A DNA stretch of 64,000 nt from Candidatus Gastranaerophilales bacterium. GTDB taxonomy: Bacteria > Cyanobacteriota > Vampirovibrionia > Gastranaerophilales > Gastranaerophilaceae. Of the stretch, positions 1 through 64,000 are shown piece after piece. The notes beneath the pieces were generated by a model. It saw nothing but the letters and a program-made list of their open reading frames with translations, was not told the origin of the DNA and made no database searches. Positions within the stretch are counted from its first letter, which is position 1. Every line of letters starts with the position of its first letter. The stretch lies in NCBI GenBank assembly GCA_944325625.1, contig CALVAP010000013.1, forward strand, positions 62,001 to 126,000, written 5' to 3'. The position numbers were made by a program, and so were the translations under genes.

Positions 1-1
1 A

Positions 2-304
2 GCAAGTATGGGCGCTTTTTTACTCTCAGGCGGTGCTAAAGGAAAGAGAATGGCTTTGCCGAATTCAACTATAATGATTCACCAACCGCTGGGCGGTGCA
101 AGAGGGCAGGCTACAGATATCGAAATTGAAGCTAAAGAAATTCTTAGAATGAAAAATATGCTTAATGAGTTGTTGTCACAACATACAGGTCAACCGCTTG
201 ATGTTATAAAGAAAGATACTGAAAGAGATAATTATTTAACAGCTCAAAAAGCTATGGAATACGGGCTTATAGACAAAGTTTTGGGTTCCAATACTAACAA
301 GTAA
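2..304 (+). CDS. clpP: ATP-dependent Clp protease proteolytic subunit (5' end outside window)
   Basis: C-terminal part of ClpP, the serine protease barrel that works with ClpX/ClpA-type unfoldases in the cytoplasm. The frame is open at the window edge, so roughly the first half of the protein lies outside. Visible in the sequence: the catalytic Ser in ASMGAFLL (Ser codon at 5-7), the catalytic His in MIHQPLGG and the Asp of the triad in TERDNYLTA, followed by the usual ending GLIDKVL. A strong hairpin with a T tract follows, so it is probably the last gene of its transcript. The identity is secure from these motifs; which Clp ATPase it partners cannot be seen here. Confidence 0.96.
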
Positions 305-326
305 AACATTTTTTGTAATAAAACTT

Positions 327-378
327 AACAATCAAATAAAATTTATTATTTATTTTTTATTTGATTGTTATTTTTTTT
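327..378 (+). terminator. Rho-independent terminator after clpP
   Basis: A perfect 15-base inverted repeat (327-341 with 355-369) is followed by eight T residues at 371-378. The stem is AT-rich but long. It lies 23 bases after the clpP stop codon. Confidence 0.75.
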
Positions 379-567
379 ATATAGAAAAGTTCAATAAAAA
401 GCATATAACAAAACAATAGATAACAGGCTAAACCTCTTGTCAGTGTTGCGATTAAGGTAATATTGAAATTTAAAAAAGAAAGTAAAAAGTATGCGCAATT
501 TCGTAATGCAAAATGTTTTTATATAGATGTAAGGTTAGGTAGAAAAAAGAAATGGTAGGGGTTAGTT

Positions 568-1080
568 ATGTACGCAATTTTCGCGATGCGAAAGATGGAG
601 TTAACTTCGCGGATCAACCAGATCCAGTGTAGGTTAATGGAGCTTTCACAAAAATTAACAGACATCGCGCTTTTTGGTGCGAATATTGAGGATGGAATAA
701 TTTCACCTGAAGAGTTTGTAAGTTCACCTTCATCAGTATTTGATGCACAATTATTATTTGGAGTCATGACTTTAAAACCTGCCAAATCGATTGCTGAAAA
801 AAGAACAGAATCATGTTTGGCATACGATGCAATGTTGCGTAAAAATGGTTTGAAAAGTGTACTACCAATAAACCCCAATTCTCTTTATGCTCAAAATTTT
901 CAACAAGTTCTTTCGCAGATGTCTAAAGGTATTCAAAAGCGGATTGCTGCTGAAGAAACTAAAATTCAGATGGAAAAAACAAGACTTGAAACTCAACTTA
1001 AGGCTGCAGAAGCTGAACTTCAACAGTGTGACAATGCTGAACAAAAAGGAATTGAACGTTCTACACCAAAATATGCTTAA
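568..1080 (+). CDS. small coiled-coil hypothetical protein
   Basis: 170-residue protein that I do not recognise. The N-terminal 40 residues are amphipathic and Gln/Leu-rich (LTSRINQIQ, LMELSQKL). The C-terminal third (about residues 115-160) is a charged coiled coil with heptad-like Glu/Lys/Gln spacing. There is no signal peptide or membrane segment, so it is probably cytoplasmic. The ATG at 568 is preceded by GGTAGGGG; an alternative ATG at 595 (MELTSRIN) would remove nine residues. It is monocistronic, bounded by the clpP terminator and its own terminator at 1103-1128. The coding frame is clearly preferred over the overlapping frames because it runs from SD to terminator. Function unknown. 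Confidence 0.7.
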   Translation: MYAIFAMRKMELTSRINQIQCRLMELSQKLTDIALFGANIEDGIISPEEFVSSPSSVFDAQLLFGVMTLKPAKSIAEKRTESCLAYDAMLRKNGLKSVLPINPNSLYAQNFQQVLSQMSKGIQKRIAAEETKIQMEKTRLETQLKAAEAELQQCDNAEQKGIERSTPKYA

Positions 1081-1102
1081 CCTAACCACTCTTTCATATA
1101 AT

Positions 1103-1128
1103 AAAACTCACCGAAAGGTGAGTTTTTT
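1103..1128 (+). terminator. Rho-independent terminator
   Basis: Ten-base stem AAAACTCACC / GGTGAGTTTT with a GAAA tetraloop (1103-1112, 1117-1126), running into T residues to 1128. It lies 22 bases after the stop codon of the coiled-coil protein gene. Confidence 0.9.
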
Positions 1129-1143
1129 GCATGAGAAATAATG

Positions 1144-1172
1144 TTGCAATAAGCTGATATAAACAATATAAT
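1144..1172 (+). promoter_or_regulatory. sigma-70-type promoter for the FlhA-C-like gene
   Basis: TTGCAA (1144-1149), a 17-base spacer and a perfect TATAAT (1167-1172). The predicted start of transcription is near 1179, giving a leader of about 23 bases that contains the GGAG ribosome site at 1192-1194. Confidence 0.7.
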
Positions 1173-1201
1173 AAAGTAATAAAACCAAGTTGGAGATAAA
1201 T

Positions 1202-2656
1202 ATGGCAAAAGCAAAATACAAAATTATAACTTGTCCATCAGATGACGCACAAAGATTAGAAAAGTTGCTTAACGAGATGTCGCAGGCCGGTTGGGACTTA
1301 TATACGCTTCACGAAGTGGATACAGACGAAGGTTATTGTTATAATTGTATATTTGTAACTGATGCTGTCGAAGAAGAAACGACATTGAGCAATGATGAAA
1401 TTGCTGTATTTAAAACACGAATGGAAAAAATTCTGGCTGGAGATAGCAGCCCTTACCAAAGATGCGTTGATATTCAGAATAAAATTCTTGAAAAACGTAA
1501 TAAGATAGAAGAAATAAAATCCAAACTGGAAGATGCATCATCTGCTCAGCGAGATAAATATAATAATCAGATGTCTACATTATTAAATGAGTTAAATGAA
1601 CTTAGACAAAACCTTAATAAGGTTGTTTCTCCTGATTATGTAGTCACTTCTATAGGTGAGGAAAAGTTATCTATTTCCTTATCTGAAGAAATACTTAGTC
1701 TTGTAAATCCTGATAAAGGAGCAATTTTGCTTTCAGAGACAGTAAAATCAAGACAAAAAATGGTGGAAGAGACAGGATTTGTTATACCAAAAGTAAAATA
1801 CGTAGATGATGATACTTTACAGGCAAATGAATTTTGTATTAACGTGAGAGGAGTTAAGGCTTTTAGTTCATACGCATATCCCGGTTATTTAATGTTTTAC
1901 CATGACGATTTAGCTATGGATAGGTTACCAAATAATTCTATAAGGGATAATGACCCTATTTCGGGAAAAGAGATAGTTTGGATTGATGTTGAGCATACCA
2001 AGAATTTTTGGGCTAAAGGACTTAAAGCTGAAGAGTATATAACAAGAGCACTAGAATTTGTTTGTATAAAAAATATAGAAGAGATTTTTGATTATAGCGA
2101 CCTCAACAGATACGTTGATATTGTGGTTGACAAGAATCCTTATTTGATAGAGAACTGTATTCCGGATTTTATTTCACTTGCCGAATTAAAGTACCTCTTG
2201 GTCAATCTGATAAAAGAGCATGTTTCTATTAAAGACATAATATACATATTTGAGAAGATTAATGATTATTCAGATGAAGCGGTAAAAGACGATTTGTTGG
2301 ATAAAATAAGAATCTCACTGTCAAAGAAGATATCGGCATCAATATCGGATGATAGCAACTTAATATCTGTTATTAAACTCTCAAATGAAACAATTGACAA
2401 AATTATTAACCTTATGGATAACGAAGAGCAGACGATAGTTAGGGTTGATGGCAGCAGTCTTAAGCTAATTATAGAAAGACTTGTAAAAATATCTAAAGAG
2501 CTGGAAATACCGAGAGAAAAGATAGTTTTACTTGCTCCGTTAGAAGTAAGGCATATGATAGCAATGGTGATTTTACAGCTAATACCGAATATCAAAGTGG
2601 TGGCAGAAGAAGAAATTTCACCTGACTATGCATTAGAGGTCATAGCAACACTCTGA
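1202..2656 (+). CDS. soluble FlhA/FHIPEP C-terminal domain protein with DUF4177-like N-terminus
   Basis: 484 residues. Residues 1-50 (YKIITCP, GWDLYTLHEV) resemble the small DUF4177 fold. Residues 80-145 form a charged coiled coil. From about 150 to the end the protein follows the cytoplasmic domain of FlhA, the export-gate subunit of flagellar and type III secretion systems: GFVIPKVKYVDDDTLQ, NEFCINVRGV, IPDFISLAELKYLLVNLI, VSIKDIIYIFE, and the closing APLEVRH, ISPDYALEVIATL. The membrane half of FlhA (normally eight helices) is absent, so the protein should be cytoplasmic. The ATG at 1202 is preferred over an upstream TTG because GGAG stands seven bases before it. It overlaps rlmH by one base (TGATG). 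It could be a docking platform or regulator of export; this is inference. Confidence 0.8.
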   Translation: MAKAKYKIITCPSDDAQRLEKLLNEMSQAGWDLYTLHEVDTDEGYCYNCIFVTDAVEEETTLSNDEIAVFKTRMEKILAGDSSPYQRCVDIQNKILEKRNKIEEIKSKLEDASSAQRDKYNNQMSTLLNELNELRQNLNKVVSPDYVVTSIGEEKLSISLSEEILSLVNPDKGAILLSETVKSRQKMVEETGFVIPKVKYVDDDTLQANEFCINVRGVKAFSSYAYPGYLMFYHDDLAMDRLPNNSIRDNDPISGKEIVWIDVEHTKNFWAKGLKAEEYITRALEFVCIKNIEEIFDYSDLNRYVDIVVDKNPYLIENCIPDFISLAELKYLLVNLIKEHVSIKDIIYIFEKINDYSDEAVKDDLLDKIRISLSKKISASISDDSNLISVIKLSNETIDKIINLMDNEEQTIVRVDGSSLKLIIERLVKISKELEIPREKIVLLAPLEVRHMIAMVILQLIPNIKVVAEEEISPDYALEVIATL

Positions 2657-3126
2657 TGAATATAAAGATTATAGCGGTAGGCAAACTGAGGGAAGAAGGA
2701 TTTAGGCTGGCTATGGAAGAATATTCAAAGCGGCTGGGTGCGTATTGCTCGTTTTCTGTTCTTGAAATTCCTGCAAAATCAATCAAAGACGACGCTCTGG
2801 CTGAAAAATATATGGAAGAAGAAGCACAGAAAATTTTTTCTCTCATAAAGCATGATACATATGTGATAACACTTGAAATAAAAGGCAAAAATCTTTCATC
2901 CGAAGAGTTTGCACAAAAAATTAACGACATATCAAAAGAAGGGAAAAGAGAAATAGCTTTTCTAATAGGCGGTGCAAACGGTTTGTCAAGAACAATATGC
3001 GAACGTGCCGATTACAAGCTTAGTTTTTCTAAAATGACATTTCCCCACCAATTGGCAAGGGTAATGTTGGTAGAGCAAATATATAGGGCTATGAAAATTC
3101 TGGCAAATGAACCTTACCACAAATAG
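2656..3126 (+). CDS. rlmH: 23S rRNA (pseudouridine-1915-N3)-methyltransferase
   Basis: SPOUT-class methyltransferase that uses S-adenosylmethionine to methylate pseudouridine 1915 in helix 69 of 23S rRNA. At 156 residues it has the family's normal length. Diagnostic segments are the start IKIIAVGKLRE, the glycine-rich knot loop FLIGGANGLS, and the C-terminal block LSFSKMTFPHQLARVM with the ending NEPYHK. The ATG overlaps the preceding stop codon by one base, so translation is probably coupled to the FlhA-C-like gene. That pairing is probably operon convenience and not functional. Confidence 0.96.
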   Translation: MNIKIIAVGKLREEGFRLAMEEYSKRLGAYCSFSVLEIPAKSIKDDALAEKYMEEEAQKIFSLIKHDTYVITLEIKGKNLSSEEFAQKINDISKEGKREIAFLIGGANGLSRTICERADYKLSFSKMTFPHQLARVMLVEQIYRAMKILANEPYHK

Positions 3127-3138
3127 GCGGTGATAAAA

Positions 3139-3198
3139 ATGAGTTTAGGAAACTTTTTATTAATAAAAAAGTCTAAAAGAAAAGTTGTGGTAAAATAG
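3139..3198 (+). CDS. possible 19-residue basic peptide
   Basis: Tiny ORF (MSLGNFLLIKKSKRKVVVK) in the gap between rlmH and ctpA. It is preceded by GGCGGTGAT, which matches eight of nine bases of a full anti-SD complement, at good spacing. Its stop codon sits 27 bases before the GTG chosen for ctpA. It could be a leader peptide coupled to ctpA or a chance ORF; the strong ribosome site is the only support. Confidence 0.35.
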   Translation: MSLGNFLLIKKSKRKVVVK

Positions 3199-3225
3199 TT
3201 GTATCAGAAAAAGAGGTATGAATCA

Positions 3226-4473
3226 GTGAGATTACACTTAAAGAAATATGGTTATTTATGGGCAGGAGCGTTGACGATTATATGTGCGGTATCATTTGCG
3301 GGAGATGTATTTGCGTTCACTCCGCAGCAATTATATGATAACGTATGGAAGTTGGTTAATACAAAGTATGTGGATCAGACCAATAATCATCAAAATTGGA
3401 ACAGATGGCGTCATAAATATGATGCACAAATAAGAACAGATGAAGATGCTTATGTTGCAATAGATACTATGTTGGCAAGTTTAAATGACCCTTATACAAA
3501 GTTTTTAAATCCGAAAGAATTTGCAGAAGAAACAAGCTCAATCAAAGGTTCTTTAAAAGGGATTGGGGTACAGATTGGAGTAAAAGACGGGAAATTATTG
3601 GTTATAGCGCCAATGGAAGATACTCCGGCAGAAAAAGCAGGACTTATAGCAGAGGATGAAATTGTTGAGATAAACGGAGAAAGTACAAAAGGTATTACTG
3701 TAGATCAAGCGGCAGATAAGATAAGAGGTGAAGAGGGAACAACAGTAACGCTAACGATAAAGCGTAAAAATCAACCGCTTAAAAAGTATACAATTTCGAG
3801 AGCAGAAATCGTTATCAAATCAGTTTCAACAAAAGTGCCAAATGACGTAAAACTTTCACCCGAAGTTGGTTACATAAGGCTAAGCTCATTCATAAGTAAA
3901 AATGCAAAAGACGAATTTTTAAATGCGCTTAATGGAATGAAAGATAAACAAGGTTACATAATAGATTTACGCTCTAATCCGGGAGGCTTACTTAGTAATG
4001 CAATAACGATATCTGATATGTTCATAAACGGTGGGGTAATTGTATCAACAGTTGATAGGGATGGTTATAAGGATACCACTAGAGCGACAAGAAACTATAT
4101 TACGGACAAACCCTTAATAGTGTTGATAAATAAAGGCTCGGCATCTGCCAGTGAAATATTTTCAGGAGCACTTAAAGACAATAACCGTGCAATAATACTT
4201 GGAGAGACATCGTTTGGAAAAGGTCTGGTTCAAGAGGTAAATAAACTTCCCAACGGATCAGGAATGAATGTAACAATACAAAAATATTTAACTCCAAATG
4301 GTACGGATATTAATAAAAAAGGGATTACGCCGGATATAGAAGTTAAGTTAACAGAAAAAAATATTCAAGAGAAAGATGATGTTCAACTTAAGAAGGCAAA
4401 CGAATTGCTTGTAAAACTTTTAAAAGGAGATTTTCAAGAATTAGAGAGCCTTTCAAATAAAACAATTGATTAA
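3226..4473 (+). CDS. ctpA: C-terminal processing peptidase (S41 family, PDZ-containing)
   Basis: 415-residue secreted serine protease that trims C-termini of envelope proteins. A Sec signal peptide is visible (KKYGYLWAGALTIICAV then FAGDVFAF). A PDZ domain spans about residues 105-180 (GIGVQIGV, MEDTPAEKAGL, IVEINGEST). The S41 core follows with GYIIDLRSNPGG, the nucleophile in GSASASE and the general-base Lys 25 residues later in FGKG. I chose GTG at 3226 because AGAGG stands nine bases upstream and the signal peptide then begins properly; the in-frame TTG at 3199 adds nine polar residues. Followed by a good terminator. Confidence 0.93.
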   Translation: MRLHLKKYGYLWAGALTIICAVSFAGDVFAFTPQQLYDNVWKLVNTKYVDQTNNHQNWNRWRHKYDAQIRTDEDAYVAIDTMLASLNDPYTKFLNPKEFAEETSSIKGSLKGIGVQIGVKDGKLLVIAPMEDTPAEKAGLIAEDEIVEINGESTKGITVDQAADKIRGEEGTTVTLTIKRKNQPLKKYTISRAEIVIKSVSTKVPNDVKLSPEVGYIRLSSFISKNAKDEFLNALNGMKDKQGYIIDLRSNPGGLLSNAITISDMFINGGVIVSTVDRDGYKDTTRATRNYITDKPLIVLINKGSASASEIFSGALKDNNRAIILGETSFGKGLVQEVNKLPNGSGMNVTIQKYLTPNGTDINKKGITPDIEVKLTEKNIQEKDDVQLKKANELLVKLLKGDFQELESLSNKTID

Positions 4474-4488
4474 AATGTTATGAGTAAC

Positions 4489-4511
4489 GCGGCAGAAATG
4501 CCGCTTTTTTT
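4489..4511 (+). terminator. Rho-independent terminator after ctpA
   Basis: GCGGCA (4489-4494), GAAA loop, TGCCGC (4499-4504), then seven T residues. It lies 15 bases after the ctpA stop. Confidence 0.92.
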
Positions 4512-4574
4512 ATACAAAAAATTTATTATAATTCAAACTGGCAATAATGATGATTTTTATATAAAATAGAAGTC

Positions 4575-6272
4575 ATGGGTATGTTTCTTAAGAAATTAAT
4601 GCTATATGTTAGAAAGTTTGATCAGTACATGAGGCGTTATGAAATAGCGTCAAAGGTTCCGGCTATACCGGCAGAAGCGTTTGTAAATATGGGACTATAC
4701 TGGGCAAGCCTAGGTGAGTATGAGAAGGCAAAAACAGAGTTTGAAACATCAGCTTCTATGATGCGCCCTTCACCTGAGGCGTATGTGAATTTGGGGGTAT
4801 ACAATGCCAGATTAGGTAAATATGATGACGCTATAAAGTTTTTTAGAAAAGCTCTAAAGCTTGATAGATATAATTCAAGAGCGTATTCACTGTGGGCGAG
4901 TGTTCTTGTTGAACTAGAGGATTATGAAACTGCAGAAAATTTTTATAAAAAAGCTATAGAACTTAACTCTCGGGATTCAGATTTATATTTAAACTGGGGT
5001 ATAGCATTAGCAAAGCAAAAGAAGCAGATTGAGGCAGAAGATAAACTTAAAAAGTCTTGTTTTTATAATCCGCTAAATTACAATGCATATTTTTTATGGG
5101 CGGTAGTACTTATAGAGAAAAAAGAGTACAAAGAAGCAATAGTAAAACTCAATATAGTACTAGTATATGCTCCAAATCATGCGGATGCATATTATTATCT
5201 GGCATTTTGTAACTCCAAAATAGGAGAATACGAGTTGGCGAAGAAATTGTGTGCGCGAGCATTAGCAATAAATCCTAAAAAATGCGAAGCATATGTTTTG
5301 GCAGCAGAGATAGATTTGCAGTTGGGATACGGGGTAGAAATTCTTGACTATTATACTGAAGCTGTAAAAAATGAGACAAAAAACATTCTCTTATATGCCT
5401 CTTGGGCATCAATGCTGCAGCATTTTGACAAGTTTGAAGAAGCGAAAAATAAAAATGAAGAAATTTTAGTACTAGAACCACTAAATGAACAAGCGTTATA
5501 TAATCTTGCGTTGTGTGAATATCAACTCAAGAATACAAAAAATGCGCTCAATACGTTGGAAAAATTAATAGAATTTTATCCGGATAATAACGACGCAAAA
5601 GCCTTAATGGGAAAGATATATGTTTCAGAGGGAGAATATGATACTGCAATTGATATATTTTATTCAGTGATTAACTGTTCAAATACGTATTATTACTTGT
5701 TTTATGACGTAGCAAACGCATATACGCAAAAAGGAGATTATCAACAGGCAATAAAGTACTACGCAAGGGCAGTGGAATATTTTCCCGATATGCTTGCTGC
5801 ATATGTGAATTATGCCAAAATACTATGTATAACCGGTGATATTCAAAATGCGTTAAGAAAGATAAGAAAAGCCTACTCATTAGAAAAAAAATCTCCACAT
5901 GTACTGACAAATTATGGAGCAATACTTATTTGTGCAGGCAAATATAAAGATGCGCTAGACAAATTTGAAAAAGCAATAGAGATTAAAGATATGCCGGAGG
6001 CCCAACTTGGACTGGCTGAAGCATACTATAATTTGAAAGAATATGAAAAAGCACTGGAAATACTTGGAAAAATAACGTCTCACTTTAAAGAGCGTGTGGA
6101 ATTCAACGAGCTAATGTTAAATATCTATTATGAACTTGCACAAAAAACGAATTCAGAATACAATATAAATCAAGCACTAAATTGGTGTGAAAAGGTCGAA
6201 GAGCTCGGCGGAGAGGATATGAATATAATCGACAAAAAAATAAAACTCCGCGAGATGTCGAAGCAAGGGTAA
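4575..6272 (+). CDS. tetratricopeptide-repeat protein
   Basis: 565-residue protein made almost wholly of TPR units, each about 34 residues with the usual W/G/Y-A/P spacing (for example AYVNLGVYNARLGKYDDAIK, SDLYLNWGIALAKQKK, AQLGLAEAYYNLKEYEKALE). About 14 repeats can be counted from residue 35 to 530. No signal peptide, catalytic motif or second domain is visible, so it is presumably a cytoplasmic protein-protein scaffold. The ATG at 4575 has no convincing SD, but a -10-like TAAAAT ends seven bases before it. It is 11 bases upstream of the aspartokinase gene and probably co-transcribed with it; no functional link is evident. Confidence 0.88.
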   Translation: MGMFLKKLMLYVRKFDQYMRRYEIASKVPAIPAEAFVNMGLYWASLGEYEKAKTEFETSASMMRPSPEAYVNLGVYNARLGKYDDAIKFFRKALKLDRYNSRAYSLWASVLVELEDYETAENFYKKAIELNSRDSDLYLNWGIALAKQKKQIEAEDKLKKSCFYNPLNYNAYFLWAVVLIEKKEYKEAIVKLNIVLVYAPNHADAYYYLAFCNSKIGEYELAKKLCARALAINPKKCEAYVLAAEIDLQLGYGVEILDYYTEAVKNETKNILLYASWASMLQHFDKFEEAKNKNEEILVLEPLNEQALYNLALCEYQLKNTKNALNTLEKLIEFYPDNNDAKALMGKIYVSEGEYDTAIDIFYSVINCSNTYYYLFYDVANAYTQKGDYQQAIKYYARAVEYFPDMLAAYVNYAKILCITGDIQNALRKIRKAYSLEKKSPHVLTNYGAILICAGKYKDALDKFEKAIEIKDMPEAQLGLAEAYYNLKEYEKALEILGKITSHFKERVEFNELMLNIYYELAQKTNSEYNINQALNWCEKVEELGGEDMNIIDKKIKLREMSKQG

Positions 6273-6283
6273 TTAGAGGTAAA

Positions 6284-7546
6284 ATGGGAATCATAGTCCA
6301 AAAGTACGGCGGAACTTCGGTAGCAGACGCGGAGAAAATAAAGCGGGTAGCCCAGTCCGTTATTAGGGAAAAAAACAATGGTAATAGTGTAGTGGTAGTA
6401 GTTTCTGCAATGGGGCACACCACAGATTATTTGGTAAAACTGGCAGGAGAGGTATCCTCCAGCCCTTGTAACAGAGAGATGGATATGTTGCTTGCTACAG
6501 GGGAACAAGTTTCTATTGCATTATTGACAATGGCAATTCAAGCAGCAGGACATGATGCAATAAGCATGAATGCAATGCAAGTTGGCATAATTACGGAAAG
6601 TGTTCACTCAAAAGCAAGAATAGTAGAAGTGAAAACTGATAAGCTGATGAAGCATATAAATGACGGTAAAATAATAGTAGTAGCAGGATTTCAAGGCGTA
6701 ACTCCAAGCGGAGAAATAACAACTCTTGGAAGAGGCGGATCAGACACTTCAGCAGTAGCGATAGCAGCAGCATTAAAAGCAGACAGATGTGATATTTATA
6801 CTGATGTGGAAGGTGTATATACGACAGACCCCAGAGTTGTGCCGAATGCGTCAAGGCTGGAACAGGTTTCGTATGACGAGATGTTGGAACTTGCATATCT
6901 GGGAGCAAATGTTTTGCATCCACGTTCGGTGGAAACAGCAAAGCAATTTGATGTGCCGCTTCGTGTTCGCAGTACATTCAAGCTTGATAATATGGGAACA
7001 TTAATTTTAGGAGTTAAAAATATGGAAATTTACAAACCGGTAACAGGTGTAGCGGAAGATTCATCGCAAGCAAGAATAGTTATATGTGATGTGCCTGATA
7101 GACCAGGGGTCTCAGCAAAGATTTTCAGCGCACTGGCTGATAAAAATATTAGTGTAGATATGATTATACAATCTTACGCAAGACAATCAAATAATACAAA
7201 TGATATTGCGTTTACAGTATCTTTGGATGATGTTGCAAGAACATTGGAAATACTTGAGCCTATCGCAAAGGAATTAAATGCGTCTAATGTTCACGTAAAT
7301 GATAATATTGCGAAAGTATCAATAGTTGGGGCAGGAATGGTAGATAGACCGGGGATTGCTGCTGATATGTTTAAATCACTTGCTGATGCGGGAATAAATA
7401 TAAAGATGATATCAACAAGTGAAATAAAAATAAGTTGTCTGGTAGACAAAAAAGATGCAAAAGCCGCAGTAAAACACTTGCATGAGGCCTTTCAGCTTGG
7501 ATGTGATGAAATTGCTGAAGTAAAAGGTGATTTGCCAAACCTATAA
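6284..7546 (+). CDS. lysC: aspartokinase
   Basis: 420-residue monofunctional aspartate kinase, first step of the aspartate pathway (lysine/diaminopimelate, threonine, methionine). The kinase domain carries KYGGTSVADAEKI at the start, LLATGEQVS and the GRGGSDTSAVA loop. Two ACT domains follow (DRPGVSAKIFSALADK and DRPGIAADMFKSLADA), the usual site of allosteric feedback by lysine or threonine. The start has TAGAGG upstream. No riboswitch precedes it because only 11 bases separate it from the TPR gene. The partner genes asd and dapA lie 29 kb away in this window. Confidence 0.96.
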   Translation: MGIIVQKYGGTSVADAEKIKRVAQSVIREKNNGNSVVVVVSAMGHTTDYLVKLAGEVSSSPCNREMDMLLATGEQVSIALLTMAIQAAGHDAISMNAMQVGIITESVHSKARIVEVKTDKLMKHINDGKIIVVAGFQGVTPSGEITTLGRGGSDTSAVAIAAALKADRCDIYTDVEGVYTTDPRVVPNASRLEQVSYDEMLELAYLGANVLHPRSVETAKQFDVPLRVRSTFKLDNMGTLILGVKNMEIYKPVTGVAEDSSQARIVICDVPDRPGVSAKIFSALADKNISVDMIIQSYARQSNNTNDIAFTVSLDDVARTLEILEPIAKELNASNVHVNDNIAKVSIVGAGMVDRPGIAADMFKSLADAGINIKMISTSEIKISCLVDKKDAKAAVKHLHEAFQLGCDEIAEVKGDLPNL

Positions 7547-7564
7547 TAGGTTTAGACATAGATG

Positions 7565-7608
7565 TTAAAGAGTGGCGTTTAAAATTCTAACACCACTCTT
7601 TAATTTTT
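7565..7608 (+). terminator. Rho-independent terminator after aspartokinase
   Basis: Eleven-base stem TTAAAGAGTGG (7565-7575) with CCACTCTTTAA (7593-7603); the inner bases extend the pairing with one mismatch. A T tract follows at 7604-7607. Confidence 0.8.
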
Positions 7609-7651
7609 GTATAAATTTAGAAGAAAAAAGATGTAAATAATTAATATTGAT

Positions 7652-7667
7652 GTTACGATAATAACAA
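7652..7667 (+). promoter_or_regulatory. TGTTA-N6-TAACA operator upstream of the MarR gene
   Basis: TGTTACGATAATAACA, an inverted repeat with 5-base arms, lies 20 bases before the marR-family start codon and contains a -10-like GATAAT (7658-7663). The same element, differing at two central bases, is in front of the efflux operon at 32648-32663. An autoregulatory MarR operator is the simplest reading. Confidence 0.55.
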
Positions 7668-7687
7668 GGAAAATTGGGCGAGTTGAA

Positions 7688-8167
7688 ATGATAGATAAGA
7701 TAAAATTAGAAGATTTTGCAAGTGAGCATAATGCAGGTTTTTACATAACAAAAACATCGCAGTATTTAAAGTTTGCAGCACTTTCTGCACTACATTCATT
7801 GGTGTTGGAGGATCCTTTAACCTTTGACCAATATGAACTTTTATATGTTTTATTGCATAAAGATGGTTTATATCAAAGGCAGATAGGACAAATATTGCTT
7901 AAAGATAGACCAAATACAACTAGATTGATAAATATACTTTCTGAGAAAAAATTAATAGAGCGAAAACAAGACCCCGATAATAAGAGAAAGCATCGTATTT
8001 TTATAACAAAAGAGGGAAAAGGCAAAGTAGATGAATTAAAACCACTTAAAGAAAAACTTCAAAGTAAGGTTATGAAAGGAATTTCAGAGAAAGAACTTAC
8101 TTCAATGCTCAAGACCCTTGAAAAAATTCGTAATAATTTAAAAGATGATTTTACAATGCAAACATAA
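7688..8167 (+). CDS. MarR-family transcriptional regulator
   Basis: 159-residue winged-helix regulator. The fold is recognisable: dimerisation helices at residues 15-50, helix-turn-helix around QRQIGQILLKDRPNTTRLIN, then LSEKKLIERKQD and the wing with the typical DPDNKRKHRIFITKEGK. Such proteins usually repress drug-efflux or stress genes and release DNA on ligand binding. An inverted repeat at 7652-7667 just upstream matches the palindrome before the RND efflux operon at 32 kb, so it probably controls itself and that operon. It is followed 18 bases later by recJ and may be co-transcribed with it. The ligand cannot be inferred. Confidence 0.92.
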   Translation: MIDKIKLEDFASEHNAGFYITKTSQYLKFAALSALHSLVLEDPLTFDQYELLYVLLHKDGLYQRQIGQILLKDRPNTTRLINILSEKKLIERKQDPDNKRKHRIFITKEGKGKVDELKPLKEKLQSKVMKGISEKELTSMLKTLEKIRNNLKDDFTMQT

Positions 8168-8185
8168 TGCAAACGGGGAAGAGAG

Positions 8186-10570
8186 ATGCCCAAAAATTGG
8201 ATAATTAATGAAAAAGTTAAGCCAACAGATGAACAGATTCAAGCGGCAGGATCTGTTATACTTGCAAGTTTGCTTATAAATCGCGGGATAGATACCCCAA
8301 AAAAGATAAAAAAATTTCTTAATCCTAATGAAATAGAACCGATATCACCATACGCATTTAAGGATATGGAAAAGGCTGTAGAACGTATAATGGTTGCAAT
8401 AGATAAGCAAGAGCATATTTTGGTCTATGGTGACTTTGATGCAGACGGCGTCACGTCAACAGCACTATTATACAAGACCCTAACGGAATTGGGAGCCAAT
8501 TTTACATATTACATTCCTGATAGACAAACGGAAAGTCATGGTTTAAATAGTGGCGTTATATTGACAAAAATATCAAAAGAAAAAGTAAAACTTATAATAA
8601 CTGTAGATTGTGCAATTAGTAATATAGAAGAAATAAGTTTGGCAAAGAACTTTAAGGTTGATGTAATAATAACCGACCACCACGAACCAAAAGATGAATT
8701 ACCTCAGGCATATGCAATAATAAATCCCAAAGCGCCCAATACATTGACAGAAGAGCTTAATGTAGATGATATAACATCTCTTACTGCCATGGCAGGTGTA
8801 GGAGTGGCATTTAAGCTTGCTTGTGCACTTTTAGAAGAAAAGAAAAAAATACAACTGGCAGAAGAGTTGCTGCCACTGGTTGCATTGGGTACGGTTGCGG
8901 ACGTAATGCCGCTTTTATATGAAAACAGACTTTTTGTAGTCTTAGGTTTAAAACTTATTGCTGAGGGTAAAAATGAAGGAATAAGCGAACTTTTAAAGAT
9001 TGCAGGAGTAAGCGAGGAAGAAGAAATAACTGCAGATAAACTGGCATATACTGTTGCACCAAGGATTAATGCCGCAGGGAGATTGGATAAAGCACAAAGC
9101 GCATTTGATTTACTTATCAGCAAAAACAGAGCAAAAAGCGTAATCCTAGCACAATCACTAAATAATTTTAATAAAGTACGACAAGAGTTGTGTGATAAAA
9201 CCTATCTTGAAGCACTGGATTACATAGAGAAGAATAACGCTCAGAATGATTCTGTACTTATAGCTTATAATCCAAACTGGCATGTTGGGATAATAGGGAT
9301 TGTAGCCTCAAAACTGACAGAAAAATACAATAAACCTGCGTTTATGTTTACATTGTCAAGTGATGGTGAAAAATTTCGTTCATCTGCACGCAGCGTGGCT
9401 GGGATAAATATATTTGATGCCTTAGAAGTAAATTCGGATATTATAGAAAGTTATGGCGGTCATTCAATGGCTGCGGGGTTAGCTCTTGATAAAAACACAA
9501 CAAGTATAGAACAGTTTAAAACAGCTATTAATAGTACAGTATCGGAAATGACGGAAGGTAAAGAACTAACACCCGAACTGGAGATAGATTTAGAGCTGGA
9601 ATTAGCCGAAATCAAAATGTCAATATTAGACGAAATAAAGAAGCTTGAACCTTGCGGTGAGGGCAATCGATATCCGATTTTTGCTGTAAGAAATCTGGAA
9701 TTAATATCAGAAAGGACATTAGGGCAAAATAATAATCATTTAAAATTTATATGTTCTGATAAAAGCGCTAACAAAGTAGAATGTGTTATGTGGAACAAAA
9801 CTACACTAAATATAGAAGTCGGCAGAACATTGGATATTGCTTTTTATCCCAAAATTAACGAGTTTAACGGAATTAAAACGCTGCAGCTTGATATCCAGGA
9901 TTATAATTCAGAATTTATCAATGAAGAAGTTGAAAAGACGCTAAAAGTGATTGACCATAGGAAAAAAACAAACATATTAAATCAAGTTGCTGATTACTTT
10001 AGAACGACAGATAAGAAATTTAAAGTTTTTGCAGAAAACAAAGATATCGTAAAGGAACTGCAAGAGCAAAAAATATTGGAAGAAAATCGTATAACAAGAC
10101 TTGACCTGCAAGAAGCAGAACAACTTATGTTCTTCGATTATCCTGCAGATGATAAGTTATTAAAGCAAATTATAAATACAGTAAAGCCGGATACGGTTCA
10201 TTTTATGAGTTACAAAGTACCAATAGCAGACATAGACGTATTGATAATGAAAGTATCAGGAATGATGAAATATGCCTCTACACACTATGATGGAGTAGTA
10301 GCTTTACCCGAAATTTCGAGTGCTCTATCATTGACAGACGAACTTGTTACACTCATAATCAAGCTTTTGAACAGAACAAATGTAATTAAAGTGAATGATT
10401 ATAAAAATTCAAAGGTATACTTTGAGTTTTTATCGCCTGTGAGTTTAGATGTTATAAAAACGAATGAAGTCTATGAAAAATGCAGAATGGAGCTTTTTAA
10501 GACAAAAAATTTCAGAGAAAATTTATTGCAAACTTCAGACCTAAATACTCTATTGAGCATGATTAAGTGA
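8186..10570 (+). CDS. recJ: single-stranded-DNA-specific exonuclease RecJ
   Basis: 794-residue DHH-family 5'-3' exonuclease acting in recombination and mismatch repair. Motifs in order: YGDFDADGVTSTALL (motif I), IITVDCA, TDHHEP (the DHH box), GTVADVMPL, and the DHHA1 part with YGGHSMAAGLAL; an OB-like domain follows around EPCGEGNRYPIF. It is longer than the E. coli enzyme (577) because of a C-terminal extension of about 200 residues, as in many Gram-positive and cyanobacterial RecJ proteins. The start has GGGGAAGAGAG before the ATG. All metal-binding motifs are intact. Confidence 0.95.
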   Translation: MPKNWIINEKVKPTDEQIQAAGSVILASLLINRGIDTPKKIKKFLNPNEIEPISPYAFKDMEKAVERIMVAIDKQEHILVYGDFDADGVTSTALLYKTLTELGANFTYYIPDRQTESHGLNSGVILTKISKEKVKLIITVDCAISNIEEISLAKNFKVDVIITDHHEPKDELPQAYAIINPKAPNTLTEELNVDDITSLTAMAGVGVAFKLACALLEEKKKIQLAEELLPLVALGTVADVMPLLYENRLFVVLGLKLIAEGKNEGISELLKIAGVSEEEEITADKLAYTVAPRINAAGRLDKAQSAFDLLISKNRAKSVILAQSLNNFNKVRQELCDKTYLEALDYIEKNNAQNDSVLIAYNPNWHVGIIGIVASKLTEKYNKPAFMFTLSSDGEKFRSSARSVAGINIFDALEVNSDIIESYGGHSMAAGLALDKNTTSIEQFKTAINSTVSEMTEGKELTPELEIDLELELAEIKMSILDEIKKLEPCGEGNRYPIFAVRNLELISERTLGQNNNHLKFICSDKSANKVECVMWNKTTLNIEVGRTLDIAFYPKINEFNGIKTLQLDIQDYNSEFINEEVEKTLKVIDHRKKTNILNQVADYFRTTDKKFKVFAENKDIVKELQEQKILEENRITRLDLQEAEQLMFFDYPADDKLLKQIINTVKPDTVHFMSYKVPIADIDVLIMKVSGMMKYASTHYDGVVALPEISSALSLTDELVTLIIKLLNRTNVIKVNDYKNSKVYFEFLSPVSLDVIKTNEVYEKCRMELFKTKNFRENLLQTSDLNTLLSMIK

Positions 10571-10607
10571 ACTTGATTGGAAAGTACATTTGTAGTAGCA
10601 TATACAA

Positions 10608-11261
10608 ATGGGAAAAAAGATTGTTATTTGTGATTTTGATGGAACAATAACCAAACATGACAGTTTGGATTTATTTTTGAACAGATATGCCGATAAAAGC
10701 TGGAAAGATTATGAAAAGCTTTGGTTTGAAGGTAAAATTGGTTCTAGAGAATGTATAAGAAAACAGTTTGACCTCATTAGAGGACTGGATAACAAAGAAC
10801 TGGACAACTTTCTTAGGTCTGTAGAGGTTGATGATTATTTTTCAGAATTTTACACTAAAGCAAAGGCGCAGAATATAAAGGTAGCAATAGTAAGCGACGG
10901 TTTTGATTTGTTTATTAACAGTATTTTAGATAATTACGGAATAAGCGATATAGAAGTCCATACAAATCATTTAGAGTTTCGAAACGGAGAATTTTTTATG
11001 GAGTTTCCAAATATCTCAGATACTTGTAAAAAACATTCAGGAACCTGCAAATGTAAAATAGTTAATGATTTTAAATCTAAGCACGAACAGCTCTTTTATG
11101 TAGGAGATGGGATATCGGATTTTTGCGTATGTGACAAAGCAGATGTTTTATTTGCAAAAATACGATTAGCTGACTATTGTGAACAAAATTCTATTGACTT
11201 TATCGAGTATAATACATTTTATGAGGTAATGAACGATGATAGACTTGGACTTAATGTCTGA
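10608..11261 (+). CDS. HAD-superfamily phosphatase, MtnX/SerB-like
   Basis: 217-residue HAD phosphatase with motif I CDFDGTIT, motif II VSDG, and motif III/IV GDGISDFCVC. Length and motif spacing fit the MtnX-type phosphatases (2-hydroxy-3-keto-5-methylthiopentenyl-1-phosphate phosphatase) and the phosphoserine-phosphatase relatives; substrate cannot be fixed from sequence. A Cys-rich stretch (TCKKHSGTCKCK) around residues 140-150 is unusual and could bind metal. No clear SD precedes the ATG. Its end overlaps the aminotransferase gene by 26 bases, so the two are translationally linked and probably act on related metabolites. Confidence 0.82.
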   Translation: MGKKIVICDFDGTITKHDSLDLFLNRYADKSWKDYEKLWFEGKIGSRECIRKQFDLIRGLDNKELDNFLRSVEVDDYFSEFYTKAKAQNIKVAIVSDGFDLFINSILDNYGISDIEVHTNHLEFRNGEFFMEFPNISDTCKKHSGTCKCKIVNDFKSKHEQLFYVGDGISDFCVCDKADVLFAKIRLADYCEQNSIDFIEYNTFYEVMNDDRLGLNV

Positions 11262-12624
11262 TGCAGAAATAAAATCTATGGATAGCGAATACTGTTCATA
11301 TGGAGATACTGTTCACTATAGTGAAAATCCCAAGGTATTTCATGGTTGTGAAGGCTCATATATGTATGATGCAAAAGATACCCCATATTTAGACTTGCAA
11401 ATGTGGTATGCAAGTTGTAATTTTGGCTACAAAAATAAAAGAATATCAGATGCAGTAATAGAGCAAATGAATACATTACCTCAAATTGCTCCGAAATTTA
11501 TATATAACTATAAACCAATGCTGGCAAAAAAAATCGCTGATGCAAATTACAAGAGATTTAAAGAAAAAGGTAGAGTACATTTTAATGTTGGAGGAGCACA
11601 AGCGACTGAAGATGCGATAAAACTTGTAAGGAATTATACACATCGCAATGGAATGTTTGCATTTATGGGTGGATACCACGGTAGAACAATGGCAGCAAGC
11701 TGTGTAACCTCAAGTTTTAGATACAGAGAGAGATATGGTCATTTTGGAGATAGAGCTCAGTTTGTACCATTTCCATATTGTTTTCGTTGTCATTACGGTA
11801 AGAACTGTGAAAATTGCGATTTTTATTGTGTAAAACAGTTTGCAAAGAACTTTGAAAGCGAGTATAACTCTTTTTATGACAAAACAACAGGAGAAAGCGA
11901 GTATAAAGCGTTTATAGCAGAACCCTGTTTGGGAACAGGCGGCTATATAAATCCGCCTTTAGGCTATTTCAAAGAGCTTAAGAAGGTTCTTGACGAATAC
12001 GGGATAATGCTTATTATAGACGAAATTCAAATGGGAATGTTTAGAACAGGAAAACTCTGGGCAATAGAACATTATGGAATAACACCGGATGTTTTGACAT
12101 TTGCAAAATCAATAACAAACGGACTAAATCCACTTTCAGGCTTTTGGGCAAAAGAAAAATTTATTGCTCCGAATGTTTTTATCCCCGGAAGTGCGCATTC
12201 TACATATGCGTCTAATCCAATAGGAATGAGAGCCGGATATGAGGTTATGTCCATAGTAGAAGAGCAAGAAGCGGAATTTGAACGCGAAATTCCTAAAAAA
12301 AGTTCAAGATTTATGGACGGACTAAAGCAGCTAAAAGCAAAACACAAGAATATAGGCGATGTCGGGGGGATTGGTTTTGCGTTAAGGATTGAAATTACAG
12401 AGCAAGACAGGTTTACTCCCAACAAAAAACTCTGTGATGCGATACAAGAAGAAGGACTAAAGGGAGATTTAGACTATAAAGGTAAAAAGTGCGGACTTGT
12501 TCTCAACAATGGAGGTTTTTACAAAAATATTATCACCCTTGTACCTTCATTGTACATTACGAATGAGGAAATAGATATGGCAATAGAGCTTCTTGATCAG
12601 CTTTTTACGAGATTTGAGCAGTAG
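11236..12624 (+). CDS. class-III PLP-dependent aminotransferase
   Basis: 462-residue fold-type I aminotransferase of the GABA/ornithine type. Visible: GGAQATEDAIKLVR (cofactor phosphate loop), FMGGYHGRTMAAS, IAEPCLGTGGYI, the aspartate in IIDEIQMGMFRTG and the Schiff-base Lys in TFAKSITNG. An inserted CFRCHYGKNCENCDFYC segment (residues about 183-199) has six cysteines; related GABA-type enzymes carry a shorter form. Its first codons overlap the HAD phosphatase gene by 26 bases. The amino donor and acceptor cannot be told from the sequence; an omega-amine or omega-amino acid is likely from the family. Confidence 0.87.
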   Translation: MIDLDLMSDAEIKSMDSEYCSYGDTVHYSENPKVFHGCEGSYMYDAKDTPYLDLQMWYASCNFGYKNKRISDAVIEQMNTLPQIAPKFIYNYKPMLAKKIADANYKRFKEKGRVHFNVGGAQATEDAIKLVRNYTHRNGMFAFMGGYHGRTMAASCVTSSFRYRERYGHFGDRAQFVPFPYCFRCHYGKNCENCDFYCVKQFAKNFESEYNSFYDKTTGESEYKAFIAEPCLGTGGYINPPLGYFKELKKVLDEYGIMLIIDEIQMGMFRTGKLWAIEHYGITPDVLTFAKSITNGLNPLSGFWAKEKFIAPNVFIPGSAHSTYASNPIGMRAGYEVMSIVEEQEAEFEREIPKKSSRFMDGLKQLKAKHKNIGDVGGIGFALRIEITEQDRFTPNKKLCDAIQEEGLKGDLDYKGKKCGLVLNNGGFYKNIITLVPSLYITNEEIDMAIELLDQLFTRFEQ

Positions 12625-12633
12625 GTAAGAACG

Positions 12634-13488
12634 TTGACACTTGATTTTGAGTTTAAACACGAAATAAAGTCCCCCAAAGCCGTTCTGTTGTTTCATGGCA
12701 TGACTGGAAGCCCGTTTGAGTTGAAAAAATACGGACAATTTCTTCATTCTCATGGCTATGATGTTTTTGCCTATTGTTTGCCCGGTCATGGCGATAAGGT
12801 AGATGAAATTATAAAAACTACATATTCTGATTGGCTTAAAGCTGCATATCAGGATTTTGAGCGGCTAAAGATGAATTATGAACAGGTATTTTTATCAGGC
12901 TTGTGCTTGGGGGCAGTTTTATGTCTTGCAATTGCAGAAAAATACCCTAATTCTGTTGCTGGAATAATATCTCTTTCAACAACGCTTTTTCTTGATGGTT
13001 GGAGAATGCCTTGGTACAGTTTTCTTATGCCAATAGGACTTAGCACAATACTGAGATTTTATTATACATATCCTGAATGCGAACCTTATGGTATAAAAAA
13101 TATAAAGACGAGAAGAATTATTAAGAAATTACTTGAAAAAAGCGACGTGGGAATGGATAATTTTCCAATGACATGCATATACGAACTTATACTGCTTTCA
13201 AGGGTAATAAGAAAAGATTTGAAAAAAATTCATTGTCCTATTTTGCTTATTCATTCAAACGAGGATGATTTAACAAGTAAAAAAAGTGCGCAGTTAGTTT
13301 ACAAACAAGTTTCATCACCTGACAAAACATTGATTATACTTGATAACAGCTATCATATGGTGCTTTATGACAATCAGAAGGACTATGTTTACAAGAACGC
13401 TTTAGATTTTTTAAACACTCACTCAAAGTCATTCAATACAAGTGACTTTGACGATAAAAATTCGGACGGAAGGGCTGTAACATGCTAA
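12634..13488 (+). CDS. alpha/beta hydrolase with cysteine in the nucleophile elbow
   Basis: 284-residue alpha/beta-fold hydrolase close to Est30-type carboxylesterases and monoacylglycerol lipases. The oxyanion strand is LLFHGMTGSPFEL, the nucleophile elbow is GLCLGA (Cys where most relatives have Ser), the acid is in HSNEDDLTS and the His in NSYHMVLYD. The start is TTG at 12634 with AGGTAAG upstream. It lies nine bases after the aminotransferase and overlaps the next gene by seven bases, so it belongs to the same transcript. Cys at this position is known in dienelactone hydrolase, so activity is plausible, but the substrate is unknown. Confidence 0.85.
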   Translation: MTLDFEFKHEIKSPKAVLLFHGMTGSPFELKKYGQFLHSHGYDVFAYCLPGHGDKVDEIIKTTYSDWLKAAYQDFERLKMNYEQVFLSGLCLGAVLCLAIAEKYPNSVAGIISLSTTLFLDGWRMPWYSFLMPIGLSTILRFYYTYPECEPYGIKNIKTRRIIKKLLEKSDVGMDNFPMTCIYELILLSRVIRKDLKKIHCPILLIHSNEDDLTSKKSAQLVYKQVSSPDKTLIILDNSYHMVLYDNQKDYVYKNALDFLNTHSKSFNTSDFDDKNSDGRAVTC

Positions 13489-13808
13489 AGATTATGTTTA
13501 TAATCATTTCATTGCTTGCAGCATCAACAATTGTAATTGGGAAATTGTTTATTTTTGGGCGCCAAAAACCTGTAATCGTTGGAAATTACGCAGCGTCTGT
13601 CGGTGCCATACTGGGGCTTTATTCTATTTTAGCTATAGCGATGATGACTCAGGGGGGATATTTGGATAAACTTGTAATGTTGATTTTTGCACTTTCCCCA
13701 TATCTTATTGGAAAAATAGTTACATACAGAAGTATTAAGCTTTTTACACTAATGCAAATAATTCTGCTTATACTGAGCGCATTATTTGTAATCTATTGTG
13801 TTGATTAA
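13482..13808 (+). CDS. small membrane protein of unknown function
   Basis: 108 residues with four hydrophobic segments (about 2-28, 35-55, 63-85 and 88-107) joined by very short loops. It has no recognised motif. It starts inside the last codons of the hydrolase gene (seven-base overlap), so it is co-translated with it; this suggests they act together, perhaps at the inner membrane. No homology is claimed. Confidence 0.7.
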   Translation: MLKIMFIIISLLAASTIVIGKLFIFGRQKPVIVGNYAASVGAILGLYSILAIAMMTQGGYLDKLVMLIFALSPYLIGKIVTYRSIKLFTLMQIILLILSALFVIYCVD

Positions 13809-13880
13809 TATTTGTTAATAATAAGTTTAAAAATAGCAAAAGTTTCTCTTTATTAACTTAAAATAAAAAAAAGGGAGCCT

Positions 13881-15413
13881 ATGCTAAGTATACATCCGTA
13901 TAGTACATCAACTCAAAGTTATAAAGGTACTGCAGCAGTGCAGACGCCTCCGACGATGACGTCTATTTTCTACATAAATGATGTACATGGTCAAACGGGA
14001 AAAATGGAAAGTCTTGCAACTGCAGCGCAGTCATTTGACAGTTTTGTTAAAAAGAACCCTAAAATAGACTCACTAAAACTTGCTGCCGGTGATGTATTAA
14101 TAGGCGAAGACCCCAAAATCAACCAAGCTGCGACGGCTTTTCTCAATTTTATCGGGCTTAATGCAACAACTCTTGGTAACCATGAGTTTGATATATTTGC
14201 ATCCAGACTTAGTGATATAGTTAAAAACGTAAAATATAAAATTGTTGGTGCAAACATAAATTTCCATAAAGATATGCCTCTGAAGGATAAAGTCATAAAT
14301 TCTTATGTACAAGAAGTTAACGGACAAAAATACGGGATTATAGGCTTACAACCGCTGGATTTAGTGGAAGCGATGCGTTTACCTGATTGTGTAGACGGGA
14401 TTTCTGTGGATACTCCAAACAAAACACTTGTGCAAATTCAAGACGAAGTGCATAATTTAAAACTTCAAGGTGTAAATAAAATTATAGTCTTATCGCATAC
14501 CGGTCATGACTTTGAAAAACAAATAGCACAAAAAGTAAGCGGAGTTGATGTCATTATTGGCGGACACACGCATGAGCTATTAGATAGCGTAGTTCCCGGT
14601 AAAAATTTGTTTTATTCGCCCGAAGGAGAACCGGTTATACTTACACAGGCGGGAAAAGACGGAAACCATTTTGGGGTATTAAATCTTGAATTCGATAGCA
14701 ACGGAAAAATTGTAAGAGTGCAAAACAATATTGGTAATACAAAAAATTATGCTAGAAATCTTACAATGCAGGCAATAAATAACACAATTCTGGGCGGAAG
14801 TGAAGTTGTAGGAGAACTCAAAGCTGCACAGGAACCTCCTGATAATCTTGCTTGTGAAAACCCCTATGCTGATTTTACTACAGATGCAATGAGAGCAGAG
14901 CTGGATACAGATATTGCACTGGTACAAGGTGGTAATATGCGAGGCGGAGCTATACCGGGAAAAGTTACAGCAAGAGATTTACTTAATATTACTCCATTTA
15001 GAAACAGAATGGTAAAATATGAGCTGGGCGAAGACAAACTTGTAGAAGCTCTACGCTGGGGAGCAGAATCAATTAATACTCCTGAGGGAAAGCCGGGGTA
15101 TCTGCAAGTTTCAGGGCTTAATTATACAGTAACCAAAAGCGGTAAGCTGGTAGACGCAACCTTTATTGATAAAAAAGGAAAACGTCATAAAATTAATATT
15201 CTTAATCCTGACAAAACAAAGAAATATACAGTAGCTCTTGACGATTTCTGTGCAACAAATGTTCATTATCCGTCCTTAAGACAACCAAGAGAAAGATTTT
15301 TAGCATATTATGAATTTGATAAAGATAAGCTCATGGTGGATTATGTTAAAAAAATGAACGGCAAACCTTTCGAAATAAAAACTGACGGTAGGATAAAAAT
15401 AATTGATGGTTAA
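13881..15413 (+). CDS. 5'-nucleotidase/2',3'-cyclic phosphodiesterase-like metallophosphatase
   Basis: 510-residue two-domain enzyme of the UshA/CpdB/YfkN type. Metal-binding motifs of the phosphatase domain are all visible: YINDVHGQ, AGDVLIG, TLGNHEFD, LSHTGHD and GGHTHEL. The C-terminal substrate-binding domain has GGNMRGGAIPG and ITPFRNRMV. Such enzymes normally carry a Sec signal peptide, but here the protein starts with a polar stretch, SIHPYSTSTQSYKG, so classical secretion is not predicted. The SYKG belongs to a short motif repeated at the N-termini of several proteins of the window. The ATG has GGGAGCC upstream. It converges on the acyltransferase gene, with two bases between the stops. 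Confidence 0.87.
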   Translation: MLSIHPYSTSTQSYKGTAAVQTPPTMTSIFYINDVHGQTGKMESLATAAQSFDSFVKKNPKIDSLKLAAGDVLIGEDPKINQAATAFLNFIGLNATTLGNHEFDIFASRLSDIVKNVKYKIVGANINFHKDMPLKDKVINSYVQEVNGQKYGIIGLQPLDLVEAMRLPDCVDGISVDTPNKTLVQIQDEVHNLKLQGVNKIIVLSHTGHDFEKQIAQKVSGVDVIIGGHTHELLDSVVPGKNLFYSPEGEPVILTQAGKDGNHFGVLNLEFDSNGKIVRVQNNIGNTKNYARNLTMQAINNTILGGSEVVGELKAAQEPPDNLACENPYADFTTDAMRAELDTDIALVQGGNMRGGAIPGKVTARDLLNITPFRNRMVKYELGEDKLVEALRWGAESINTPEGKPGYLQVSGLNYTVTKSGKLVDATFIDKKGKRHKINILNPDKTKKYTVALDDFCATNVHYPSLRQPRERFLAYYEFDKDKLMVDYVKKMNGKPFEIKTDGRIKIIDG

Positions 15414-15415
15414 AA

Positions 15416-16000
15416 CTATTTGTGTTTAACCCTTTGCTCTAAAGTATTAAGTGCAGATTCAATATTATGAGGAAGGTTATTGAGCATATCATTAGGTAAC
15501 TCCCACCAACGAATTTCGACGAGGCGCTCAATTATTTCGGGCGAAAACCTGTATTTTATAATCTTTGCAGGAGCACCGCATACAATCGCATATGCGGGGA
15601 CATCGTGAATTACTGTTGAATTTGCACAAATAACAGCACCATCTTTAATTGTAACTCCATCCATAATTACTGCATTTTTATCAATCCAAACATCATTACC
15701 AATATTACAACCCTTATATTCTTCAAAAATAAAAGGGTCATCAGCCGAGCTTTTTTGGTGTACCCCATTTTGATAGTGGAGATTATAGAACTCTGAAGAT
15801 GTAGAGAGGTAATGTGTAGAATGTTCAGGAGGTGCAATTGAAACATTACTTGCAATAGTACAATAGTTTCCTATAACTGTGTTGTGTCCTATATAGCAGC
15901 TGTGTGCTATTTTTGTAGTTGGACCTACCTTATTTTCCGGAAACGATATTGTAGGTGGAAAATTTGATTGTCTTTGCTGTACTTGTGTATTATTTGGCAT
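15416..16000 (-). CDS. hexapeptide-repeat acetyltransferase (CatB/xenobiotic type)
   Basis: 194-residue left-handed beta-helix acyltransferase. Hexapeptide repeats are clear at residues 33-52 (HNTVIGNYCTI, SNVSIA) and again at 95-135 (CNIGNDVWIDKNAVIMDG, VTIKDGAVICANS), ending with the typical DVPAYAIVCGAPAKIIKYRF. The overall order matches CatB-like O-acetyltransferases, which use acetyl-CoA on an antibiotic or sugar hydroxyl; a sugar target is as likely here. The catalytic His is probably the one in PEHSTHYLS. It probably has its own short transcript; the large gene upstream ends 58 bases away. Confidence 0.85.
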   Translation of the reverse strand: MPNNTQVQQRQSNFPPTISFPENKVGPTTKIAHSCYIGHNTVIGNYCTIASNVSIAPPEHSTHYLSTSSEFYNLHYQNGVHQKSSADDPFIFEEYKGCNIGNDVWIDKNAVIMDGVTIKDGAVICANSTVIHDVPAYAIVCGAPAKIIKYRFSPEIIERLVEIRWWELPNDMLNNLPHNIESALNTLEQRVKHK

Positions 16001-16058
16001 ATGATTATCCTGTTTTATTGTAGGATATCATATTTCTATTGATTTAAAATCATATAAA

Positions 16059-18434
16059 TCAGTTAGTTTTTTTACCTATTAAGTATGCAAGAGTTTTTTG
16101 AACTGGATTTTTGCTTTCTTTTTGTTTCTTTTCAATTTCAACAAGTTCATCATGAGATTTCCGTCTAATCGGCACACCTACGACAGTACGAGCAAGTGAA
16201 TCACTGGTTGCTGAGGTCAAGAAACAAGTAGCGAATGCACCTAAAAGTGTTCCATTGTATATCTTAGCCATTATGCTGTGAGCGAACGCCATAATATATG
16301 CCGAAGATGCTATTCTTGAGGCTTCTTGTACCGCACGATTTTTAGCTGTTTTAACAGCTTCTTTCTTATCATTATTTGAGTATTGCATTGTAAGGTTGTA
16401 TGAATCTGTTATTAGGAAGATTGTTGATATAGCACGCGCCATGTTAATATTTAACTGTGAAAATGTATTGGCATCATACTCAGCGTGGTTTACGCCATCC
16501 GTTTGGGTCATTATCTCTTTGAGTAATTGCTTTGCTTTGTTCAAGTGTTCTGCTTCTCTTGAGTCAGATTTTATACCAAGAATTTTCATTCTTTTTTCAA
16601 GTGTTAGAATAAGATTCTTTATTCCATTTATTTCGAATTTTTGGTTTGATTGTCGTGACAAGTATTCTTTGTATATTTTAATTTCTTTTTCGTCTGGAAG
16701 TAATGGTGAGGTCTTCCAAACATCGAGCTCTAACCTTTCATTGAGATATTTTCTAAAATCTTCTTTTTGAAGCATTTCAGGTGTTATTTCTTGTTTTTTA
16801 CCCGTTAGGTTTTTTGTTCCTTTAAATAATGATTTGAAAACTCTTTGAATAAAAAATACTGGCGATAGCAGTCCGTTAAAAAATCTTTTTGTAAAGCTAA
16901 TTGTTTCGCCGATCGGGATTTGTTTTATAGAATTATCATTTAATATTTCATTCAGAGATTTATTTTCAATATTAACATCACCTATTTTTTTAATTTTTTG
17001 TAGCGCATTAGATACAATTTCAGAGAACATTTTTCCTTGTTTGGGGTCCAAAACTTTTATATATTCGAGCATTTTTCTCAGGTATTCTCTATCGAACATA
17101 TATGGTGTTTTGCCAAAACCTTTAAATGCAGGTTGCATAAGTTTATGACTAAATTTGTTAAATGTGGTTTTTTCGCCGTTTATGCCTGTAATTGAGTGTT
17201 CAAAGAAATTATTTTCGACAATAACAATTGGTTCAGGCGCCGAAAAATCATACTGCGGTTTACCACGTTTATCACCGGCAATGAGTCTGCCTATGGTAGC
17301 AAGAACTCCGGTGTTATTCTGCATTTTTTCCTCCATTTTATCTAAAGTTTCTTTATTGGAGGGGAAAATCGGCCGTCCAACAAGCATACGACCAATAACT
17401 TCTGCTGCCGCTACAGTTACTCCGGATGCCAACAATGCGTTAAGCATACTTTTATTGATTTGGCTTTCGAAGACGCCTAATAGCATATTTTGAACATAAA
17501 TATTCATACCGATTTTTGCAAACTCTTGTTTTGCACGAGAAGCACCTTGTTCTGAAGAAGCCTCTTCATTTGCAGAATATCTCATTGTTGTATTATAAGC
17601 GTCATTTGATAAAAAGCCTGCATACACAGCACCTGAAACAAAACGGTTACCAAGCATCATGTGTTTTGTCGAATATTGACCTTTTGTCGGGTCAACCGCT
17701 TTGAATCTCAACATATTAATCTTTTCTTGCAATATATCCGAGGGAATAAGGAATTTTTCACCTTGTTTTAAGGGGTCTAATCCTGCATTAAGTCTGTAGA
17801 AATTCTCTTGAATTCTGATATAATTTGAAAGTCCAATGATATTCTTGTAATTTTTTACGATTGCATCGTATTTTTTGCGCTCTTGAATATAGCCATAAAA
17901 TGAAGGTAGTATTTTTTTGCCAATTTTGCTGTCAGCAGCCCATAGCGCTAAATCCTTAAACATCGTAATTGGTGAAATAATAACTTCTATAAAACGTTTT
18001 ATTAATGGTTTTTGAGGAAGCTTTATCAAATTATCTGCGCTTAAATCCTTGGAAATATCCGCAGCGAGTCCGATATATTTACGAAAACTTTCATTATTTT
18101 TAGCTTCATATATAAATTCAGAAATAAATTTTGAATATAAGTTTTTTTGTTCATCACTGATGTTCTCAATAGCTTTGAACATAAATTTGGATAAGTTCGA
18201 AGGAATACTTTCAACTTTAAAACCCTTGAAAGATATGCGTGTAGTGCTATTATCTTGCAAGGGTTTTAATCCGATTTTGTTATAGTTATGGTTATAGTTA
18301 GCCTGATGATGGTTTGCTGAAGGTATTGGCGGTTTCCCCAGAGAATTTGCCCTAAAATGAATGGCTTTTTCCTTCGTATCTCGCCTTCTGTAATTACTCG
18401 TATACAGCATGTGATGGTCGATTTTTTTCAGCAT
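16059..18434 (-). CDS. large lineage-specific protein with internal duplication
   Basis: About 791 residues if it starts at the ATG at 18434; the frame stays open to a TTG at 18557, which lacks a ribosome site. I recognise no family. The N-terminus is polar and carries RISFKGF near residue 70. Two copies of one domain are visible: YNTTMRYSANEE, helices, LVGRPIFPSNKETLDKMEEK (residues about 275-385) and YNLTMQYSNNDKK, helices, VVGVPIRRKSHDELVEIEKK (about 680-790). Each copy has two or three hydrophobic helices, so membrane association is likely. A -10-like TATAAT (minus strand, 18468-18473) lies upstream of the chosen start. Confidence 0.6.
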   Translation of the reverse strand: MLKKIDHHMLYTSNYRRRDTKEKAIHFRANSLGKPPIPSANHHQANYNHNYNKIGLKPLQDNSTTRISFKGFKVESIPSNLSKFMFKAIENISDEQKNLYSKFISEFIYEAKNNESFRKYIGLAADISKDLSADNLIKLPQKPLIKRFIEVIISPITMFKDLALWAADSKIGKKILPSFYGYIQERKKYDAIVKNYKNIIGLSNYIRIQENFYRLNAGLDPLKQGEKFLIPSDILQEKINMLRFKAVDPTKGQYSTKHMMLGNRFVSGAVYAGFLSNDAYNTTMRYSANEEASSEQGASRAKQEFAKIGMNIYVQNMLLGVFESQINKSMLNALLASGVTVAAAEVIGRMLVGRPIFPSNKETLDKMEEKMQNNTGVLATIGRLIAGDKRGKPQYDFSAPEPIVIVENNFFEHSITGINGEKTTFNKFSHKLMQPAFKGFGKTPYMFDREYLRKMLEYIKVLDPKQGKMFSEIVSNALQKIKKIGDVNIENKSLNEILNDNSIKQIPIGETISFTKRFFNGLLSPVFFIQRVFKSLFKGTKNLTGKKQEITPEMLQKEDFRKYLNERLELDVWKTSPLLPDEKEIKIYKEYLSRQSNQKFEINGIKNLILTLEKRMKILGIKSDSREAEHLNKAKQLLKEIMTQTDGVNHAEYDANTFSQLNINMARAISTIFLITDSYNLTMQYSNNDKKEAVKTAKNRAVQEASRIASSAYIMAFAHSIMAKIYNGTLLGAFATCFLTSATSDSLARTVVGVPIRRKSHDELVEIEKKQKESKNPVQKTLAYLIGKKTN

Positions 18435-18668
18435 TCCCAAATTACCTGATGGCTTGGAAGAAATTTCATTATAACTTGAACAAAACCTTATTTTAATAGT
18501 TGTTTGAGTTTTGTAACAAAGAAACTTATTCCTTACCCATGCTTTAAAAATCATCAAGAAATAATTTGTTATTCTTTTTATTAGACTGAAACAATTGTTT
18601 ACACAAGATTTTAGACTGATATAAATTTGTCATATTTGTTTTATAATTGTTAAAAACGCGAGGTAAAT

Positions 18669-20450
18669 ATGCTAAAAAAATTAATATTAGAAGAAGTATC
18701 TAAGTCAATAAATAAGGCAGTTTCAGAGCAAAAACTCGGTGCTATGACACCAATTAACAGCTACAAGTTGGTTACAGAAATACCCAAAAACCTTTCTTTT
18801 GGAGATTTTGCGGTAAATGTTTCATCTCTGGCAAGATATGCAAAACTTCCTGCGCCTCAAATAGCTCAGACAATCAAAAACTACATACAGCTTGATGACG
18901 TAGAAATAAATACTGTCGCAGGTTTTATCAATTTTAAACTTGGAACTTCATACCTCGCTGATATTTTAAGCGATATTATTACAAAACGAGAAAATTACGG
19001 AAAACGTGACAGCAAAAAAGTTAAAATATTATTAGAATACGTGTCTGCAAACCCGACTGGACCTTTTCATATTGGTCATGGACGTTGGGCGGCTATGGGA
19101 AGTGCTCTTGCTAATCTACTAAAATTTGCAGGTTATGACGTTTTTCAAGAGTTCTACGTTAATGATGCAGGTTCTCAGATTGACAATATGGCGCGTTCAA
19201 TCTATATCAGAATACTTCAACTCAATGGTGCGAAAATAGATTTTCCTGATGATGAAGTTGAAATAAAAAAATACTATCCAGGGGAATATCTTATACCTGT
19301 AGCAGAGGCCATTTGCGAAAAATATCCTGATTTTTACAAAAAAAATTCAAAAATATTATCCTATGATGAATTGCCGACGCAAGAACAAACTCTTATAAAA
19401 AATTATGGAAAAAAATATATGCTTGGACTTCAAAAGCAACTTTTGAATAAACTTAATGTCCATTTTGATAACTATTTTAGTGAAACCTCTCTTTATGAGA
19501 ATGACCTTGTATCAAAAACATTAGATAAAATGACAAAAAAAGGTTTGACATATGAGCAAGACGGTGCTCTGTGGTTTAAATCTACGAATTTTGGTGATGA
19601 AAAAGATAGAGTTTTAATAAAAAATGATGGTCATTACACCTATCTTTCTCCGGATATTGCATACCATATAAATAAATTTGAAAGAGGTTTTGATAAACTT
19701 ATAAATATATGGGGGGCTGATCATCACGGATACATTTGCAGAATGAAAGCTGCAATAGAGGGATTAGGGTATAATCCTGACGCTCTAGAAGTTTTATTAG
19801 GACAATTGGTCAACCTTAAAATAGATGGTGAAGCTGTTCGTATGGGTAAACGTAAGAAAATGATTACCTTGGAAGAGCTTGTAGACGAAGTAGGAACTGA
19901 CGCTACAAGATATTGGATGATTTGGCGCGATATTAATACCACTCTTGATTTTGACGTAGAGCTTGCAAAATCAAAGTGTGATGAAAATCCGGTATTCTAC
20001 GTTCAATATGCACATGCAAGGGCCTGTTCGATACTTAGAAATGCTTTTGGTGAAACGATAGATACAACAGAAAATGCAATCAAAGAACCGGCAGTAAATG
20101 ATATGGACAGAATGAGTTTCCGCTCGCTGCTACAAGTTAATCGATTGGAAGCATTTAAACCTATTGTAGATGCAGATGAACAATCATATGAAGCAACAAA
20201 AAGACTGCTTTTAAAACTTGAAGAATTCAAATCGCAGATAGAATCGGCGTCCGAAGCAAATGCTCCTTATATTATATGTAAGTATTTGCAGGAGCTGGCT
20301 GCGCAATTCCATTCATTTTACAATGTTTCAAGGGTTATTTCGGATGACAAAAAGCTTACGATAGCTCGTCTGGCAGTTGTCACCGCATTCAAAACAGTTC
20401 TTGCTTCAGGTCTGAAAATACTTGGTATAACACCCGTTGAAAAAATGTAA
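18669..20450 (+). CDS. argS: arginyl-tRNA synthetase
   Basis: 593-residue class-I synthetase that charges tRNA-Arg with arginine. The additional N-terminal domain typical of ArgRS occupies residues 1-110. The HIGH signature is FHIGHGRWAAMGSAL in the context SANPTGP, which is specific to ArgRS. The KMSKS site is replaced by the usual ArgRS variant RMGKRKKM. DALR anticodon-binding domain at the C-terminus (FYNVSRVI). The ATG has GAGG seven bases upstream. It is divergent from the large gene on its left and convergent with the next one. Confidence 0.97.
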   Translation: MLKKLILEEVSKSINKAVSEQKLGAMTPINSYKLVTEIPKNLSFGDFAVNVSSLARYAKLPAPQIAQTIKNYIQLDDVEINTVAGFINFKLGTSYLADILSDIITKRENYGKRDSKKVKILLEYVSANPTGPFHIGHGRWAAMGSALANLLKFAGYDVFQEFYVNDAGSQIDNMARSIYIRILQLNGAKIDFPDDEVEIKKYYPGEYLIPVAEAICEKYPDFYKKNSKILSYDELPTQEQTLIKNYGKKYMLGLQKQLLNKLNVHFDNYFSETSLYENDLVSKTLDKMTKKGLTYEQDGALWFKSTNFGDEKDRVLIKNDGHYTYLSPDIAYHINKFERGFDKLINIWGADHHGYICRMKAAIEGLGYNPDALEVLLGQLVNLKIDGEAVRMGKRKKMITLEELVDEVGTDATRYWMIWRDINTTLDFDVELAKSKCDENPVFYVQYAHARACSILRNAFGETIDTTENAIKEPAVNDMDRMSFRSLLQVNRLEAFKPIVDADEQSYEATKRLLLKLEEFKSQIESASEANAPYIICKYLQELAAQFHSFYNVSRVISDDKKLTIARLAVVTAFKTVLASGLKILGITPVEKM

Positions 20451-20474
20451 TTAAAATCTATGAAAGGTACTCAG

Positions 20475-20873
20475 CTAATCTTCTGATGCCTTGGTTATCA
20501 TTTTTCTAAGTTTTTGATAATGTTTACTGCCCAAAAGGCTTGGCAATAATTTTAAAAGCTCGGAAGCGGCTGATTTGCCTTCATCACTATCTGTAACCGG
20601 AACAGGTCTTGTATACCTTAAAATGCTCTCTGTTTCAACATCACTTAGGGGGGTATATTTTCTTTTTTTGCTATAACCTAAACGCAATCCATCTTCGCAA
20701 CCAACAAGATACAAGACATCATCTTTGGGCAGTAAATTTGCGACTTTTCTTAAGTACGGACGTACCAAATCGCACTCATTATAGGTGCTAAGCGTTGAAT
20801 GTGCATATACGTCCTCTCTGTAATTTCCCCTAAAAGTATTTTTAGGTGTTGCATTGACTTGTAAAATCTTCAT
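20475..20873 (-). CDS. hypothetical protein with N-terminal TFRG motif
   Basis: 132 residues starting at the ATG at 20873 (MKILQVNATPKNTFRG), which has GAGG upstream; the longer open frame runs into the neighbouring oxidoreductase and is not likely used. It has no signal peptide, membrane helix or known domain. The middle part has a conserved look (YLVGCEDGLRLGY, then VETESILRYTRPVPV) and the end is helical and charged. The short FRG motif after a polar N-terminus recurs in other proteins here. Function unknown. Confidence 0.65.
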   Translation of the reverse strand: MKILQVNATPKNTFRGNYREDVYAHSTLSTYNECDLVRPYLRKVANLLPKDDVLYLVGCEDGLRLGYSKKRKYTPLSDVETESILRYTRPVPVTDSDEGKSAASELLKLLPSLLGSKHYQKLRKMITKASED

Positions 20874-20929
20874 ATGAACCTCAAATAACAATAAAATTGT
20901 AATATAAATAAATTGCATACACAAATCTT

Positions 20930-22291
20930 TTACAAAGAATGAAGATACTTTGCTAAACCTTCGCCCATAGAAAAGCAAGTTGGTTGAATACGAGCAGCAG
21001 CCTGAGCATAAAAATCTGCCCCCAGACATCGACCGATAACAAATAAATTACTAAATCCTTCAACAATCAAACTTTCTAGCGGTATTTCATATGTCTTTTG
21101 AACATAATCAAGAGTATAATCATCTTTTTTGACTGAATGCACATCTATCGGATAATTCGAGTATGCAACCGGATTCTCAAAAGTTCTGGCTTCGTATATG
21201 TCTTCTTTAGTAAGTGTATATAAGCATTTAACCCGTCTTGACTCTCTAATTCCAAACTCATCTGCAATTTTATAAATTTGAGCATTTTTGAACCCGACAA
21301 AATACTTTTGGCAGAAGGTTTTGAGTCTATTTATTGTTTCTTGTGCTTCTGCTCTTAAAATATTGAAATCGTTTGGTTGCATATCGCTCCAATCCTTATC
21401 TGACAATATTCTTGGGCAATTGAATGCAATTTTATCCTTTTCTCCTGCAATTGAAAATATCTGAAAATAAGCTCTATCACTATCTTTGAGAACATTTTCA
21501 TTAACTGCTTTATCAAAGATTGGCTTCAATGCCCAATTTTGCGAACTGTCCCAAGTACAAGCAGTAGAAAGATGTATGTCCCCATCTATCTCGCAGGCAG
21601 TTGTTACATTTCTATCAGCATCCAGCGTTGTAAGCCAGTCTGCAAAAGCCTTTTTGTCTATACCACTCATAATAAACCGTAATGACATTGCTTGCGATTT
21701 TTCAAATGGTAAGAATTTTGCACCTGAAATTTCTGACAAATTTGCATCTCCTGTTGCATCAACAAAAAATTTTGCAAAAATTTTATTAGTTTTTTTTATT
21801 TGTGCATTATCGATATATTCCTGTTCGATACAATCATGGCTGTTTATGTTATGATTATATATCTCGTCGTAACATATGGATAATATTTCTCTATTCTCGC
21901 AAATATTATTATTGATATGTATCGTATCGGTATATATGTTGGAGGATATGCATAGACCCTCCTGTACAATCTCACATCCAGCATCATGCAGTAGGTCATA
22001 TAGAATATTATTTAATAATAGCGGATTAAACCAGCCTTTGTTTCCATCACAGTATGTAATTTGGGCATTCTTAGCATGTGCTGCTTTGCATAACTCATCA
22101 AAAAAGGTAGTATTGAAATTTTTATGTTCAGTTTTCATTGAAGGGATTACCAACTGTGAGGTAATAGCCCCGCCGAGATAGGGTTTCTTTTCTATAAGAA
22201 TTGTTTTTAGACCGAGTTTAGCACAAGACCACGCACAAGCGCATCCCGCAGTGCCACCACCAACTATTGCTACATCATATTTTTTTTGCAT
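20930..22291 (-). CDS. FAD-dependent oxidoreductase
   Basis: 453-residue flavoprotein of the FAD_oxidored type. The Rossmann start is [17 protein letters not shown] with the acidic end LIEKK; the second FAD motif is FFVDATGDANLSEISGA; the C-terminal nucleotide contact is NLFVIGRCLGADFYAQAAAR followed by IQPTCFSMGEGLAKYL. Family members oxidise small organic substrates or act in cofactor modification. The start codon lies within the end of the MnmD-like gene (17-base overlap), which makes an operon with a tRNA-modifying enzyme and raises, without proving, a link to RNA modification. Substrate unknown. Confidence 0.82.
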   Translation of the reverse strand: MQKKYDVAIVGGGTAGCACAWSCAKLGLKTILIEKKPYLGGAITSQLVIPSMKTEHKNFNTTFFDELCKAAHAKNAQITYCDGNKGWFNPLLLNNILYDLLHDAGCEIVQEGLCISSNIYTDTIHINNNICENREILSICYDEIYNHNINSHDCIEQEYIDNAQIKKTNKIFAKFFVDATGDANLSEISGAKFLPFEKSQAMSLRFIMSGIDKKAFADWLTTLDADRNVTTACEIDGDIHLSTACTWDSSQNWALKPIFDKAVNENVLKDSDRAYFQIFSIAGEKDKIAFNCPRILSDKDWSDMQPNDFNILRAEAQETINRLKTFCQKYFVGFKNAQIYKIADEFGIRESRRVKCLYTLTKEDIYEARTFENPVAYSNYPIDVHSVKKDDYTLDYVQKTYEIPLESLIVEGFSNLFVIGRCLGADFYAQAAARIQPTCFSMGEGLAKYLHSL

Positions 22292-23315
22292 AATCTTTCT
22301 TGTACCTGCTAGATGTTATTCTGTCTGAGTTTCGAACTTCATCATCACGACGAGCCGTCAGATTGGCTTCTGTTGCGTTTAAATTTTCGTCACGATAAAA
22401 TATACCTGCTCGAGTTTTTATTAGCCCTAAATCGAATTCTGAGAGCTCATTTTTTATAAGATTTTTTTTCTTAGCTGCTATTGTTCCGATAACTTTTTTA
22501 TTTGCATCGAATGAGGTTCCGACAAAAAAACCAGCTTCAAGCATGGCGCCTCTTACTGCTGCTGAAGATGAATATGTTACCAAAACCCCATCTTCATCTA
22601 ATAATTTGTATAACTCTTTAAAAAACTCATATGACCAGAGGGTAGGAAGTTTTTTGGGGGTAAATGCATCCAAAAAGATAAAGTTATATTTACTCTGAAG
22701 CTTCAAAATACTTTGTCTGGCATCGTCAAAATGGAACGTAACAGTAGTTTTATTTAATTTAGGGGTTTTTAATCCCATTTTCGTTCTAAACGGAATGTAA
22801 TTATAATATATATTATGTTGAAACCTACAAAGTGCCGAGTAAAATTTTCTAATCAGAGGACACAGCAGAGTTAAATTTGCCCAATTAATATGCAATATGC
22901 CTCTTGTTTTATAAAAATATGCAAGTATATTCCAGAATGACATTTGTGAATGGTAATTTGTGTTACAAATTAAAAATTTGTTAATTACATTATCAATCTT
23001 TTGATGTGTGATGAATGGTGAAATATTAACAAGTGATTTGTCATATTCAAGCGCATCAATTTTTGTATCCAGAACTTTATTTAGTTTTAAAATTTCATCT
23101 AGAGCAACCTTTGTATTGTAACCTATTCCATAGCAAATATCTAAAATGCGTATTTTGTCATGTTCTTTTATGTAAGATAAAAACCCGCTTGCTTTTAAGA
23201 ACTTTTCGTAGCTCTCGCTATAAGCACCGTATGTCGAATGATAAATATCTCCAACAACTTCGTTATACAAACCAACACTAGAGTCGTTTGTTACGCAAAA
23301 AATGACCTCTCCCAT
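22275..23315 (-). CDS. mnmD: tRNA mnm5s2U methyltransferase-like protein (MnmD/MnmC N-domain)
   Basis: 346 residues matching the methyltransferase half of MnmC, which methylates the wobble uridine side chain of certain tRNAs with S-adenosylmethionine. Visible: [18 protein letters not shown] near the N-terminus, [11 protein letters not shown] (SAM-binding loop), [17 protein letters not shown] (the DAF-P motif) and [15 protein letters not shown]. The FAD oxidase half of MnmC is not attached, as in the stand-alone MnmD enzymes. About 60 residues are inserted in the middle (around 120-175). AAGG stands upstream of the ATG. It overlaps the downstream FAD oxidoreductase, a suggestive but unproven substitute for MnmC's second half. 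Confidence 0.8.
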
Positions 23316-23397
23316 AGCAATTGCCTTATTTGTGTGTTTATGTTTTAATTATATCATAAATGGGGAATCTGAAAACAAACCAGTGGGAGATATATTG

Positions 23398-24961
<1,564 letters not shown>

Positions 24962-25048
24962 ATTTTATGTTTCTCAACTGACAAAAATTTTTTTGTTTGA
25001 ATTTTAAGTAAGTGTATATCACACAATATTAAAAAAGAAATTATTAAA

Positions 25049-26413
25049 ATGCAGATACAGTTTTTGCCAACACAGTCTTTGTATAAATATAAGCCAGAAT
25101 ATAAGAATTCTACAAGACCTCAATTTGGGCAGCTAAACAAAGATATATTTGTTTATTCTTCAAGCTCAGCTGAAAATGAAACAATATCAGATAATAAACT
25201 TATATCGCTTTTAAATATAGGAAAAAAAGAAAAGCTTAATTTTTCTCAAGCAACTCTTGATACGATTAGACAGAGCGTTCTAAGTGAAAAAAGCGATGAA
25301 AGGCAAAATCTCAATCTTGCTGCACTGGGACATCGCGTTGGTGTAGCAGCTATTCGTAAATATTTATTATTTGCCTTGCCGGATGGAACATCATTTTACC
25401 ACTCTTTGCATGCAAAAAGCATGATTCCATTGTTACACGGCAGTATTTTTTCTGACAATAGTGAAGCACAAGCAAATAACAAAACTTCAAATACTCATCT
25501 TACCGATAAAGAAAAACTTCAAAAATACTTTTTTAGAGTACTGGGAAGCATATATTTGAACGAACCTGAAGGCACGGTTTATAAATATCTTGAACAACAC
25601 ATTGATGACACCATGAAAAACGATGATGTTGATAAAATGAATAGAATGCTTAATTGGTATTATTTTCATGCTTTGAGAGGAAGAAAACATTATACCTACG
25701 AGGTTAGAAGAGTTTCAAGTAAAAAATTTATAGCAACTGACTATATTGATGGGGAAAAAATCAATGAAGTTACAGCAAAAACACAAAATGGTGCAGCTAA
25801 GAAACTTTTGATAACGCATTTACAGCAAATCGGCTTACATCACTCTCAAATGAGGATACACAACGATAAAGTTCCCACAAGAAAATACGTAGGAAGTCAA
25901 CCAGCAAAAGATAAAGTAGAATACGTACTCTCAAGAACCGGTTTCCTTAAGCCAGAAGATAAACTTGATAAGTACAATGACGCAGAAAAAATCTATTACA
26001 TTCTTCATTCACTAAAACTTCATGGAAATAAGAATCTGTTTTTCAATTTCGATGCCCTTGAACACTATGGGGATGGAGTAATAAATCTTTTAGTTACAAA
26101 ATTTCTATGTGAAAAAACTCTTCCAAAGGAAAAATTTAAGTACTACTTTTCATTAATGACGGGAAACAAATCCTTGCCAAGATACACGTTGACACTTGGA
26201 TTACAGAATTACGTAGATAAGGGTGATTGCTATTTTGAGATGGATATAAAGCGACTTGCAGACTTATTTGAGGCGTACGTCGGTGCATTACATTTATCAT
26301 TTTCTGAAGAAAGAGTTTACAACTATTTGAAGCCGCTTTTTGAACTTATGCTAAAAGATATTCAAAAACATGACATGTACCCTTCGCGAAATGAAAGCAA
26401 TAAATTTGACTAA
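25049..26413 (+). CDS. tandem RNase III-like protein (degenerate RIII, dsRBD-like, intact RIII)
   Basis: 454 residues. The C-terminal part fits an RNase III domain: ALEHYGDGVINLLV has Glu338 and Asp342 where the LEFLGD box places its metal ligands, TGNKSLPRY matches the NNKTLAR segment, and KRLADLFEAYVGALHL supplies Asp405 and Glu408. Residues 215-261 (YTYEVRRV, GEKINEV, AAKKLLITHL) look like a dsRNA-binding domain. Residues 85-190 look like a second RNase III domain with lost catalytic residues (LAALGHRVGVA, FFRVLGSIYLN). The polar N-terminus has PQFGQ. Typical bacterial RNase III is about 230 residues with the dsRBD at the end. No good SD precedes the ATG. Cleavage of double-stranded RNA is inferred. 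Confidence 0.65.
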   Translation: MQIQFLPTQSLYKYKPEYKNSTRPQFGQLNKDIFVYSSSSAENETISDNKLISLLNIGKKEKLNFSQATLDTIRQSVLSEKSDERQNLNLAALGHRVGVAAIRKYLLFALPDGTSFYHSLHAKSMIPLLHGSIFSDNSEAQANNKTSNTHLTDKEKLQKYFFRVLGSIYLNEPEGTVYKYLEQHIDDTMKNDDVDKMNRMLNWYYFHALRGRKHYTYEVRRVSSKKFIATDYIDGEKINEVTAKTQNGAAKKLLITHLQQIGLHHSQMRIHNDKVPTRKYVGSQPAKDKVEYVLSRTGFLKPEDKLDKYNDAEKIYYILHSLKLHGNKNLFFNFDALEHYGDGVINLLVTKFLCEKTLPKEKFKYYFSLMTGNKSLPRYTLTLGLQNYVDKGDCYFEMDIKRLADLFEAYVGALHLSFSEERVYNYLKPLFELMLKDIQKHDMYPSRNESNKFD

Positions 26414-28182
26414 AGGTTCACATCAATTGGTGCGTCTAGTTGTCCTTCTGAACCGGTCGGATTTATTGGGGCTCCAACAGTCTTTTCTACACTTGCAACT
26501 GCAGTATTGTATTGCATAATCGCACTGTAATAGTTTAACTGTGCATTTCTGTAGGTAATTTCCGCATCTTTAAGCTCTATTGCATCACTCAAGCCTGTTT
26601 TATAACGCCCTGCAGCTATTTCATACTGCAATTGTGCTTCATTCATCGCCTGATGCGCGACAGGTACACTGTCTCTGGCGTTTACATAATCTATGTATGC
26701 TGTTTTTACATCAAGATACACATCATTTTGTTTTCGTTCTAAATCTGCTAAATCCCTTTCGTAAGTTGCTTTAGCTTCATTGACCTGTTGTTTCAAAAGA
26801 AAGAAATTAGTCGTGGGATAAGAAAGCCTAACACCTAGCGAATAGCCGTAATTATCCGCATAATGTCTTCCGCCCAAAGTATAACTTCCAAATCCTCTCA
26901 GGTCAGGAGTAAATGCCAATTTAGAAGCTGTAACAAGAGTTTTCGATGCTTCCGCCTTTTTGACTACAGATTGGAGTTCAGGACGAAGTTCATAGGCTTT
27001 TTCAATCAACTCCTCAAAGTCAAGGCTATAGTCATTAATCTCCATTTTGTCGGTTACATTATAATTAGAGTACGAAGGCAACCCCATAGTATTATTCAAT
27101 TGTGCTTTTGCTGCATCAACTTGGTTTTTAGCTTTAATTAAGTCCAACTTTGCATTGCTTAAATTATACTCGGCAGTAACAACATCTATTTTTGCTTTAG
27201 CCCCAACATCATATGCTGCCTTTGCTTCAAGATAGTGTTTATTAAATTTGTCAACAGTAGATTGTAATACCTGCTGCTGCCTTAGAGTATATAAATATTG
27301 ATAATATGCCGATTTAACATTAAAAACAGTATCATTTATTGCTGTTTGAATATCAGAAACACTTGCCTCATGAGTCTTTTTTGCCATTTTTGCCTGTTGT
27401 TGAGTTTTACCAAAATCATAAAGAAGTAATGAGCCCTCTAAGGCTGCCGCGTTCCATAAATCATATTTCATTTTGGGAAATTTGAAGTTAGTAGCTAGCA
27501 TTTTATTCTTTGAATATGCAGTACCTATACTAAATTCCGGGAAATAATTCGACCACGCTTGAGCAATTTTGGATTTATAAATATCTGAATTGCTTATCGC
27601 ATACCTTATTGTAGGGTTATTGTATAGCGCAAGTTTTACACAATCATCTATTGAAACAAGTACATTCTCTTCCACTCCACCTTTTATAGTTGTAGTTGTG
27701 GAAGCAGTAATTTCATCATCTACAACCTTACTGTTAACTCTGTCTGCTAGAGCTTCTTGACGTTCTTTTACTGACATATCTTCCTCAGCCCTCTTAGCTG
27801 CACGTCTTTCACTCCATTTTTTCTTGGCTTGTTCTTCTTGTACTTCAGCTATAGATTTCGTTTTTACAGGTTCGCTGCTAAGGGCTTTGCTTGAAGAATT
27901 AAAAACATCAGCCTGTTTGATTTCATTTTCATCATTATTTGCATTTCCATCATCAGTTTGCAGTTCTGGAGTTTTTGTCTTTTGAGCTTTTTTAAACCTG
28001 TCAAGATTAAACTTCTTCCAAAAAGGCTCTTTCACTGAAATCGGTTGTGCTGCCACTGGCTCTGGCTGAACCATCTCGTCAATTGTTTTTGGAACAGAAA
28101 CATCTTCTTCTATTGCCAATGCTTGAGATGTGGCCGTTAACCCAAATGCGATTATTAACATTAAACTTTTAATCTTTTTCAT
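26410..28182 (-). CDS. TolC-family outer-membrane efflux protein
   Basis: 590 residues with a Sec signal peptide (KKIKSLMLIIAFGLTATSQALA). Two OEP repeats form the periplasmic alpha-barrel and outer-membrane beta-barrel: residues about 185-385 (VSIDDCVKLALYNNPTIRYA) and 390-580 (AYELRPELQSVVKKAEASK). A linker of about 150 residues rich in Lys, Glu and Pro between signal and barrel is longer than in E. coli TolC (493). It is the last gene of the efflux operon, 18 bases after the RND pump, and its end overlaps the end of the convergent RNase III-like gene by four bases. Confidence 0.92.
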   Translation of the reverse strand: MKKIKSLMLIIAFGLTATSQALAIEEDVSVPKTIDEMVQPEPVAAQPISVKEPFWKKFNLDRFKKAQKTKTPELQTDDGNANNDENEIKQADVFNSSSKALSSEPVKTKSIAEVQEEQAKKKWSERRAAKRAEEDMSVKERQEALADRVNSKVVDDEITASTTTTIKGGVEENVLVSIDDCVKLALYNNPTIRYAISNSDIYKSKIAQAWSNYFPEFSIGTAYSKNKMLATNFKFPKMKYDLWNAAALEGSLLLYDFGKTQQQAKMAKKTHEASVSDIQTAINDTVFNVKSAYYQYLYTLRQQQVLQSTVDKFNKHYLEAKAAYDVGAKAKIDVVTAEYNLSNAKLDLIKAKNQVDAAKAQLNNTMGLPSYSNYNVTDKMEINDYSLDFEELIEKAYELRPELQSVVKKAEASKTLVTASKLAFTPDLRGFGSYTLGGRHYADNYGYSLGVRLSYPTTNFFLLKQQVNEAKATYERDLADLERKQNDVYLDVKTAYIDYVNARDSVPVAHQAMNEAQLQYEIAAGRYKTGLSDAIELKDAEITYRNAQLNYYSAIMQYNTAVASVEKTVGAPINPTGSEGQLDAPIDVNL

Positions 28183-28200
28183 ATTACCAACTCACACTAT

Positions 28201-31200
28201 CTATTCAACAGTATGCCCTTTTTTCTTAAACTTTTGCATAACCTTATCCGTAAAGTCTTGGACAATGACATAAAATGCAGGAACTAAAAGAGTACCAGCC
28301 GTACCGGCTGCCAGCATACCTCCAAATACTGTAACACCGACAGATATACGAGACTCCGAACCCGCACCTTTTGCTAGCAACAATGGAAGAACGCCTAATA
28401 CAAAGGCGATAACAGTCATACAAACTGCCCTAAATCTTAATCTCGCTGCTTCTATTGCCGCATCTTCAATACTTTTACCGTTTTCTTCGTGTTGAACTTT
28501 TGCAAACTCAACAATCAAAATCGCCTGTTTTGCTGCAAGACCTATCAACATAATCAAACCAACTTGAGAATACAGGTCAAACGCTTGACCTGCAGTTAAT
28601 GATGCGACAAACACACACACTAACGCCCCTACAGTTGCAACAGGTGTTATAAGTAACACCGCTACAGGTATCATCCAACTTTCATACAATGCTACAAGGA
28701 ACAGATATACGAACAGCAATGATAATCCCAAAACATAACCTGTACTTCCTGAGGATTCAATTTCTTGTTTTGAAGTACCTGACCACTCAAAACCTATATC
28801 TTTTGGAAATTCTTTAGCTGCTACGTCTTCCATAGCTTTCATTGCCTGACCCGAGCTCTTGCCTTCTGCGGGGTTACCATTGAACTGGATTGAGCGGTAC
28901 TGGTTATAACGGTTTATTACAGTTGCACCAATGTCTTTTCTCAAAGTAACAACCGTTGATATGGGTACCATTCCACCTTTATTATTTTTTACATATATTT
29001 TACTCAAATCATCCGGATTCCTTCTGAACATCGAATCTGCTTGCATTTGTACCCTGAATACACGACCTAATTTATTAAAGTCGTTTATGTAATATGTACC
29101 AAAGTTAGATGCTAAAGTTGAATATAAATCATTAAGATTTATTCCTTGTGCAAGTGCTTTCTGCGTATCAATGTCTACATAATACTGAAGCATGTTTGCC
29201 TGATACGTATTGAAAACATTGCTCAAGCTGGGATTTTGGTTCGCTTTCATCATAAATGAGTTCGCAATTTCAGATAGCTCTAAAGGTGTATACTCGCCTC
29301 TGGAAAGCATTTGAAACTCAAAGCCACCATACATACTTAATCCCGAGATTGCAGGTGGAACAATTAAATATGTTGTCCCTTCTTTAAAAGGCGCAATTGC
29401 TTTATATATCCTATTTTGTATAGCTTCATCAGATAAATCGGTCGGTTTTCCTTGAATAAGCCTTATCATTTTTTGGAAAACACTCAACTCACGATATTCA
29501 AAATCTTCAAGCTGGAACACCATAAATGCCGTATTTGAACCATTCATACCGATAAACGCCATTACTCTGTCTATACCCTCGATATCGGCAACTGCGTCTT
29601 CAACCTTTTTTGTATATTCGTCAGTACGATTAAGTGACGTACTTGCAGGCAAGTTTACCGAACCAAAAAGTACACCTTGGTCTTCATCCGGAATGAAGCC
29701 GGTCGGAGTAATTTTGAATAAAACTAAAGTAAGTGCACATAATGCTAAGAATACAAAACCAGTAAGCTTTTTATTGTAAACAAACACATGAACAGCTTTC
29801 ATATAAGTTTCTTCCGTAAAACGCCTGAACCAATTATCAAACGCTCTAACAAAACGGGGTTTTGATTCTTCTGTTTCTTGCTTCATAAATATTGTACACA
29901 ATGCAGGTGACAAAGTTAGTGCAACAAGCGCTGAAAGCATAATTGACACAGCAATACATACGGCAAATTGCTTATACATTAAACCTGATAACCCGGGGAC
30001 AAAAGCAACCGGAACAAATACAGCCAAAAGCACTAACGCCATCGCTACCAATGCGCCACCAACCTCTTCCATTGTTAATTGCACTGCTTCTTTTGTAGTT
30101 TTACCATGCTCAATATGTCTTTGGACGTTTTCAACTACAACAATTGCGTCATCAACAACCGTTCCAACAGCCAAAACCATTGCAAACAATGTCAAAGTGT
30201 TTATCGACATTCCAAAAATCGGCAAAAATGAAAAAGTTCCAACCAATGAAACAGGTATTGCAAATAATGGCGCCAATGTTGCCGTAACAGAGCCTAAGAA
30301 GAGATATGTTAATCCAATAACTATCGCCGATGCTTCAAAAATTGTCTTTGCAACTTCAGCCATAGACTCAATTACGAATTGCGTCTCATCACGAGCAATC
30401 TCAACTACCATACCACTAGGAAGTGTCTTTTTAATTCTTTCGAGTTCTTTTTTTACATTGTTTGCAACTTGAATCGCATTCGCACCCGGTACTTGAATAA
30501 TTTGCATCATCGCAGTAGGCGCACCCTTATAACGTCCTATTGACGCATAGGTTTGGGCTCCTAGTTCTACTCTTGCTACATCTTTTAAATAAATTTTAGA
30601 GCCATCTATGTTCTCCCTGACGATAATATCGCCAAATTCTTCAGGAGTCGCAAGTCTACCCTTTGTTCTTAGTGTTACTTGTAACTTTTGAGGATCCAAC
30701 ATTGGCAACTCACCAAACGAACCTGCTGAAACCTGTGTGTTTTGGGCGGTCACAGCTGCTTGTATCTCAGATGTTGAAACATTTAAATTCGCCATCTTTT
30801 GAGGGTTTAGCCATATTCTTATACTATATTCGCCGGTCCCAAATACCGTTATTTCTCCTACACCTTTTATACGTGCCAATTCATCTTTAATAAAAATGGA
30901 TGCATAGTTTGACACATCAAGCTGTGTCATTGAATTATCAGGTGAATAAACTGCCAAAATCATCAAACCTGCACCTGATACTTTTGTTTTTGCTGTAACA
31001 CCAAGCCTTTTTACATCTTCCGGTAATCTTGGTTCTACCTGTGATATACGGTTTTGCGTGTTTACCAATGCTATATCTTTGTCTGTTCCTATATCAAAAT
31101 ATACAGTAGCAGTGTATGCTCCGTCTTTTGATACAGAGGTCATATATATCATGTTCTCTACACCGTTAACCTGAGATTCAATCAACGATGCAACTGATGA

Positions 31201-31407
31201 CTCTATAACATCCGCACTGGCTCCTGGGTATGATGCTGATATTGCTACCTGTACAGGCGTGATGTCCGGATATTTTTCCAACTTCAAACTCATCATTGCC
31301 AGTATGCCGACAAGTGTTATAAATATTGAAATTACTATTGCAAAACGTGGTTTTGTTATAAATAAGTACCAGTCTTTACCGTTTGCTTGTTTTTTATCGT
31401 TACTCAT
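28201..31407 (-). CDS. RND multidrug efflux transporter (HAE-1 family)
   Basis: 1068-residue proton-driven pump of the AcrB/MexB type with 12 predicted membrane helices and two large periplasmic loops. The first helix is preceded by the usual [12 protein letters not shown]; the proton-relay aspartates are in [14 protein letters not shown] (helix 4); [14 protein letters not shown] and the second-half [11 protein letters not shown] are typical HAE-1 features, as is the end [10 protein letters not shown]. It lies between adaptor and outer-membrane channel, 20 bases from the adaptor gene, so a full tripartite pump is encoded. The substrate range is unknown. Likely control is by the MarR operator at 32647-32664. 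Confidence 0.95.
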
Positions 31408-31427
31408 GATTTTTTCCGTTTTTATGT

Positions 31428-32615
31428 TTATTTTTTAGCTTCTTGTTCTGATTTTGTTTTACTTTGCTGTTCCTCAGTCGGTTTAGATTCTATTATTTTA
31501 ACCTTCTGATTAGGATACTTAATGCTTAGCAACCCTTTACCAACAACCTTATCTCCACCTTTTAATCCGCTTTTTACTATCCACTTACCATCGAGCTGTT
31601 CTTCCGCCTCAATAATTGTTGGTACTGCCTGCGATTCTTCGTTTATGGTGTATACAAGCATACCTTCTTTACTTTCTTGAACTGCTTCTTGTGGCACTAG
31701 AACTACGTGTCTTGGATTACGAGCCGTTATGGTAACATTTACATAATCACTGGGAACCAATATTCCGCTTGGATTAGCAAATGTTGCTCTTAACCCGATT
31801 GTTCCTACGGATGGATCCACTTCGTTGTTTACAAACTCTACTTTTCCAGAATTCTCATATACACTTCCGTCTGCCAATGTCAATTCTACTAGGCTGTTTT
31901 TAAGTTCCTTGTCCTCGTGCTTTTGAAATTTTAAGTAATCTTCACTCTTTACTGTAAAATATGCGTATATCGGGTCTACGCTAACGATTCTTGTTATTGC
32001 ACCGGTAGTAGGGGTTACAAGGTTGCCTACCGTTATTAAAATTTTTCCGACTTTTCCTGTAACAGGCGCTAGAACTCTTGTATAGCTTAAATTCAAATTA
32101 GCATTCGAAAGAGTTGCTTTTGCCGCTGCTACAGTTGCTTTTGCCATATCTCGTTTTGAAAGTGCTTCATCGTAGTATGACTTACTTACATAGTCCAGCT
32201 TAACAAGCTCGTCTGCTCTTTTTAAATCCTTTTCAGCATTCACGTAGTCAGCTTCGGCTTTTTGTAAATCGGCTTTGGCTTGATTAACTGCAATTTGATA
32301 ATTATCCGGCTCGATTAAAAAAAGCTGTTCATCTTTTTTAACCATAGCACCTTCGGTAAAATATGATTTTTTAAGCCAGCCTTGAACCCTTGCTACAACA
32401 TCTACCGAGTATTTTGCTTCTATCCTTCCTGTAGTTGTTATTTTGTCATATATATCATCTTCCTCTACGGTTACAAGTTCCACTCCTGGCGGCTTTTTAT
32501 TTGCATCTGCAGCTAACTTACCTGTAAACGCCCTATATCCCCACTTTAGCAACATTGATACAACAAGGATTACTCCAAGTATTATCAATATCTTCTTATT
32601 CTTTGTTTTACTCAT
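31428..32615 (-). CDS. RND efflux periplasmic adaptor subunit
   Basis: 395-residue membrane-fusion protein of the AcrA/MexA kind. An N-terminal signal-anchor ([18 protein letters not shown]) is followed by a beta-barrel and lipoyl half ([20 protein letters not shown]), a coiled-coil hairpin of about 75 residues ([19 protein letters not shown], then [20 protein letters not shown]), the second lipoyl half ([13 protein letters not shown]) and the C-terminal membrane-proximal domain. The Lys/Glu/Gln-rich tail is flexible. First gene of the operon; an 18-base palindrome lies 32 bases upstream of the start. Confidence 0.94.
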
Positions 32616-32646
32616 TATATCTCTCCATGCCTAGTTTTATTTATCA

Positions 32647-32664
32647 ATGTTATTATAATAACAT
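32647..32664 (-). promoter_or_regulatory. 18-bp palindromic operator at the efflux-operon promoter
   Basis: ATGTTATTATAATAACAT is a perfect palindrome and includes a TATAAT on the minus strand (plus 32652-32657), so a bound repressor would cover the -10 box. The core TGTTA-N6-TAACA recurs in front of the MarR-family gene (7652-7667). No strong -35 box is seen, which fits a regulated promoter. Confidence 0.6.
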
Positions 32665-32687
32665 ATAGCACAAACTTCCCCAAAAAT

Positions 32688-33623
32688 CTATTTGTAAACT
32701 TTTATTGAACCTTTGTCTATACGTATGCTCTGCTTAAGCCCCCTTGCTATCCTGCGGGCTTTTACGAGCATTTTTTTCTGGCTTAAAATCAAGCCTGCAA
32801 ATATTAAAAATACTGCAAATATCTGAATTGGTGTCAAAAATTCATTCAAAAAGACTACCCCGAAAAATATTGCAAAAACAGGTTGTAAATATAAGAATGC
32901 CGATGCCTTGCTTGCCGAAAGTGTACACATTGCAAAATTATACAATGCATAATCTGATACAGTAACTAGCCCCAAGTATATTATTACGAATAATGTCATG
33001 TTGAAGCTCAAGTGAACTTCGTTACCTTGTGCAAAATTCAATATTGTAAAAAATACTGCTCCTGAAACCGTTTGAAAGCCTGCAAGAAAAAATGGCGGAT
33101 ATCTGTCCATCAAGTATTTTGTAGTGATAATACTTACAGTGGTCATTATAACTGCCAGAAATTCCAATGTGTTACCCAAAAGAGGTCTTGGCGCAATTTC
33201 TGTTGCCGTTGAACCGCATGATAGCATTATTGAACCGACTATTGCAATTAAAAAGCCTCCAAATGCTGCTAATGGAACCTTCTCTCTCAAGACTATTATT
33301 GCTCCAAGCGTTATAAATAATGGTAACATCGAATATACTATTCCAGCTTGCGATGAGGTCGTAAAACTAAGCGCATTCGCTTCAAATAAAAAATACAAAC
33401 ACGGCTCACATATTGTCATTAGCATAAGAAGTCCGATATCACTTTTTCTTATTCTTATGTTTCTATATACCGTAGCCATAAACGGTATAAAAACAGTACT
33501 CGATATCACCATTCGAAACATCATCATGGTTGCGGGTGAATACTCAAAAAGCACCACTTTCATTGCTAAAAATGATGCACCGTATGTTATCATACAAAAA
33601 AATAGCGAAATGTATGCAAACAT
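32688..33623 (-). CDS. EamA/DMT-superfamily transporter
   Basis: 311-residue inner-membrane transporter with ten predicted helices arranged as two EamA repeats of five (about residues 5-140 and 155-290). Features include FFCMITYGASFLAMKVVL in helix 1, the loop SSQAGIVYSMLPLFITLGA and the second-half LQPVFAIFFGVVFLNEFLTP, both typical of the family. The ATG at 33623 has AAAGGCGGG upstream; the open frame further left is not likely translated. Family members export amino acids, nucleotides or drugs; nothing fixes the substrate. Tail is basic. Confidence 0.9.
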   Translation of the reverse strand: MFAYISLFFCMITYGASFLAMKVVLFEYSPATMMMFRMVISSTVFIPFMATVYRNIRIRKSDIGLLMLMTICEPCLYFLFEANALSFTTSSQAGIVYSMLPLFITLGAIIVLREKVPLAAFGGFLIAIVGSIMLSCGSTATEIAPRPLLGNTLEFLAVIMTTVSIITTKYLMDRYPPFFLAGFQTVSGAVFFTILNFAQGNEVHLSFNMTLFVIIYLGLVTVSDYALYNFAMCTLSASKASAFLYLQPVFAIFFGVVFLNEFLTPIQIFAVFLIFAGLILSQKKMLVKARRIARGLKQSIRIDKGSIKVYK

Positions 33624-33786
33624 TTCCCGCCTTTTAATATTTCCGTTATCAGTCAGCGTTCTTAGCATTCGGCTCACAAGTTCTACAATTGATAACAAGA
33701 AATATTTTACTATCTAAATTAGCACATGCAAGGATTTTATTAGGCCTGCGATAAAAATAACTCAATCTAGTTGCATTACATAAACT

Positions 33787-35022
33787 TTAAAGCTTTGCAC
33801 CTTTGGGAACTACGGTTACTCCACCTTCTGATACATAAAAACCACGTGCTTCGTCTTCTTCTCTTGATACTCCTATTCTTGCATATGCAGGAATATCAAC
33901 GTTTTTGTCTATTATGGCCTTCCTTATATCGCAATGACGTCCAATATTTACATTTTCCATTAATATAGAATCTACAACATTCGAAAAACTGTTAATACGT
34001 ACTTTAGGAGATAAAACACATCTTGATATGCTTCCACCTGATATTATACAACCTTCTGATACCATAGAATTGGTTGCAGTGCCTACTCTATCACCATCTT
34101 CCCATATGAATTTTGCAGGTGGATAATTATAGTTAAATGTGCGAAGCGGCCAGCTTTCAGAATACAAATTTAATTCCGGTAAATAGCTTAATAAATCCAT
34201 ATTAGCTTGCCAATATGCATCAACTGTTCCTACATCTCTCCAATATCCAGCTTCTGATTTGGTCATACCTGCAAACTCATTCTGCGAAAAATCGTACACA
34301 TAAACCTTTGAACCATTATTCAGCATATTTGGAATAACATTTTTCCCAAAATCATGGCTGGATTCAACGTTTTTGCTATCTGCTTTTACTTCTTTCTTCA
34401 AAACAGAAGATGTAAAGATGTAATTACCCATCGAAGCTAAGCAATAGTCATCCCTTCCAGGTATTGTTTTTGGTCTGTGTTGTGGCTTTTCTACAAAACC
34501 TGTAAGCCTCCAATCCTCATCTACCTCTATTATTCCGTACTCAGATGCAAGACTAACTGGTACAGGAATTGCTGATATCGTAAGGTCTGCTTTGCGTTTT
34601 TTATGGTACTTCAACATTTGAGTAACATCCATTTTGTATATATGGTCGCCACCAAATACACAAACATATTTCGCTCTTTCGTCATCTATTTGATTAAGAT
34701 TTTGATAAATAGCATCCGCAGTACCTTTATACCATGCACCGTCTGTTCTCATTTGAGCAGGTACAAGATCGACATACTGGTTCAAAAACGGTGACAATAC
34801 CCAACCGCGGGTTATATGCTTGTTTAAAGAATCTGACTTGTACTGGGTTAAAATCTTTATCTTGTAAAACCCTGAGTTTACAAAATTATTAATAACAAAA
34901 TCAATAATTCTGTATCGTCCACCAAATGGTACTGCGGGTTTTGCCCTATCTCTTGTCAGTGGATAAAGCCTTTTTCCTTCGCCACCTGCCAAAATCATTA
35001 CCAGTACATCATTCACAAGCAT
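33787..35022 (-). CDS. glgC: glucose-1-phosphate adenylyltransferase
   Basis: 411-residue ADP-glucose pyrophosphorylase, the committed step of bacterial glycogen synthesis (glucose-1-phosphate plus ATP gives ADP-glucose and PPi). The N-terminal nucleotidyltransferase motif is MILAGGEGKRLYPLTRDRAK with VPFGGRYRIIDF; GDHIYKMD is the metal site and the C-terminal third shows left-handed beta-helix hexapeptides (GCIISGGSISRCVLSPKVRI). GGGAGAT stands before the ATG. No other glg genes are adjacent, so it is transcribed separately here. Confidence 0.96.
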   Translation of the reverse strand: MLVNDVLVMILAGGEGKRLYPLTRDRAKPAVPFGGRYRIIDFVINNFVNSGFYKIKILTQYKSDSLNKHITRGWVLSPFLNQYVDLVPAQMRTDGAWYKGTADAIYQNLNQIDDERAKYVCVFGGDHIYKMDVTQMLKYHKKRKADLTISAIPVPVSLASEYGIIEVDEDWRLTGFVEKPQHRPKTIPGRDDYCLASMGNYIFTSSVLKKEVKADSKNVESSHDFGKNVIPNMLNNGSKVYVYDFSQNEFAGMTKSEAGYWRDVGTVDAYWQANMDLLSYLPELNLYSESWPLRTFNYNYPPAKFIWEDGDRVGTATNSMVSEGCIISGGSISRCVLSPKVRINSFSNVVDSILMENVNIGRHCDIRKAIIDKNVDIPAYARIGVSREEDEARGFYVSEGGVTVVPKGAKL

Positions 35023-35092
35023 AACTTATCTCCCGAGCTTTTGTTTTTCTTATTTTATAAAATTTTGAGATTTTAAGCAACCCTGTAAATTT

Positions 35093-35980
35093 TTAGATGT
35101 AGTTTTTGAACACTTTCAAAAATTCTATTTTTTCATCCTCTGTCAGCTCTACAAGCGGTCTTCTTACATAATCACCTATTATATCTACCTTGGAAAGAGC
35201 ATACTTTACAGGAACGGGATTTGGAGCCATAAATAATTTTTTAAATAAAGGCGCCAAGTGCAAATGAAGTTTAAGCGCATCTTCCAGTCTACCTTCTTTA
35301 AAAGCTCTGACCATCGACTTAACCTCTTTACCCACTACATGTGATGCTACCGAAATAACCCCATGCGCACCTAATGATAGCATTGGTAATGTTAAACTAT
35401 CATCTCCGCAGTATATTGCAACATCTTGCGGTAATTTAGATTTTAATTCCGTAATAATGTCCATATCAGGAAAACTTTGCTTCACAGCTACTATATTATC
35501 AAATTCATTTGCCAATTTAGCTACAGTATCAGGAAGCATATTTACTCCTGTTCTCCCCGGTATATTATAAAGTATTAAGGGAACATCTTTTACTGCTTTT
35601 GCAATAGATGAAAAATGTTCATACATTCCACGCTGAGAAGGTTTGTTATAATATGGAACCACTGATAATATTGCATCAGCACCTGCTGCAGCAGCTTTCT
35701 TTGAAGCTGTAATTGCTGTTGCCGTACAGTTTGACCCTGCTCCCATAACTATTTTGGCAGATTTACCTACTATCGCCCGAACAGAGTTCAACAATTCCAA
35801 TTCTTCTTCAAAAGTTAATGTCGGAGATTCTCCTGTTGTTCCCGCAACCAGAATAGTATCTGTGCCATTATCAGTGAGGTGTTTAGCCAGCACTTCCATC
35901 CCGTTATAATCAACTTTTCTGTCTTTATCCATCGGGGTAACCATTGCTGTGATTACTTCGCCGGCATCATATCTCAACAT
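35093..35980 (-). CDS. dapA: 4-hydroxy-tetrahydrodipicolinate synthase
   Basis: 295-residue Schiff-base aldolase that condenses aspartate semialdehyde with pyruvate on the way to diaminopimelate and lysine. Visible: VAGTTGESPTLTFEE, the Tyr of SVVPYYNKPSQ, YNIPGRTGVN and the Schiff-base Lys in IVAVKQSFPDM. Length is normal. It follows asd by 21 bases in an operon; aspartokinase, which feeds both, is encoded at 6.3 kb on the other strand. TTAAGGAGAAAG precedes the ATG. Confidence 0.96.
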   Translation of the reverse strand: MLRYDAGEVITAMVTPMDKDRKVDYNGMEVLAKHLTDNGTDTILVAGTTGESPTLTFEEELELLNSVRAIVGKSAKIVMGAGSNCTATAITASKKAAAAGADAILSVVPYYNKPSQRGMYEHFSSIAKAVKDVPLILYNIPGRTGVNMLPDTVAKLANEFDNIVAVKQSFPDMDIITELKSKLPQDVAIYCGDDSLTLPMLSLGAHGVISVASHVVGKEVKSMVRAFKEGRLEDALKLHLHLAPLFKKLFMAPNPVPVKYALSKVDIIGDYVRRPLVELTEDEKIEFLKVFKNYI

Positions 35981-36001
35981 ATCTTTCTCCTTAATTCTTT
36001 A

Positions 36002-37018
36002 TTAGTATAATTGCATTTCTATAATTTTTTCTGCTATTCTTACGGTATTTAATGCTGCACCTATTCTTAGGTTATCAGCTACACACCAAAAATCTATTGC
36101 ATTATCAAACGCAATATTTTTTCTAATTCTTCCTACATATACAGGGTCTTTTGACGCAGCATATAATGGCGTTGGATATTGATAATTTTCTTTGTCATCA
36201 ATAACTTCTACACCATATGCATTTTCCAAGATTTCACGAGCTTTTGCTTCGTCTATTGGTCTTTCAAATTCAACTGTTACTGCTTCCGAGTGTCCGCGAT
36301 AAACAGGAACCCTAACCGCCGTACAGGATATCGGCGTATCCTTTGACAAGTGAAGTATTTTTCTTGTTTCATTTGTCACTTTCATTTCTTCTTTGGTGTA
36401 TCCGTTTTCGGTAAAAACATCTATCTGCGGAATGACATTAAATCCTATTTCATGCTTAAATGCTTTATTTTCAAATTTTTGACCTGCCAATGAAGCTTTT
36501 GTGTTTTCAGTAAGTTCATTAATTGCTGCAAGTCCTGCACCTGAAACTGCTTGATATGTTGATACAATTAATCGTTTTATTCCTGCATAGTCATGCAGTG
36601 GTTTTAATGCCAACATTAATTGTGATGTTGAGCAATTTGGGTTCGCAACTATTCCTTTGTGCATTCTCAAATCTTCATCATTTACTCCGGCTATTACAAG
36701 CGGGGTTCCTTCAACCATTCTGAATGCCGATGAATTATCAATATATACGCAGCCGCGTTTCACAGCTTCTGGTGCGAGCGCCAAACTGGTTGACCCGCCT
36801 GCTGATGCAAGAACTATGTTTACTCCTTCGAATGCTTCCGGGGTGGCTTCTATTATTGTATGTTCTTCTCCTTTGAATTCGATTTTTTTGCCTGCACTCT
36901 TTTTTGATGCCAAAAACTTTATTTTATCATATTTAACATCATTTTCTATCAATATACTTAAAATTTCTCTACCTACAACTCCTGTTGCTCCAAGTACGGC
37001 AATATTCGGTAAACTCAT
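36002..37018 (-). CDS. asd: aspartate-semialdehyde dehydrogenase
   Basis: 338 residues; reduces aspartyl-4-phosphate to aspartate semialdehyde with NADPH. The Rossmann start is NIAVLGATGVVGREIL, the catalytic Cys is in NPNCSTSQLMLALKPL and the C-terminal region has the active-site His context VYRGHSEAVTVEF. The ATG at 37018 has AAGGAG eight bases upstream; the frame is open 20 codons further but those are non-coding in style. First of an asd-dapA pair. Confidence 0.96.
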   Translation of the reverse strand: MSLPNIAVLGATGVVGREILSILIENDVKYDKIKFLASKKSAGKKIEFKGEEHTIIEATPEAFEGVNIVLASAGGSTSLALAPEAVKRGCVYIDNSSAFRMVEGTPLVIAGVNDEDLRMHKGIVANPNCSTSQLMLALKPLHDYAGIKRLIVSTYQAVSGAGLAAINELTENTKASLAGQKFENKAFKHEIGFNVIPQIDVFTENGYTKEEMKVTNETRKILHLSKDTPISCTAVRVPVYRGHSEAVTVEFERPIDEAKAREILENAYGVEVIDDKENYQYPTPLYAASKDPVYVGRIRKNIAFDNAIDFWCVADNLRIGAALNTVRIAEKIIEMQLY

Positions 37019-37113
37019 TCTTAATCTCCTTCCTGTGCTCTGTTTTTTTAATATATAACGAAAATACCAACTGAGCAAGTAACGATTTGCTAAAAAGTAT
37101 CTTTTATCCTATC

Positions 37114-37911
37114 CTACATTTGTCCCCATTTACATACACCATCTTTGCAAAATGCTTTCTCTAAATCCGCCATGATACTCTTATGAGTCATCTCAAATGT
37201 TACAGGCGTAATCGAAATTTTATTATTTCTTACAGCGTTTATATCAGTTGAATCATCAGAACACCTTGGAACAAGTTCACCTGCAAGCCAATAATAAACT
37301 TTACCGCGGGGGTCAACTCTCTTGTCATAATTATCCGTAAACATCCTATCTCCCAGCTTGGTGAATGCAATACCTGATATGTCTTCTTTTGCTAACTTTG
37401 GTATGTTTATGTTTAAAATTGATTTTTTGGGGAAATCTATACTATTGAGCGCCGGTGCAAAATCTGCAACAAATTCTGCTGCGGGTTTAAAGTCTTCATA
37501 ATCCGATTTCATGCTTGCTAACGATACAGCTATGCTGGGATACCCCCTCATTGCGCCTTCCAATGCACAACTTACTGTTCCTGAGTATAATATATCTACT
37601 CCAAGGTTTGGACCATGATTTATTCCGGATATTATCAAGTCTGGTTTTTCTTCAGGTGATAAGATTACGCTTAGACCTATCTTTATGCAATCCCCCGGGG
37701 TACCAGAGGTTACCCAAGTGCGCTTTAACCCAAACTTTGGTTCCAACTCTTCCACTCTCAACGGCGTATGCATTGTCAATGAGTGTCCAGCCGCCGAACG
37801 TTCCCTATCTGGTGCAATCATATATACATCATTCTCTACACTCAGCGCTTCTGCCAATGCCCTTATGCCATTTGCGGCTATTCCGTCATCATTCGATATT
37901 AATATTTTCAT
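37114..37911 (-). CDS. surE: 5'/3'-nucleotidase SurE
   Basis: 265-residue survival protein E, a metal-dependent nucleotidase and exopolyphosphatase. Motifs: ISNDDGIAANGIRAL (metal ligands Asp-Asp), APDRERSAAGHSLT, VTSGTPGDCIKIG and ISGINHGPNLGVDILYSGTV. The length is normal and the start has GGAGAAAAA upstream. It lies 15 bases after queE and before asd, in a run of minus-strand housekeeping genes. Confidence 0.95.
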   Translation of the reverse strand: MKILISNDDGIAANGIRALAEALSVENDVYMIAPDRERSAAGHSLTMHTPLRVEELEPKFGLKRTWVTSGTPGDCIKIGLSVILSPEEKPDLIISGINHGPNLGVDILYSGTVSCALEGAMRGYPSIAVSLASMKSDYEDFKPAAEFVADFAPALNSIDFPKKSILNINIPKLAKEDISGIAFTKLGDRMFTDNYDKRVDPRGKVYYWLAGELVPRCSDDSTDINAVRNNKISITPVTFEMTHKSIMADLEKAFCKDGVCKWGQM

Positions 37912-37926
37912 TTTTTCTCCGTTTCC

Positions 37927-38604
37927 CTATTTTAGCCCCATAAACTTATGCATCTGTGGAATCAGGCGAACTTTAGAATGTATCTTTATAAACTTGTTAA
38001 ATATTTGTTCATTAAATTCTGCATCTGTTACAGGTTTATCACCCTTCATCATAGGTTGCAGTATAAGCAAAATATTAAACTTCTTTGCTATATTCGCAGT
38101 CCTGATTATTTCACTATCCGTAATCTTGTTGTCATAAACAACCTTTGCAAATACTTTTTTTCCGTTGTCTATACATACTTTTAAAAATTCTTCATGTTTT
38201 TCGAAAGTATCAGAACCTGCAGCACTTGGTAATTTTATGTCTGCTGAAACAAAATTTACGTAAGCTATAACTTTTTTTAATTCAGAAACAAGTGTTGCAT
38301 TGGTTTCCAAGTATATTGGTAATTTTAGCTGCTCAAACAACTCCTCTAAAAAATCAGCATATAACAATGGCTCGCCACCGGTGATTGCCACAGAATGGAT
38401 TTTCTTATCTTCGTTAATTATTTGTGCAAGTTCCAATGCCCCATATTCTTTAGCATTTTGTGTTGTTATATCTGTATCGCAGTATGCACATTTAAGGTTG
38501 CATTCACAAAATCTTACAAAAGTCTGCCTAACCCCAACGTATGGGCCTTCCCCCTGTATAGACGTGAAAATTTCCTTTATTTTTACTGTTTTATTAATTG
38601 TCAT
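37927..38604 (-). CDS. queE: 7-carboxy-7-deazaguanine synthase
   Basis: 225-residue radical-SAM enzyme that makes the deazaguanine ring of preQ0/queuosine. The [4Fe-4S] site is RFCECNLKCAYCDTD (CxxxCxxC), preceded by SIQGEGPYVGVRQTFV, and followed by the SAM motif ITGGEPLLY. The length is typical. It overlaps the dnaJ-like gene by four bases. queC, queD and queF are not in the window, while tgt is at 23.8 kb. Confidence 0.94.
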   Translation of the reverse strand: MTINKTVKIKEIFTSIQGEGPYVGVRQTFVRFCECNLKCAYCDTDITTQNAKEYGALELAQIINEDKKIHSVAITGGEPLLYADFLEELFEQLKLPIYLETNATLVSELKKVIAYVNFVSADIKLPSAAGSDTFEKHEEFLKVCIDNGKKVFAKVVYDNKITDSEIIRTANIAKKFNILLILQPMMKGDKPVTDAEFNEQIFNKFIKIHSKVRLIPQMHKFMGLK

Positions 38605-39698
38605 TTTGCACTCTCTTTTTGCTCTCTTCTTTTACATAGTTGAGATAATTTTTTATACAGTTCCAACTCCTCTTCTGTTAGCTCATCGGGCAAATCAAGT
38701 CGAACTGTTACTATTGCATCTCCTATATTCCCTTTATCATCTTTCAAACCGTGGGCTGATAATCTAAACTTTTGCCCTTGTGAACAGTTTGCAGGTATCT
38801 TCATTTTGATAGCACCTTGCGGAGTTTCAACTCTATGTTCGGTTCCAAAAACTGCTTCGTGCGGGTATATTGTTGTTTCAAAACTCACATTTAACCCATC
38901 ATAAGTGTATTTTTCATCGTTTTTAATCTTGATAAGTAAATACACATCCCCGTTCTTTCCGCCGTTTCTGCCTCTGTTTCCCTCTGAGGCTATACGAATC
39001 TTCGAATTTTGTTTTACATTTTTTGGTATTTTAACATTAATTTTTTTGTGAATGGACGTTTCCCCAAGCCCTTTACATAACGGACACTGCGAACCATTTA
39101 TAAACATTTTGCCTTCACAATTTGGGCAAATCTCACTATGTAAAATATTTACCGTCCTATGCGTTCCATTCAATGCTTCAAGATACGAAATCTCCAACTC
39201 GGTGGTAATATCTTCCCCATCCTTAGGCGTTTTCTTCCCTCTTTTGGGTTGTGTTTTTTGAGAAGTTTTTGCGTATTCGGTTTTGTTTATACCTTGCTCT
39301 TTAAACAATCCCTCCAATATATCATTTAAAACTTGTGAAAATGAGCCTTTTGGATTATTTGTATCTTCTGCATTCTCTTTTTTAGTATTCTTTGTATTTT
39401 GTGCGGATTTGTATGCTCTATATGCTTTTTGCGGATCCGGTTGCGTGTACTTTGATTTGGTTTCTGTCTTCACATAGCCTTTAAATGCGTCATAAAGTGC
39501 TTTTTTATCCTTATCCATAAGTATTTCGCACGCTTCTGAGATTTCTTTGAATTTTGACACATAAAGTTCATTCCCTCCATTTAAGTCAGGATGATATTTT
39601 CGCGCCAAAGACCTATATGCCGACTTTATTTTAACCAAATCGTCCGTCGGCTCTATCCCAAGAATTTCATATAAATTTTTATAAAAATAGTTATTCAA
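38601..39698 (-). CDS. DnaJ-like cochaperone with a half zinc-finger
   Basis: 365-residue J-domain protein. The J domain is at residues 8-70 (YEILGIEPTDD, ARKYHPDLNGG with the HPD that activates DnaK ATPase). A 60-residue Lys-rich linker replaces the Gly/Phe region. The cysteine-rich domain has only two CxxCxG modules (CPNCEG, CPLCKG) where DnaJ has four. The substrate-binding C-terminus follows (GDVYLLIKIKNDEKYTYDGLN, VETPQGAIKMKIPA). A TTG start at 39698 with AAGGGG upstream is used. It is probably one of several J proteins in this genome. Confidence 0.87.
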   Translation of the reverse strand: MNNYFYKNLYEILGIEPTDDLVKIKSAYRSLARKYHPDLNGGNELYVSKFKEISEACEILMDKDKKALYDAFKGYVKTETKSKYTQPDPQKAYRAYKSAQNTKNTKKENAEDTNNPKGSFSQVLNDILEGLFKEQGINKTEYAKTSQKTQPKRGKKTPKDGEDITTELEISYLEALNGTHRTVNILHSEICPNCEGKMFINGSQCPLCKGLGETSIHKKINVKIPKNVKQNSKIRIASEGNRGRNGGKNGDVYLLIKIKNDEKYTYDGLNVSFETTIYPHEAVFGTEHRVETPQGAIKMKIPANCSQGQKFRLSAHGLKDDKGNIGDAIVTVRLDLPDELTEEELELYKKLSQLCKRREQKESAK

Positions 39699-39790
39699 AG
39701 TTAACCCCTTAAAGTAATTTTAACTAAATTCTTGAAAAAGACAAGTCTTTAAGTGATTAATTTTTTGAATACCACAACTTATTTTATTTT

Positions 39791-40057
39791 TTATAACCCC
39801 ATTCTAAAAAGAGCCATAACTATTGCCCATTGGCAAAATTGCAGAAAAATTATTGCAACTATGGGCGAAAAATCTAAGCCACCTACTGCCGGAATTATTC
39901 TTCTGAAAGGATTTAAGTATATATCACTAATTTCTGCCAACCATTTGAAAAATGGAGTATTCCAGTCTACCGAAGGTATCCAGGTAAGAAAAATTCTCAC
40001 AATCAGCAGCCAAAAATATAATTGAAACAGATAATATATAAGCGTTGATATTCTCAT
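39791..40057 (-). CDS. YggT-family membrane protein
   Basis: 88 residues with two hydrophobic segments (about 5-27 and 64-86) and the family signature VRIFLTWIPSVDWN plus ISDIYLNPFRRIIPAVGGLDFSPIV. These small inner-membrane proteins often sit in division or osmotic-adaptation clusters; their mechanism is not known. The ATG at 40057 has AAGAGG upstream, which decides against the longer frame. Downstream of mtnP by 17 bases. Confidence 0.9.
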   Translation of the reverse strand: MRISTLIYYLFQLYFWLLIVRIFLTWIPSVDWNTPFFKWLAEISDIYLNPFRRIIPAVGGLDFSPIVAIIFLQFCQWAIVMALFRMGL

Positions 40058-40074
40058 TACTAACCTCTTTTCTC

Positions 40075-40872
40075 TTAAAATCTCGAATTTTGAACGGTTA
40101 ATGCACAATCACAAGCATTTCTTTCAAATGGAACCGTCTCAACCAGTTCAAACAAAAGATTTTTGAGATTTTCTATATTTGCATTAAACACCTTAATTAC
40201 ATCATGATGTGAAACAGGTGGAACATCACCCACCAAACCGGCATCATAATCGGTTATAAGCGAAATATTAAGCGGACACATATCCATCTCTTTCACCAAA
40301 TATGCTTCCGGAAATGCCGTCATATTTATTACTTCCCAACCTTGTGCAGTAAAAAATTTACTTTCAGCTTTCGTTGAAAACCTTGGTCCGTTGATAACAA
40401 CTACCGTACCTCCGTCATGGACTCTAATACCAAGTTTTTTGCCTGCTTCCAGTGCCAATTGCCTCATTTGGGGACAATATGGCTCTGCTGCGGAAACATG
40501 TGTAGCCACAGGTCCGTCAAAAATCGTTGAGATCCTTCCATCAGTCCAATCTACAAACTGGTCACATATTACAAATTCGCCCGGCTTAATATGTTTTTGT
40601 AAACTTCCTGCGGCACAAGGTGATATTACTCTTTCACATCCAAGTGATTTCATCGCCCATACATTTGCTCTGTAATTTATCTTGTGCGGCAAAATATTAT
40701 GATTTCTGCCATGTCTTGGCATAAATGCCACTTTATGTTTACCTATGCTGCCTAAAAACACAGAATCTGACGGTTGCCCAAACGGGGTATCGATTTTTAG
40801 TTCTTCTATATTATCCAAAAATTTATAAAATCCCGACCCGCCAAAAATTCCTATATCCGCTCTTTTTTCCAT
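40075..40872 (-). CDS. mtnP: S-methyl-5'-thioadenosine phosphorylase
   Basis: 265-residue purine nucleoside phosphorylase of the MTAP branch: phosphate plus methylthioadenosine gives adenine and methylthioribose-1-phosphate. Visible: IGIFGGSGFY, MPRHGRNHNILPHKINYRAN (phosphate and ribose site), VISPCAAGSL and NMTAFPEAYLVKEM. The Asp that prefers 6-amino purines lies in TDYDAG. Its gene order with yggT has no evident meaning. The MtnX-like phosphatase at 10.6 kb could be a second methionine-salvage enzyme. Confidence 0.92.
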   Translation of the reverse strand: MEKRADIGIFGGSGFYKFLDNIEELKIDTPFGQPSDSVFLGSIGKHKVAFMPRHGRNHNILPHKINYRANVWAMKSLGCERVISPCAAGSLQKHIKPGEFVICDQFVDWTDGRISTIFDGPVATHVSAAEPYCPQMRQLALEAGKKLGIRVHDGGTVVVINGPRFSTKAESKFFTAQGWEVINMTAFPEAYLVKEMDMCPLNISLITDYDAGLVGDVPPVSHHDVIKVFNANIENLKNLLFELVETVPFERNACDCALTVQNSRF

Positions 40873-40884
40873 GTTATTATTTCC

Positions 40885-41865
40885 TTATTTATTACTTTGT
40901 CCTGTAATTTTCTCAAGACTAAAACCACCTGAGAACACGCACTGACCTACACTAGCACTTGTTCCTGTTTGATACCACACATACCCTACCGGACAAGGTT
41001 TGCTTGTTAAATCCGTATCATCCTTACTCGTTTCTTTTGTCAGCTCAACTGTTTCTTGTTCTGTCCACTTCCTTTTATCTCCGGTAACAGACCCAGGATT
41101 TACCAACATTAAAGTTTCTAAATACCAATTGTTCGGACCAGTTGGGCTATCTGTGTATACTTTACCATCTCTTGCCAATCTTATTCTAAATTGGTCGCGT
41201 TTCGGGTTAGCTCTGTCCTTTGTTGCACAACCAACATTAGGACCTGAAGCATTACCATTTTTGTCTTTTATTCCGTTTACATCCACACACAATGTTATAA
41301 ATGATGTTTTTTGATATGTTTTATTATCATTTGTAACATTCCACTCCCCAGTGAGTCCTCCTACTACGACTCCGTTCGAAAGCTTGAAATTAACCTGCTT
41401 TTCATCTGTCATATTAGCATCAGTACTAGGGTTTGAAATTGCCGTGTCAGAACCTACCGGTACAGTTCCTGTAGGTGTTCCATTACCCAAGATTAGCGGA
41501 GTATACCCTGAATCGCCGGGACATCTAACTGTTCCTATCGTATTTAAAGTATTTGCAAGGTTATAACACAACCTTCTTCCGGACTTGCTTGTTCCCCCTG
41601 CTGTATCATTTATATACCCTTCCGAATTGGTAACTTCACCGCTGTCAGGTGTACCTGTAGCGTAACGTAAATCTCCGCTTTCATATAGTTTTACATCGTT
41701 GAGTATTGTCCTTACTCCTTGCTCTATTGCAAAAAATGCTTTTCGATATTTCAGCGTTGTTTCATCCGGTTTTGAACGGTCTAAAACCGGTATCATCAAA
41801 GCCATTAACACTCCGATAATTGACAAAACCAACATTATTTCTACAAGAGAAAACCCCTTTTTCAT
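40885..41865 (-). CDS. type IV pilin-like (pseudopilin) protein
   Basis: 326-residue prepilin. The class-III leader is short (MKKG) with cleavage before FSLVEIMLVLSIIGVLMALM, which is the conserved hydrophobic stem with Glu5. The soluble head has Gly/Thr/Asn-rich loops and a shared C-terminal block VDVNG, SGPNVGC, RDQFRIR and DGKV. The start ATG at 41865 has AAGAGGTGG before it. It lies nine bases after the next pseudopilin and is presumably assembled by a type II secretion/type IV pilus machine encoded elsewhere. Confidence 0.85.
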   Translation of the reverse strand: MKKGFSLVEIMLVLSIIGVLMALMIPVLDRSKPDETTLKYRKAFFAIEQGVRTILNDVKLYESGDLRYATGTPDSGEVTNSEGYINDTAGGTSKSGRRLCYNLANTLNTIGTVRCPGDSGYTPLILGNGTPTGTVPVGSDTAISNPSTDANMTDEKQVNFKLSNGVVVGGLTGEWNVTNDNKTYQKTSFITLCVDVNGIKDKNGNASGPNVGCATKDRANPKRDQFRIRLARDGKVYTDSPTGPNNWYLETLMLVNPGSVTGDKRKWTEQETVELTKETSKDDTDLTSKPCPVGYVWYQTGTSASVGQCVFSGGFSLEKITGQSNK

Positions 41866-41874
41866 ATCCACCTC

Positions 41875-42519
41875 TTACCTCGTTGTTGGAATTGCTGAAC
41901 CGCCTAATATTGCATTTTCTACCGCAAAACCTTCATCATCATTACCTGTTGAAACTTTACCGTCATATGAAATTCTTATTCTAAACTGATCTCTATCAGT
42001 TGCAGCTCTTGCCTCATCATCGTCAGAACATCCGGCATTTGGGCCTTTATCTCCGTTTACATCAACGCATATCGTTATTGTATCGGGTGTTATACTTTTT
42101 CCGTCTTCATCAGTAAACTCTTGATTGAGCCCTGCAACTAACGTTCCGTTTGCCAGTTTGAAATCGTAATTATCTCCACTTATATTTGTGTTACCATCTC
42201 TTTCTTCATCACAGCTGATATCGCCCAACGTATTTAGCCCATTAGCTACTTCTGTACAAAAATACTCTTGTGGATCAGTTATACCTGTTTCTGTCGTAAT
42301 CTCTGCTTTGAACATGTTTTCACCGTCTGGAAACTTTGTAGAATCATTTGTCAACGAGCTTATTATCTCAGATATTGAATAAAATGCTTTTTTATACATC
42401 AATGCATTTTCATCCGGCGAGGCATCCATAAGATTTGTTATCATCATTGTTGCTACAATCCCGATTATTAGCAACGTAATCATCATTTCCGCTAAAGTAA
42501 ATGCAACATTTTTCTTCAT
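41875..42519 (-). CDS. type IV pilin-like (pseudopilin) protein
   Basis: 214 residues. The leader MKKNVA is cleaved before FTLAEMMITLLIIGIVATMM. The stem is followed by DENALMYKKAFYSISEIISS, closely resembling DETTLKYRKAFFAIEQGVRT of its neighbour, and by the shared block VDVNGDKGPNAGC, RDQFRIRISYDGKV. This is a paralogue of the neighbour, by duplication. The ATG at 42519 has GAGGAG upstream; the longer frame overlaps the zincin gene and is not used. Confidence 0.86.
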   Translation of the reverse strand: MKKNVAFTLAEMMITLLIIGIVATMMITNLMDASPDENALMYKKAFYSISEIISSLTNDSTKFPDGENMFKAEITTETGITDPQEYFCTEVANGLNTLGDISCDEERDGNTNISGDNYDFKLANGTLVAGLNQEFTDEDGKSITPDTITICVDVNGDKGPNAGCSDDDEARAATDRDQFRIRISYDGKVSTGNDDEGFAVENAILGGSAIPTTR

Positions 42520-42544
42520 ATAAAACTCCTCAATTTTTGTTTTA

Positions 42545-43369
42545 TTATAACCTATTTTCTCGCAAAAAGGCAATTGCTTTATCCAATCCCGCATAGTAAC
42601 CGCTAATTAATAATTCATTAAAACGTTTATATGCAATTGGAGCCATATCTTTTATACAGTCTTCGTGCTTATACATTCCCTGCACTAATCTTGCAAAAAG
42701 TTCTGATGGCTTTTCGTAATATTTCTTTAATTTATTCTTTCTTTTTTGAATATTTCTTGATTTTCGACTTAAGGAGCATATCCTTATATATAGCGCAAAT
42801 GCCGGCTGCATATTGGGAAAATCTTTCTCCAATGTTTCTATGGAATATACTTTTTCACGTCTTAAAAACGGCGTTATAATTCTCACCTTGTCATACTTCA
42901 GTAAAAATCTTGCATCTGATTTCTTTATGTATCTTTCAAACTCTTTGAACGGCTTACTTTTTAGAAAATTGGGGTAATCTTTCTTTATCAAGTTTTCAAG
43001 TGCTCTAATCTTTATTTTATACGCATATTTTTGTGCATCCAGTTTTTTAAATAGTGCATTTTCGTCCACCATACAGGTAACTTGAACCAGCTCTTGCCTT
43101 ACCCTTTCCAAAAACTCACCGTCATCTGTATTAAACAAAATACCCAATTTCCCGCCTGATTTTGCCATGTCATTCTCTAATTTTTTATGTATCAAATGGG
43201 CGTATTCATGCATCAAGACTTCTACAAATTTCTCATCATCTAACTTTCTGTGTATATCAATTCTGTTTTCAGAGAACAATCCGAGATTACCACGCGCCTT
43301 TGTATCCGTCCGCAGGTCTATCCCTTCTCTTTTCATATATCTTATCAGTTTTTGTTTTAAGTCCTTCAT
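42545..43369 (-). CDS. putative HEXXH zinc metallopeptidase-like protein
   Basis: 274 residues. A zincin signature EVLMHEYAHLIHKK is at about residues 49-62 (His-Glu-x-x-His), and a conserved Glu is available later in YYEKPSELFARLVQGM, an arrangement seen in ImmA/IrrE and related M78-like or SprT-like proteins. The rest is Lys/Arg-rich and helical with no signal peptide, so it is probably cytoplasmic. I do not recognise the exact family; peptidase activity is inferred from the motif only. It is divergently independent of the pseudopilins, which follow 25 bases after its end. Confidence 0.6.
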   Translation of the reverse strand: MKDLKQKLIRYMKREGIDLRTDTKARGNLGLFSENRIDIHRKLDDEKFVEVLMHEYAHLIHKKLENDMAKSGGKLGILFNTDDGEFLERVRQELVQVTCMVDENALFKKLDAQKYAYKIKIRALENLIKKDYPNFLKSKPFKEFERYIKKSDARFLLKYDKVRIITPFLRREKVYSIETLEKDFPNMQPAFALYIRICSLSRKSRNIQKRKNKLKKYYEKPSELFARLVQGMYKHEDCIKDMAPIAYKRFNELLISGYYAGLDKAIAFLRENRL

Positions 43370-43377
43370 TTATATCA

Positions 43378-44772
43378 TTACTTCACTATAAAAAGTTTTT
43401 GAGGATTCATAATATTTTTGGCATCAAATATATATTTTATCTGCTTTGAGATAGAATAAGCCCTCTTGCCTATAGCTTGCTCTAAATATTGGGCTTTCTC
43501 AGACCCCACTCCATGCTCTCCCGAAACTGTTCCTCCTAAAGATAGCGCAAGTTCAAAAAGTTCATCTTTAGCCTTATAAAATCTTGTCATTTCATCCTTA
43601 TCTTCAAAATTTAAGGCATAATTGGGGTGAATATTTCCATCACCGGCATGTCCCATTATACAAGCCGTAAGTGAGTACTTTTCATTTATCTTTTTTATCC
43701 CTTCTACCAATGCCGGAATTTTGGTTCGGGGTACAACAACATCCTCGGTTATAACATTTCCTTTTAACCTTGATGTTGCTCCAAATGAAGCTCTTCTTGC
43801 CGTCCAAAAAGCTTCTTCTTGCTCTATATTCTCAATTTGCTGTATATCTGCATTATTCAGCAGCTCAATTATGAATTTTTCTTGATTTTCTACGTCCTTA
43901 GCAGAACCATCCACTTCTATGAACAGCATTGATTCTTTTTCAGTTTTTAATCCTGTTGGGATGAACTCCTCTATTGTCTTAAGCGTAAATTTGTCCAACA
44001 AATCAACTACACTTGGTGTTATCCCGGATTCAAGTATTTTGTTAACAGCGCGTGTTGCGGCTTCAATACTATCAAAATACGCAAGCAATATTTTACTTTT
44101 TTGTGGCTTTGGAATAAGCTTTAATGTTGCCTCAACTATAATGCCTAAAGTTCCCTCAGAACCTACAAATAACTGGGTTAAGTTGTACCCGACAACATTT
44201 TTAGGACAATCACTTCCTGTGGTTATTAGTTCCCCATCTGCCAATACGACCTTAAGATTTAGTACATAATCTTTTGCTGTCCCGTATTTTAACCCTCTGG
44301 GACCTCCGGATGAAAGTGCCAATGCTCCACCTATCGTCGATACTTTCAAATTCGACGGATCAGGAGGATAAAACAACCCGTACTGCTGAGCAACTTTTTG
44401 TATTTCACCTACAGTAACACCGGCTTGCACTTTCATATTAAGATTCTCTCGGGATACTTCAAGAATTTTATTCATTCTTGAAAAATGTATTATCACTCCG
44501 CCTTGTTTTGCAACGCAACCGCCTACGTGATTTGTTCCTGCTCCTCTCGCTACTATCGGCACTTCGTTTTCATAACACAATTTTACTATCTTTTGTACTT
44601 CTTCTATTGTTGAAGGCAAAACAACTATTATTTGCGATTCTTCCTTAACTTGCTCACAGTTATTATCATGAGTATACGCATATATATCTTCAATGCTGTC
44701 CAATACTGCTTCTTTACCTAAAACTTTACATAATTTATCCGCTAATTTAGAGTTTGTTTTTAATGCCGTCAT
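43378..44772 (-). CDS. FAD-linked oxidase (GlcD/D-lactate dehydrogenase type)
   Basis: 464-residue VAO/PCMH flavoprotein. Visible: VPIVARGAGTNHVGGCV (FAD pyrophosphate loop), ALSSGGPRGLKYGT, VGSEGTLGIIVEATL and the C-terminal cap with ACIMGHAGDGNIHPNYAL and GGTVSGEHGVGSEK. These enzymes oxidise D-2-hydroxy acids such as glycolate or D-lactate. No partner GlcE/GlcF or electron-transfer flavoprotein gene is adjacent, so the electron acceptor is unknown. GTGGAG precedes the ATG. Confidence 0.92.
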   Translation of the reverse strand: MTALKTNSKLADKLCKVLGKEAVLDSIEDIYAYTHDNNCEQVKEESQIIVVLPSTIEEVQKIVKLCYENEVPIVARGAGTNHVGGCVAKQGGVIIHFSRMNKILEVSRENLNMKVQAGVTVGEIQKVAQQYGLFYPPDPSNLKVSTIGGALALSSGGPRGLKYGTAKDYVLNLKVVLADGELITTGSDCPKNVVGYNLTQLFVGSEGTLGIIVEATLKLIPKPQKSKILLAYFDSIEAATRAVNKILESGITPSVVDLLDKFTLKTIEEFIPTGLKTEKESMLFIEVDGSAKDVENQEKFIIELLNNADIQQIENIEQEEAFWTARRASFGATSRLKGNVITEDVVVPRTKIPALVEGIKKINEKYSLTACIMGHAGDGNIHPNYALNFEDKDEMTRFYKAKDELFELALSLGGTVSGEHGVGSEKAQYLEQAIGKRAYSISKQIKYIFDAKNIMNPQKLFIVK

Positions 44773-44876
44773 TTCTCACTCCACAGGTCTTAACCCTATA
44801 TTATTATACTTTGAAAATTTTTGGGTGAACAAATTTTATTTAAACTCTTTGATTAATTTTTGCAATTGTTAATTTG

Positions 44877-44905
44877 TTGTCACAAATTTTATTTAATAGT
44901 ATAAT
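44877..44905 (+). promoter_or_regulatory. strong sigma-70-type promoter
   Basis: TTGTCA (44877-44882), 17-base spacer, perfect TATAAT (44900-44905). Transcription would start near 44912, 20 bases before a short leader ORF, and run into the ATPase gene and folD. Confidence 0.75.
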
Positions 44906-44931
44906 CCTTATTAATCAGGAGTGAGGTTATT

Positions 44932-44979
44932 ATGAAACTAAATTCTCTTTTATATTGCATAGGTAACGGATGGGTTTAA
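44932..44979 (+). CDS. 15-residue leader peptide ORF
   Basis: ATG at 44932 with AGGAGTGAGG upstream encodes MKLNSLLYCIGNGWV and its TAA overlaps the ATG of the following ATPase gene (TAATG). Good SD and tight coupling favour real translation; the peptide's content gives no attenuation clue. Confidence 0.5.
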   Translation: MKLNSLLYCIGNGWV

Positions 44980-45740
44980 TGAACAATTCAACCACTACTA
45001 TTGCTATTACCGGAAAAGGCGGTTCAGGAAAAACTACTATTACTAAAGGGTTCTTAAAACTCTTAAAAGAATACTATCCCGATAAATCTATTCTGCTCTT
45101 TGATAATGACTTAACAAGCGAATTGGGACACAGTTTCGGCTTAGACATAAGAAATACTATCTACGGTATCAGAAGCGGTAAGCATGAATACAAAACAGGT
45201 ATCCCGTCTCGCATGACAAAACAAGAATATATCTAATGGGCTCTGGAAGACATCCTCGTGGAAATTGATGAAAATGTTGACCTTATAGTTTCTTGGCTCG
45301 TTGCTTCTAAAGACTGCAGATGCCCTATCACATCACAAATTAATGATGCGGTTGCAAAACTTATCAGCCGATACGACTTCGTTATTTTTGATTGTGAGTT
45401 TGACCTTAAATATCTTAGCCAACTTGTCGATATGGATATTGATTTGACAATAATTGCAGCACACCGGTCCGAAGAATCTATCCACCTTGCAAAGCGACTT
45501 GAAGAATTCAATGCAAAATATGCAGCAGGAGGGCAAATGGGCGTTGTACTCAATATGGTTAAAGGTAATGAGGCGGCTTTTGCTTATCAGCTCTTAAAGC
45601 GCTATAATCTTGAAACACTCGGAGTGATTCCATACGATGAGGATTTACAAAAAAATTCAGTAAGTCGCGATTCTGACACCGTAGCTGATGCTATAAGACA
45701 GTTTTACTTTAGGCTTAATTTGCCGCAGTTGAGGATGTAA
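44979..45740 (+). pseudogene. CooC/MinD-type P-loop ATPase, interrupted by one in-frame stop
   Basis: Read through one TAA at 45234-45236, the frame gives a 253-residue deviant-Walker ATPase: ITGKGGSGKTTI (P-loop with signature Lys), LLFDNDLTSELGHSFG, CRCPI, FVIFDCEFDLKYLSQ and the C-terminal LGVIPYDEDLQKNSVS. It resembles CooC-type nickel/Fe-S maturation factors and other MinD-like proteins. The stop falls at KQEYI-stop-WALEDILVEI, both halves fit one protein, and the codon before the W would need only one base change to be Glu, Gln or Lys. The downstream half (GTG at 45258) lacks the P-loop and cannot work alone. A sequencing error is possible. folD starts one base after the end. Confidence 0.7.
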
Positions 45741-45741
45741 C

Positions 45742-46596
45742 ATGACAATATTATTAGACGGAAAAAAAACATCGGTTAAACTTCTTATTGCTCTTGCTGA
45801 AAAAATCAGACCTCTGAATAAAAAACCCAAGCTTGCTGTCATCATTGTAGGCGATAACCCCGCCAGCAAAATATATGTTGACCTTAAACAAAAACGAGCA
45901 GAAGCAGTTGGCATTGAATCCTTAATTATACCTCTTAGTGAGGATACCTCTCAAGAGGCGCTATTAGAACACATTGATATTCTTAATGAAGATTCTTCCA
46001 TTGATGCAATTCTTGTTCAGTTACCTTTACCTGCGCATATTGATACATCTAAAGTTATTAGAAGAATTGCCCCATATAAGGATGTAGACGGTTTCAACCC
46101 GATAAACATAGGATTGCTAGCTTCCGGAGGTATTCCAAGTGCTTATCCTTGCACACCCTGCGGTATTATAAAGCTCCTCAACGAGTATAAAATTAATATT
46201 GAAGGTAAACACGCAGTAATAATCGGACGTTCAAATATCGTCGGCAAGCCGCTTGCTTATATGCTTTTGGAAAAGAATGCAACCGTAACTCTCTGTCACA
46301 GCAAAACTCAAAACCTTTCATCAGTAACAAAGAGTGCAGATATTCTTATCTGTGCAACGGGACAACCAAATTTGATAAATGCACAGATGGTCAAACCTAA
46401 TGCGGTTGTCATAGATGTAGGCGTTTTTCGTGGCGATGACGGCAAGCTATATGGTGATGTGGATTTTACTTCTGTTAGTCAAGTTGCGGGCGCTATAACT
46501 CCAAACCCCGGTGGGGTCGGACCTATGACTATTGCATCTTTACTTGAAAATACTTATAGACTTTATAATCTGCACAAGAGCTTTACTGAAAACTAG
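45742..46596 (+). CDS. folD: bifunctional methylenetetrahydrofolate dehydrogenase/cyclohydrolase
   Basis: 284-residue FolD that interconverts methylene-, methenyl- and formyl-tetrahydrofolate with NADP. Visible: the Tyr/Lys active-site region KIYVDLKQKRAEAVG, VQLPLPAHI, the folate motif PCTPCGIIKLL, the Rossmann segment VIIGRSNIVGKPLAY and AITPNPGGVGPMT. It begins one base after the broken ATPase gene and shares its promoter. Converges on the kdsC-like gene with a four-base overlap. Confidence 0.96.
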   Translation: MTILLDGKKTSVKLLIALAEKIRPLNKKPKLAVIIVGDNPASKIYVDLKQKRAEAVGIESLIIPLSEDTSQEALLEHIDILNEDSSIDAILVQLPLPAHIDTSKVIRRIAPYKDVDGFNPINIGLLASGGIPSAYPCTPCGIIKLLNEYKINIEGKHAVIIGRSNIVGKPLAYMLLEKNATVTLCHSKTQNLSSVTKSADILICATGQPNLINAQMVKPNAVVIDVGVFRGDDGKLYGDVDFTSVSQVAGAITPNPGGVGPMTIASLLENTYRLYNLHKSFTEN

Positions 46597-47069
46597 AACA
46601 ACAAAGCATCCACAAGCTCTCTAAATGCTCCATTACCACCGCTTGCCTCTGTTATCTGAATTTCAGGTACATTTTTTACCCTATAATTAGCATTCGGAAC
46701 GCTAAACCTGTTTTCTACCGAATTAAGTGCATCTATATCATTAAAATCATCGCCCATATACGCAACTTCTTGAGGCTTCAAGCCATATTTCTTCATCACT
46801 GCTTGAACCACAGGTGCTTTTATTCTTATATCCTGATACACATCTTCTAAATCAAATTTGTTTGCCAAATAATCAATAGCGGCAGATTTTTCACCGGACA
46901 CCAGTGCAAATTTATATCCATTCTTTATCAACATACTCACTGCCATTATATCGAGATATGACAATCTTTTGGAGGTACTTCCGTCTTGGTTTATTAGAAT
47001 TGAACCATCTGTAAATATTCCGTCAAAATCACTTATTATAAGTTTTATTTTCCGTTTAATTTCGAGCAT
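46593..47069 (-). CDS. KdsC-like HAD phosphatase (KDO-8-P or acylneuraminate-9-P type)
   Basis: 158-residue HAD phosphatase of the cap-less C0 class. Motif I is IISDFDGIFTDGSI, motif II LVSGEKSAAI, the Lys region DIRIKAPVVQAVMKK and motif IV YMGDDFNDIDAL. The length and DFDGxxTDG fit KDO-8-phosphate phosphatase and the related N-acylneuraminate-9-phosphatase; its adjacency to a NeuB-like synthase suggests a nonulosonic-acid role. The neuB-like stop codon touches its start without a gap. Confidence 0.88.
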   Translation of the reverse strand: MLEIKRKIKLIISDFDGIFTDGSILINQDGSTSKRLSYLDIMAVSMLIKNGYKFALVSGEKSAAIDYLANKFDLEDVYQDIRIKAPVVQAVMKKYGLKPQEVAYMGDDFNDIDALNSVENRFSVPNANYRVKNVPEIQITEASGGNGAFRELVDALLF

Positions 47070-47951
47070 TTATACTCTCCTTAGTTTCTTTATAATAGGC
47101 TTTTCTCGTTCATAGACAACTTTTTTACCGTCACCGCAAATTATCGGTATGTTTCTAATGTCTCTAACCAATCTGTAAAGCCCCTCAGGTTCCAGACTGG
47201 CAGGCTGATCACTACCCCATAGTGTTCTGTCCAATGTTATATGCCTTTCTACAGCAACAGCACCCTTCACAACAGATATCTCAGATGGCACCAATCCCCT
47301 TTCATGCCCGCTAAAACCTACTAAGCAGCCAAATTCTCTCTCCAATTCAGGAATTACATTAAGATTTATCTCACAATGCTCACTTGGATATGTAGACGTA
47401 CAATGGAAGATTATTAAGTCTTTTTTTCCTAAAACGTCAACAGCATGAGATATTTCATCCATAGTGCTCATACCGGTTGATAACAGTATTGGTACCCCCT
47501 TTGAGCGTGTATGCTTCAATAGGTTATCATCCGTTAAAGATGCTGAAGCAATTTTGTAGCAGGGAGGGTTAAAGTTATCTATAAAGTCAACCGATTGTTC
47601 ATCCCAACAAGATGCAAACCAAAGCATTCCTCTGCTTTTGCAATATGAATCTATTTCTTTATATTCTTCATATGAAAATTCAAGTCCATTTTTTAAATCT
47701 CTATTTGTCGTTCCAAAAACACTCTCTCTAGGCATATCCAATTCTGCCTTTGAGTAAACTACTTCGACAGTTCGTTTTTGAAATTTTACAGCATCACATC
47801 CTGCATTCTTTGCCATATCAATAAGCTTTTTTGCTAGTTCAATACTGCCGTTATGATTAATGCCTATTTCTGCAATAATGAATGTCGGGGAAGCCTTTGA
47901 AACCACAAAATTCCCAATTTTAACCTCAGGAAAAGTCACACTATTTTTCAT
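47070..47951 (-). CDS. NeuB-like sialic/nonulosonic acid synthase lacking the SAF domain
   Basis: About 293 residues of the TIM-barrel synthase that joins phosphoenolpyruvate to an N-acyl sugar. Motifs are FIIAEIGINHNGS, AVKFQKR, YKIASASLTD, LSTGMSTMDEI, HCTSTYPSE, GFSGHERG and DRTLWGSDQPASLEP. The C-terminal antifreeze-like (SAF) domain of NeuB and PseI, about 60 residues, is missing; the protein ends at KPIIKKLRRV. The start is ATG at 47951 (47969 is also possible); GGGGGAG precedes it. It overlaps the fliO end by 11 bases. Cyanobacterial-type short homologues exist, so the enzyme may be active. Confidence 0.87.
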   Translation of the reverse strand: MKNSVTFPEVKIGNFVVSKASPTFIIAEIGINHNGSIELAKKLIDMAKNAGCDAVKFQKRTVEVVYSKAELDMPRESVFGTTNRDLKNGLEFSYEEYKEIDSYCKSRGMLWFASCWDEQSVDFIDNFNPPCYKIASASLTDDNLLKHTRSKGVPILLSTGMSTMDEISHAVDVLGKKDLIIFHCTSTYPSEHCEINLNVIPELEREFGCLVGFSGHERGLVPSEISVVKGAVAVERHITLDRTLWGSDQPASLEPEGLYRLVRDIRNIPIICGDGKKVVYEREKPIIKKLRRV

Positions 47952-48474
47952 CTTCTCCCCCATCTTCATATTTTTCTATTAAGTCCGAAACCCAGTTTTC
48001 TTCTGAGAAATTTGGTAAAATAGTATTTTCAGTTTCATTATCTGATTTGTCTGTCTTTTCTATCGAATTTTTATCAAACTCTTTTATTAGGTTAATACTA
48101 TTTGCTGTTGAACCTAATACCAGATACTTTCCGTTAATTTCAACCACATGCAGCATTTTATTAGCTCCAAGAGGTTGACTTGAAATTATTTTAAATTTAT
48201 TTAGTGCTACTTTTTTTAAATCATCTGACAATCTGGATGTATTAAACTTACCAAGACGCCTGTATACAAAAGCAGTTAAATATATTAAGCCTATAACTAT
48301 TGCAAGAGAAATTATCGGTCTAATCAATCCTGCCTCATGAAGCGTCCCGTGGCTCAGTAAACTATCCAGCGGTAAATCTGCTTCTTGCGATATTTCTTGC
48401 GAAACCTGCGCTTTTGCCACAAGCACCGAAATTGTACAATATAACCCCGTTAATACTAATCCTAATTTATTCAT
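47941..48474 (-). CDS. fliO: flagellar biosynthesis protein FliO-like
   Basis: 177 residues. A short N-terminal hydrophobic stretch (GLVLTGLYCTISVLVAKA) could be a signal peptide, followed by an inner-membrane helix LIRPIISLAIVIGLIYLTAFVYRR and the conserved FliO/MopB block LNKFKIISSQPLGANKMLHVVEI with LVLGSTANSINLIKE. FliO helps assemble the FliP-FliR core of the flagellar export gate. No SD is seen; a TACAAT (minus strand) ends seven bases before the ATG. It overlaps the neuB-like gene. Its role in flagella here depends on other fli genes outside the window. Tail is acidic. Confidence 0.85.
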   Translation of the reverse strand: MNKLGLVLTGLYCTISVLVAKAQVSQEISQEADLPLDSLLSHGTLHEAGLIRPIISLAIVIGLIYLTAFVYRRLGKFNTSRLSDDLKKVALNKFKIISSQPLGANKMLHVVEINGKYLVLGSTANSINLIKEFDKNSIEKTDKSDNETENTILPNFSEENWVSDLIEKYEDGGEDEK

Positions 48475-48548
48475 ATGTTTTATTGTATCACAAAAAAAAT
48501 TGCTTAAAAACACATTAATTTATTTGTGCTCCTAAGCTTCGGTTTTAG

Positions 48549-48565
48549 ACCATTAATGGTTTTTT
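48549..48565 (+). other. 12-bp palindrome with T tract
   Basis: ACCATTAATGGT (48549-48560) followed by five T residues, between fliO and the htrA-like gene. As no plus-strand gene enters here, it may be an operator or a weak terminator of unknown polarity. Confidence 0.3.
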
Positions 48566-48569
48566 CTCT

Positions 48570-49268
48570 CTAATTAACCGGAATTTTGGATAGTTTTATA
48601 AACTCTTTGGCTTCATTTATTGGAACTGCAAAACCTATTCCAATATTGGATTTATTGTTATCTGGATTAAAGATAGATTGGCTTATTCCTATAACTTCTC
48701 CAGATGCGTTGACAAGTGGACCTCCTGAACTTCCCGGATTTATTGCAGCATCTGTCTGAATTTTATTTCTGGTATAATCAATTCTTGACACAATCCCTGT
48801 AGTCAGTGTGCCGTTAAATCCAAACGGATTGCCAATTGCAAGCACTTTTTGCCCTGTTTTGACTACTCCAGAATCCCCCAACATAACGGTCGGAAGCTTT
48901 TCATCAGTCTGTATCTTTATCAGTGCTAAGTCATTATCTTTACCCATTACAGATAATATTTTGGCTTTATATACCCGCCCGTTGGATGTTGTTACTTCTA
49001 TATCTCCTGCTCCGTCTATAACATGCGAACTTGTCAATATTACTCCATCGCTGCTTATTATACACCCTGTTCCGCTTGATAATCCGTCTGCCAAGTCACA
49101 GTCTATTGAAACTATTGCAGGATTTAACTTTTCATACACGGTTATGTTTATATTTTCATCTGCGCTGTAATTGCCTGCGCCTGCCTTACCATAAACACAT
49201 TGTATATTGCTTGTTAAACATAAAGACACAAAACTTGCGCAAATTACCACTATTTTTCTAACTCTCAT
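48570..49268 (-). CDS. trypsin-like serine protease (S1C/HtrA type) without PDZ
   Basis: 232-residue secreted protease. Signal peptide MRVRKIVVICASFVSLC... is followed by a single trypsin-like domain with the triad His in LTSSHVIDG, Asp in DNDLALIKI and Ser in NPGSSGGPLV; GIGFAVPI is the usual last strand. No PDZ domain follows, although most DegP/HtrA proteins (about 350-470 residues) have one or two, so it probably works as a simple periplasmic quality-control protease. It seems to be transcribed alone. Confidence 0.9.
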   Translation of the reverse strand: MRVRKIVVICASFVSLCLTSNIQCVYGKAGAGNYSADENINITVYEKLNPAIVSIDCDLADGLSSGTGCIISSDGVILTSSHVIDGAGDIEVTTSNGRVYKAKILSVMGKDNDLALIKIQTDEKLPTVMLGDSGVVKTGQKVLAIGNPFGFNGTLTTGIVSRIDYTRNKIQTDAAINPGSSGGPLVNASGEVIGISQSIFNPDNNKSNIGIGFAVPINEAKEFIKLSKIPVN

Positions 49269-49506
49269 TTTTACCCCTCTTCGTTCAATTTAATTTAATC
49301 ACTTTTGTTAAATTGTAAAATCCATATAAAATACACTCCAAATGTATAATCCAATCTTGTTTATAAGCTTAAAAATAATTTTTTTGAAAATTTTAATTTT
49401 TATAAAAATGAATAATTAATAACCCGATACTTAAAGCTAATTTAAATTGAAAAATATAATACTTTTCGAGCATTAAAATATATTTTTATTCCTAAATAAT
49501 CGCTAT
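49269..49506. other. AT-rich intergenic region between divergent genes
   Basis: About 240 bases with no convincing ORF, tRNA or hairpin. It probably holds promoters for the htrA-like gene (-) and the 57-residue small protein (+); a TATAAT is present on the + strand near 49455, with no good -35 partner. Confidence 0.4.
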
Positions 49507-49680
49507 ATGAGTATAAAAAGATTATTAAAAGATGTATTTGAAAGAGTAGAATTTCTTGACAATAATGTTGAGAACCCTTTTTTAAGCAACAAAAATTCTA
49601 AATACAAAAATTCAAATCCATTCGCACAGTTTTTTGGTGGAACTTATGTATGGATTGAACCACCTGAAAACAATAAATAA
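49507..49680 (+). CDS. 57-residue small protein
   Basis: ATG at 49507 to TAA at 49680, MSIKRLLKDVF...WIEPPENNK. The first 17 residues are an amphipathic basic helix; the end is PFAQFFGGTYVWIEPP, aromatic and Pro-rich. The codons look like those of neighbouring genes and no longer plus-strand frame overlaps it. No SD is obvious. It has no recognised homologue and could be a genuine small protein or a chance frame. Confidence 0.4.
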   Translation: MSIKRLLKDVFERVEFLDNNVENPFLSNKNSKYKNSNPFAQFFGGTYVWIEPPENNK

Positions 49681-49705
49681 AAAAAAACCCTCTTTTTAAA
49701 GAGGG
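49676..49705 (-). terminator. terminator of the two-gene membrane-protein operon
   Basis: On the minus strand CCCTCTTT-AA-AAAGAGGG (49705-49688) is followed by a long run of T residues (plus-strand A run 49678-49687). It lies 17 bases after the end of the minus-strand gene. Confidence 0.85.
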
Positions 49706-49722
49706 AACTTACTTACTATCCT

Positions 49723-50538
49723 TTACTCTGTCTTATTTTCGTTACTCTTGGATAGTTGTTTAGTAGTGTGTTTTGTAAGTAGATTTCCTTTAAATTCTTG
49801 TTCAGGCTCCTTCTTTACAGAATCCGTCAAATTTGTAGAACTATCAGATTTTTTGACATCAATATTTTTTACATCCGAAACATTCTTTGCTGCGCTTTCT
49901 TTAGATTTTCCTTTAGATATATCAGTTTGGGTATCTTTATTCTTCTCTTTATCAATGAATTTGTCCTTTGCCCAACCTGCCAGAGGTGTCGCTATAAATG
50001 GGACAATAACTCTTTTTCCTATCGTTGTTGATGCAATCAACGATGTTAAAAATCCAAATGTATCTTGAGTTCTTGCCTTTACATCATCAAATGTTTTGAA
50101 TATATCTTCTTTTGTTTTGCTGCAATTTTCGGCTTTAGTTCTCATGTGTTCATAATACTTTATCCTTGCTTTTTCACCGAAAACTCTGTTAAACATCTTT
50201 CCAAAAAGTGCATTTTGAACTTTTTTATTACTTATAGTAAAAAACATTAAGAGCTGTGCTGCTATCATTAAAGCTCCGTTAGTAAGGTCTAATGCAGCCA
50301 CAAATGAACGTTTTTCTTCAGGTATTTTTTCATTATTTAAGCTTTGCTTAACGTACATATAACAACCTATGCTGTCCTTGCCCACAATAGATGCAATAGT
50401 GGTGTACGCCATAGCTTTTTCCGGCGTAATTTCAAATTTATCACAGGCACCTTTCATCCATTTAGAATTTGCCATCCATTTGAACGGCTTTGCTGCCATA
50501 TCAACCAAAATAGGAATTGAATTACCGGGGATTTTCAT
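49723..50538 (-). CDS. lineage-specific membrane-associated protein
   Basis: 271 residues that I do not recognise. Hydrophobic helices are at about residues 42-62 (YTTIASIVGKDSIGCYMYV) and 80-105 (LDLTNGALMIAAQLLMFFTIS), a charged middle, another helix at 160-190 (TFGFLTSLIASTTIGKRVIVPFIATPLAGW), and a Lys/Ser/Asp-rich tail with EQEFKGNLLTK. It starts on the last base of the 539-residue gene upstream (ATGA overlap), so the two are co-translated and probably partners. Both share the pattern of two hydrophobic helices separated by a short charged loop. Function unknown. Confidence 0.65.
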   Translation of the reverse strand: MKIPGNSIPILVDMAAKPFKWMANSKWMKGACDKFEITPEKAMAYTTIASIVGKDSIGCYMYVKQSLNNEKIPEEKRSFVAALDLTNGALMIAAQLLMFFTISNKKVQNALFGKMFNRVFGEKARIKYYEHMRTKAENCSKTKEDIFKTFDDVKARTQDTFGFLTSLIASTTIGKRVIVPFIATPLAGWAKDKFIDKEKNKDTQTDISKGKSKESAAKNVSDVKNIDVKKSDSSTNLTDSVKKEPEQEFKGNLLTKHTTKQLSKSNENKTE

Positions 50539-52157
50539 TATTTACCCCCTTTCTCTGCTCTTTTGGCCTTTTCCTCTGGGGCTTCCGATTTATCATTCTT
50601 AGATAAATTCGGGAAAAATATATCCATAAACCTTGGATAACACCAATTCAATGCATGACATGTTATTGGAAGCGTTATAAACAAACCTATCAGTATGTTT
50701 GAAATCTGTTTAAATCCTTTAAACCTTTTTTCGACAGTCTTTTGGAATGTTTTAACCGTATCATCAACAAAATTACGGTCTTTAAACGTAGAAAGCTCAC
50801 GACCTTTTATTTTAACTTTATATTCATTAATCATATCCTTAGGACTAACGCCAGGTCTATTGGTTGTTTTCATCTTTTCAAGAATTTGTTTTTGATTAAG
50901 CAATTCATCTTCTACATCTCTGTAGTATGCACGTTGACAAATTTCTATAATCTGCAGCTTATCACCTTCTGCTGCTTTCAAAGCTCCTATTCTTTCAATT
51001 ATTTTTTGCGCGTATTTTGAACGAGCTTCCGGAGTTTCTCTATGCTTAAGCTCTTCTGCAATTTGCTCTACGTATTCACTATACATAATTTTTTTGCCAT
51101 TTTCATCTTTTGTCATAGCAAAAATATCATCTACCAACTTATTAAAATCATCCGAACCCTCTACAACAGCATTAAGCTTTTTGAGAAAACCATCACTTAT
51201 ATCTGCTATAAACTCCGCTTTTCTCACGTTTCTGTTGAAAAGTTCTATCTTTTCAAGAGTTTTGGATGCTCTATGGCTTACAGATTCAAGACTAATTGAT
51301 CTCCTTTGAAATTCCTGTGCAATTTGAACAATATCAGGATTATTGCTTTTTAGATAATTCTCAAGAACTTTGTTAACCTCATCAACAGTTTTTGCTTTAT
51401 TTATTGATGCACACATTTCTCTTATCTGAGCTTCGTTAGTTATGTTTATAAGTAATTTTGCTCTATCGACCTTTTTATCAATTGCTTTTTGTGTGCTTTT
51501 TGTAATTTCTTTATCCAGAACTTCTTGATATCTTTCTATAGTTTTATCTATAACTTTTTTTGCATCCTGCTCACTAAGCTTAGCCGTATCCGTAACAGCA
51601 AAAGTACCTGTTTTTTGAAGCTCTAATGCAGCATCATTCGCTTGATGTCGCTGCATCTCAGCAGCATAACCACTAACTTTATTTTTCTTTTCCAATCTCT
51701 GCAGATAAGCCTGACTATTCAGTTTTTGTTGATTAAGCCAAACAGAACGACCTAACTTACCGGTATTTGATAAGTAATCATAAAAGTCACCCAAGGGCTT
51801 CGTCAAACCTGCTTGAATAAGAATAGCAAGAACAGCCGATACAGGTTGTCTCATAGCAGTGTATTTTTTGGTATCTTCATCAGCCTTTGAAAGCGGGTTG
51901 TAGGCAATAAAAATGGGTGCAACTATACCTGTACCCAATGCATTAATAATTATTCCGCCTGTTTCGCCCTTTAATACACGAAGCTTATCCATAAAGTTGA
52001 TAAACCAAGGCATGTTTACTTTGGTTTTAGTAACAAGTTCATCACCGGCTCTTTTTGCCAAATTACCCTTGAAAGACAAATCGGTACTATGTTCCCCACT
52101 ATGAGCCTGTTGCTCTGCAGCTGAAACTAATTTCGGTGATATACTCCGTACTTCCAC
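50538..52157 (-). CDS. lineage-specific membrane and coiled-coil protein with SFKGN motif
   Basis: About 539 residues if it starts at the GTG at 52157 (AAGGGA upstream); a TTG at 52208 is the alternative. The polar N-terminus contains DLSFKGNLAKRAGD. Two hydrophobic helices follow (IIINALGTGIVAPIFIAYNP and MRQPVSAVLAILIQAGL), then about 380 residues of charged coiled coil with many Lys/Glu heptads, and a C-terminal helix ILIGLFITLPITCHALNW. This resembles a filament or scaffold anchored at the inner membrane. Not recognised as a known family. Confidence 0.65.
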   Translation of the reverse strand: MEVRSISPKLVSAAEQQAHSGEHSTDLSFKGNLAKRAGDELVTKTKVNMPWFINFMDKLRVLKGETGGIIINALGTGIVAPIFIAYNPLSKADEDTKKYTAMRQPVSAVLAILIQAGLTKPLGDFYDYLSNTGKLGRSVWLNQQKLNSQAYLQRLEKKNKVSGYAAEMQRHQANDAALELQKTGTFAVTDTAKLSEQDAKKVIDKTIERYQEVLDKEITKSTQKAIDKKVDRAKLLINITNEAQIREMCASINKAKTVDEVNKVLENYLKSNNPDIVQIAQEFQRRSISLESVSHRASKTLEKIELFNRNVRKAEFIADISDGFLKKLNAVVEGSDDFNKLVDDIFAMTKDENGKKIMYSEYVEQIAEELKHRETPEARSKYAQKIIERIGALKAAEGDKLQIIEICQRAYYRDVEDELLNQKQILEKMKTTNRPGVSPKDMINEYKVKIKGRELSTFKDRNFVDDTVKTFQKTVEKRFKGFKQISNILIGLFITLPITCHALNWCYPRFMDIFFPNLSKNDKSEAPEEKAKRAEKGGK

Positions 52158-52291
52158 TACTTGTCCCTTTACACTACTTACATGTATATAAAAACCTTTA
52201 ATAATCAAAATTTGATAGTACTATTAAGAAATATTACATACCCCAAAAGTCTTACTTAAAAAGCCTAGAAGGCGTGTTGTAAGTGTAGATT

Positions 52292-52321
52292 ATTATACAA
52301 TGAAACTATTTTAAAATACAA
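52292..52321 (-). promoter_or_regulatory. promoter for the membrane-protein operon
   Basis: On the minus strand TTGTAT (52321-52316), 18-base spacer and TATAAT (52297-52292). It would give a leader of about 125 bases before the GTG start at 52157. Confidence 0.65.
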
Positions 52322-52370
52322 GTATTATGTGAGTATTAAATCCTCAACTCTTCTGATTGCTTGTGTACAT

Positions 52371-52395
52371 GGGAACTTTGGTTCCCTTTTTTTTG
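52371..52395 (+). terminator. orphan terminator upstream of dut
   Basis: GGGAAC (52371-52376), a TTTGG loop, GTTCCC (52382-52387) and a run of eight T. No plus-strand gene precedes it, so it may end a small RNA starting near 52335 (a weak TATTAT at 52323-52328) or stop read-through. Confidence 0.7.
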
Positions 52396-52411
52396 TGCTG
52401 CTTCTGTTTGT

Positions 52412-52439
52412 TTACAATTAGAATTTAAGTTGTATAATT
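52412..52439 (+). promoter_or_regulatory. promoter for dut (probably leaderless mRNA)
   Basis: TTTACA (52412-52417), 16-base spacer and perfect TATAAT (52434-52439). Only five bases separate it from the ATG at 52445, so the transcript should start at the start codon itself. Confidence 0.7.
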
Positions 52440-52444
52440 CAGAT

Positions 52445-52888
52445 ATGGAAAAATTGGAATTAAAAATAGAACAGATGCCGCATTGTAAAAATCTTCCACA
52501 GTATCAAACAGAAGGTGCTGCTGGTATGGATTTGTATGCAGCTATTGAACAGCCCATAACTTTGGGGTCATTGGAACGAACATTGATTCCTACTGGTTTA
52601 AAGATAGAGCTTCCGCATGGTTATGAAGCCCAAATCAGACCACGTTCGGGCATGGCTATTAAGCATGGCATATCAATGATAAACTCTCCGGGTACTATTG
52701 ATGAAGATTACAGGGGTGAAGTTAAAATTGCCACTGTTAACCTTTCTAAAGAACCTTATACTATTGAACCCGGTGAAAGAATTGCGCAAATGGTCATCGC
52801 AAAAGTTGAACAACCCAAAATTGTTCCGGTTGTATCTGTATCACAGACACTTCGTGGCGAAGGCGGGTTTGGTTCAACCGGCAAATAG
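52445..52888 (+). CDS. dut: deoxyuridine 5'-triphosphate nucleotidohydrolase
   Basis: 147-residue trimeric dUTPase, hydrolysing dUTP to dUMP and keeping uracil out of DNA. Motifs 1-5 are visible: [36 protein letters not shown] and [10 protein letters not shown] at the end. The length is normal. The ATG at 52445 has no SD, and the upstream open frame is interrupted by its promoter, so the leaderless start is the best fit. Confidence 0.96.
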
Positions 52889-52920
52889 TTCTTAGATAAA
52901 TACAAATATAAATATTCATT

Positions 52921-52957
52921 TTAAAAAGAGAGCAAGTCTATAGCTTACTCTCTTTTA
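52921..52957. terminator. bidirectional terminator between dut and the secreted protein gene
   Basis: AAAAGAGAGCAAG (52924-52936) pairs with CTTACTCTCTTTT (52944-52956) with one mismatch; A and T runs flank it, so it can serve both convergent genes. Confidence 0.75.
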
Positions 52958-52975
52958 AAGTGGTAAAATCAAAAC

Positions 52976-53686
52976 TTACTCGGTGATTTCATTACCAGAT
53001 TGCGGAGCCTCGACCGAAGGCTCTGATTGTGCAGGAGTGCTTTGCTCCTCATTAAGTTCATCTACCTTAAAACTCAAGGTTAATTTTGTTCCTCTTTGCG
53101 CTTCCAATTCTTTACCTTTACTCGCATACGCAAGTGGAGTACTTTCATAGAGTCCTATGCCTGCTGATTTTATGCGAGATTCTCCTTCAATTGGCATAGC
53201 TGCCCCCTTAACAACGGCAACGCCTTGTGATAAGAACGGTATGTCAAAAACATGGCTAACAACAGTAGTAGCTGCACTTTCCGCCAAACCCTTAAAATCC
53301 GTTTCCGAGTACAACTTAATTCGCATAACTAAATTTCGTTCTGAAATATCTATAGTTTTATTCCCTTCGGATGGAATTGCATATGCTACAAGAAGTGCGT
53401 CAATATATCCATCTAACTTACCTCTTCGAGCAGGCTGGATTTTAATTACTTTAGCTCTAAACATTGCATCATTTTTTATAAAAATATCCGAACCAAAAAT
53501 CTTTTGCGGTGGAACTTGAATAGTAACATATTCTTCCATTGGTTTTGAAGTAGAAATATCTGAAAGGCTTGCACCAACAATTTTATAAGTTTTAGCCTGC
53601 GCGGAATCAGGGATTAATGTTATACCAAAAATTGCAGCTATAAGAAAAAAAGATTTAAAAACAGTTTTAAAAGTAATTTTTTTCAT
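52976..53686 (-). CDS. secreted hypothetical protein
   Basis: 236 residues. The signal peptide is clear: MKKITFKTVFKSFFLIAAIFGITLI, cleavage near DSAQA-KTYKIV. The mature part contains beta-rich segments (MRIKLYSETDFKGLAESAATTV, TKLTLSFKV) and ends in an acidic, Gln/Ser-rich tail. No catalytic motif or known domain is visible. GAGGTGA stands before the ATG at 53686. It has its own transcript, convergent with dut. Possibly an envelope protein; I cannot assign a function. Confidence 0.72.
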   Translation of the reverse strand: MKKITFKTVFKSFFLIAAIFGITLIPDSAQAKTYKIVGASLSDISTSKPMEEYVTIQVPPQKIFGSDIFIKNDAMFRAKVIKIQPARRGKLDGYIDALLVAYAIPSEGNKTIDISERNLVMRIKLYSETDFKGLAESAATTVVSHVFDIPFLSQGVAVVKGAAMPIEGESRIKSAGIGLYESTPLAYASKGKELEAQRGTKLTLSFKVDELNEEQSTPAQSEPSVEAPQSGNEITE

Positions 53687-53805
53687 AAACATCACCTCAT
53701 TAATTACGGACATAATAACATATTTCATAAAGAATTAAATGTAAAAAATTATTACAAAATCCCTGACAAATACGAAATAAGTGTCTTACCGGACAGTACT
53801 GGAAA

Positions 53806-53814
53806 TGATATAAT
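53806..53814 (+). promoter_or_regulatory. extended -10 promoter
   Basis: TGATATAAT (TG at 53806-53807, TATAAT 53809-53814) with only a weak -35. Leader of about 40 bases with AAAGGAAA before the ATG at 53862. Confidence 0.6.
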
Positions 53815-53861
53815 AAGATAGTTATAAGGCGGAGCTGGATGCCGAAAAGAAAGGAAAAAAC

Positions 53862-54527
53862 ATGAGTAAAAACAGTTCATCTTCGGTACCAAGCTACAAA
53901 CCAACGAGTGGTTCATTCAGCATTTCAGGCGGACCGAGTGCCTCATACAACAAAGGTAACTCAAGTTTCAAACTAAATGACATACAACAGCAGGCATATG
54001 ATTACGCTCAAAGCGAATTTGCAAACAACCTTGCTTCATTAAATGTATTTTCTCCTGAAACGATGAATCAAATTAATTCTGAAGTAGATGCATACAAGCA
54101 AAAAATACTAAAAGAATTAGATTCAATATACACTCCAATGGTACAACAAACAACAAACGATGCAGCAAGAAGATTTGGAAATCTTGATAACAGCGTGTTC
54201 TTAAATAACTTAAATTCGGTAGAAGACCAACGCGCACAAGCAGCAGCAAATGCAGCAGAAAACATCGCTGCAAAACAAAGCAGCCTTATCGCACAAGAAC
54301 TTCAAAACAGATACAACTATCTGAATTTCTTAAATTCGTATCAAAACCAAATATTCAACAATGCACTTAATGCAGCAGGACAAGCAAATTCTTCGGCAAA
54401 CATGCTAAGCAATCAATATCAAACTGCATACGCCAACTATGCAAATAGTCAAAACAACAATTTTGACATTGGAAAAGTAGCAACTTTGGTGGGACAAGCA
54501 GGAGCAATTGCCGGTCTGCTTTTGTAG
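53862..54527 (+). CDS. Ser/Asn/Gln-rich low-complexity protein
   Basis: 221 residues with GAAAGGAAA before the ATG. The first 35 residues are Ser/Gly/Pro-rich (SSSSVPSYKPTSGSFSISGG). The rest is helical with many Asn, Gln, Ala (residues 40-190, for example AQSEFANNLASLNVFS, AANAAENIAAKQSS, NRYNYLNFLNSYQNQ), ending in a short hydrophobic GQAGAIAGLLL. Such composition is seen in phage structural and surface proteins, but no phage neighbours are present. It is unlike its neighbours in codon content (Asn/Gln-rich). Monocistronic, with its own terminator. Not recognised. Confidence 0.65.
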   Translation: MSKNSSSSVPSYKPTSGSFSISGGPSASYNKGNSSFKLNDIQQQAYDYAQSEFANNLASLNVFSPETMNQINSEVDAYKQKILKELDSIYTPMVQQTTNDAARRFGNLDNSVFLNNLNSVEDQRAQAAANAAENIAAKQSSLIAQELQNRYNYLNFLNSYQNQIFNNALNAAGQANSSANMLSNQYQTAYANYANSQNNNFDIGKVATLVGQAGAIAGLLL

Positions 54528-54531
54528 TTTA

Positions 54532-54577
54532 CACAAAAGGAAGAAGCAAGAAGCACAACTTCTTGCTTCTTTTTTGT
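54532..54577 (+). terminator. Rho-independent terminator
   Basis: Long stem AAGAAGCAAGAAG (54541-54553) with CTTCTTGCTTCTT (54559-54571), CACAA loop and T tract. It stands directly before the next promoter. Confidence 0.9.
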
Positions 54578-54584
54578 AAACATA

Positions 54585-54613
54585 TTGTAATATTTTTAAA
54601 AATATTCTATAAT
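54585..54613 (+). promoter_or_regulatory. promoter for the REC-STAS gene (probably leaderless)
   Basis: TTGTAA (54585-54590), 17-base spacer and TATAAT (54608-54613). The ATG at 54620 begins six bases after the -10 box, so transcription should start at the start codon. Confidence 0.7.
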
Positions 54614-54619
54614 AAGTGC

Positions 54620-55501
54620 ATGAATTTAACAAAAGAACAAACTGAAAAGATTCTTGAGCTTGCAGGTATGACTTGTGAGTATTCTGAATTGACAAGCAAT
54701 GACATTACAAAAGCATTAATCAAGATTGAGGACAAACTGGAATGTCACAGTGATGTAGACAATTTTGATTCTAGCAATGCAAAGGTGCTTATTGTTGACG
54801 ACTTAGAACTTTCGACATATCAACTTTCAACGCTGCTTAAGAAAATTAAAGTTAATCCGTCAATTGTCCATACAAAAGAAGAAGCCTTTGGGTTAATAAA
54901 AAAACAAAAGTTTGACTTTATCTTTGTAGATTTGTTTTTACCAGATATAGAAGATGGCTTGGAAGTTATGAAATTTGCCAATGATTTTCGTAATGATAAG
55001 GGTTTGGACTACAAACTTGTTGCAATTTCCGGTACGGATGATTTAAATTTGGTTACTGACTGCTTTAATGCAGGTGTAGATGAATTTGTGTCAAAGAGTT
55101 CGCGCTGGCATGAGCAAGTTCTTAAAATTGTTATAGATAAAAATGAATCTTATACAAGAAAGAACTTCATTCGCTACGATATTGACGATACGACGGCAAC
55201 TTATAATGTAAAAAGTCTTTCAAAAGTAGAATATGTAGATGAGCTGTTTAATAACATATCTACGCTTTTACTTTCAGGAGTTCAAAATATCATATTGAAC
55301 TTAAAAGATATAAAGAGTTTTCCAAATGAGCATTCCAGATTATTCACAGAGACATACAGAAAATGCAGTGAAACTGGTGGAAAATTTATTTTATTATCAC
55401 CCTCAACACCGGTTAAAGAAGCTTTGGCAGACGCATATTTAGATGAAGTAATAACGGTAGTTGAGTTTGCCGAAGAAGCCTTTGCACTCTTGAATAAATA
55501 A
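54620..55501 (+). CDS. response regulator with REC and STAS-like domains
   Basis: 293 residues. Residues 1-45 are a short helical region. A receiver domain spans about 50-170: IVDDLELSTY (Asp pair), FVDLFLPDIED (phospho-acceptor Asp), VAISGTDD and VSKSS (Lys). After a linker, residues 195-293 look like a STAS anti-anti-sigma domain (YNVKSLSKVEYVDELF, NIILNLKDIKSF, GGKFILLSPSTPVKEAL). A phospho-switch that frees a sigma factor is the family's usual role. The start ATG at 54620 has no SD but sits six bases after a -10 box. No kinase is adjacent. Confidence 0.83.
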   Translation: MNLTKEQTEKILELAGMTCEYSELTSNDITKALIKIEDKLECHSDVDNFDSSNAKVLIVDDLELSTYQLSTLLKKIKVNPSIVHTKEEAFGLIKKQKFDFIFVDLFLPDIEDGLEVMKFANDFRNDKGLDYKLVAISGTDDLNLVTDCFNAGVDEFVSKSSRWHEQVLKIVIDKNESYTRKNFIRYDIDDTTATYNVKSLSKVEYVDELFNNISTLLLSGVQNIILNLKDIKSFPNEHSRLFTETYRKCSETGGKFILLSPSTPVKEALADAYLDEVITVVEFAEEAFALLNK

Positions 55502-55602
55502 AAACTTAAAATATAATTAATATTAATGGCTAGCTAATTATTTTGTATTATACTGTTAAAGAAACGTATTAGAGGTTTCGCATACAAAATAGGGGAAAAA
55601 TT

Positions 55603-56418
55603 ATGTGGGATTACTCGGAAAAAGTAATGGAGCATTATCGCAATCCAAAAAATGTTGGCTCAATAGATAATGCCGATGCCATAGGCGAAGCGGGCTCACT
55701 TGCTTGCGGAGATATGCTTAAGCTTTTTTTAAAGGTTAATAAAGACGGAATAATCGAAGATGCAAAATTTCAAACATTTGGATGCGGTTCTGCAGTAGCT
55801 AGTTCCAGCATATTAACAGAAATGATAATTGGAATGCACATAGATGAAGCAAAAAAAATTACAAATAAGCAAATAGCAGATGAACTTGGCGGTTTACCTC
55901 CGGAGAAAATGCACTGTTCCGTTATGGGGCACGAAGCACTTGAAGCAGCTATAGCAAACTACTATGGTGAAGAAGTTCAACACTGTGCAGAAGAAAAAGT
56001 TATCTGCACTTGCGCGTTTGTAACTGAAAACGAACTAAGACAAGCCATACAAGAAAAGGGATTAAAATCAGTAGAAGATGTAGTCACGGCTACAGGTGCA
56101 GGAAGCGGATGCGGTCGTTGTCATGGTGCAATTAACAAGCTTCTACAGGAAGCACAAAAACCCAAAATGGATTTGTCTGCAATGTCAAAAACACAACAAA
56201 TCATCAATATTAACAACGTTATTGAAAGATTTATCGCCGGAGAATTAAGAAAAGACGGCGGAGACATAGAACTTGTAGATGTAGACGGCACAAAAGTATA
56301 TGTGAAGCTCAGAGGAGCATGTGCAAGCTGCAAAAACGCTTTGATGACCCTCAAATATTTTGTAGAAAACACGTTACGTGATCACATATCGCCGGATATT
56401 GAAGTTATAGAGGTGTAA
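55603..56418 (+). CDS. nifU: NifU-type Fe-S scaffold protein (three domains)
   Basis: 271 residues with the full NifU order: an IscU-like N-domain (residues 1-125, with ligand Cys in SLACGDML, TFGCGSAV, KMHCSVMGH), a central [2Fe-2S]-type region (CTCAFVT and GAGSGCGRCHGAI), and a C-terminal Nfu domain (KDGGDIELVDVDG with CASCKNAL). It builds clusters using sulfur from NifS, whose gene starts three bases later. An inverted GAAAC/GTTTC at 55561-55579 stands in the leader; no Isc regulator is adjacent. Full-length NifU in an anaerobe often serves general Fe-S assembly and does not prove nitrogen fixation. Confidence 0.94.
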   Translation: MWDYSEKVMEHYRNPKNVGSIDNADAIGEAGSLACGDMLKLFLKVNKDGIIEDAKFQTFGCGSAVASSSILTEMIIGMHIDEAKKITNKQIADELGGLPPEKMHCSVMGHEALEAAIANYYGEEVQHCAEEKVICTCAFVTENELRQAIQEKGLKSVEDVVTATGAGSGCGRCHGAINKLLQEAQKPKMDLSAMSKTQQIININNVIERFIAGELRKDGGDIELVDVDGTKVYVKLRGACASCKNALMTLKYFVENTLRDHISPDIEVIEV

Positions 56419-56421
56419 AAC

Positions 56422-57609
56422 ATGGAAAAAACTGTTTATCTTGACAATAATGCAACAACTCAAGTCGACCCCAAAGTAGTAGAAGCAATGACACCATATT
56501 TTTGTGAATACTACGGTAATCCCTCATCAATGCATGATTTTGGCGGGAAAGTGGGGCAAAAAATAAAAGAAGCAAGGGAAACAGTAAAGGAATTTATGGG
56601 AGCCTCACTTGCAAGTGAAATAGTTTTCACCGCATCAGGCTCAGAATCAGCCAACATGGCAATAAGAGGTGTACTTGAAGCAAATAAAAAACAAAAACAT
56701 ATAATAACTACCAAAATAGAACACCCCTGCGTTTTAAACCTTTATAAAACACTTGAAAAGGAAGGTTACAGGGTAACCTGGCTTTCTGTGGATAATGACG
56801 GAAGCTTAGACCCCCAAGAACTTGAAGATTCAATTTGCGATGAAACTGCGCTTGTAAGCATAATGTACGCTAACAATGAAACCGGGATTATCTTTCCGGT
56901 TGAAAAGCTTGCAGAACTGGTTAAAAGAAAAAACCCGAAAACAAAAGTTTTCGTTGACGCAGTTCAAGCAGCAGGAAAAATAAAACTGAATGTAAAAGAC
57001 ACACAAATTGACCTTATGGGCATATCTGGTCACAAAATTCATGCTCCCAAAGGTATAGGCGCTCTCTATATCAAAAAAGGTACAATAGTAATGCCCCTAA
57101 TAGTTGGCGGACATCAAGAACGAGGAAAAAGAGCAGGAACAGAAAATGTACCATACATCATTGGTCTGGCAAAAGCCTGTGAGCTTGCCCAAAACGCACT
57201 AAAAGACGAGTCGACAAGAGTAAAAGCATTACGAGACAAACTGGAAAAAGGTATTATAGAAAGAATTCCCAACGCCAGACTCAATGCCGCTGTAGAAAAT
57301 AGAGTACCCAATACAACTAATATCGGATTTCAGTACATAGAAGGCGAATTAATACTGCTTCATATGAGTGATGCAGGAATTTGCGCAAGCTCAGGAAGCG
57401 CCTGCACAAGCGGAAGCTTGGAACCCAGCCATGTTCTACGTTCAATGGGGATACCATTTACAGCGCTTCACGGCTCTATTCGATTTAGCTTAAGCAGATT
57501 TACAACAGAAGACGAAATCGACTACGTACTGGAAACTCTTCCACAAATAATTAAACGCCTAAATCAGTTCTCCCCATTCCAAAAAGAACTGAAAGCTCTT
57601 GGCGCATAG
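56422..57609 (+). CDS. nifS: cysteine desulfurase
   Basis: 395-residue PLP enzyme that takes sulfur from cysteine and passes it, as a persulfide, to the scaffold NifU. The start YLDNNATTQVDPKV, the AANEMA-like ANNETG, the PLP Lys in GISGHKIHAPKGIG, RAGTENVP and the persulfide Cys in ICASSGSACTSG mark it. The length is normal. It is three bases after nifU and co-transcribed. Confidence 0.96.
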   Translation: MEKTVYLDNNATTQVDPKVVEAMTPYFCEYYGNPSSMHDFGGKVGQKIKEARETVKEFMGASLASEIVFTASGSESANMAIRGVLEANKKQKHIITTKIEHPCVLNLYKTLEKEGYRVTWLSVDNDGSLDPQELEDSICDETALVSIMYANNETGIIFPVEKLAELVKRKNPKTKVFVDAVQAAGKIKLNVKDTQIDLMGISGHKIHAPKGIGALYIKKGTIVMPLIVGGHQERGKRAGTENVPYIIGLAKACELAQNALKDESTRVKALRDKLEKGIIERIPNARLNAAVENRVPNTTNIGFQYIEGELILLHMSDAGICASSGSACTSGSLEPSHVLRSMGIPFTALHGSIRFSLSRFTTEDEIDYVLETLPQIIKRLNQFSPFQKELKALGA

Positions 57610-57663
57610 CTAAAAGCTTATCGTAGAAACTCCAAAGAAAATAAAGCAATTTTTGTAAATTTA

Positions 57664-57692
57664 TTGCAATTTATTCCATAATTTAGTAAAAT
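57664..57692 (+). promoter_or_regulatory. promoter for the poly-C prepilin
   Basis: TTGCAA (57664-57669), 17-base spacer and TAAAAT (57687-57692). The leader reaches AGGAGG (57720-57725) and ATG at 57736. Confidence 0.65.
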
Positions 57693-57735
57693 CATATATG
57701 TTGAATATGTACATGATTTTAGGAGGCAATATTTT

Positions 57736-58532
57736 ATGAATTTTAACAGCTATATTGTTAAAAATGTCGAAATCGCACAAACTGTGCCGCTAAGCTGCCC
57801 CCCCCCCCCCAGAAGTTAGCTTCTAATAAGGGTTTTAGGCTTTTTAGACGTCACACTAGGCGTGCTTTCACCTTGGCTGAAACTCTTATCACCTTAACCA
57901 TTATCGGCGTCATAGCTGCTATGACTATCCCCACACTTGTTTCTAAGTATCAAAAACATTCTTATGTTACTGGACTAAAAAAAGCTTATTCCAGTCTTTC
58001 TAACGCTATGTCACTTGCGATGCACGATGATGAGGTGTTGGAGTATGATAACGGGGGAGGCATTGTTTGGCATAAGAGCACTGATAATATTATAAACAAA
58101 TACATGAATGTTGTTAAAACGTGTGACTACCCCAACCTCGGAGATTGTGTTGAGGTGGATGATAATGGATCCTCAATACAAGGTTACACTGCTACAATTA
58201 ATGTAACTGCTGATGGCATGACTTGGAGCACTACTTATGGTTTAAATGTTGATATTAACGGCAAAAAAGGTCCTAATGAGTGGGGTAGGGATATATTTGG
58301 TTTTGAGATAGCAGAATATAACCAAAACGGGGTAGCCCAAGGCACTGTTATACCATATGGCTCAAAATTGTATGCTAAATACTACAATCATGATACCAAC
58401 TACTGGAACGATGACCCGAGTTCACCTCGCTGTACCACTGAGATTGTTAATCAACACGGAAAAAGTATCGGCCAGAACAATGCAACATATTGCACAGGAC
58501 GTGTGTTAGAAGAAGGCGCGATGAATTATTAG
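57736..58532 (+). CDS. prepilin-like protein, out of frame at a poly-C tract (candidate phase-variable)
   Basis: AGGAGG precedes the ATG at 57736. The leader reads MNFNSYIVKNVEIAQTVPLSC, then 13 C residues (57798-57810), and stops at 57817 in this assembly. From the tract onward a second frame (+2) reads KLASNKGFRLFRRHTRRAF-TLAETLITLTIIGVIAAM, a normal prepilin leader and stem, and continues to 58532. With 14 or 11 C the ATG joins this frame and gives a prepilin of about 265 residues. The head has VDINGKKGPNEWGRDIFGFEI, like the pseudopilins at 40-42 kb. As read here the gene is off; a homopolymer sequencing error must be considered. Confidence 0.6.
57798..57810 (+). repeat. 13-base poly-C tract inside a prepilin gene
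   Basis: Thirteen C residues in a row, very unusual in this AT-rich sequence. It sits between an SD-ATG-leader frame and the prepilin frame. Confidence 0.95.
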
Positions 58533-58618
58533 TGCTATAGCATGTTTAAAACTGGCACAATTGTGAAAAATCTGCTACAATTGGTTAGATTGAGCATGCA
58601 GTTGTGGAGGAGAATTTT

Positions 58619-59770
58619 ATGCAGGACAAGACTTTTTTAATGATTCCGGGTCCAACCCCTGTTCCCGAGAGTGTACTTTTAGATATGGCTAAACACCCTG
58701 TCGGGCATAGAAGTAGTGAGTTCTCTGCGATTCTTAAGGAGGTCTATTCCGATTTAAAAGAAATTTTTCAAACACAAAATGATGTATTTGTGCTTACTGC
58801 TAGTGGTACAGGTGCTATGGAAGCAGCTTTGGCTAACCTTTTAAACCCAAATGACAAAGTTTTATCACTTGTTATTGGCAACTTTGGTGAAAGATGGGCA
58901 AAAATAGCAGAATCAAGAGGCGCAGATGTTGAAAGAATAAGCGTTGAGTTCGGTCAAGCTATTGACCCAAGTGTATTAAAAGCAAGACTCGATGCTGATT
59001 GTGACAAACAAATAAAAGTTGTTACCCTCACTCATAATGAAACAGCAACAGGTGTAACTAACGATGTAAAAAGCCTTGTTAGTCTTATTAAAGAGCACGG
59101 TGCAGTATCTGTTGTTGATGGAGTTACAAGTATTGCTGCTTTGCCTTGTCCAATGGATGAGTGGGGAATTGACGTTTTGGTTTCAGGTTCTCAAAAAGGT
59201 TTTATGATTCCTCCGGGACTGTCTTTTATTGCCGTTTCCGATAAGGCTTTTGAGGTATTTGAACAGTGCAAAAACCCAAGCTTCTATTTCAACTGGGCAG
59301 CGTACCGAAAATCTGTTAGAGATGCTTCAACCCCGTACACGCCTGCTGTAAACCTCTTTGTCGCATTACATACAGCTTTAAAAATGATGAAAAAAGAAGG
59401 GCTTGAAAATATTCACGCTCGACACAAAAAACTTGCTACCGCTTTAAGAGCTTCTATTAAAGCTATTGGACTGGAGCTCTTCGTGAAGGATGAAAATATA
59501 GCAAGCTATGCAATCACTTCAATACTTCCGCCTGAAGGAATTAGTGTTCCGGATATTCGTGCTACATTAAAGAAGGATTATAATATAGTCGTTGCTAACG
59601 GTCAAAATGCCCTAAAAGACAAGATATTTAGAATGGGCACATTGGGATTTGTTTGTGACAGGGATTTATTAGCAGCTGTTGCCTCGCTGGAAGCAACTTT
59701 ATACAAACTTGGTTATAAGTTTGAACCGGGAGCCGGTGTAAGAGCTGCAATTGAACATTTAGCAAAATAA
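58619..59770 (+). CDS. class-V aminotransferase (serine-glyoxylate/phosphoserine type)
   Basis: 383-residue PLP enzyme close to alanine-glyoxylate/serine-pyruvate aminotransferases. Visible: IPGPTPVPESVL, VGHRSSEF, LTASGTGAMEAAL, VVDGVTSIAALP, the PLP Lys in VSGSQKGFMIPPG and the late RMGTLGF. The ATG at 58619 has GGAGGAG upstream. It is 18 bases before serA, so it most likely serves as the phosphoserine-transaminase step, replacing SerC, as in several anaerobes. Confidence 0.93.
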   Translation: MQDKTFLMIPGPTPVPESVLLDMAKHPVGHRSSEFSAILKEVYSDLKEIFQTQNDVFVLTASGTGAMEAALANLLNPNDKVLSLVIGNFGERWAKIAESRGADVERISVEFGQAIDPSVLKARLDADCDKQIKVVTLTHNETATGVTNDVKSLVSLIKEHGAVSVVDGVTSIAALPCPMDEWGIDVLVSGSQKGFMIPPGLSFIAVSDKAFEVFEQCKNPSFYFNWAAYRKSVRDASTPYTPAVNLFVALHTALKMMKKEGLENIHARHKKLATALRASIKAIGLELFVKDENIASYAITSILPPEGISVPDIRATLKKDYNIVVANGQNALKDKIFRMGTLGFVCDRDLLAAVASLEATLYKLGYKFEPGAGVRAAIEHLAK

Positions 59771-59788
59771 TTAACAGAAGGGATAATC

Positions 59789-61381
59789 ATGAAAGTTTTA
59801 ATAACTGACAAAATTAACGAAACAGCAGGAAAAATCATTGAACCTGCGGCAGAACCGGTTTTTCTTCCGACTATGAGTGAGGATGAATTATGCGAAGTTA
59901 TAGGCGAATATGATGCTATAATGATTCGTTCTCAAACCAAAATGACAAAAAAAATTATTGAAGCAGGAAAAAAACTTAAAATTATAGGGCGTGCAGGCGT
60001 TGGTGTTGATAATGTTGACATTGAGGCAGCGACAAACAGAGGTATTATTGTAGTAAATTCACCTGACGGAAACACGACAGCTGCTGCAGAACATACAGTC
60101 GCGCTTATGCTTGCTATGTCGCGCAATATAGCAGATGCCGCAAAAACTACTAAAGAAGGGCTCTGGGAACGCTCCAAATATACTGGTTGCGAAGTTTTTG
60201 GCAAAACTCTTGGAATTATTGGTTTTGGCAAAATCGGACAGCATGTTGCTAAAGTAGCACTTGCATTAGGTATGAAAGTTGTTGTGGCAGACCCCTACAC
60301 ATCGAGCGAAGCTGTGGAAAAACTTGGTGCGGAATACGTTGAAAGCCTCGATAATTTCTGGGGTAAGTGCGATTTTATAACAATACACACACCCAAAACT
60401 AGAGAAACAATGTATCTTATAAACAAAAATACTCTCAATAGAATGAAAAAAGGTGTACGAATTATCAACTGCGCAAGAGGTGGAATTATTGATGAATCTG
60501 CACTGGCAGAAGCTATTGAATCCGGTCAGGTCAAAGCTGCAGCTATTGACGTTTTTGAAAACGAGCCCAATATCGCAGACTCACCACTTGTAAAATGCAA
60601 AGGAAATATTCTTTTAACCCCACACCTTGGAGCAAGTACTTCTGAGGCTCAACTAAATGTTGCGGTGGACGTTGCACAACAGATTAAAGAAGTATTATCA
60701 GGCGGTTCCGCTCATGCTGCGGTTAATATTCCTGCTTTAAAACCGGAAAAGCTTGAGCCTGTCAAAGATTATATGAAACTTGCCCAATATCTTGGCGAGT
60801 TTGGTATACAAATTACAAAAGGGAATCTTAAATCACTCGAAATTACCGTTAATGGTGCGCTTTCTGAGCATGATGTATCTCCGCTTGAAGTAGCACTTTT
60901 AAAAGGTGCTTTTTCCGTTTTGGGTGAAGGCGTTAACTATGTTAACGCTCCTATCATCGCCGCATCTAAAGGGATAAACGTACTTAGTGCAAAATCTAAA
61001 GCACCATGTAACTATTTAGGTTCTATGACGCTCAAGGTAATTAGTGATACTGATGAAAATGTTGTTCAAGCTGCACTGATTACTGAAGATTCTCCGAGGT
61101 TTGTAAGAATTAACAAATATAATACAAGCATCAAGCCTGAAAAACATATTCTGCTTGTTCCACACGAAAACAAGCCTTCCATGATTGCAAAAGTTGCAAC
61201 TGTCCTTGGTGAAAACTCTCATAACATTACGAGAATGGAAGTTGTCCAAAAAACAGGTCAGTCTGATAATGAATCTATTATGATTATTAATACGGAAGAT
61301 AGTGTATCTTCGGAAGTTTTGGCTTCCATTGAAAAAATTGACGGAGTTCGCGCTGCAAAAGCTGTTAATATTAACATTTAG
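59789..61381 (+). CDS. serA: D-3-phosphoglycerate dehydrogenase
   Basis: 530 residues of the long, ACT-containing type. 3-Phosphoglycerate is oxidised with NAD in the first step of serine synthesis. The NAD motif is GIIGFGKIGQHVAKVA, catalytic Arg in NCARGGIIDESAL, Glu/His at AIDVFENEP and LTPHLGAST; the middle ASB domain and the C-terminal ACT domain (HENKPSMIAKVATVLGEN) complete the protein. The preceding aminotransferase supplies the next step. Strong terminator after it. Confidence 0.97.
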   Translation: MKVLITDKINETAGKIIEPAAEPVFLPTMSEDELCEVIGEYDAIMIRSQTKMTKKIIEAGKKLKIIGRAGVGVDNVDIEAATNRGIIVVNSPDGNTTAAAEHTVALMLAMSRNIADAAKTTKEGLWERSKYTGCEVFGKTLGIIGFGKIGQHVAKVALALGMKVVVADPYTSSEAVEKLGAEYVESLDNFWGKCDFITIHTPKTRETMYLINKNTLNRMKKGVRIINCARGGIIDESALAEAIESGQVKAAAIDVFENEPNIADSPLVKCKGNILLTPHLGASTSEAQLNVAVDVAQQIKEVLSGGSAHAAVNIPALKPEKLEPVKDYMKLAQYLGEFGIQITKGNLKSLEITVNGALSEHDVSPLEVALLKGAFSVLGEGVNYVNAPIIAASKGINVLSAKSKAPCNYLGSMTLKVISDTDENVVQAALITEDSPRFVRINKYNTSIKPEKHILLVPHENKPSMIAKVATVLGENSHNITRMEVVQKTGQSDNESIMIINTEDSVSSEVLASIEKIDGVRAAKAVNINI

Positions 61382-61399
61382 CAAATAAATAGAACATAA

Positions 61400-61428
61400 A
61401 AGCGCGGCGCATAAAATACGCCGCGCTT
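61400..61428. terminator. GC-rich hairpin between convergent serA and kdsB
   Basis: AAGCGCGGCG (61400-61409) pairs with CGCCGCGCTT (61419-61428). The T run on the plus side is short (CTTTA), so it may serve as a shared barrier between the two convergent genes. Confidence 0.7.
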
Positions 61429-61453
61429 CTTTAAGCATTTCATAAGCATATTT

Positions 61454-62188
61454 TTACACAGAAGCCAATTTCGCCTTAAATCTTTCTACATCTTCTGCTG
61501 TATCAATTCCAACCGATTTATCTTCAACAACTGCTGTTATAATTTTCATTCCATTATCCAATACCCTCAATTGTTCAAGGCTTTCTGTTTTTTCAAGACT
61601 CGTTTGTGCTAATGCAGTCATTTTGAAAAGGGCTTCTCTTCTATATCCGTATATTCCCATATGCGCATACCAAACATGTCCTACTGAGTTACGTTCATAC
61701 GGAATTTTTGAACGAGAAAAGTACATAGCGTATCCTGCAAGATTTTTCACACATTTAACAACATTTGAATTTTCCAACTCTTCTTCATCAGTTATTACCC
61801 TTACAAGTGTCGATACATCAGCATCAGGAGTGTTTTTCAACGCCATAATACAAGCATCGATACTTGATGGGGTTATCAACGGCTCATCTCCTTGCACATT
61901 TATGATATAACCGATATCCTCTCTCTTGCTTGCAACTTCTGCAATTCTATCACTTCCGCACTTGTGTTCAACGCTTGTCATAACTGCGTTTGCACCAAAC
62001 TTTTCACAAGCACTTACAATTTTTTCATTGTCGGTTGCAATTATTACTTCGTCTGCAAGTTTCGAAGCTTTTGCTTTCTCCCATACATACTGAATGATTG
62101 GTTTTCCATTAACTTCAATTAAGGCTTTAGCAGGCAGCCTGGTTGAACCATATCTTGCAGGAATTATAATAGCCGTCTTTTCACTCAT
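61454..62188 (-). CDS. kdsB: 3-deoxy-manno-octulosonate cytidylyltransferase
   Basis: 244 residues; activates KDO to CMP-KDO for lipopolysaccharide core synthesis. The nucleotidyltransferase motif IIPARYGSTRLPAKAL is canonical; VQGDEPLITPSSID and MHIGIYGYRREAL-like GHVWYAHMGIYGYRR are also seen. Related CMP-sialate synthetases lack this spacing. It implies an outer membrane with KDO. First or only gene on its right-hand side: prmA ends 13 bases upstream. Confidence 0.95.
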   Translation of the reverse strand: MSEKTAIIIPARYGSTRLPAKALIEVNGKPIIQYVWEKAKASKLADEVIIATDNEKIVSACEKFGANAVMTSVEHKCGSDRIAEVASKREDIGYIINVQGDEPLITPSSIDACIMALKNTPDADVSTLVRVITDEEELENSNVVKCVKNLAGYAMYFSRSKIPYERNSVGHVWYAHMGIYGYRREALFKMTALAQTSLEKTESLEQLRVLDNGMKIITAVVEDKSVGIDTAEDVERFKAKLASV

Positions 62189-62200
62189 AAACTACTCCTT

Positions 62201-63160
62201 TTATTTTTCAACAACTAACCCAATCCAATTACCTATAGTCATTCTTTCGACTAATTTAAGATTTTCTCTCTTAATCGCTTCAATTACAACACTTTCTTTC
62301 TCATCTAAAATTCCGGAGAGTACAAGCTTGCCATCATTTTTCAACAAAGATTTTAACTCTCCCATAATTTCATTCAAGACGTTGTGCAAAATATTTGCAC
62401 ATATAAAATCATATGTCTTACCAACAAGTTCAGAAGCTGTCGCCTCAAAAAATTTAATCCTTTCTTCTACGTTATTAAGCGTCGCATTGTCTTTTGCTAT
62501 CGGTATAACACTGCCATCATTATCAACAGCTATAGCTTTCTTAGCGCCAAGCTTAATTGCACATATCGCAAGTATACCCGAACCACATCCAACATCAGCT
62601 ACCTCTGCATTTTGCGGCATATATTTCTCTATCGCCTTAACGCACAACTGTGTTGTCGCATGCGTACCGGTCCCAAAAGCCATCCCAGGATCAAGATTAA
62701 CAATTATCTCACCCAATTTCGGTTCATACTCCCGCCATGTTGGTCTTATTACTATTTTTTCTGAAATTTTTGTTGGTAACCACCCTTTTTTCCACTCTTC
62801 AGACCAATCTTTATCTTCAATAGGTGCTATTTCATATTTTAGCTCGAGGGTAAAAGGCAACTCTTCTGCTATTATTTTTTTTATCAGATTAACATCCGGC
62901 ATAGAAGAAAAAAAGGCTCTAAGTCCTTCAGTTCTATCTATGCGTTTAAATTCCTTAAACCTTTCTTCCTCTAATACAATACCTTCACAAAGAAATTGCT
63001 CAAACAAAATCTGGGCAACTATATCTTTAACTCCTTCATCAATTCCAAACGGTTCCTCTGTTTCATCAAGGCTACCATAAATGCCTTCCAACTCAACAGA
63101 CCTTCCGACAGGTTCGAAACCGGTAATTAATAGTTCCCAATATCCACTACTATCGTTCAT
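62201..63160 (-). CDS. prmA: ribosomal protein L11 methyltransferase
   Basis: 319-residue SAM-dependent methyltransferase. The SAM motif is VADVGCGSGILAICA, with DPGMAFGTGTHATTQLC before it and CANILHNVLNEI (the PrmA N-x-L-H/N-P-like motif, here NILHN) after. The N-terminal substrate domain spans residues 1-100. The start codon overlaps the accA stop by one base (TAATG), so it is co-translated with accA. An antisense frame of 328 residues here is a shadow. Confidence 0.94.
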   Translation of the reverse strand: MNDSSGYWELLITGFEPVGRSVELEGIYGSLDETEEPFGIDEGVKDIVAQILFEQFLCEGIVLEEERFKEFKRIDRTEGLRAFFSSMPDVNLIKKIIAEELPFTLELKYEIAPIEDKDWSEEWKKGWLPTKISEKIVIRPTWREYEPKLGEIIVNLDPGMAFGTGTHATTQLCVKAIEKYMPQNAEVADVGCGSGILAICAIKLGAKKAIAVDNDGSVIPIAKDNATLNNVEERIKFFEATASELVGKTYDFICANILHNVLNEIMGELKSLLKNDGKLVLSGILDEKESVVIEAIKRENLKLVERMTIGNWIGLVVEK

Positions 63161-64000
63161 TATTCGTTGAATACACCCATCCTACGGAACTTAGAATATC
63201 TGTCATCTTTTAGTTCTTGAGCAGACATATTTGCCATTTCATCAAGACTTGAAAGAAGCATTTGTTTGAGATTATTTGCCGTCATTTGTGGGTCGTAATG
63301 AGCACCACCTATTGGCTCTTTTACCACTCCATCAATTATATCAAACTTCAAAAGGTCATTAGCCGTAATTTTTAGAGCTTCTGCCGCTTGAGCAGCTTTC
63401 GATGCATCCCTCCAAAGAATTGAAGCACAGCCCTCAGGTGAAATTACAGTATAATAAGCATGTTCAAGCATAAGCACTTTGTTTGCTACAGCAAGTCCCA
63501 ACGCTCCGCCTGAACATCCTTCGCCTGTAATTACCGCAATTATAGGCACTTCCAATTTTGCCATTTCCTTTAGATTGACCGCAATAGCTATTCCCTGACC
63601 CGTTTCTTCCGCTTTTATTCCAGGAAAAGCGCCCGGGGTATCTATCAATGTTATAATAGGTAAAGCAAACCTGTTTGCATGTTCAAACAATCTTAGCGCT
63701 TTTCTATAACCTTGCGGCTGCGGCATTCCAAAGTTATACTCGAGATTCTCTTTGGTTGTCTTACCTTTCATTGTACCTATTATCATAACAGGTCTGCCGT
63801 CCAAACGAGCTATACCACCGATTATCGCTCTATCGTCGCTACCTTCTCTGTCTCCATGCATTTCCATAAAGTCAGTAGTCATAAGGTTTATATAATCCAG
63901 GAAGTTTGGACGTTCACTATGCCTTGCAATTTGCAATTTTTGCAGTGGTTCTAAATTATCATACAATTCTTTCTTATATTCTTCTTTTTGTTTTTCAAAT
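63160..64000 (-). CDS. accA: acetyl-CoA carboxylase carboxyltransferase subunit alpha (5' end outside window)
   Basis: At least 280 residues of AccA, the alpha half of the carboxyltransferase that makes malonyl-CoA for fatty acids. The frame is open to the window end, and the coiled-coil N-terminus (EKQKEEYKKELYDNL) is visible before QIARHSERPNFLDYI. Motifs include MHGDREGSDD, GGIARLDGRPVM, PGAFPGIKAEETG and ITGEGCSGGALGLAV, SPEGCASILW. A TTG at 63966 is not a start but an internal Leu codon. The stop overlaps the prmA start. Confidence 0.95.
   Translation of the reverse strand, partial: FEKQKEEYKKELYDNLEPLQKLQIARHSERPNFLDYINLMTTDFMEMHGDREGSDDRAIIGGIARLDGRPVMIIGTMKGKTTKENLEYNFGMPQPQGYRKALRLFEHANRFALPIITLIDTPGAFPGIKAEETGQGIAIAVNLKEMAKLEVPIIAVITGEGCSGGALGLAVANKVLMLEHAYYTVISPEGCASILWRDASKAAQAAEALKITANDLLKFDIIDGVVKEPIGGAHYDPQMTANNLKQMLLSSLDEMANMSAQELKDDRYSKFRRMGVFNE

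Follow-up and report, generated by a model that had tools for sequence, protein, structure and literature searches.

A putative single-chain pair of degenerate and intact RNase III domains in a gastranaerophilalean protein

The gene and its genomic setting

The window, which is the 64,000-nucleotide stretch of DNA that was analysed, bears on its forward strand a gene of native codon-position GC (25049..26413) whose 454-residue product is arranged as a degenerate RNase III domain, a double-stranded RNA-binding domain (dsRBD) and an intact RNase III domain. The upstream flank on the same strand (23846..24961) is a gene which we take to be tgt, for queuine tRNA-ribosyltransferase, and which is 88% identical in a second species of the genus. 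The other flank on the reverse strand (26410..28182), presumably a TolC-like outer-membrane efflux gene, is convergent with the 454-residue gene and overlaps its stop by four bases. The gene sits between convergent tgt and TolC-like genes, both of housekeeping appearance. A third species of the genus lacks it, and there the tgt and TolC-like stops are four bases apart (locus L059, 6224-6229). Set against 24961-26413 of the window, this is a clean presence/absence difference between two convergent stops. Scans of the window for tRNAs and Rfam families found none. Searches with the PADLOC models of anti-phage defence systems gave only a JetB match of 17.7 bits for one of the two copies of the protein (window protein and homologue, see below), which is probably due to chance.

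The sequence-only reading had recommended a search for a separate canonical rnc, and one is present in the same genome: a 246-residue protein encoded at ~43.2-43.9 kb of the same contig (C13), 18 kb ahead of the window. The genome also encodes a 118-residue Mini-III on another contig (C1). The 454-residue protein is thus the third RNase III of the genome, beside rnc and Mini-III. Among 59 genomes surveyed, a third, long RNase III gene was found only in the genome of the window and in that of the homologue. The latter is a single full-length homologue in the second species of the genus, located at the same tgt/tolC locus with the same domain order and sharing 30% identity over residues 41-445; it also is present in a public record from goat colon (JAFQTK010000166.1). 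No further homologue was detected in the genomes of the genus, in a 383-genome sample of the family, in GTDB contigs or in viral contigs, and the protein had no match in phages and no informative match in PHROGs.

One intact and one degenerate RNase III domain

The PF00636 profile matched residues 336-417 at 39.9 bits (E 7.6e-10), above the cut-off of 27 bits, and was the sole Pfam domain in the protein, the N-terminal half being without a Pfam match. The intact domain as a whole spans residues 285-440 (25901..26368, forward strand) and also was recovered with hhalign (98.7%). Its E338-H-Y-G-D342 signature (26060..26074, forward strand) and the D405-L-F-E408 motif (26261..26272, forward strand) are invariant in six of six aligned proteins of the double-domain type, and the four acids are the counterparts of E41, D45, D114 and E117 of E. 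coli RNase III (PMC9291653). The homologue, at 30% identity, retains all four of them. The C-terminal domain therefore belongs to the RNase III superfamily by its E..GD signature and D..E acidic cluster. The initial reading had recognised this domain from LEHYGD (E338 and D342), NKSLPRY and LADLFEAYVGA (D405 and E408); positions and spacing are as it had described, and its proposal of an intact RNase III domain is borne out by the Pfam score and by the conservation of the acids.

The N-terminal part begins with a variable leader (residues 1-59; 25049..25225, forward strand; pLDDT ~23-31), followed by the degenerate RNase III domain (residues 60-190; 25226..25618, forward strand). The latter was delineated by hhalign with a shuffle control, by alignment, and by a predicted fold of residues 60-272. 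When a two-sequence profile of the window protein and its homologue was compared with one built from 19 housekeeping RNase III proteins, residues 60-270 scored 41.9 over 160 colinear columns that span both the nuclease domain and the dsRBD. The best of 200 column shuffles reached 25.5 and the reversed profile 11.5. The nuclease part alone compared weakly with rnc (16.7 for residues 60-200 and 30.1 for residues 80-200), and the significance of the N-terminal half therefore depends on the nuclease part and the dsRBD together. A comparison of the N-half profile with PDB sequences returned only chance matches. In the alignment, the catalytic Glu and Asp of the signature are replaced by A91 and H95, and the Asp and Glu of the second motif by K159 and F162; the homologue likewise has no acids at the catalytic positions. 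These replacements agree with the earlier proposal that residues 85-190 repeat the RNase III scheme without the acids. The N-terminal half is assigned to the RNase III superfamily by descent, on the basis of significant colinear similarity over the nuclease domain and dsRBD, and the interpretation that it is a decayed complete RNase III, with the dsRBD belonging to the dead half, is supported.

The dsRBD occupies residues 193-264 (25625..25840, forward strand), slightly more than the stretch of 215-261 that had been noticed at first, and is predicted to have a helix-strand-strand-strand-helix order with a helix at 193-208, strands within 215-243 and a second helix from 246. AlphaFold2 run from a two-sequence alignment gave a poor full-length model overall (pLDDT 39). 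The confident portion comprised the strands and second helix of the dsRBD-type fold, with pLDDT mostly 70-89 from residue 211 onward. Residues 190-270 of the model matched solved dsRBDs with VIA-align Z values of 6.4-7.8 over ~65-75 residues. As ribosome hibernation factors score about equally, close behind the solved dsRBDs, colinearity with rnc is a further basis of the assignment. The best Foldseek matches of the full-length model were mL44, Drosha/DGCR8, dsRBDs and RNase III, none of which was below E 0.01. Viral RNase III rows that were added to the full-length alignment all fell on the C-terminal domain, and a second prediction therefore was restricted to the N-terminal half. With seven RNase III rows from viral contigs included, residues 60-272 were predicted with a pLDDT of 78, and the best matches of this model were E. 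coli RNase III (E 6.4e-5), mL44 and Aquifex RNase III (Z ~9-13). The model shows compatibility with an RNase III fold rather than independent proof of it, since RNase III rows were part of its alignment.

Taken with the profile comparison and its shuffle control, these folds and the conservation in the homologue uphold the central claim of the sequence-only reading that two RNase III domains, one of them dead, enclose a dsRBD. That reading was open to refutation if predicted structures had no RNase III fold or if the four acids varied in homologues; the N-terminal region gave an RNase III-like predicted fold, albeit with RNase III rows in its alignment, the nature of the C-terminal region is certain from its sequence, and the acids are conserved.

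Divergence, relatives and origin of the fusion

Between the two carrier species, identity is 88% for tgt and 76% for the TolC-like protein, but ~30% for the 454-residue protein, in which the longest conserved blocks lie in the C-terminal half. The corresponding dN is 0.87 for the gene compared to 0.09 for tgt at similar dS. This disparity from the neighboring tgt, along with the absence of the gene from the third species, would be compatible with a functionless gene, either a decaying duplicate of rnc or an assembly artefact. Such a reading is very improbable: a second genome, assembled independently, has the same domain order and an intact site at this locus, dN/dS is ≤0.45 across pairs of these proteins, although dS is close to saturation, and similar proteins exist in another genus.

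Those proteins emerged from a survey of PF00636 in 383 genomes of the order. Nearly all of the genomes have two genes, but the number of matches rises to as many as eight, or to ten with a looser limit, in some members of another genus of the family. In one of these genomes (G349), genes for proteins of 888, 466 and 444 residues follow one another in tandem, and another (G239) encodes an 888-residue protein plus adjacent 476- and 447-residue proteins. A third (G261) has a 488-residue protein in which the live domain comes first and the dead domain after. The arrays and single genes for double (444-488 residues) and quadruple (888 residues) proteins lie at L178 4729-10146, L179 6274-8940, L180 5666-8440 and L181 5430-6896. 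Each of the two 888-residue proteins has four RNase III domains, the last alone being intact, and a motif scan detected exactly one paired E..GD / AD..EA site in all nine multi-domain proteins of the two genera. The forward-order type was found by profile search of the 383 genomes in only four genomes, from two genera. In the other genus, the alignment of rnc with the N-terminal half of the forward-order proteins extends over 222 columns at 98% probability, so that the assignment as a dead RNase III plus dsRBD is stronger there than in the window protein. The initial reading had known of no described bacterial counterpart, and none was found in the open-access literature; the architecture is not a singleton, though, having relatives in two genera.

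For the closest pair of relatives, the 444-residue protein of G349 and the 447-residue protein of G239, dN/dS was lowest in the dsRBD (0.10), followed by the live domain (0.20) and the dead domain (0.33). The comparable N-terminal leader in that genus was the fastest-evolving part at 0.61. The value for the dead domain in these related proteins implies that the domain is kept and therefore does something.

The fused architecture may or may not go back to a single event in the two genera. The N-terminal half of the window pair is closer to rnc (score 41.9) than to the N-terminal half of the other genus (30.4), whereas the best tree places the live domains of the window and of the other genus together with weak support (62/95), and the alternative grouping of the live domain with rnc of the genus was not rejected (AU 0.24). 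All live domains of the multi-domain proteins have Asp at the position of E. coli D114 where 47 of 47 rnc proteins examined in the order have Cys, and thus, barring reversion, the live domain is not a plain recent copy of present-day rnc.

Further features of these families were noted. Several double proteins (L178, L179 and L180) share a QILFKG/QILFTG-like leader ahead of the dead domain and the window protein has PQFGQ at a similar position; a scan for an N-terminal F.G leader motif gave no informative outcome. Stand-alone dead RNase III proteins of 298, 226 and 215 residues are encoded at L182 3031-3927, L183 2248-2928 and L184 4197-4844, one of them with a weak dsRBD match behind the dead domain. 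Viral contigs and phages provided no full-length relative of the double proteins. Long open frames also occur elsewhere in the phylum, outside this family, and the one examined (409 residues from its start) is an ordinary RNase III with an N-terminal extension.

Pairing of the domains and comparison with known systems

Ordinary bacterial RNase III consists of one RNase III domain followed by one dsRBD and acts as a homodimer. When RNase III domains pair, each contributes one active site to a shared groove for dsRNA. However the domains vary in order and number, each chain retains a single live one, which suggests that pairing takes place within the chain and yields one active site. An intramolecular pseudo-dimer that nicks one strand of dsRNA is the most likely mechanism, and we favor it with modest confidence. 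The protein joins a decayed RNase III, comprising nuclease domain and dsRBD, to another RNase III nuclease domain that is intact. These two nuclease domains would pair within one chain as the dsRBD held the RNA duplex, and the single active site would cut one strand, producing a nick or strand-specific cut instead of a staggered double cut. That dsRNA is the substrate and that the protein has a cellular role are likewise presumed. RNase III domains are established to act in pairs, and in trypanosomes the editing endonucleases combine a catalytic and a non-catalytic RNase III domain into a single site that is proposed to restrict cleavage to one strand (PMC9508840). Heterodimers of E. coli RNase III with one functional subunit are among the work cited in that article (PMC9508840).

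The main rival, which we consider unlikely, is that two chains pair through their live C-terminal domains to form two active sites that make ordinary double cuts, the dead half being no more than an arm for regulation or for dsRNA binding. In its favor, the C-terminal domain is complete and of the type that forms homodimers in canonical RNase III, and the longest conserved blocks are located in the C-terminal half. Weighing against it without deciding the matter, the dead domain has been retained as a domain under purifying selection, the four-domain chains still have a single live site, and the live domain may stand at either end. It is less probable still that the protein acts mainly as a regulator, blunting or redirecting the activity of the housekeeping RNase III by pairing with it or by binding dsRNA. 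The stand-alone dead proteins in related genomes and the long stem branch of the rnc of the genus (see below) would be in keeping with such a role, but the conservation of all four acids of the live domain at 30% overall identity argues for catalysis. Returning to the intramolecular nickase, a conflict with phages or mobile elements would be in line with the rapid divergence of these genes, their patchy distribution and their arrays, but the neighbours of the gene have a housekeeping look and no defence model gave a credible match. It is tentatively suggested, as a possibility to which we give somewhat less than even credence, that bacteria of the family evolved a class of RNase III nickases in which a single chain combines one live domain with one or three dead ones and intervening dsRBDs. 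Their amplification in arrays and fast evolution would then resemble those of genes in conflict with dsRNA-exposing phages or other mobile elements.

The live domain has the signature and four acids of canonical bacterial RNase III (rnc, class 1), and the dead half with its dsRBD is colinear with the whole rnc protein. The 454-residue protein differs in having two RNase III domains, one of them dead, in having no dsRBD behind the live domain and in coexisting with a separate rnc. Correspondingly, its score with the NCBIfam RNaseIII model was 28 bits, far below the cut-off of 166, and the order of one domain followed by a dsRBD does not describe it. Like Mini-III (MrnC), the live part is an RNase III nuclease domain that has no C-terminal dsRBD, but Mini-III is a single-domain dimer of ~120-140 residues. 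Dicer and Drosha resemble the protein in carrying two RNase III domains in one chain, and internal pairing is a feature of these enzymes. Both RNase III domains of Dicer and of Drosha are catalytic, whereas the N-terminal domain here has none of the four acids. Moreover, the dsRBD of Dicer and Drosha comes last and they possess large extra domains, whereas the dsRBD here lies in between, and a Pfam search, which returned only PF00636, revealed no helicase or PAZ domain. The trypanosome KREN1-3 proteins with KREPB8, B7 and B6 likewise bring together a catalytic and a non-catalytic RNase III domain whose pair has a single active site, but they are two separate zinc-finger proteins within an editing complex instead of a single bacterial chain. 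The mitochondrial ribosome protein mL44, among the best fold matches, is a degenerate RNase III with a dsRBD as in the dead half, but is a ribosomal protein with no fused live domain.

The union of dead and live RNase III domains in a single chain is an arrangement known from eukaryotes and apparently undescribed in bacteria, no description of such a bacterial chain having been found in the open-access literature. One review recognises canonical RNase III and Mini-III as the two kinds of bacterial RNase III protein (PMC10989914), and another assigns all bacterial enzymes to one class with these two as examples (PMC8708148). If the interpretation is correct, the single-chain live/dead pair would be a third kind of bacterial RNase III and would parallel, in compact bacterial form, the domain pairs of Dicer and the trypanosome editing endonucleases. 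The shift of an RNase III pair from two active sites to one would become directly testable, and the protein could supply a small dsRNA nickase.

Two observations concern the housekeeping enzymes themselves. All 47 rnc proteins of the order that were inspected (e.g., L022 1348-2088) have Cys at the D114 position. Elsewhere in the class the residue varies by family (C, D, N, R or A), and E. coli RNase III with a D114A change is weakly active (PMC8708148). The rnc of the genus (L006, L021 and L022) lies on a long stem branch of 1.2-1.7 changes per site, also in the species that does not have the extra gene.

Follow-up and report, generated by a model that had tools for sequence, protein, structure and literature searches.

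How can a pilin-like gene be expressed when a run of cytosines separates its start codon from its reading frame? The question arises at one locus of the window, by which we mean the whole 64,000-nucleotide stretch of DNA that was analysed. There, a run of 13 Cs (C13; 57798-57810, forward strand), placed 62 nt past an ATG at 57736, separates a leader with AGGAGG and ATG from a pilin-like frame. At this length, the ATG frame reads MNFNSYIVKNVEIAQTVPLSCPPPPRS and ends at a stop codon at 57817-57819, exactly as the preliminary description had it in placing the prepilin gene out of frame. The pilin frame runs to 58529, is followed by its stop codon at 58530-58532 and is open in the 5' direction across the tract as far as a TAA at 57759. 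Upstream of the cleavage site it contains no ATG, GTG or TTG, the sole CTG being at 57795, and an alternative start downstream of the tract was rejected, as the pilin frame offers none before the cleavage site. The frames are joined at tract lengths of 8, 11, 14 and 17, and the early statement that 14 or 11 Cs would join them was thus right. C13 is the only run of C or G longer than 6 in the window, and its chance expectation in 64 kb of this composition is ~1.5e-5. The features of the locus are the following.

57664..57692, forward strand: possible sigma-70 promoter TTGCAA-17-TAAAAT, a weak consensus match (9/12)
57721..57726, forward strand: Shine-Dalgarno sequence AGGAGG, identical among paralogs
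57736..57797, forward strand: leader coding segment MNFNSYIVKNVEIAQTVPLS... in the ATG frame, with 13 copies in the genome and codon-position bias
57798..57810, forward strand: C13 tract, the proposed switch, in frame solely at 8, 11, 14 and 17
57736..57819, forward strand: short open reading frame read at C13, 27 codons and then TAG (from frame reading)
57811..57866, forward strand: remainder of the prepilin leader, QKLASNKGFRLFRRHTRRA, in the pilin frame (from frame reading)
57867..58529, forward strand: mature pilin-like protein of 221 aa with an FTLAETLITL stem and a C-terminal body that varies among paralogs (from PF07963, TIGR02532 and an 11-paralog alignment)

The stretch between the second promoter hexamer and the ribosome-binding site is conserved across the 13 paralogous leaders.

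The downstream frame matched PF07963 (E 2.5e-5) and TIGR02532, both above the curated cut-offs. It carries the features of a class III signal, with G/A at -1, F at +1, E at +5 and a hydrophobic stem (A^FTLAETLITLTIIGVIAAM). The prepilin leader and stem had been assigned to the other frame from the start, and this stands with one correction: A-FTLAE is the type IV prepilin site, which puts the first residue of the mature protein at F57867. The nearest solved chain was a Geobacter geopilin, and the predicted structure consists of a long first helix, as expected, at residues 3-51 followed by strands, at a mean pLDDT of only 45, too poor for a fold search. The family matches and the signal identify the product as a type IV pilin-like protein, which would be displayed on the surface. 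A second pilin-like gene in the window, at 42501 on the reverse strand, has an ordinary short leader without a tract (MKKNVA^FTLAEMMITL).

The preliminary description had treated a single gene, and here it fell short, as the family is genome-wide and C and G runs are interchangeable within it. The window genome (1.70 Mb in 17 contigs) contains 14 runs of C or G of at least 10 nucleotides, against ~0.1 expected from composition. Thirteen of them, two being G runs, sit directly upstream of a prepilin motif, each in a different paralog, and reverse-pattern controls gave no hits in this genome and nearly none elsewhere. The fourteenth (L014:2890; G000:C4:178889) has no pilin nearby, and the frames around it look broken. 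A search with the pilin protein gave 37 matches in the genome, including 11 full-length relatives at 66-100% identity, the gene itself among them; 13 copies of the leader were found. Paralogs with the common leader carry C11, C12 or C13, and C9 also occurs among the paralogs. Fourteen tract genes were read (the 13 and L028, which has C9), and in every one the SD-linked start lies in another frame than the pilin, an outcome with a probability of 0.003 if each had a chance of 1/3 to be in frame, and the offset is +1 in some and -1 in others. One of these genes (L139) additionally carries an internal ATG in the pilin frame, without further support. Two same-leader copies have no tract and are in frame (L140, MQFDSYIVQNVEIAQTIPLNC...RRA^FTLAE; L141, MNFDSYIVQNVEIAQTVPLNC...KRA^FTLAE). 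These copies have lost the tract and display the form of the joined prepilin and, because they are in frame without it, they identify the fused prepilin as a real product. Since none of the tract copies in the window genome matches the frame of its SD-linked start, the ON states proposed there were extrapolated from relatives.

The sequences flanking the tract bear the marks of coding DNA. Among the leader copies, differences in the ATG frame amount to 5-6% at codon positions 1-2 and to 21% at position 3, a ~4-fold contrast, and downstream of the tract the pilin frame likewise varies most at position 3, less sharply so. The test is strongest for the window genome; G023, from a second genus, showed little or no such contrast. 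These substitution patterns show protein-level constraint on the leader and coding sequence to either side of the tract. Across the 11 aligned paralogs, identity is 89-98% over the first 50 residues and drops to 34-54% in parts of the body.

The arrangement recurs among relatives. Of the 288 family genomes scanned, 36 have a C run of at least 9 located 30-60 nt before an FxxAE motif and 69 have a G run located 55-85 nt before it, with reversed-pattern controls near zero. Tract length at related loci is 9-14 nt in nearly all cases. The five genomes searched for pilins gave 50-101 matches each, and in G023 a G/C run of at least 10 stood upstream of 46 of the 53 listed pilins. In the 12 species of genus g7, 866 runs are of exactly 10 (38-169 per species) and 58 of exactly 11, these counts covering all runs, with pilin adjacency checked for part of them. 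One-step length variants that are in frame exist among the relatives: siblings with one leader in G023 carry G10 (off) and G11 (on), and siblings in G068 carry C9 (off) and C10 (on). Because C and G runs are interchangeable, what is conserved is the run in the DNA, as opposed to a stretch of prolines. A functional proline stretch was rejected, as G runs serve equally and the lengths disregard the frame.

A leader pattern of g7 gave a hit in IMG/VR on a contig from IMG genome 2523533517, listed in PMC4914512 under the name Zag_1, one of the gut melainabacteria of Soo et al. 2014. Its gene has C10 in the same out-of-frame phase, as counted by hand. The leader pattern of the window genome itself was absent from IMG/VR. 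The family placement shared with g7, together with the motif, suggests that the window genome belongs to the order Gastranaerophilales; a search of the genome for 16S rRNA gave no hit, and this assignment therefore depends on the connection to Zag_1. Some loci are irregular. In Zag_1 and G068 (L256:8700-9200 and L183), an insert lies within a tract-bearing prepilin leader and is flanked by a doubled FTLAE. At three loci of G154 (L239, L242 and L244), ~30 codons separate the G10 tract from the cleavage site, which is unusually long before a class III site. In G001, G195, G118, G137 and G068, many tracts lie at most 100-300 nt from contig ends, where assemblies were broken by either the repeated leaders or length heterogeneity, and one tract in G075 contains Ns. 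Runs of 31-52 Cs at contig ends in G139 and G121 (L080, L089 and L185) are probably sequencing artefacts.

To the tracts of at least 9 we added loci sampled by leader and by pilin, since a count from the tracts alone is biased. In this set, drawn from about 40 genomes, only 19 of 184 tract loci (10%) were in frame, in comparison with 33% by chance (binomial P 3e-13), and 15 of 120 were so after collapsing to distinct architectures (P 1.5e-7); the related loci are statistically non-independent. Pilins without a tract had an in-frame ATG in about 50 of 57 cases from five sampled genomes. Two genomes, G001 and G011, are exceptions with more in-frame than out-of-frame loci, both being small samples. 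In genera g7 and g22, length 10 was in frame at 3 of 84 loci and length 11 at 20 of 31, the latter giving the frame at that length and not its frequency, as most length-11 loci were chosen for being 11. At 11 loci the spacing outside the tract is such that a run of 10 would be in frame, yet 8 of them have a run of 11, which returns them to OFF (a count that includes loci picked as 11). This length compensation is the best sign that the out-of-frame state is itself selected.

We consider it fairly probable, at roughly 0.7, that C13 acts as a phase-variation switch at the level of translation, set in the coding leader of a type IV pilin-like gene whose resident state is OFF. Slippage of the tract during DNA replication would change its length by one or more bases. 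With 11 or 14 Cs, leader and pilin would form one prepilin, which prepilin peptidase would cut right before F57867; with 12 or 13 Cs, translation would terminate after ~27-29 codons. The members of the family in this genome have the leader in common while their bodies have diverged, and each possesses a start and a tract of its own; with nearly every copy resting OFF by one base, few would be ON in a cell. The outcome would be a large, sparsely expressed surface repertoire. The switching would presumably be reversible, with selection for rare ON, and surface display may bring its benefit through escape from host immunity or phage.

Several features of phase-variable genes are present at these loci: a long homopolymer within the 5' coding region (C13, 62 nt after the ATG), a one-base change that toggles between full-length and truncated product (the sibling pairs in G023 and G068) and a tract length that is polymorphic among copies, with 10 and 11 in relatives. 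The on/off pilin-like surface protein proposed at the outset remains the best-supported reading in its length dependence, given the differing tract lengths in same-leader paralogs, the one-step frame flips and the coding sequence on both sides; what it missed is the resident state, which is almost always OFF and not a mixture of ON and OFF. Some observations count against phase variation, among them the lack of any in-frame tract copy in the window genome. The OFF offset in g7 is nearly always in one direction, and this, together with the uniform length, is tidier than in classical hypermutable tracts.

That tidiness bears on the alternative that survives best, programmed recoding, in which the DNA stays out of frame and slippage of RNA polymerase or a -1 ribosomal shift on C10/G10 yields some full-length prepilin in every cell. 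The g7 tract is exactly 10 at nearly all loci, with a constant offset over many C or G architectures, and the outside phase is 1 in 45 of the 48 length-10 architectures of g7 and g22. A run of ~10 nt also equals the length of the RNA-DNA hybrid, which is in its favour. However, a constant tract with a constant direction of shift is found approximately in g7 and not in the window genome, where offsets of +1 and -1 both occur; loci with the other outside phase are out of frame as well, at 11; and in-frame one-step length variants exist. A strictly programmed -1 shift is suggested by g7 but was rejected, the window genome and the outside-phase 2 loci needing the opposite direction. A conserved recoding stem-loop was also sought, and no conserved RNA structure was found beside the tract (mean z -0.15 downstream), which counts against recoding, although simple polymerase slippage needs no stimulatory structure. 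Bacterial transcriptional slippage is known mostly at A/T runs, again to the disadvantage of recoding. The analysis in PMC1088944 concerned A and T runs. On balance, we regard recoding as unlikely, and we are similarly doubtful that C10 and G10 serve as RNA-level slippage sites, with dozens to >150 pilin genes per genome expressed at a low stochastic level and the DNA variants a side effect. Siblings one step apart (G10/G11, C9/C10, C12/C13) change frame to match, in keeping with replication slippage and rare ON. Slippage could operate on both DNA and RNA.

That the true tracts are in frame and were miscounted by the assemblies is very improbable. In its favour, errors are common in long homopolymers, certain tracts sit at the ends of contigs or include Ns, and the longest runs in G139 and G121 are probably artefacts of this kind. 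The same frame rule nevertheless holds in >40 independent genomes, and C10 is out of frame in the Zag_1 contig too, so the assembly error once named as the observation that would refute the switch is unlikely in general. Moreover, tract length differs between paralogs of one assembly, and a general miscount would not give 11 where 10 is in frame. Compression of homopolymers in nanopore reads is disfavoured by the Zag_1 contig and by the siblings differing in length.

We think it just as hard to believe in a silent-copy store of the pilE/pilS kind, in which out-of-frame copies donate to a few in-frame copies without a tract and the tract acts as a recombination or locking device. Among the 11 diverged relatives there are indeed two in-frame copies that lack a tract and agree in leader and stem, but every tract copy has kept its own start and SD, and the leaders remain under coding constraint. 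In other genera, moreover, the leaders of the many tract genes are unrelated to one another, and no locus stands out as the one site of expression. Decayed pseudogenes with long C runs by coincidence would explain genes that are out of frame but can practically be dismissed, the bodies being open at full length, coding constraint being evident and the tracts being restricted, across dozens of genomes, to the 5' ends of pilin genes.

For the preferred reading of a phase-variable pilin family, G-tract slippage in the pilus genes of Bifidobacterium is the closest precedent (PMC9187656). The sortase-dependent pili of Bifidobacterium breve have an ON/OFF switch based on replication slippage, and a productive length of the G-tract is enriched in vivo (PMC9187656). 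As at the window locus, the tract is intragenic, consisting of ~10-12 Gs in a gut commensal whose pilus locus carries it in the first gene, the annotated length is out of frame, and a one-base change gives an in-frame gene (PMC9187656). B. breve has one or two such loci per genome, for sortase pili (PMC9187656), whereas the present family has ~14 to >150 tracts per genome, both C and G, in type IV pilin-like genes of a different phylum. Poly-C/G phase variation in Neisseria and Campylobacter (e.g. PMC5320596, PMC6097035) is alike in its 5' coding homopolymer, in the length setting the frame and in the many loci, but those loci have varied functions and mixed ON/OFF states, whereas here nearly all belong to one family and are OFF. 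The inactivating homopolymeric tracts of Orsi et al. 2010 are poly-A/T (PMC2831843), in contrast to the C/G runs of one family in AT-rich genomes. Neisseria pilE/pilS shares the multigene pilin repertoire with a constant N-terminus and variable body but works by gene conversion into one expression locus, whereas each copy here has its own start and tract. Our literature search, which did not extend to subscription papers and preprints, found no work joining Gastranaerophilales with phase variation and none linking the lineage to tract switching of pilins; the sole paper on Melainabacteria and phase variation concerns flagellin diversity generally.

The counted genomes of this uncultured gut lineage, which would belong to non-photosynthetic Cyanobacteria, contain dozens to >150 C/G-tract switches each, and where read these fall almost entirely in one surface protein family. 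This is unusually many for a single family, in a comparison with published phase-variation censuses that was not systematic. The default-OFF rule and the length compensation suggest that selection acts on how rarely each pilin is expressed.
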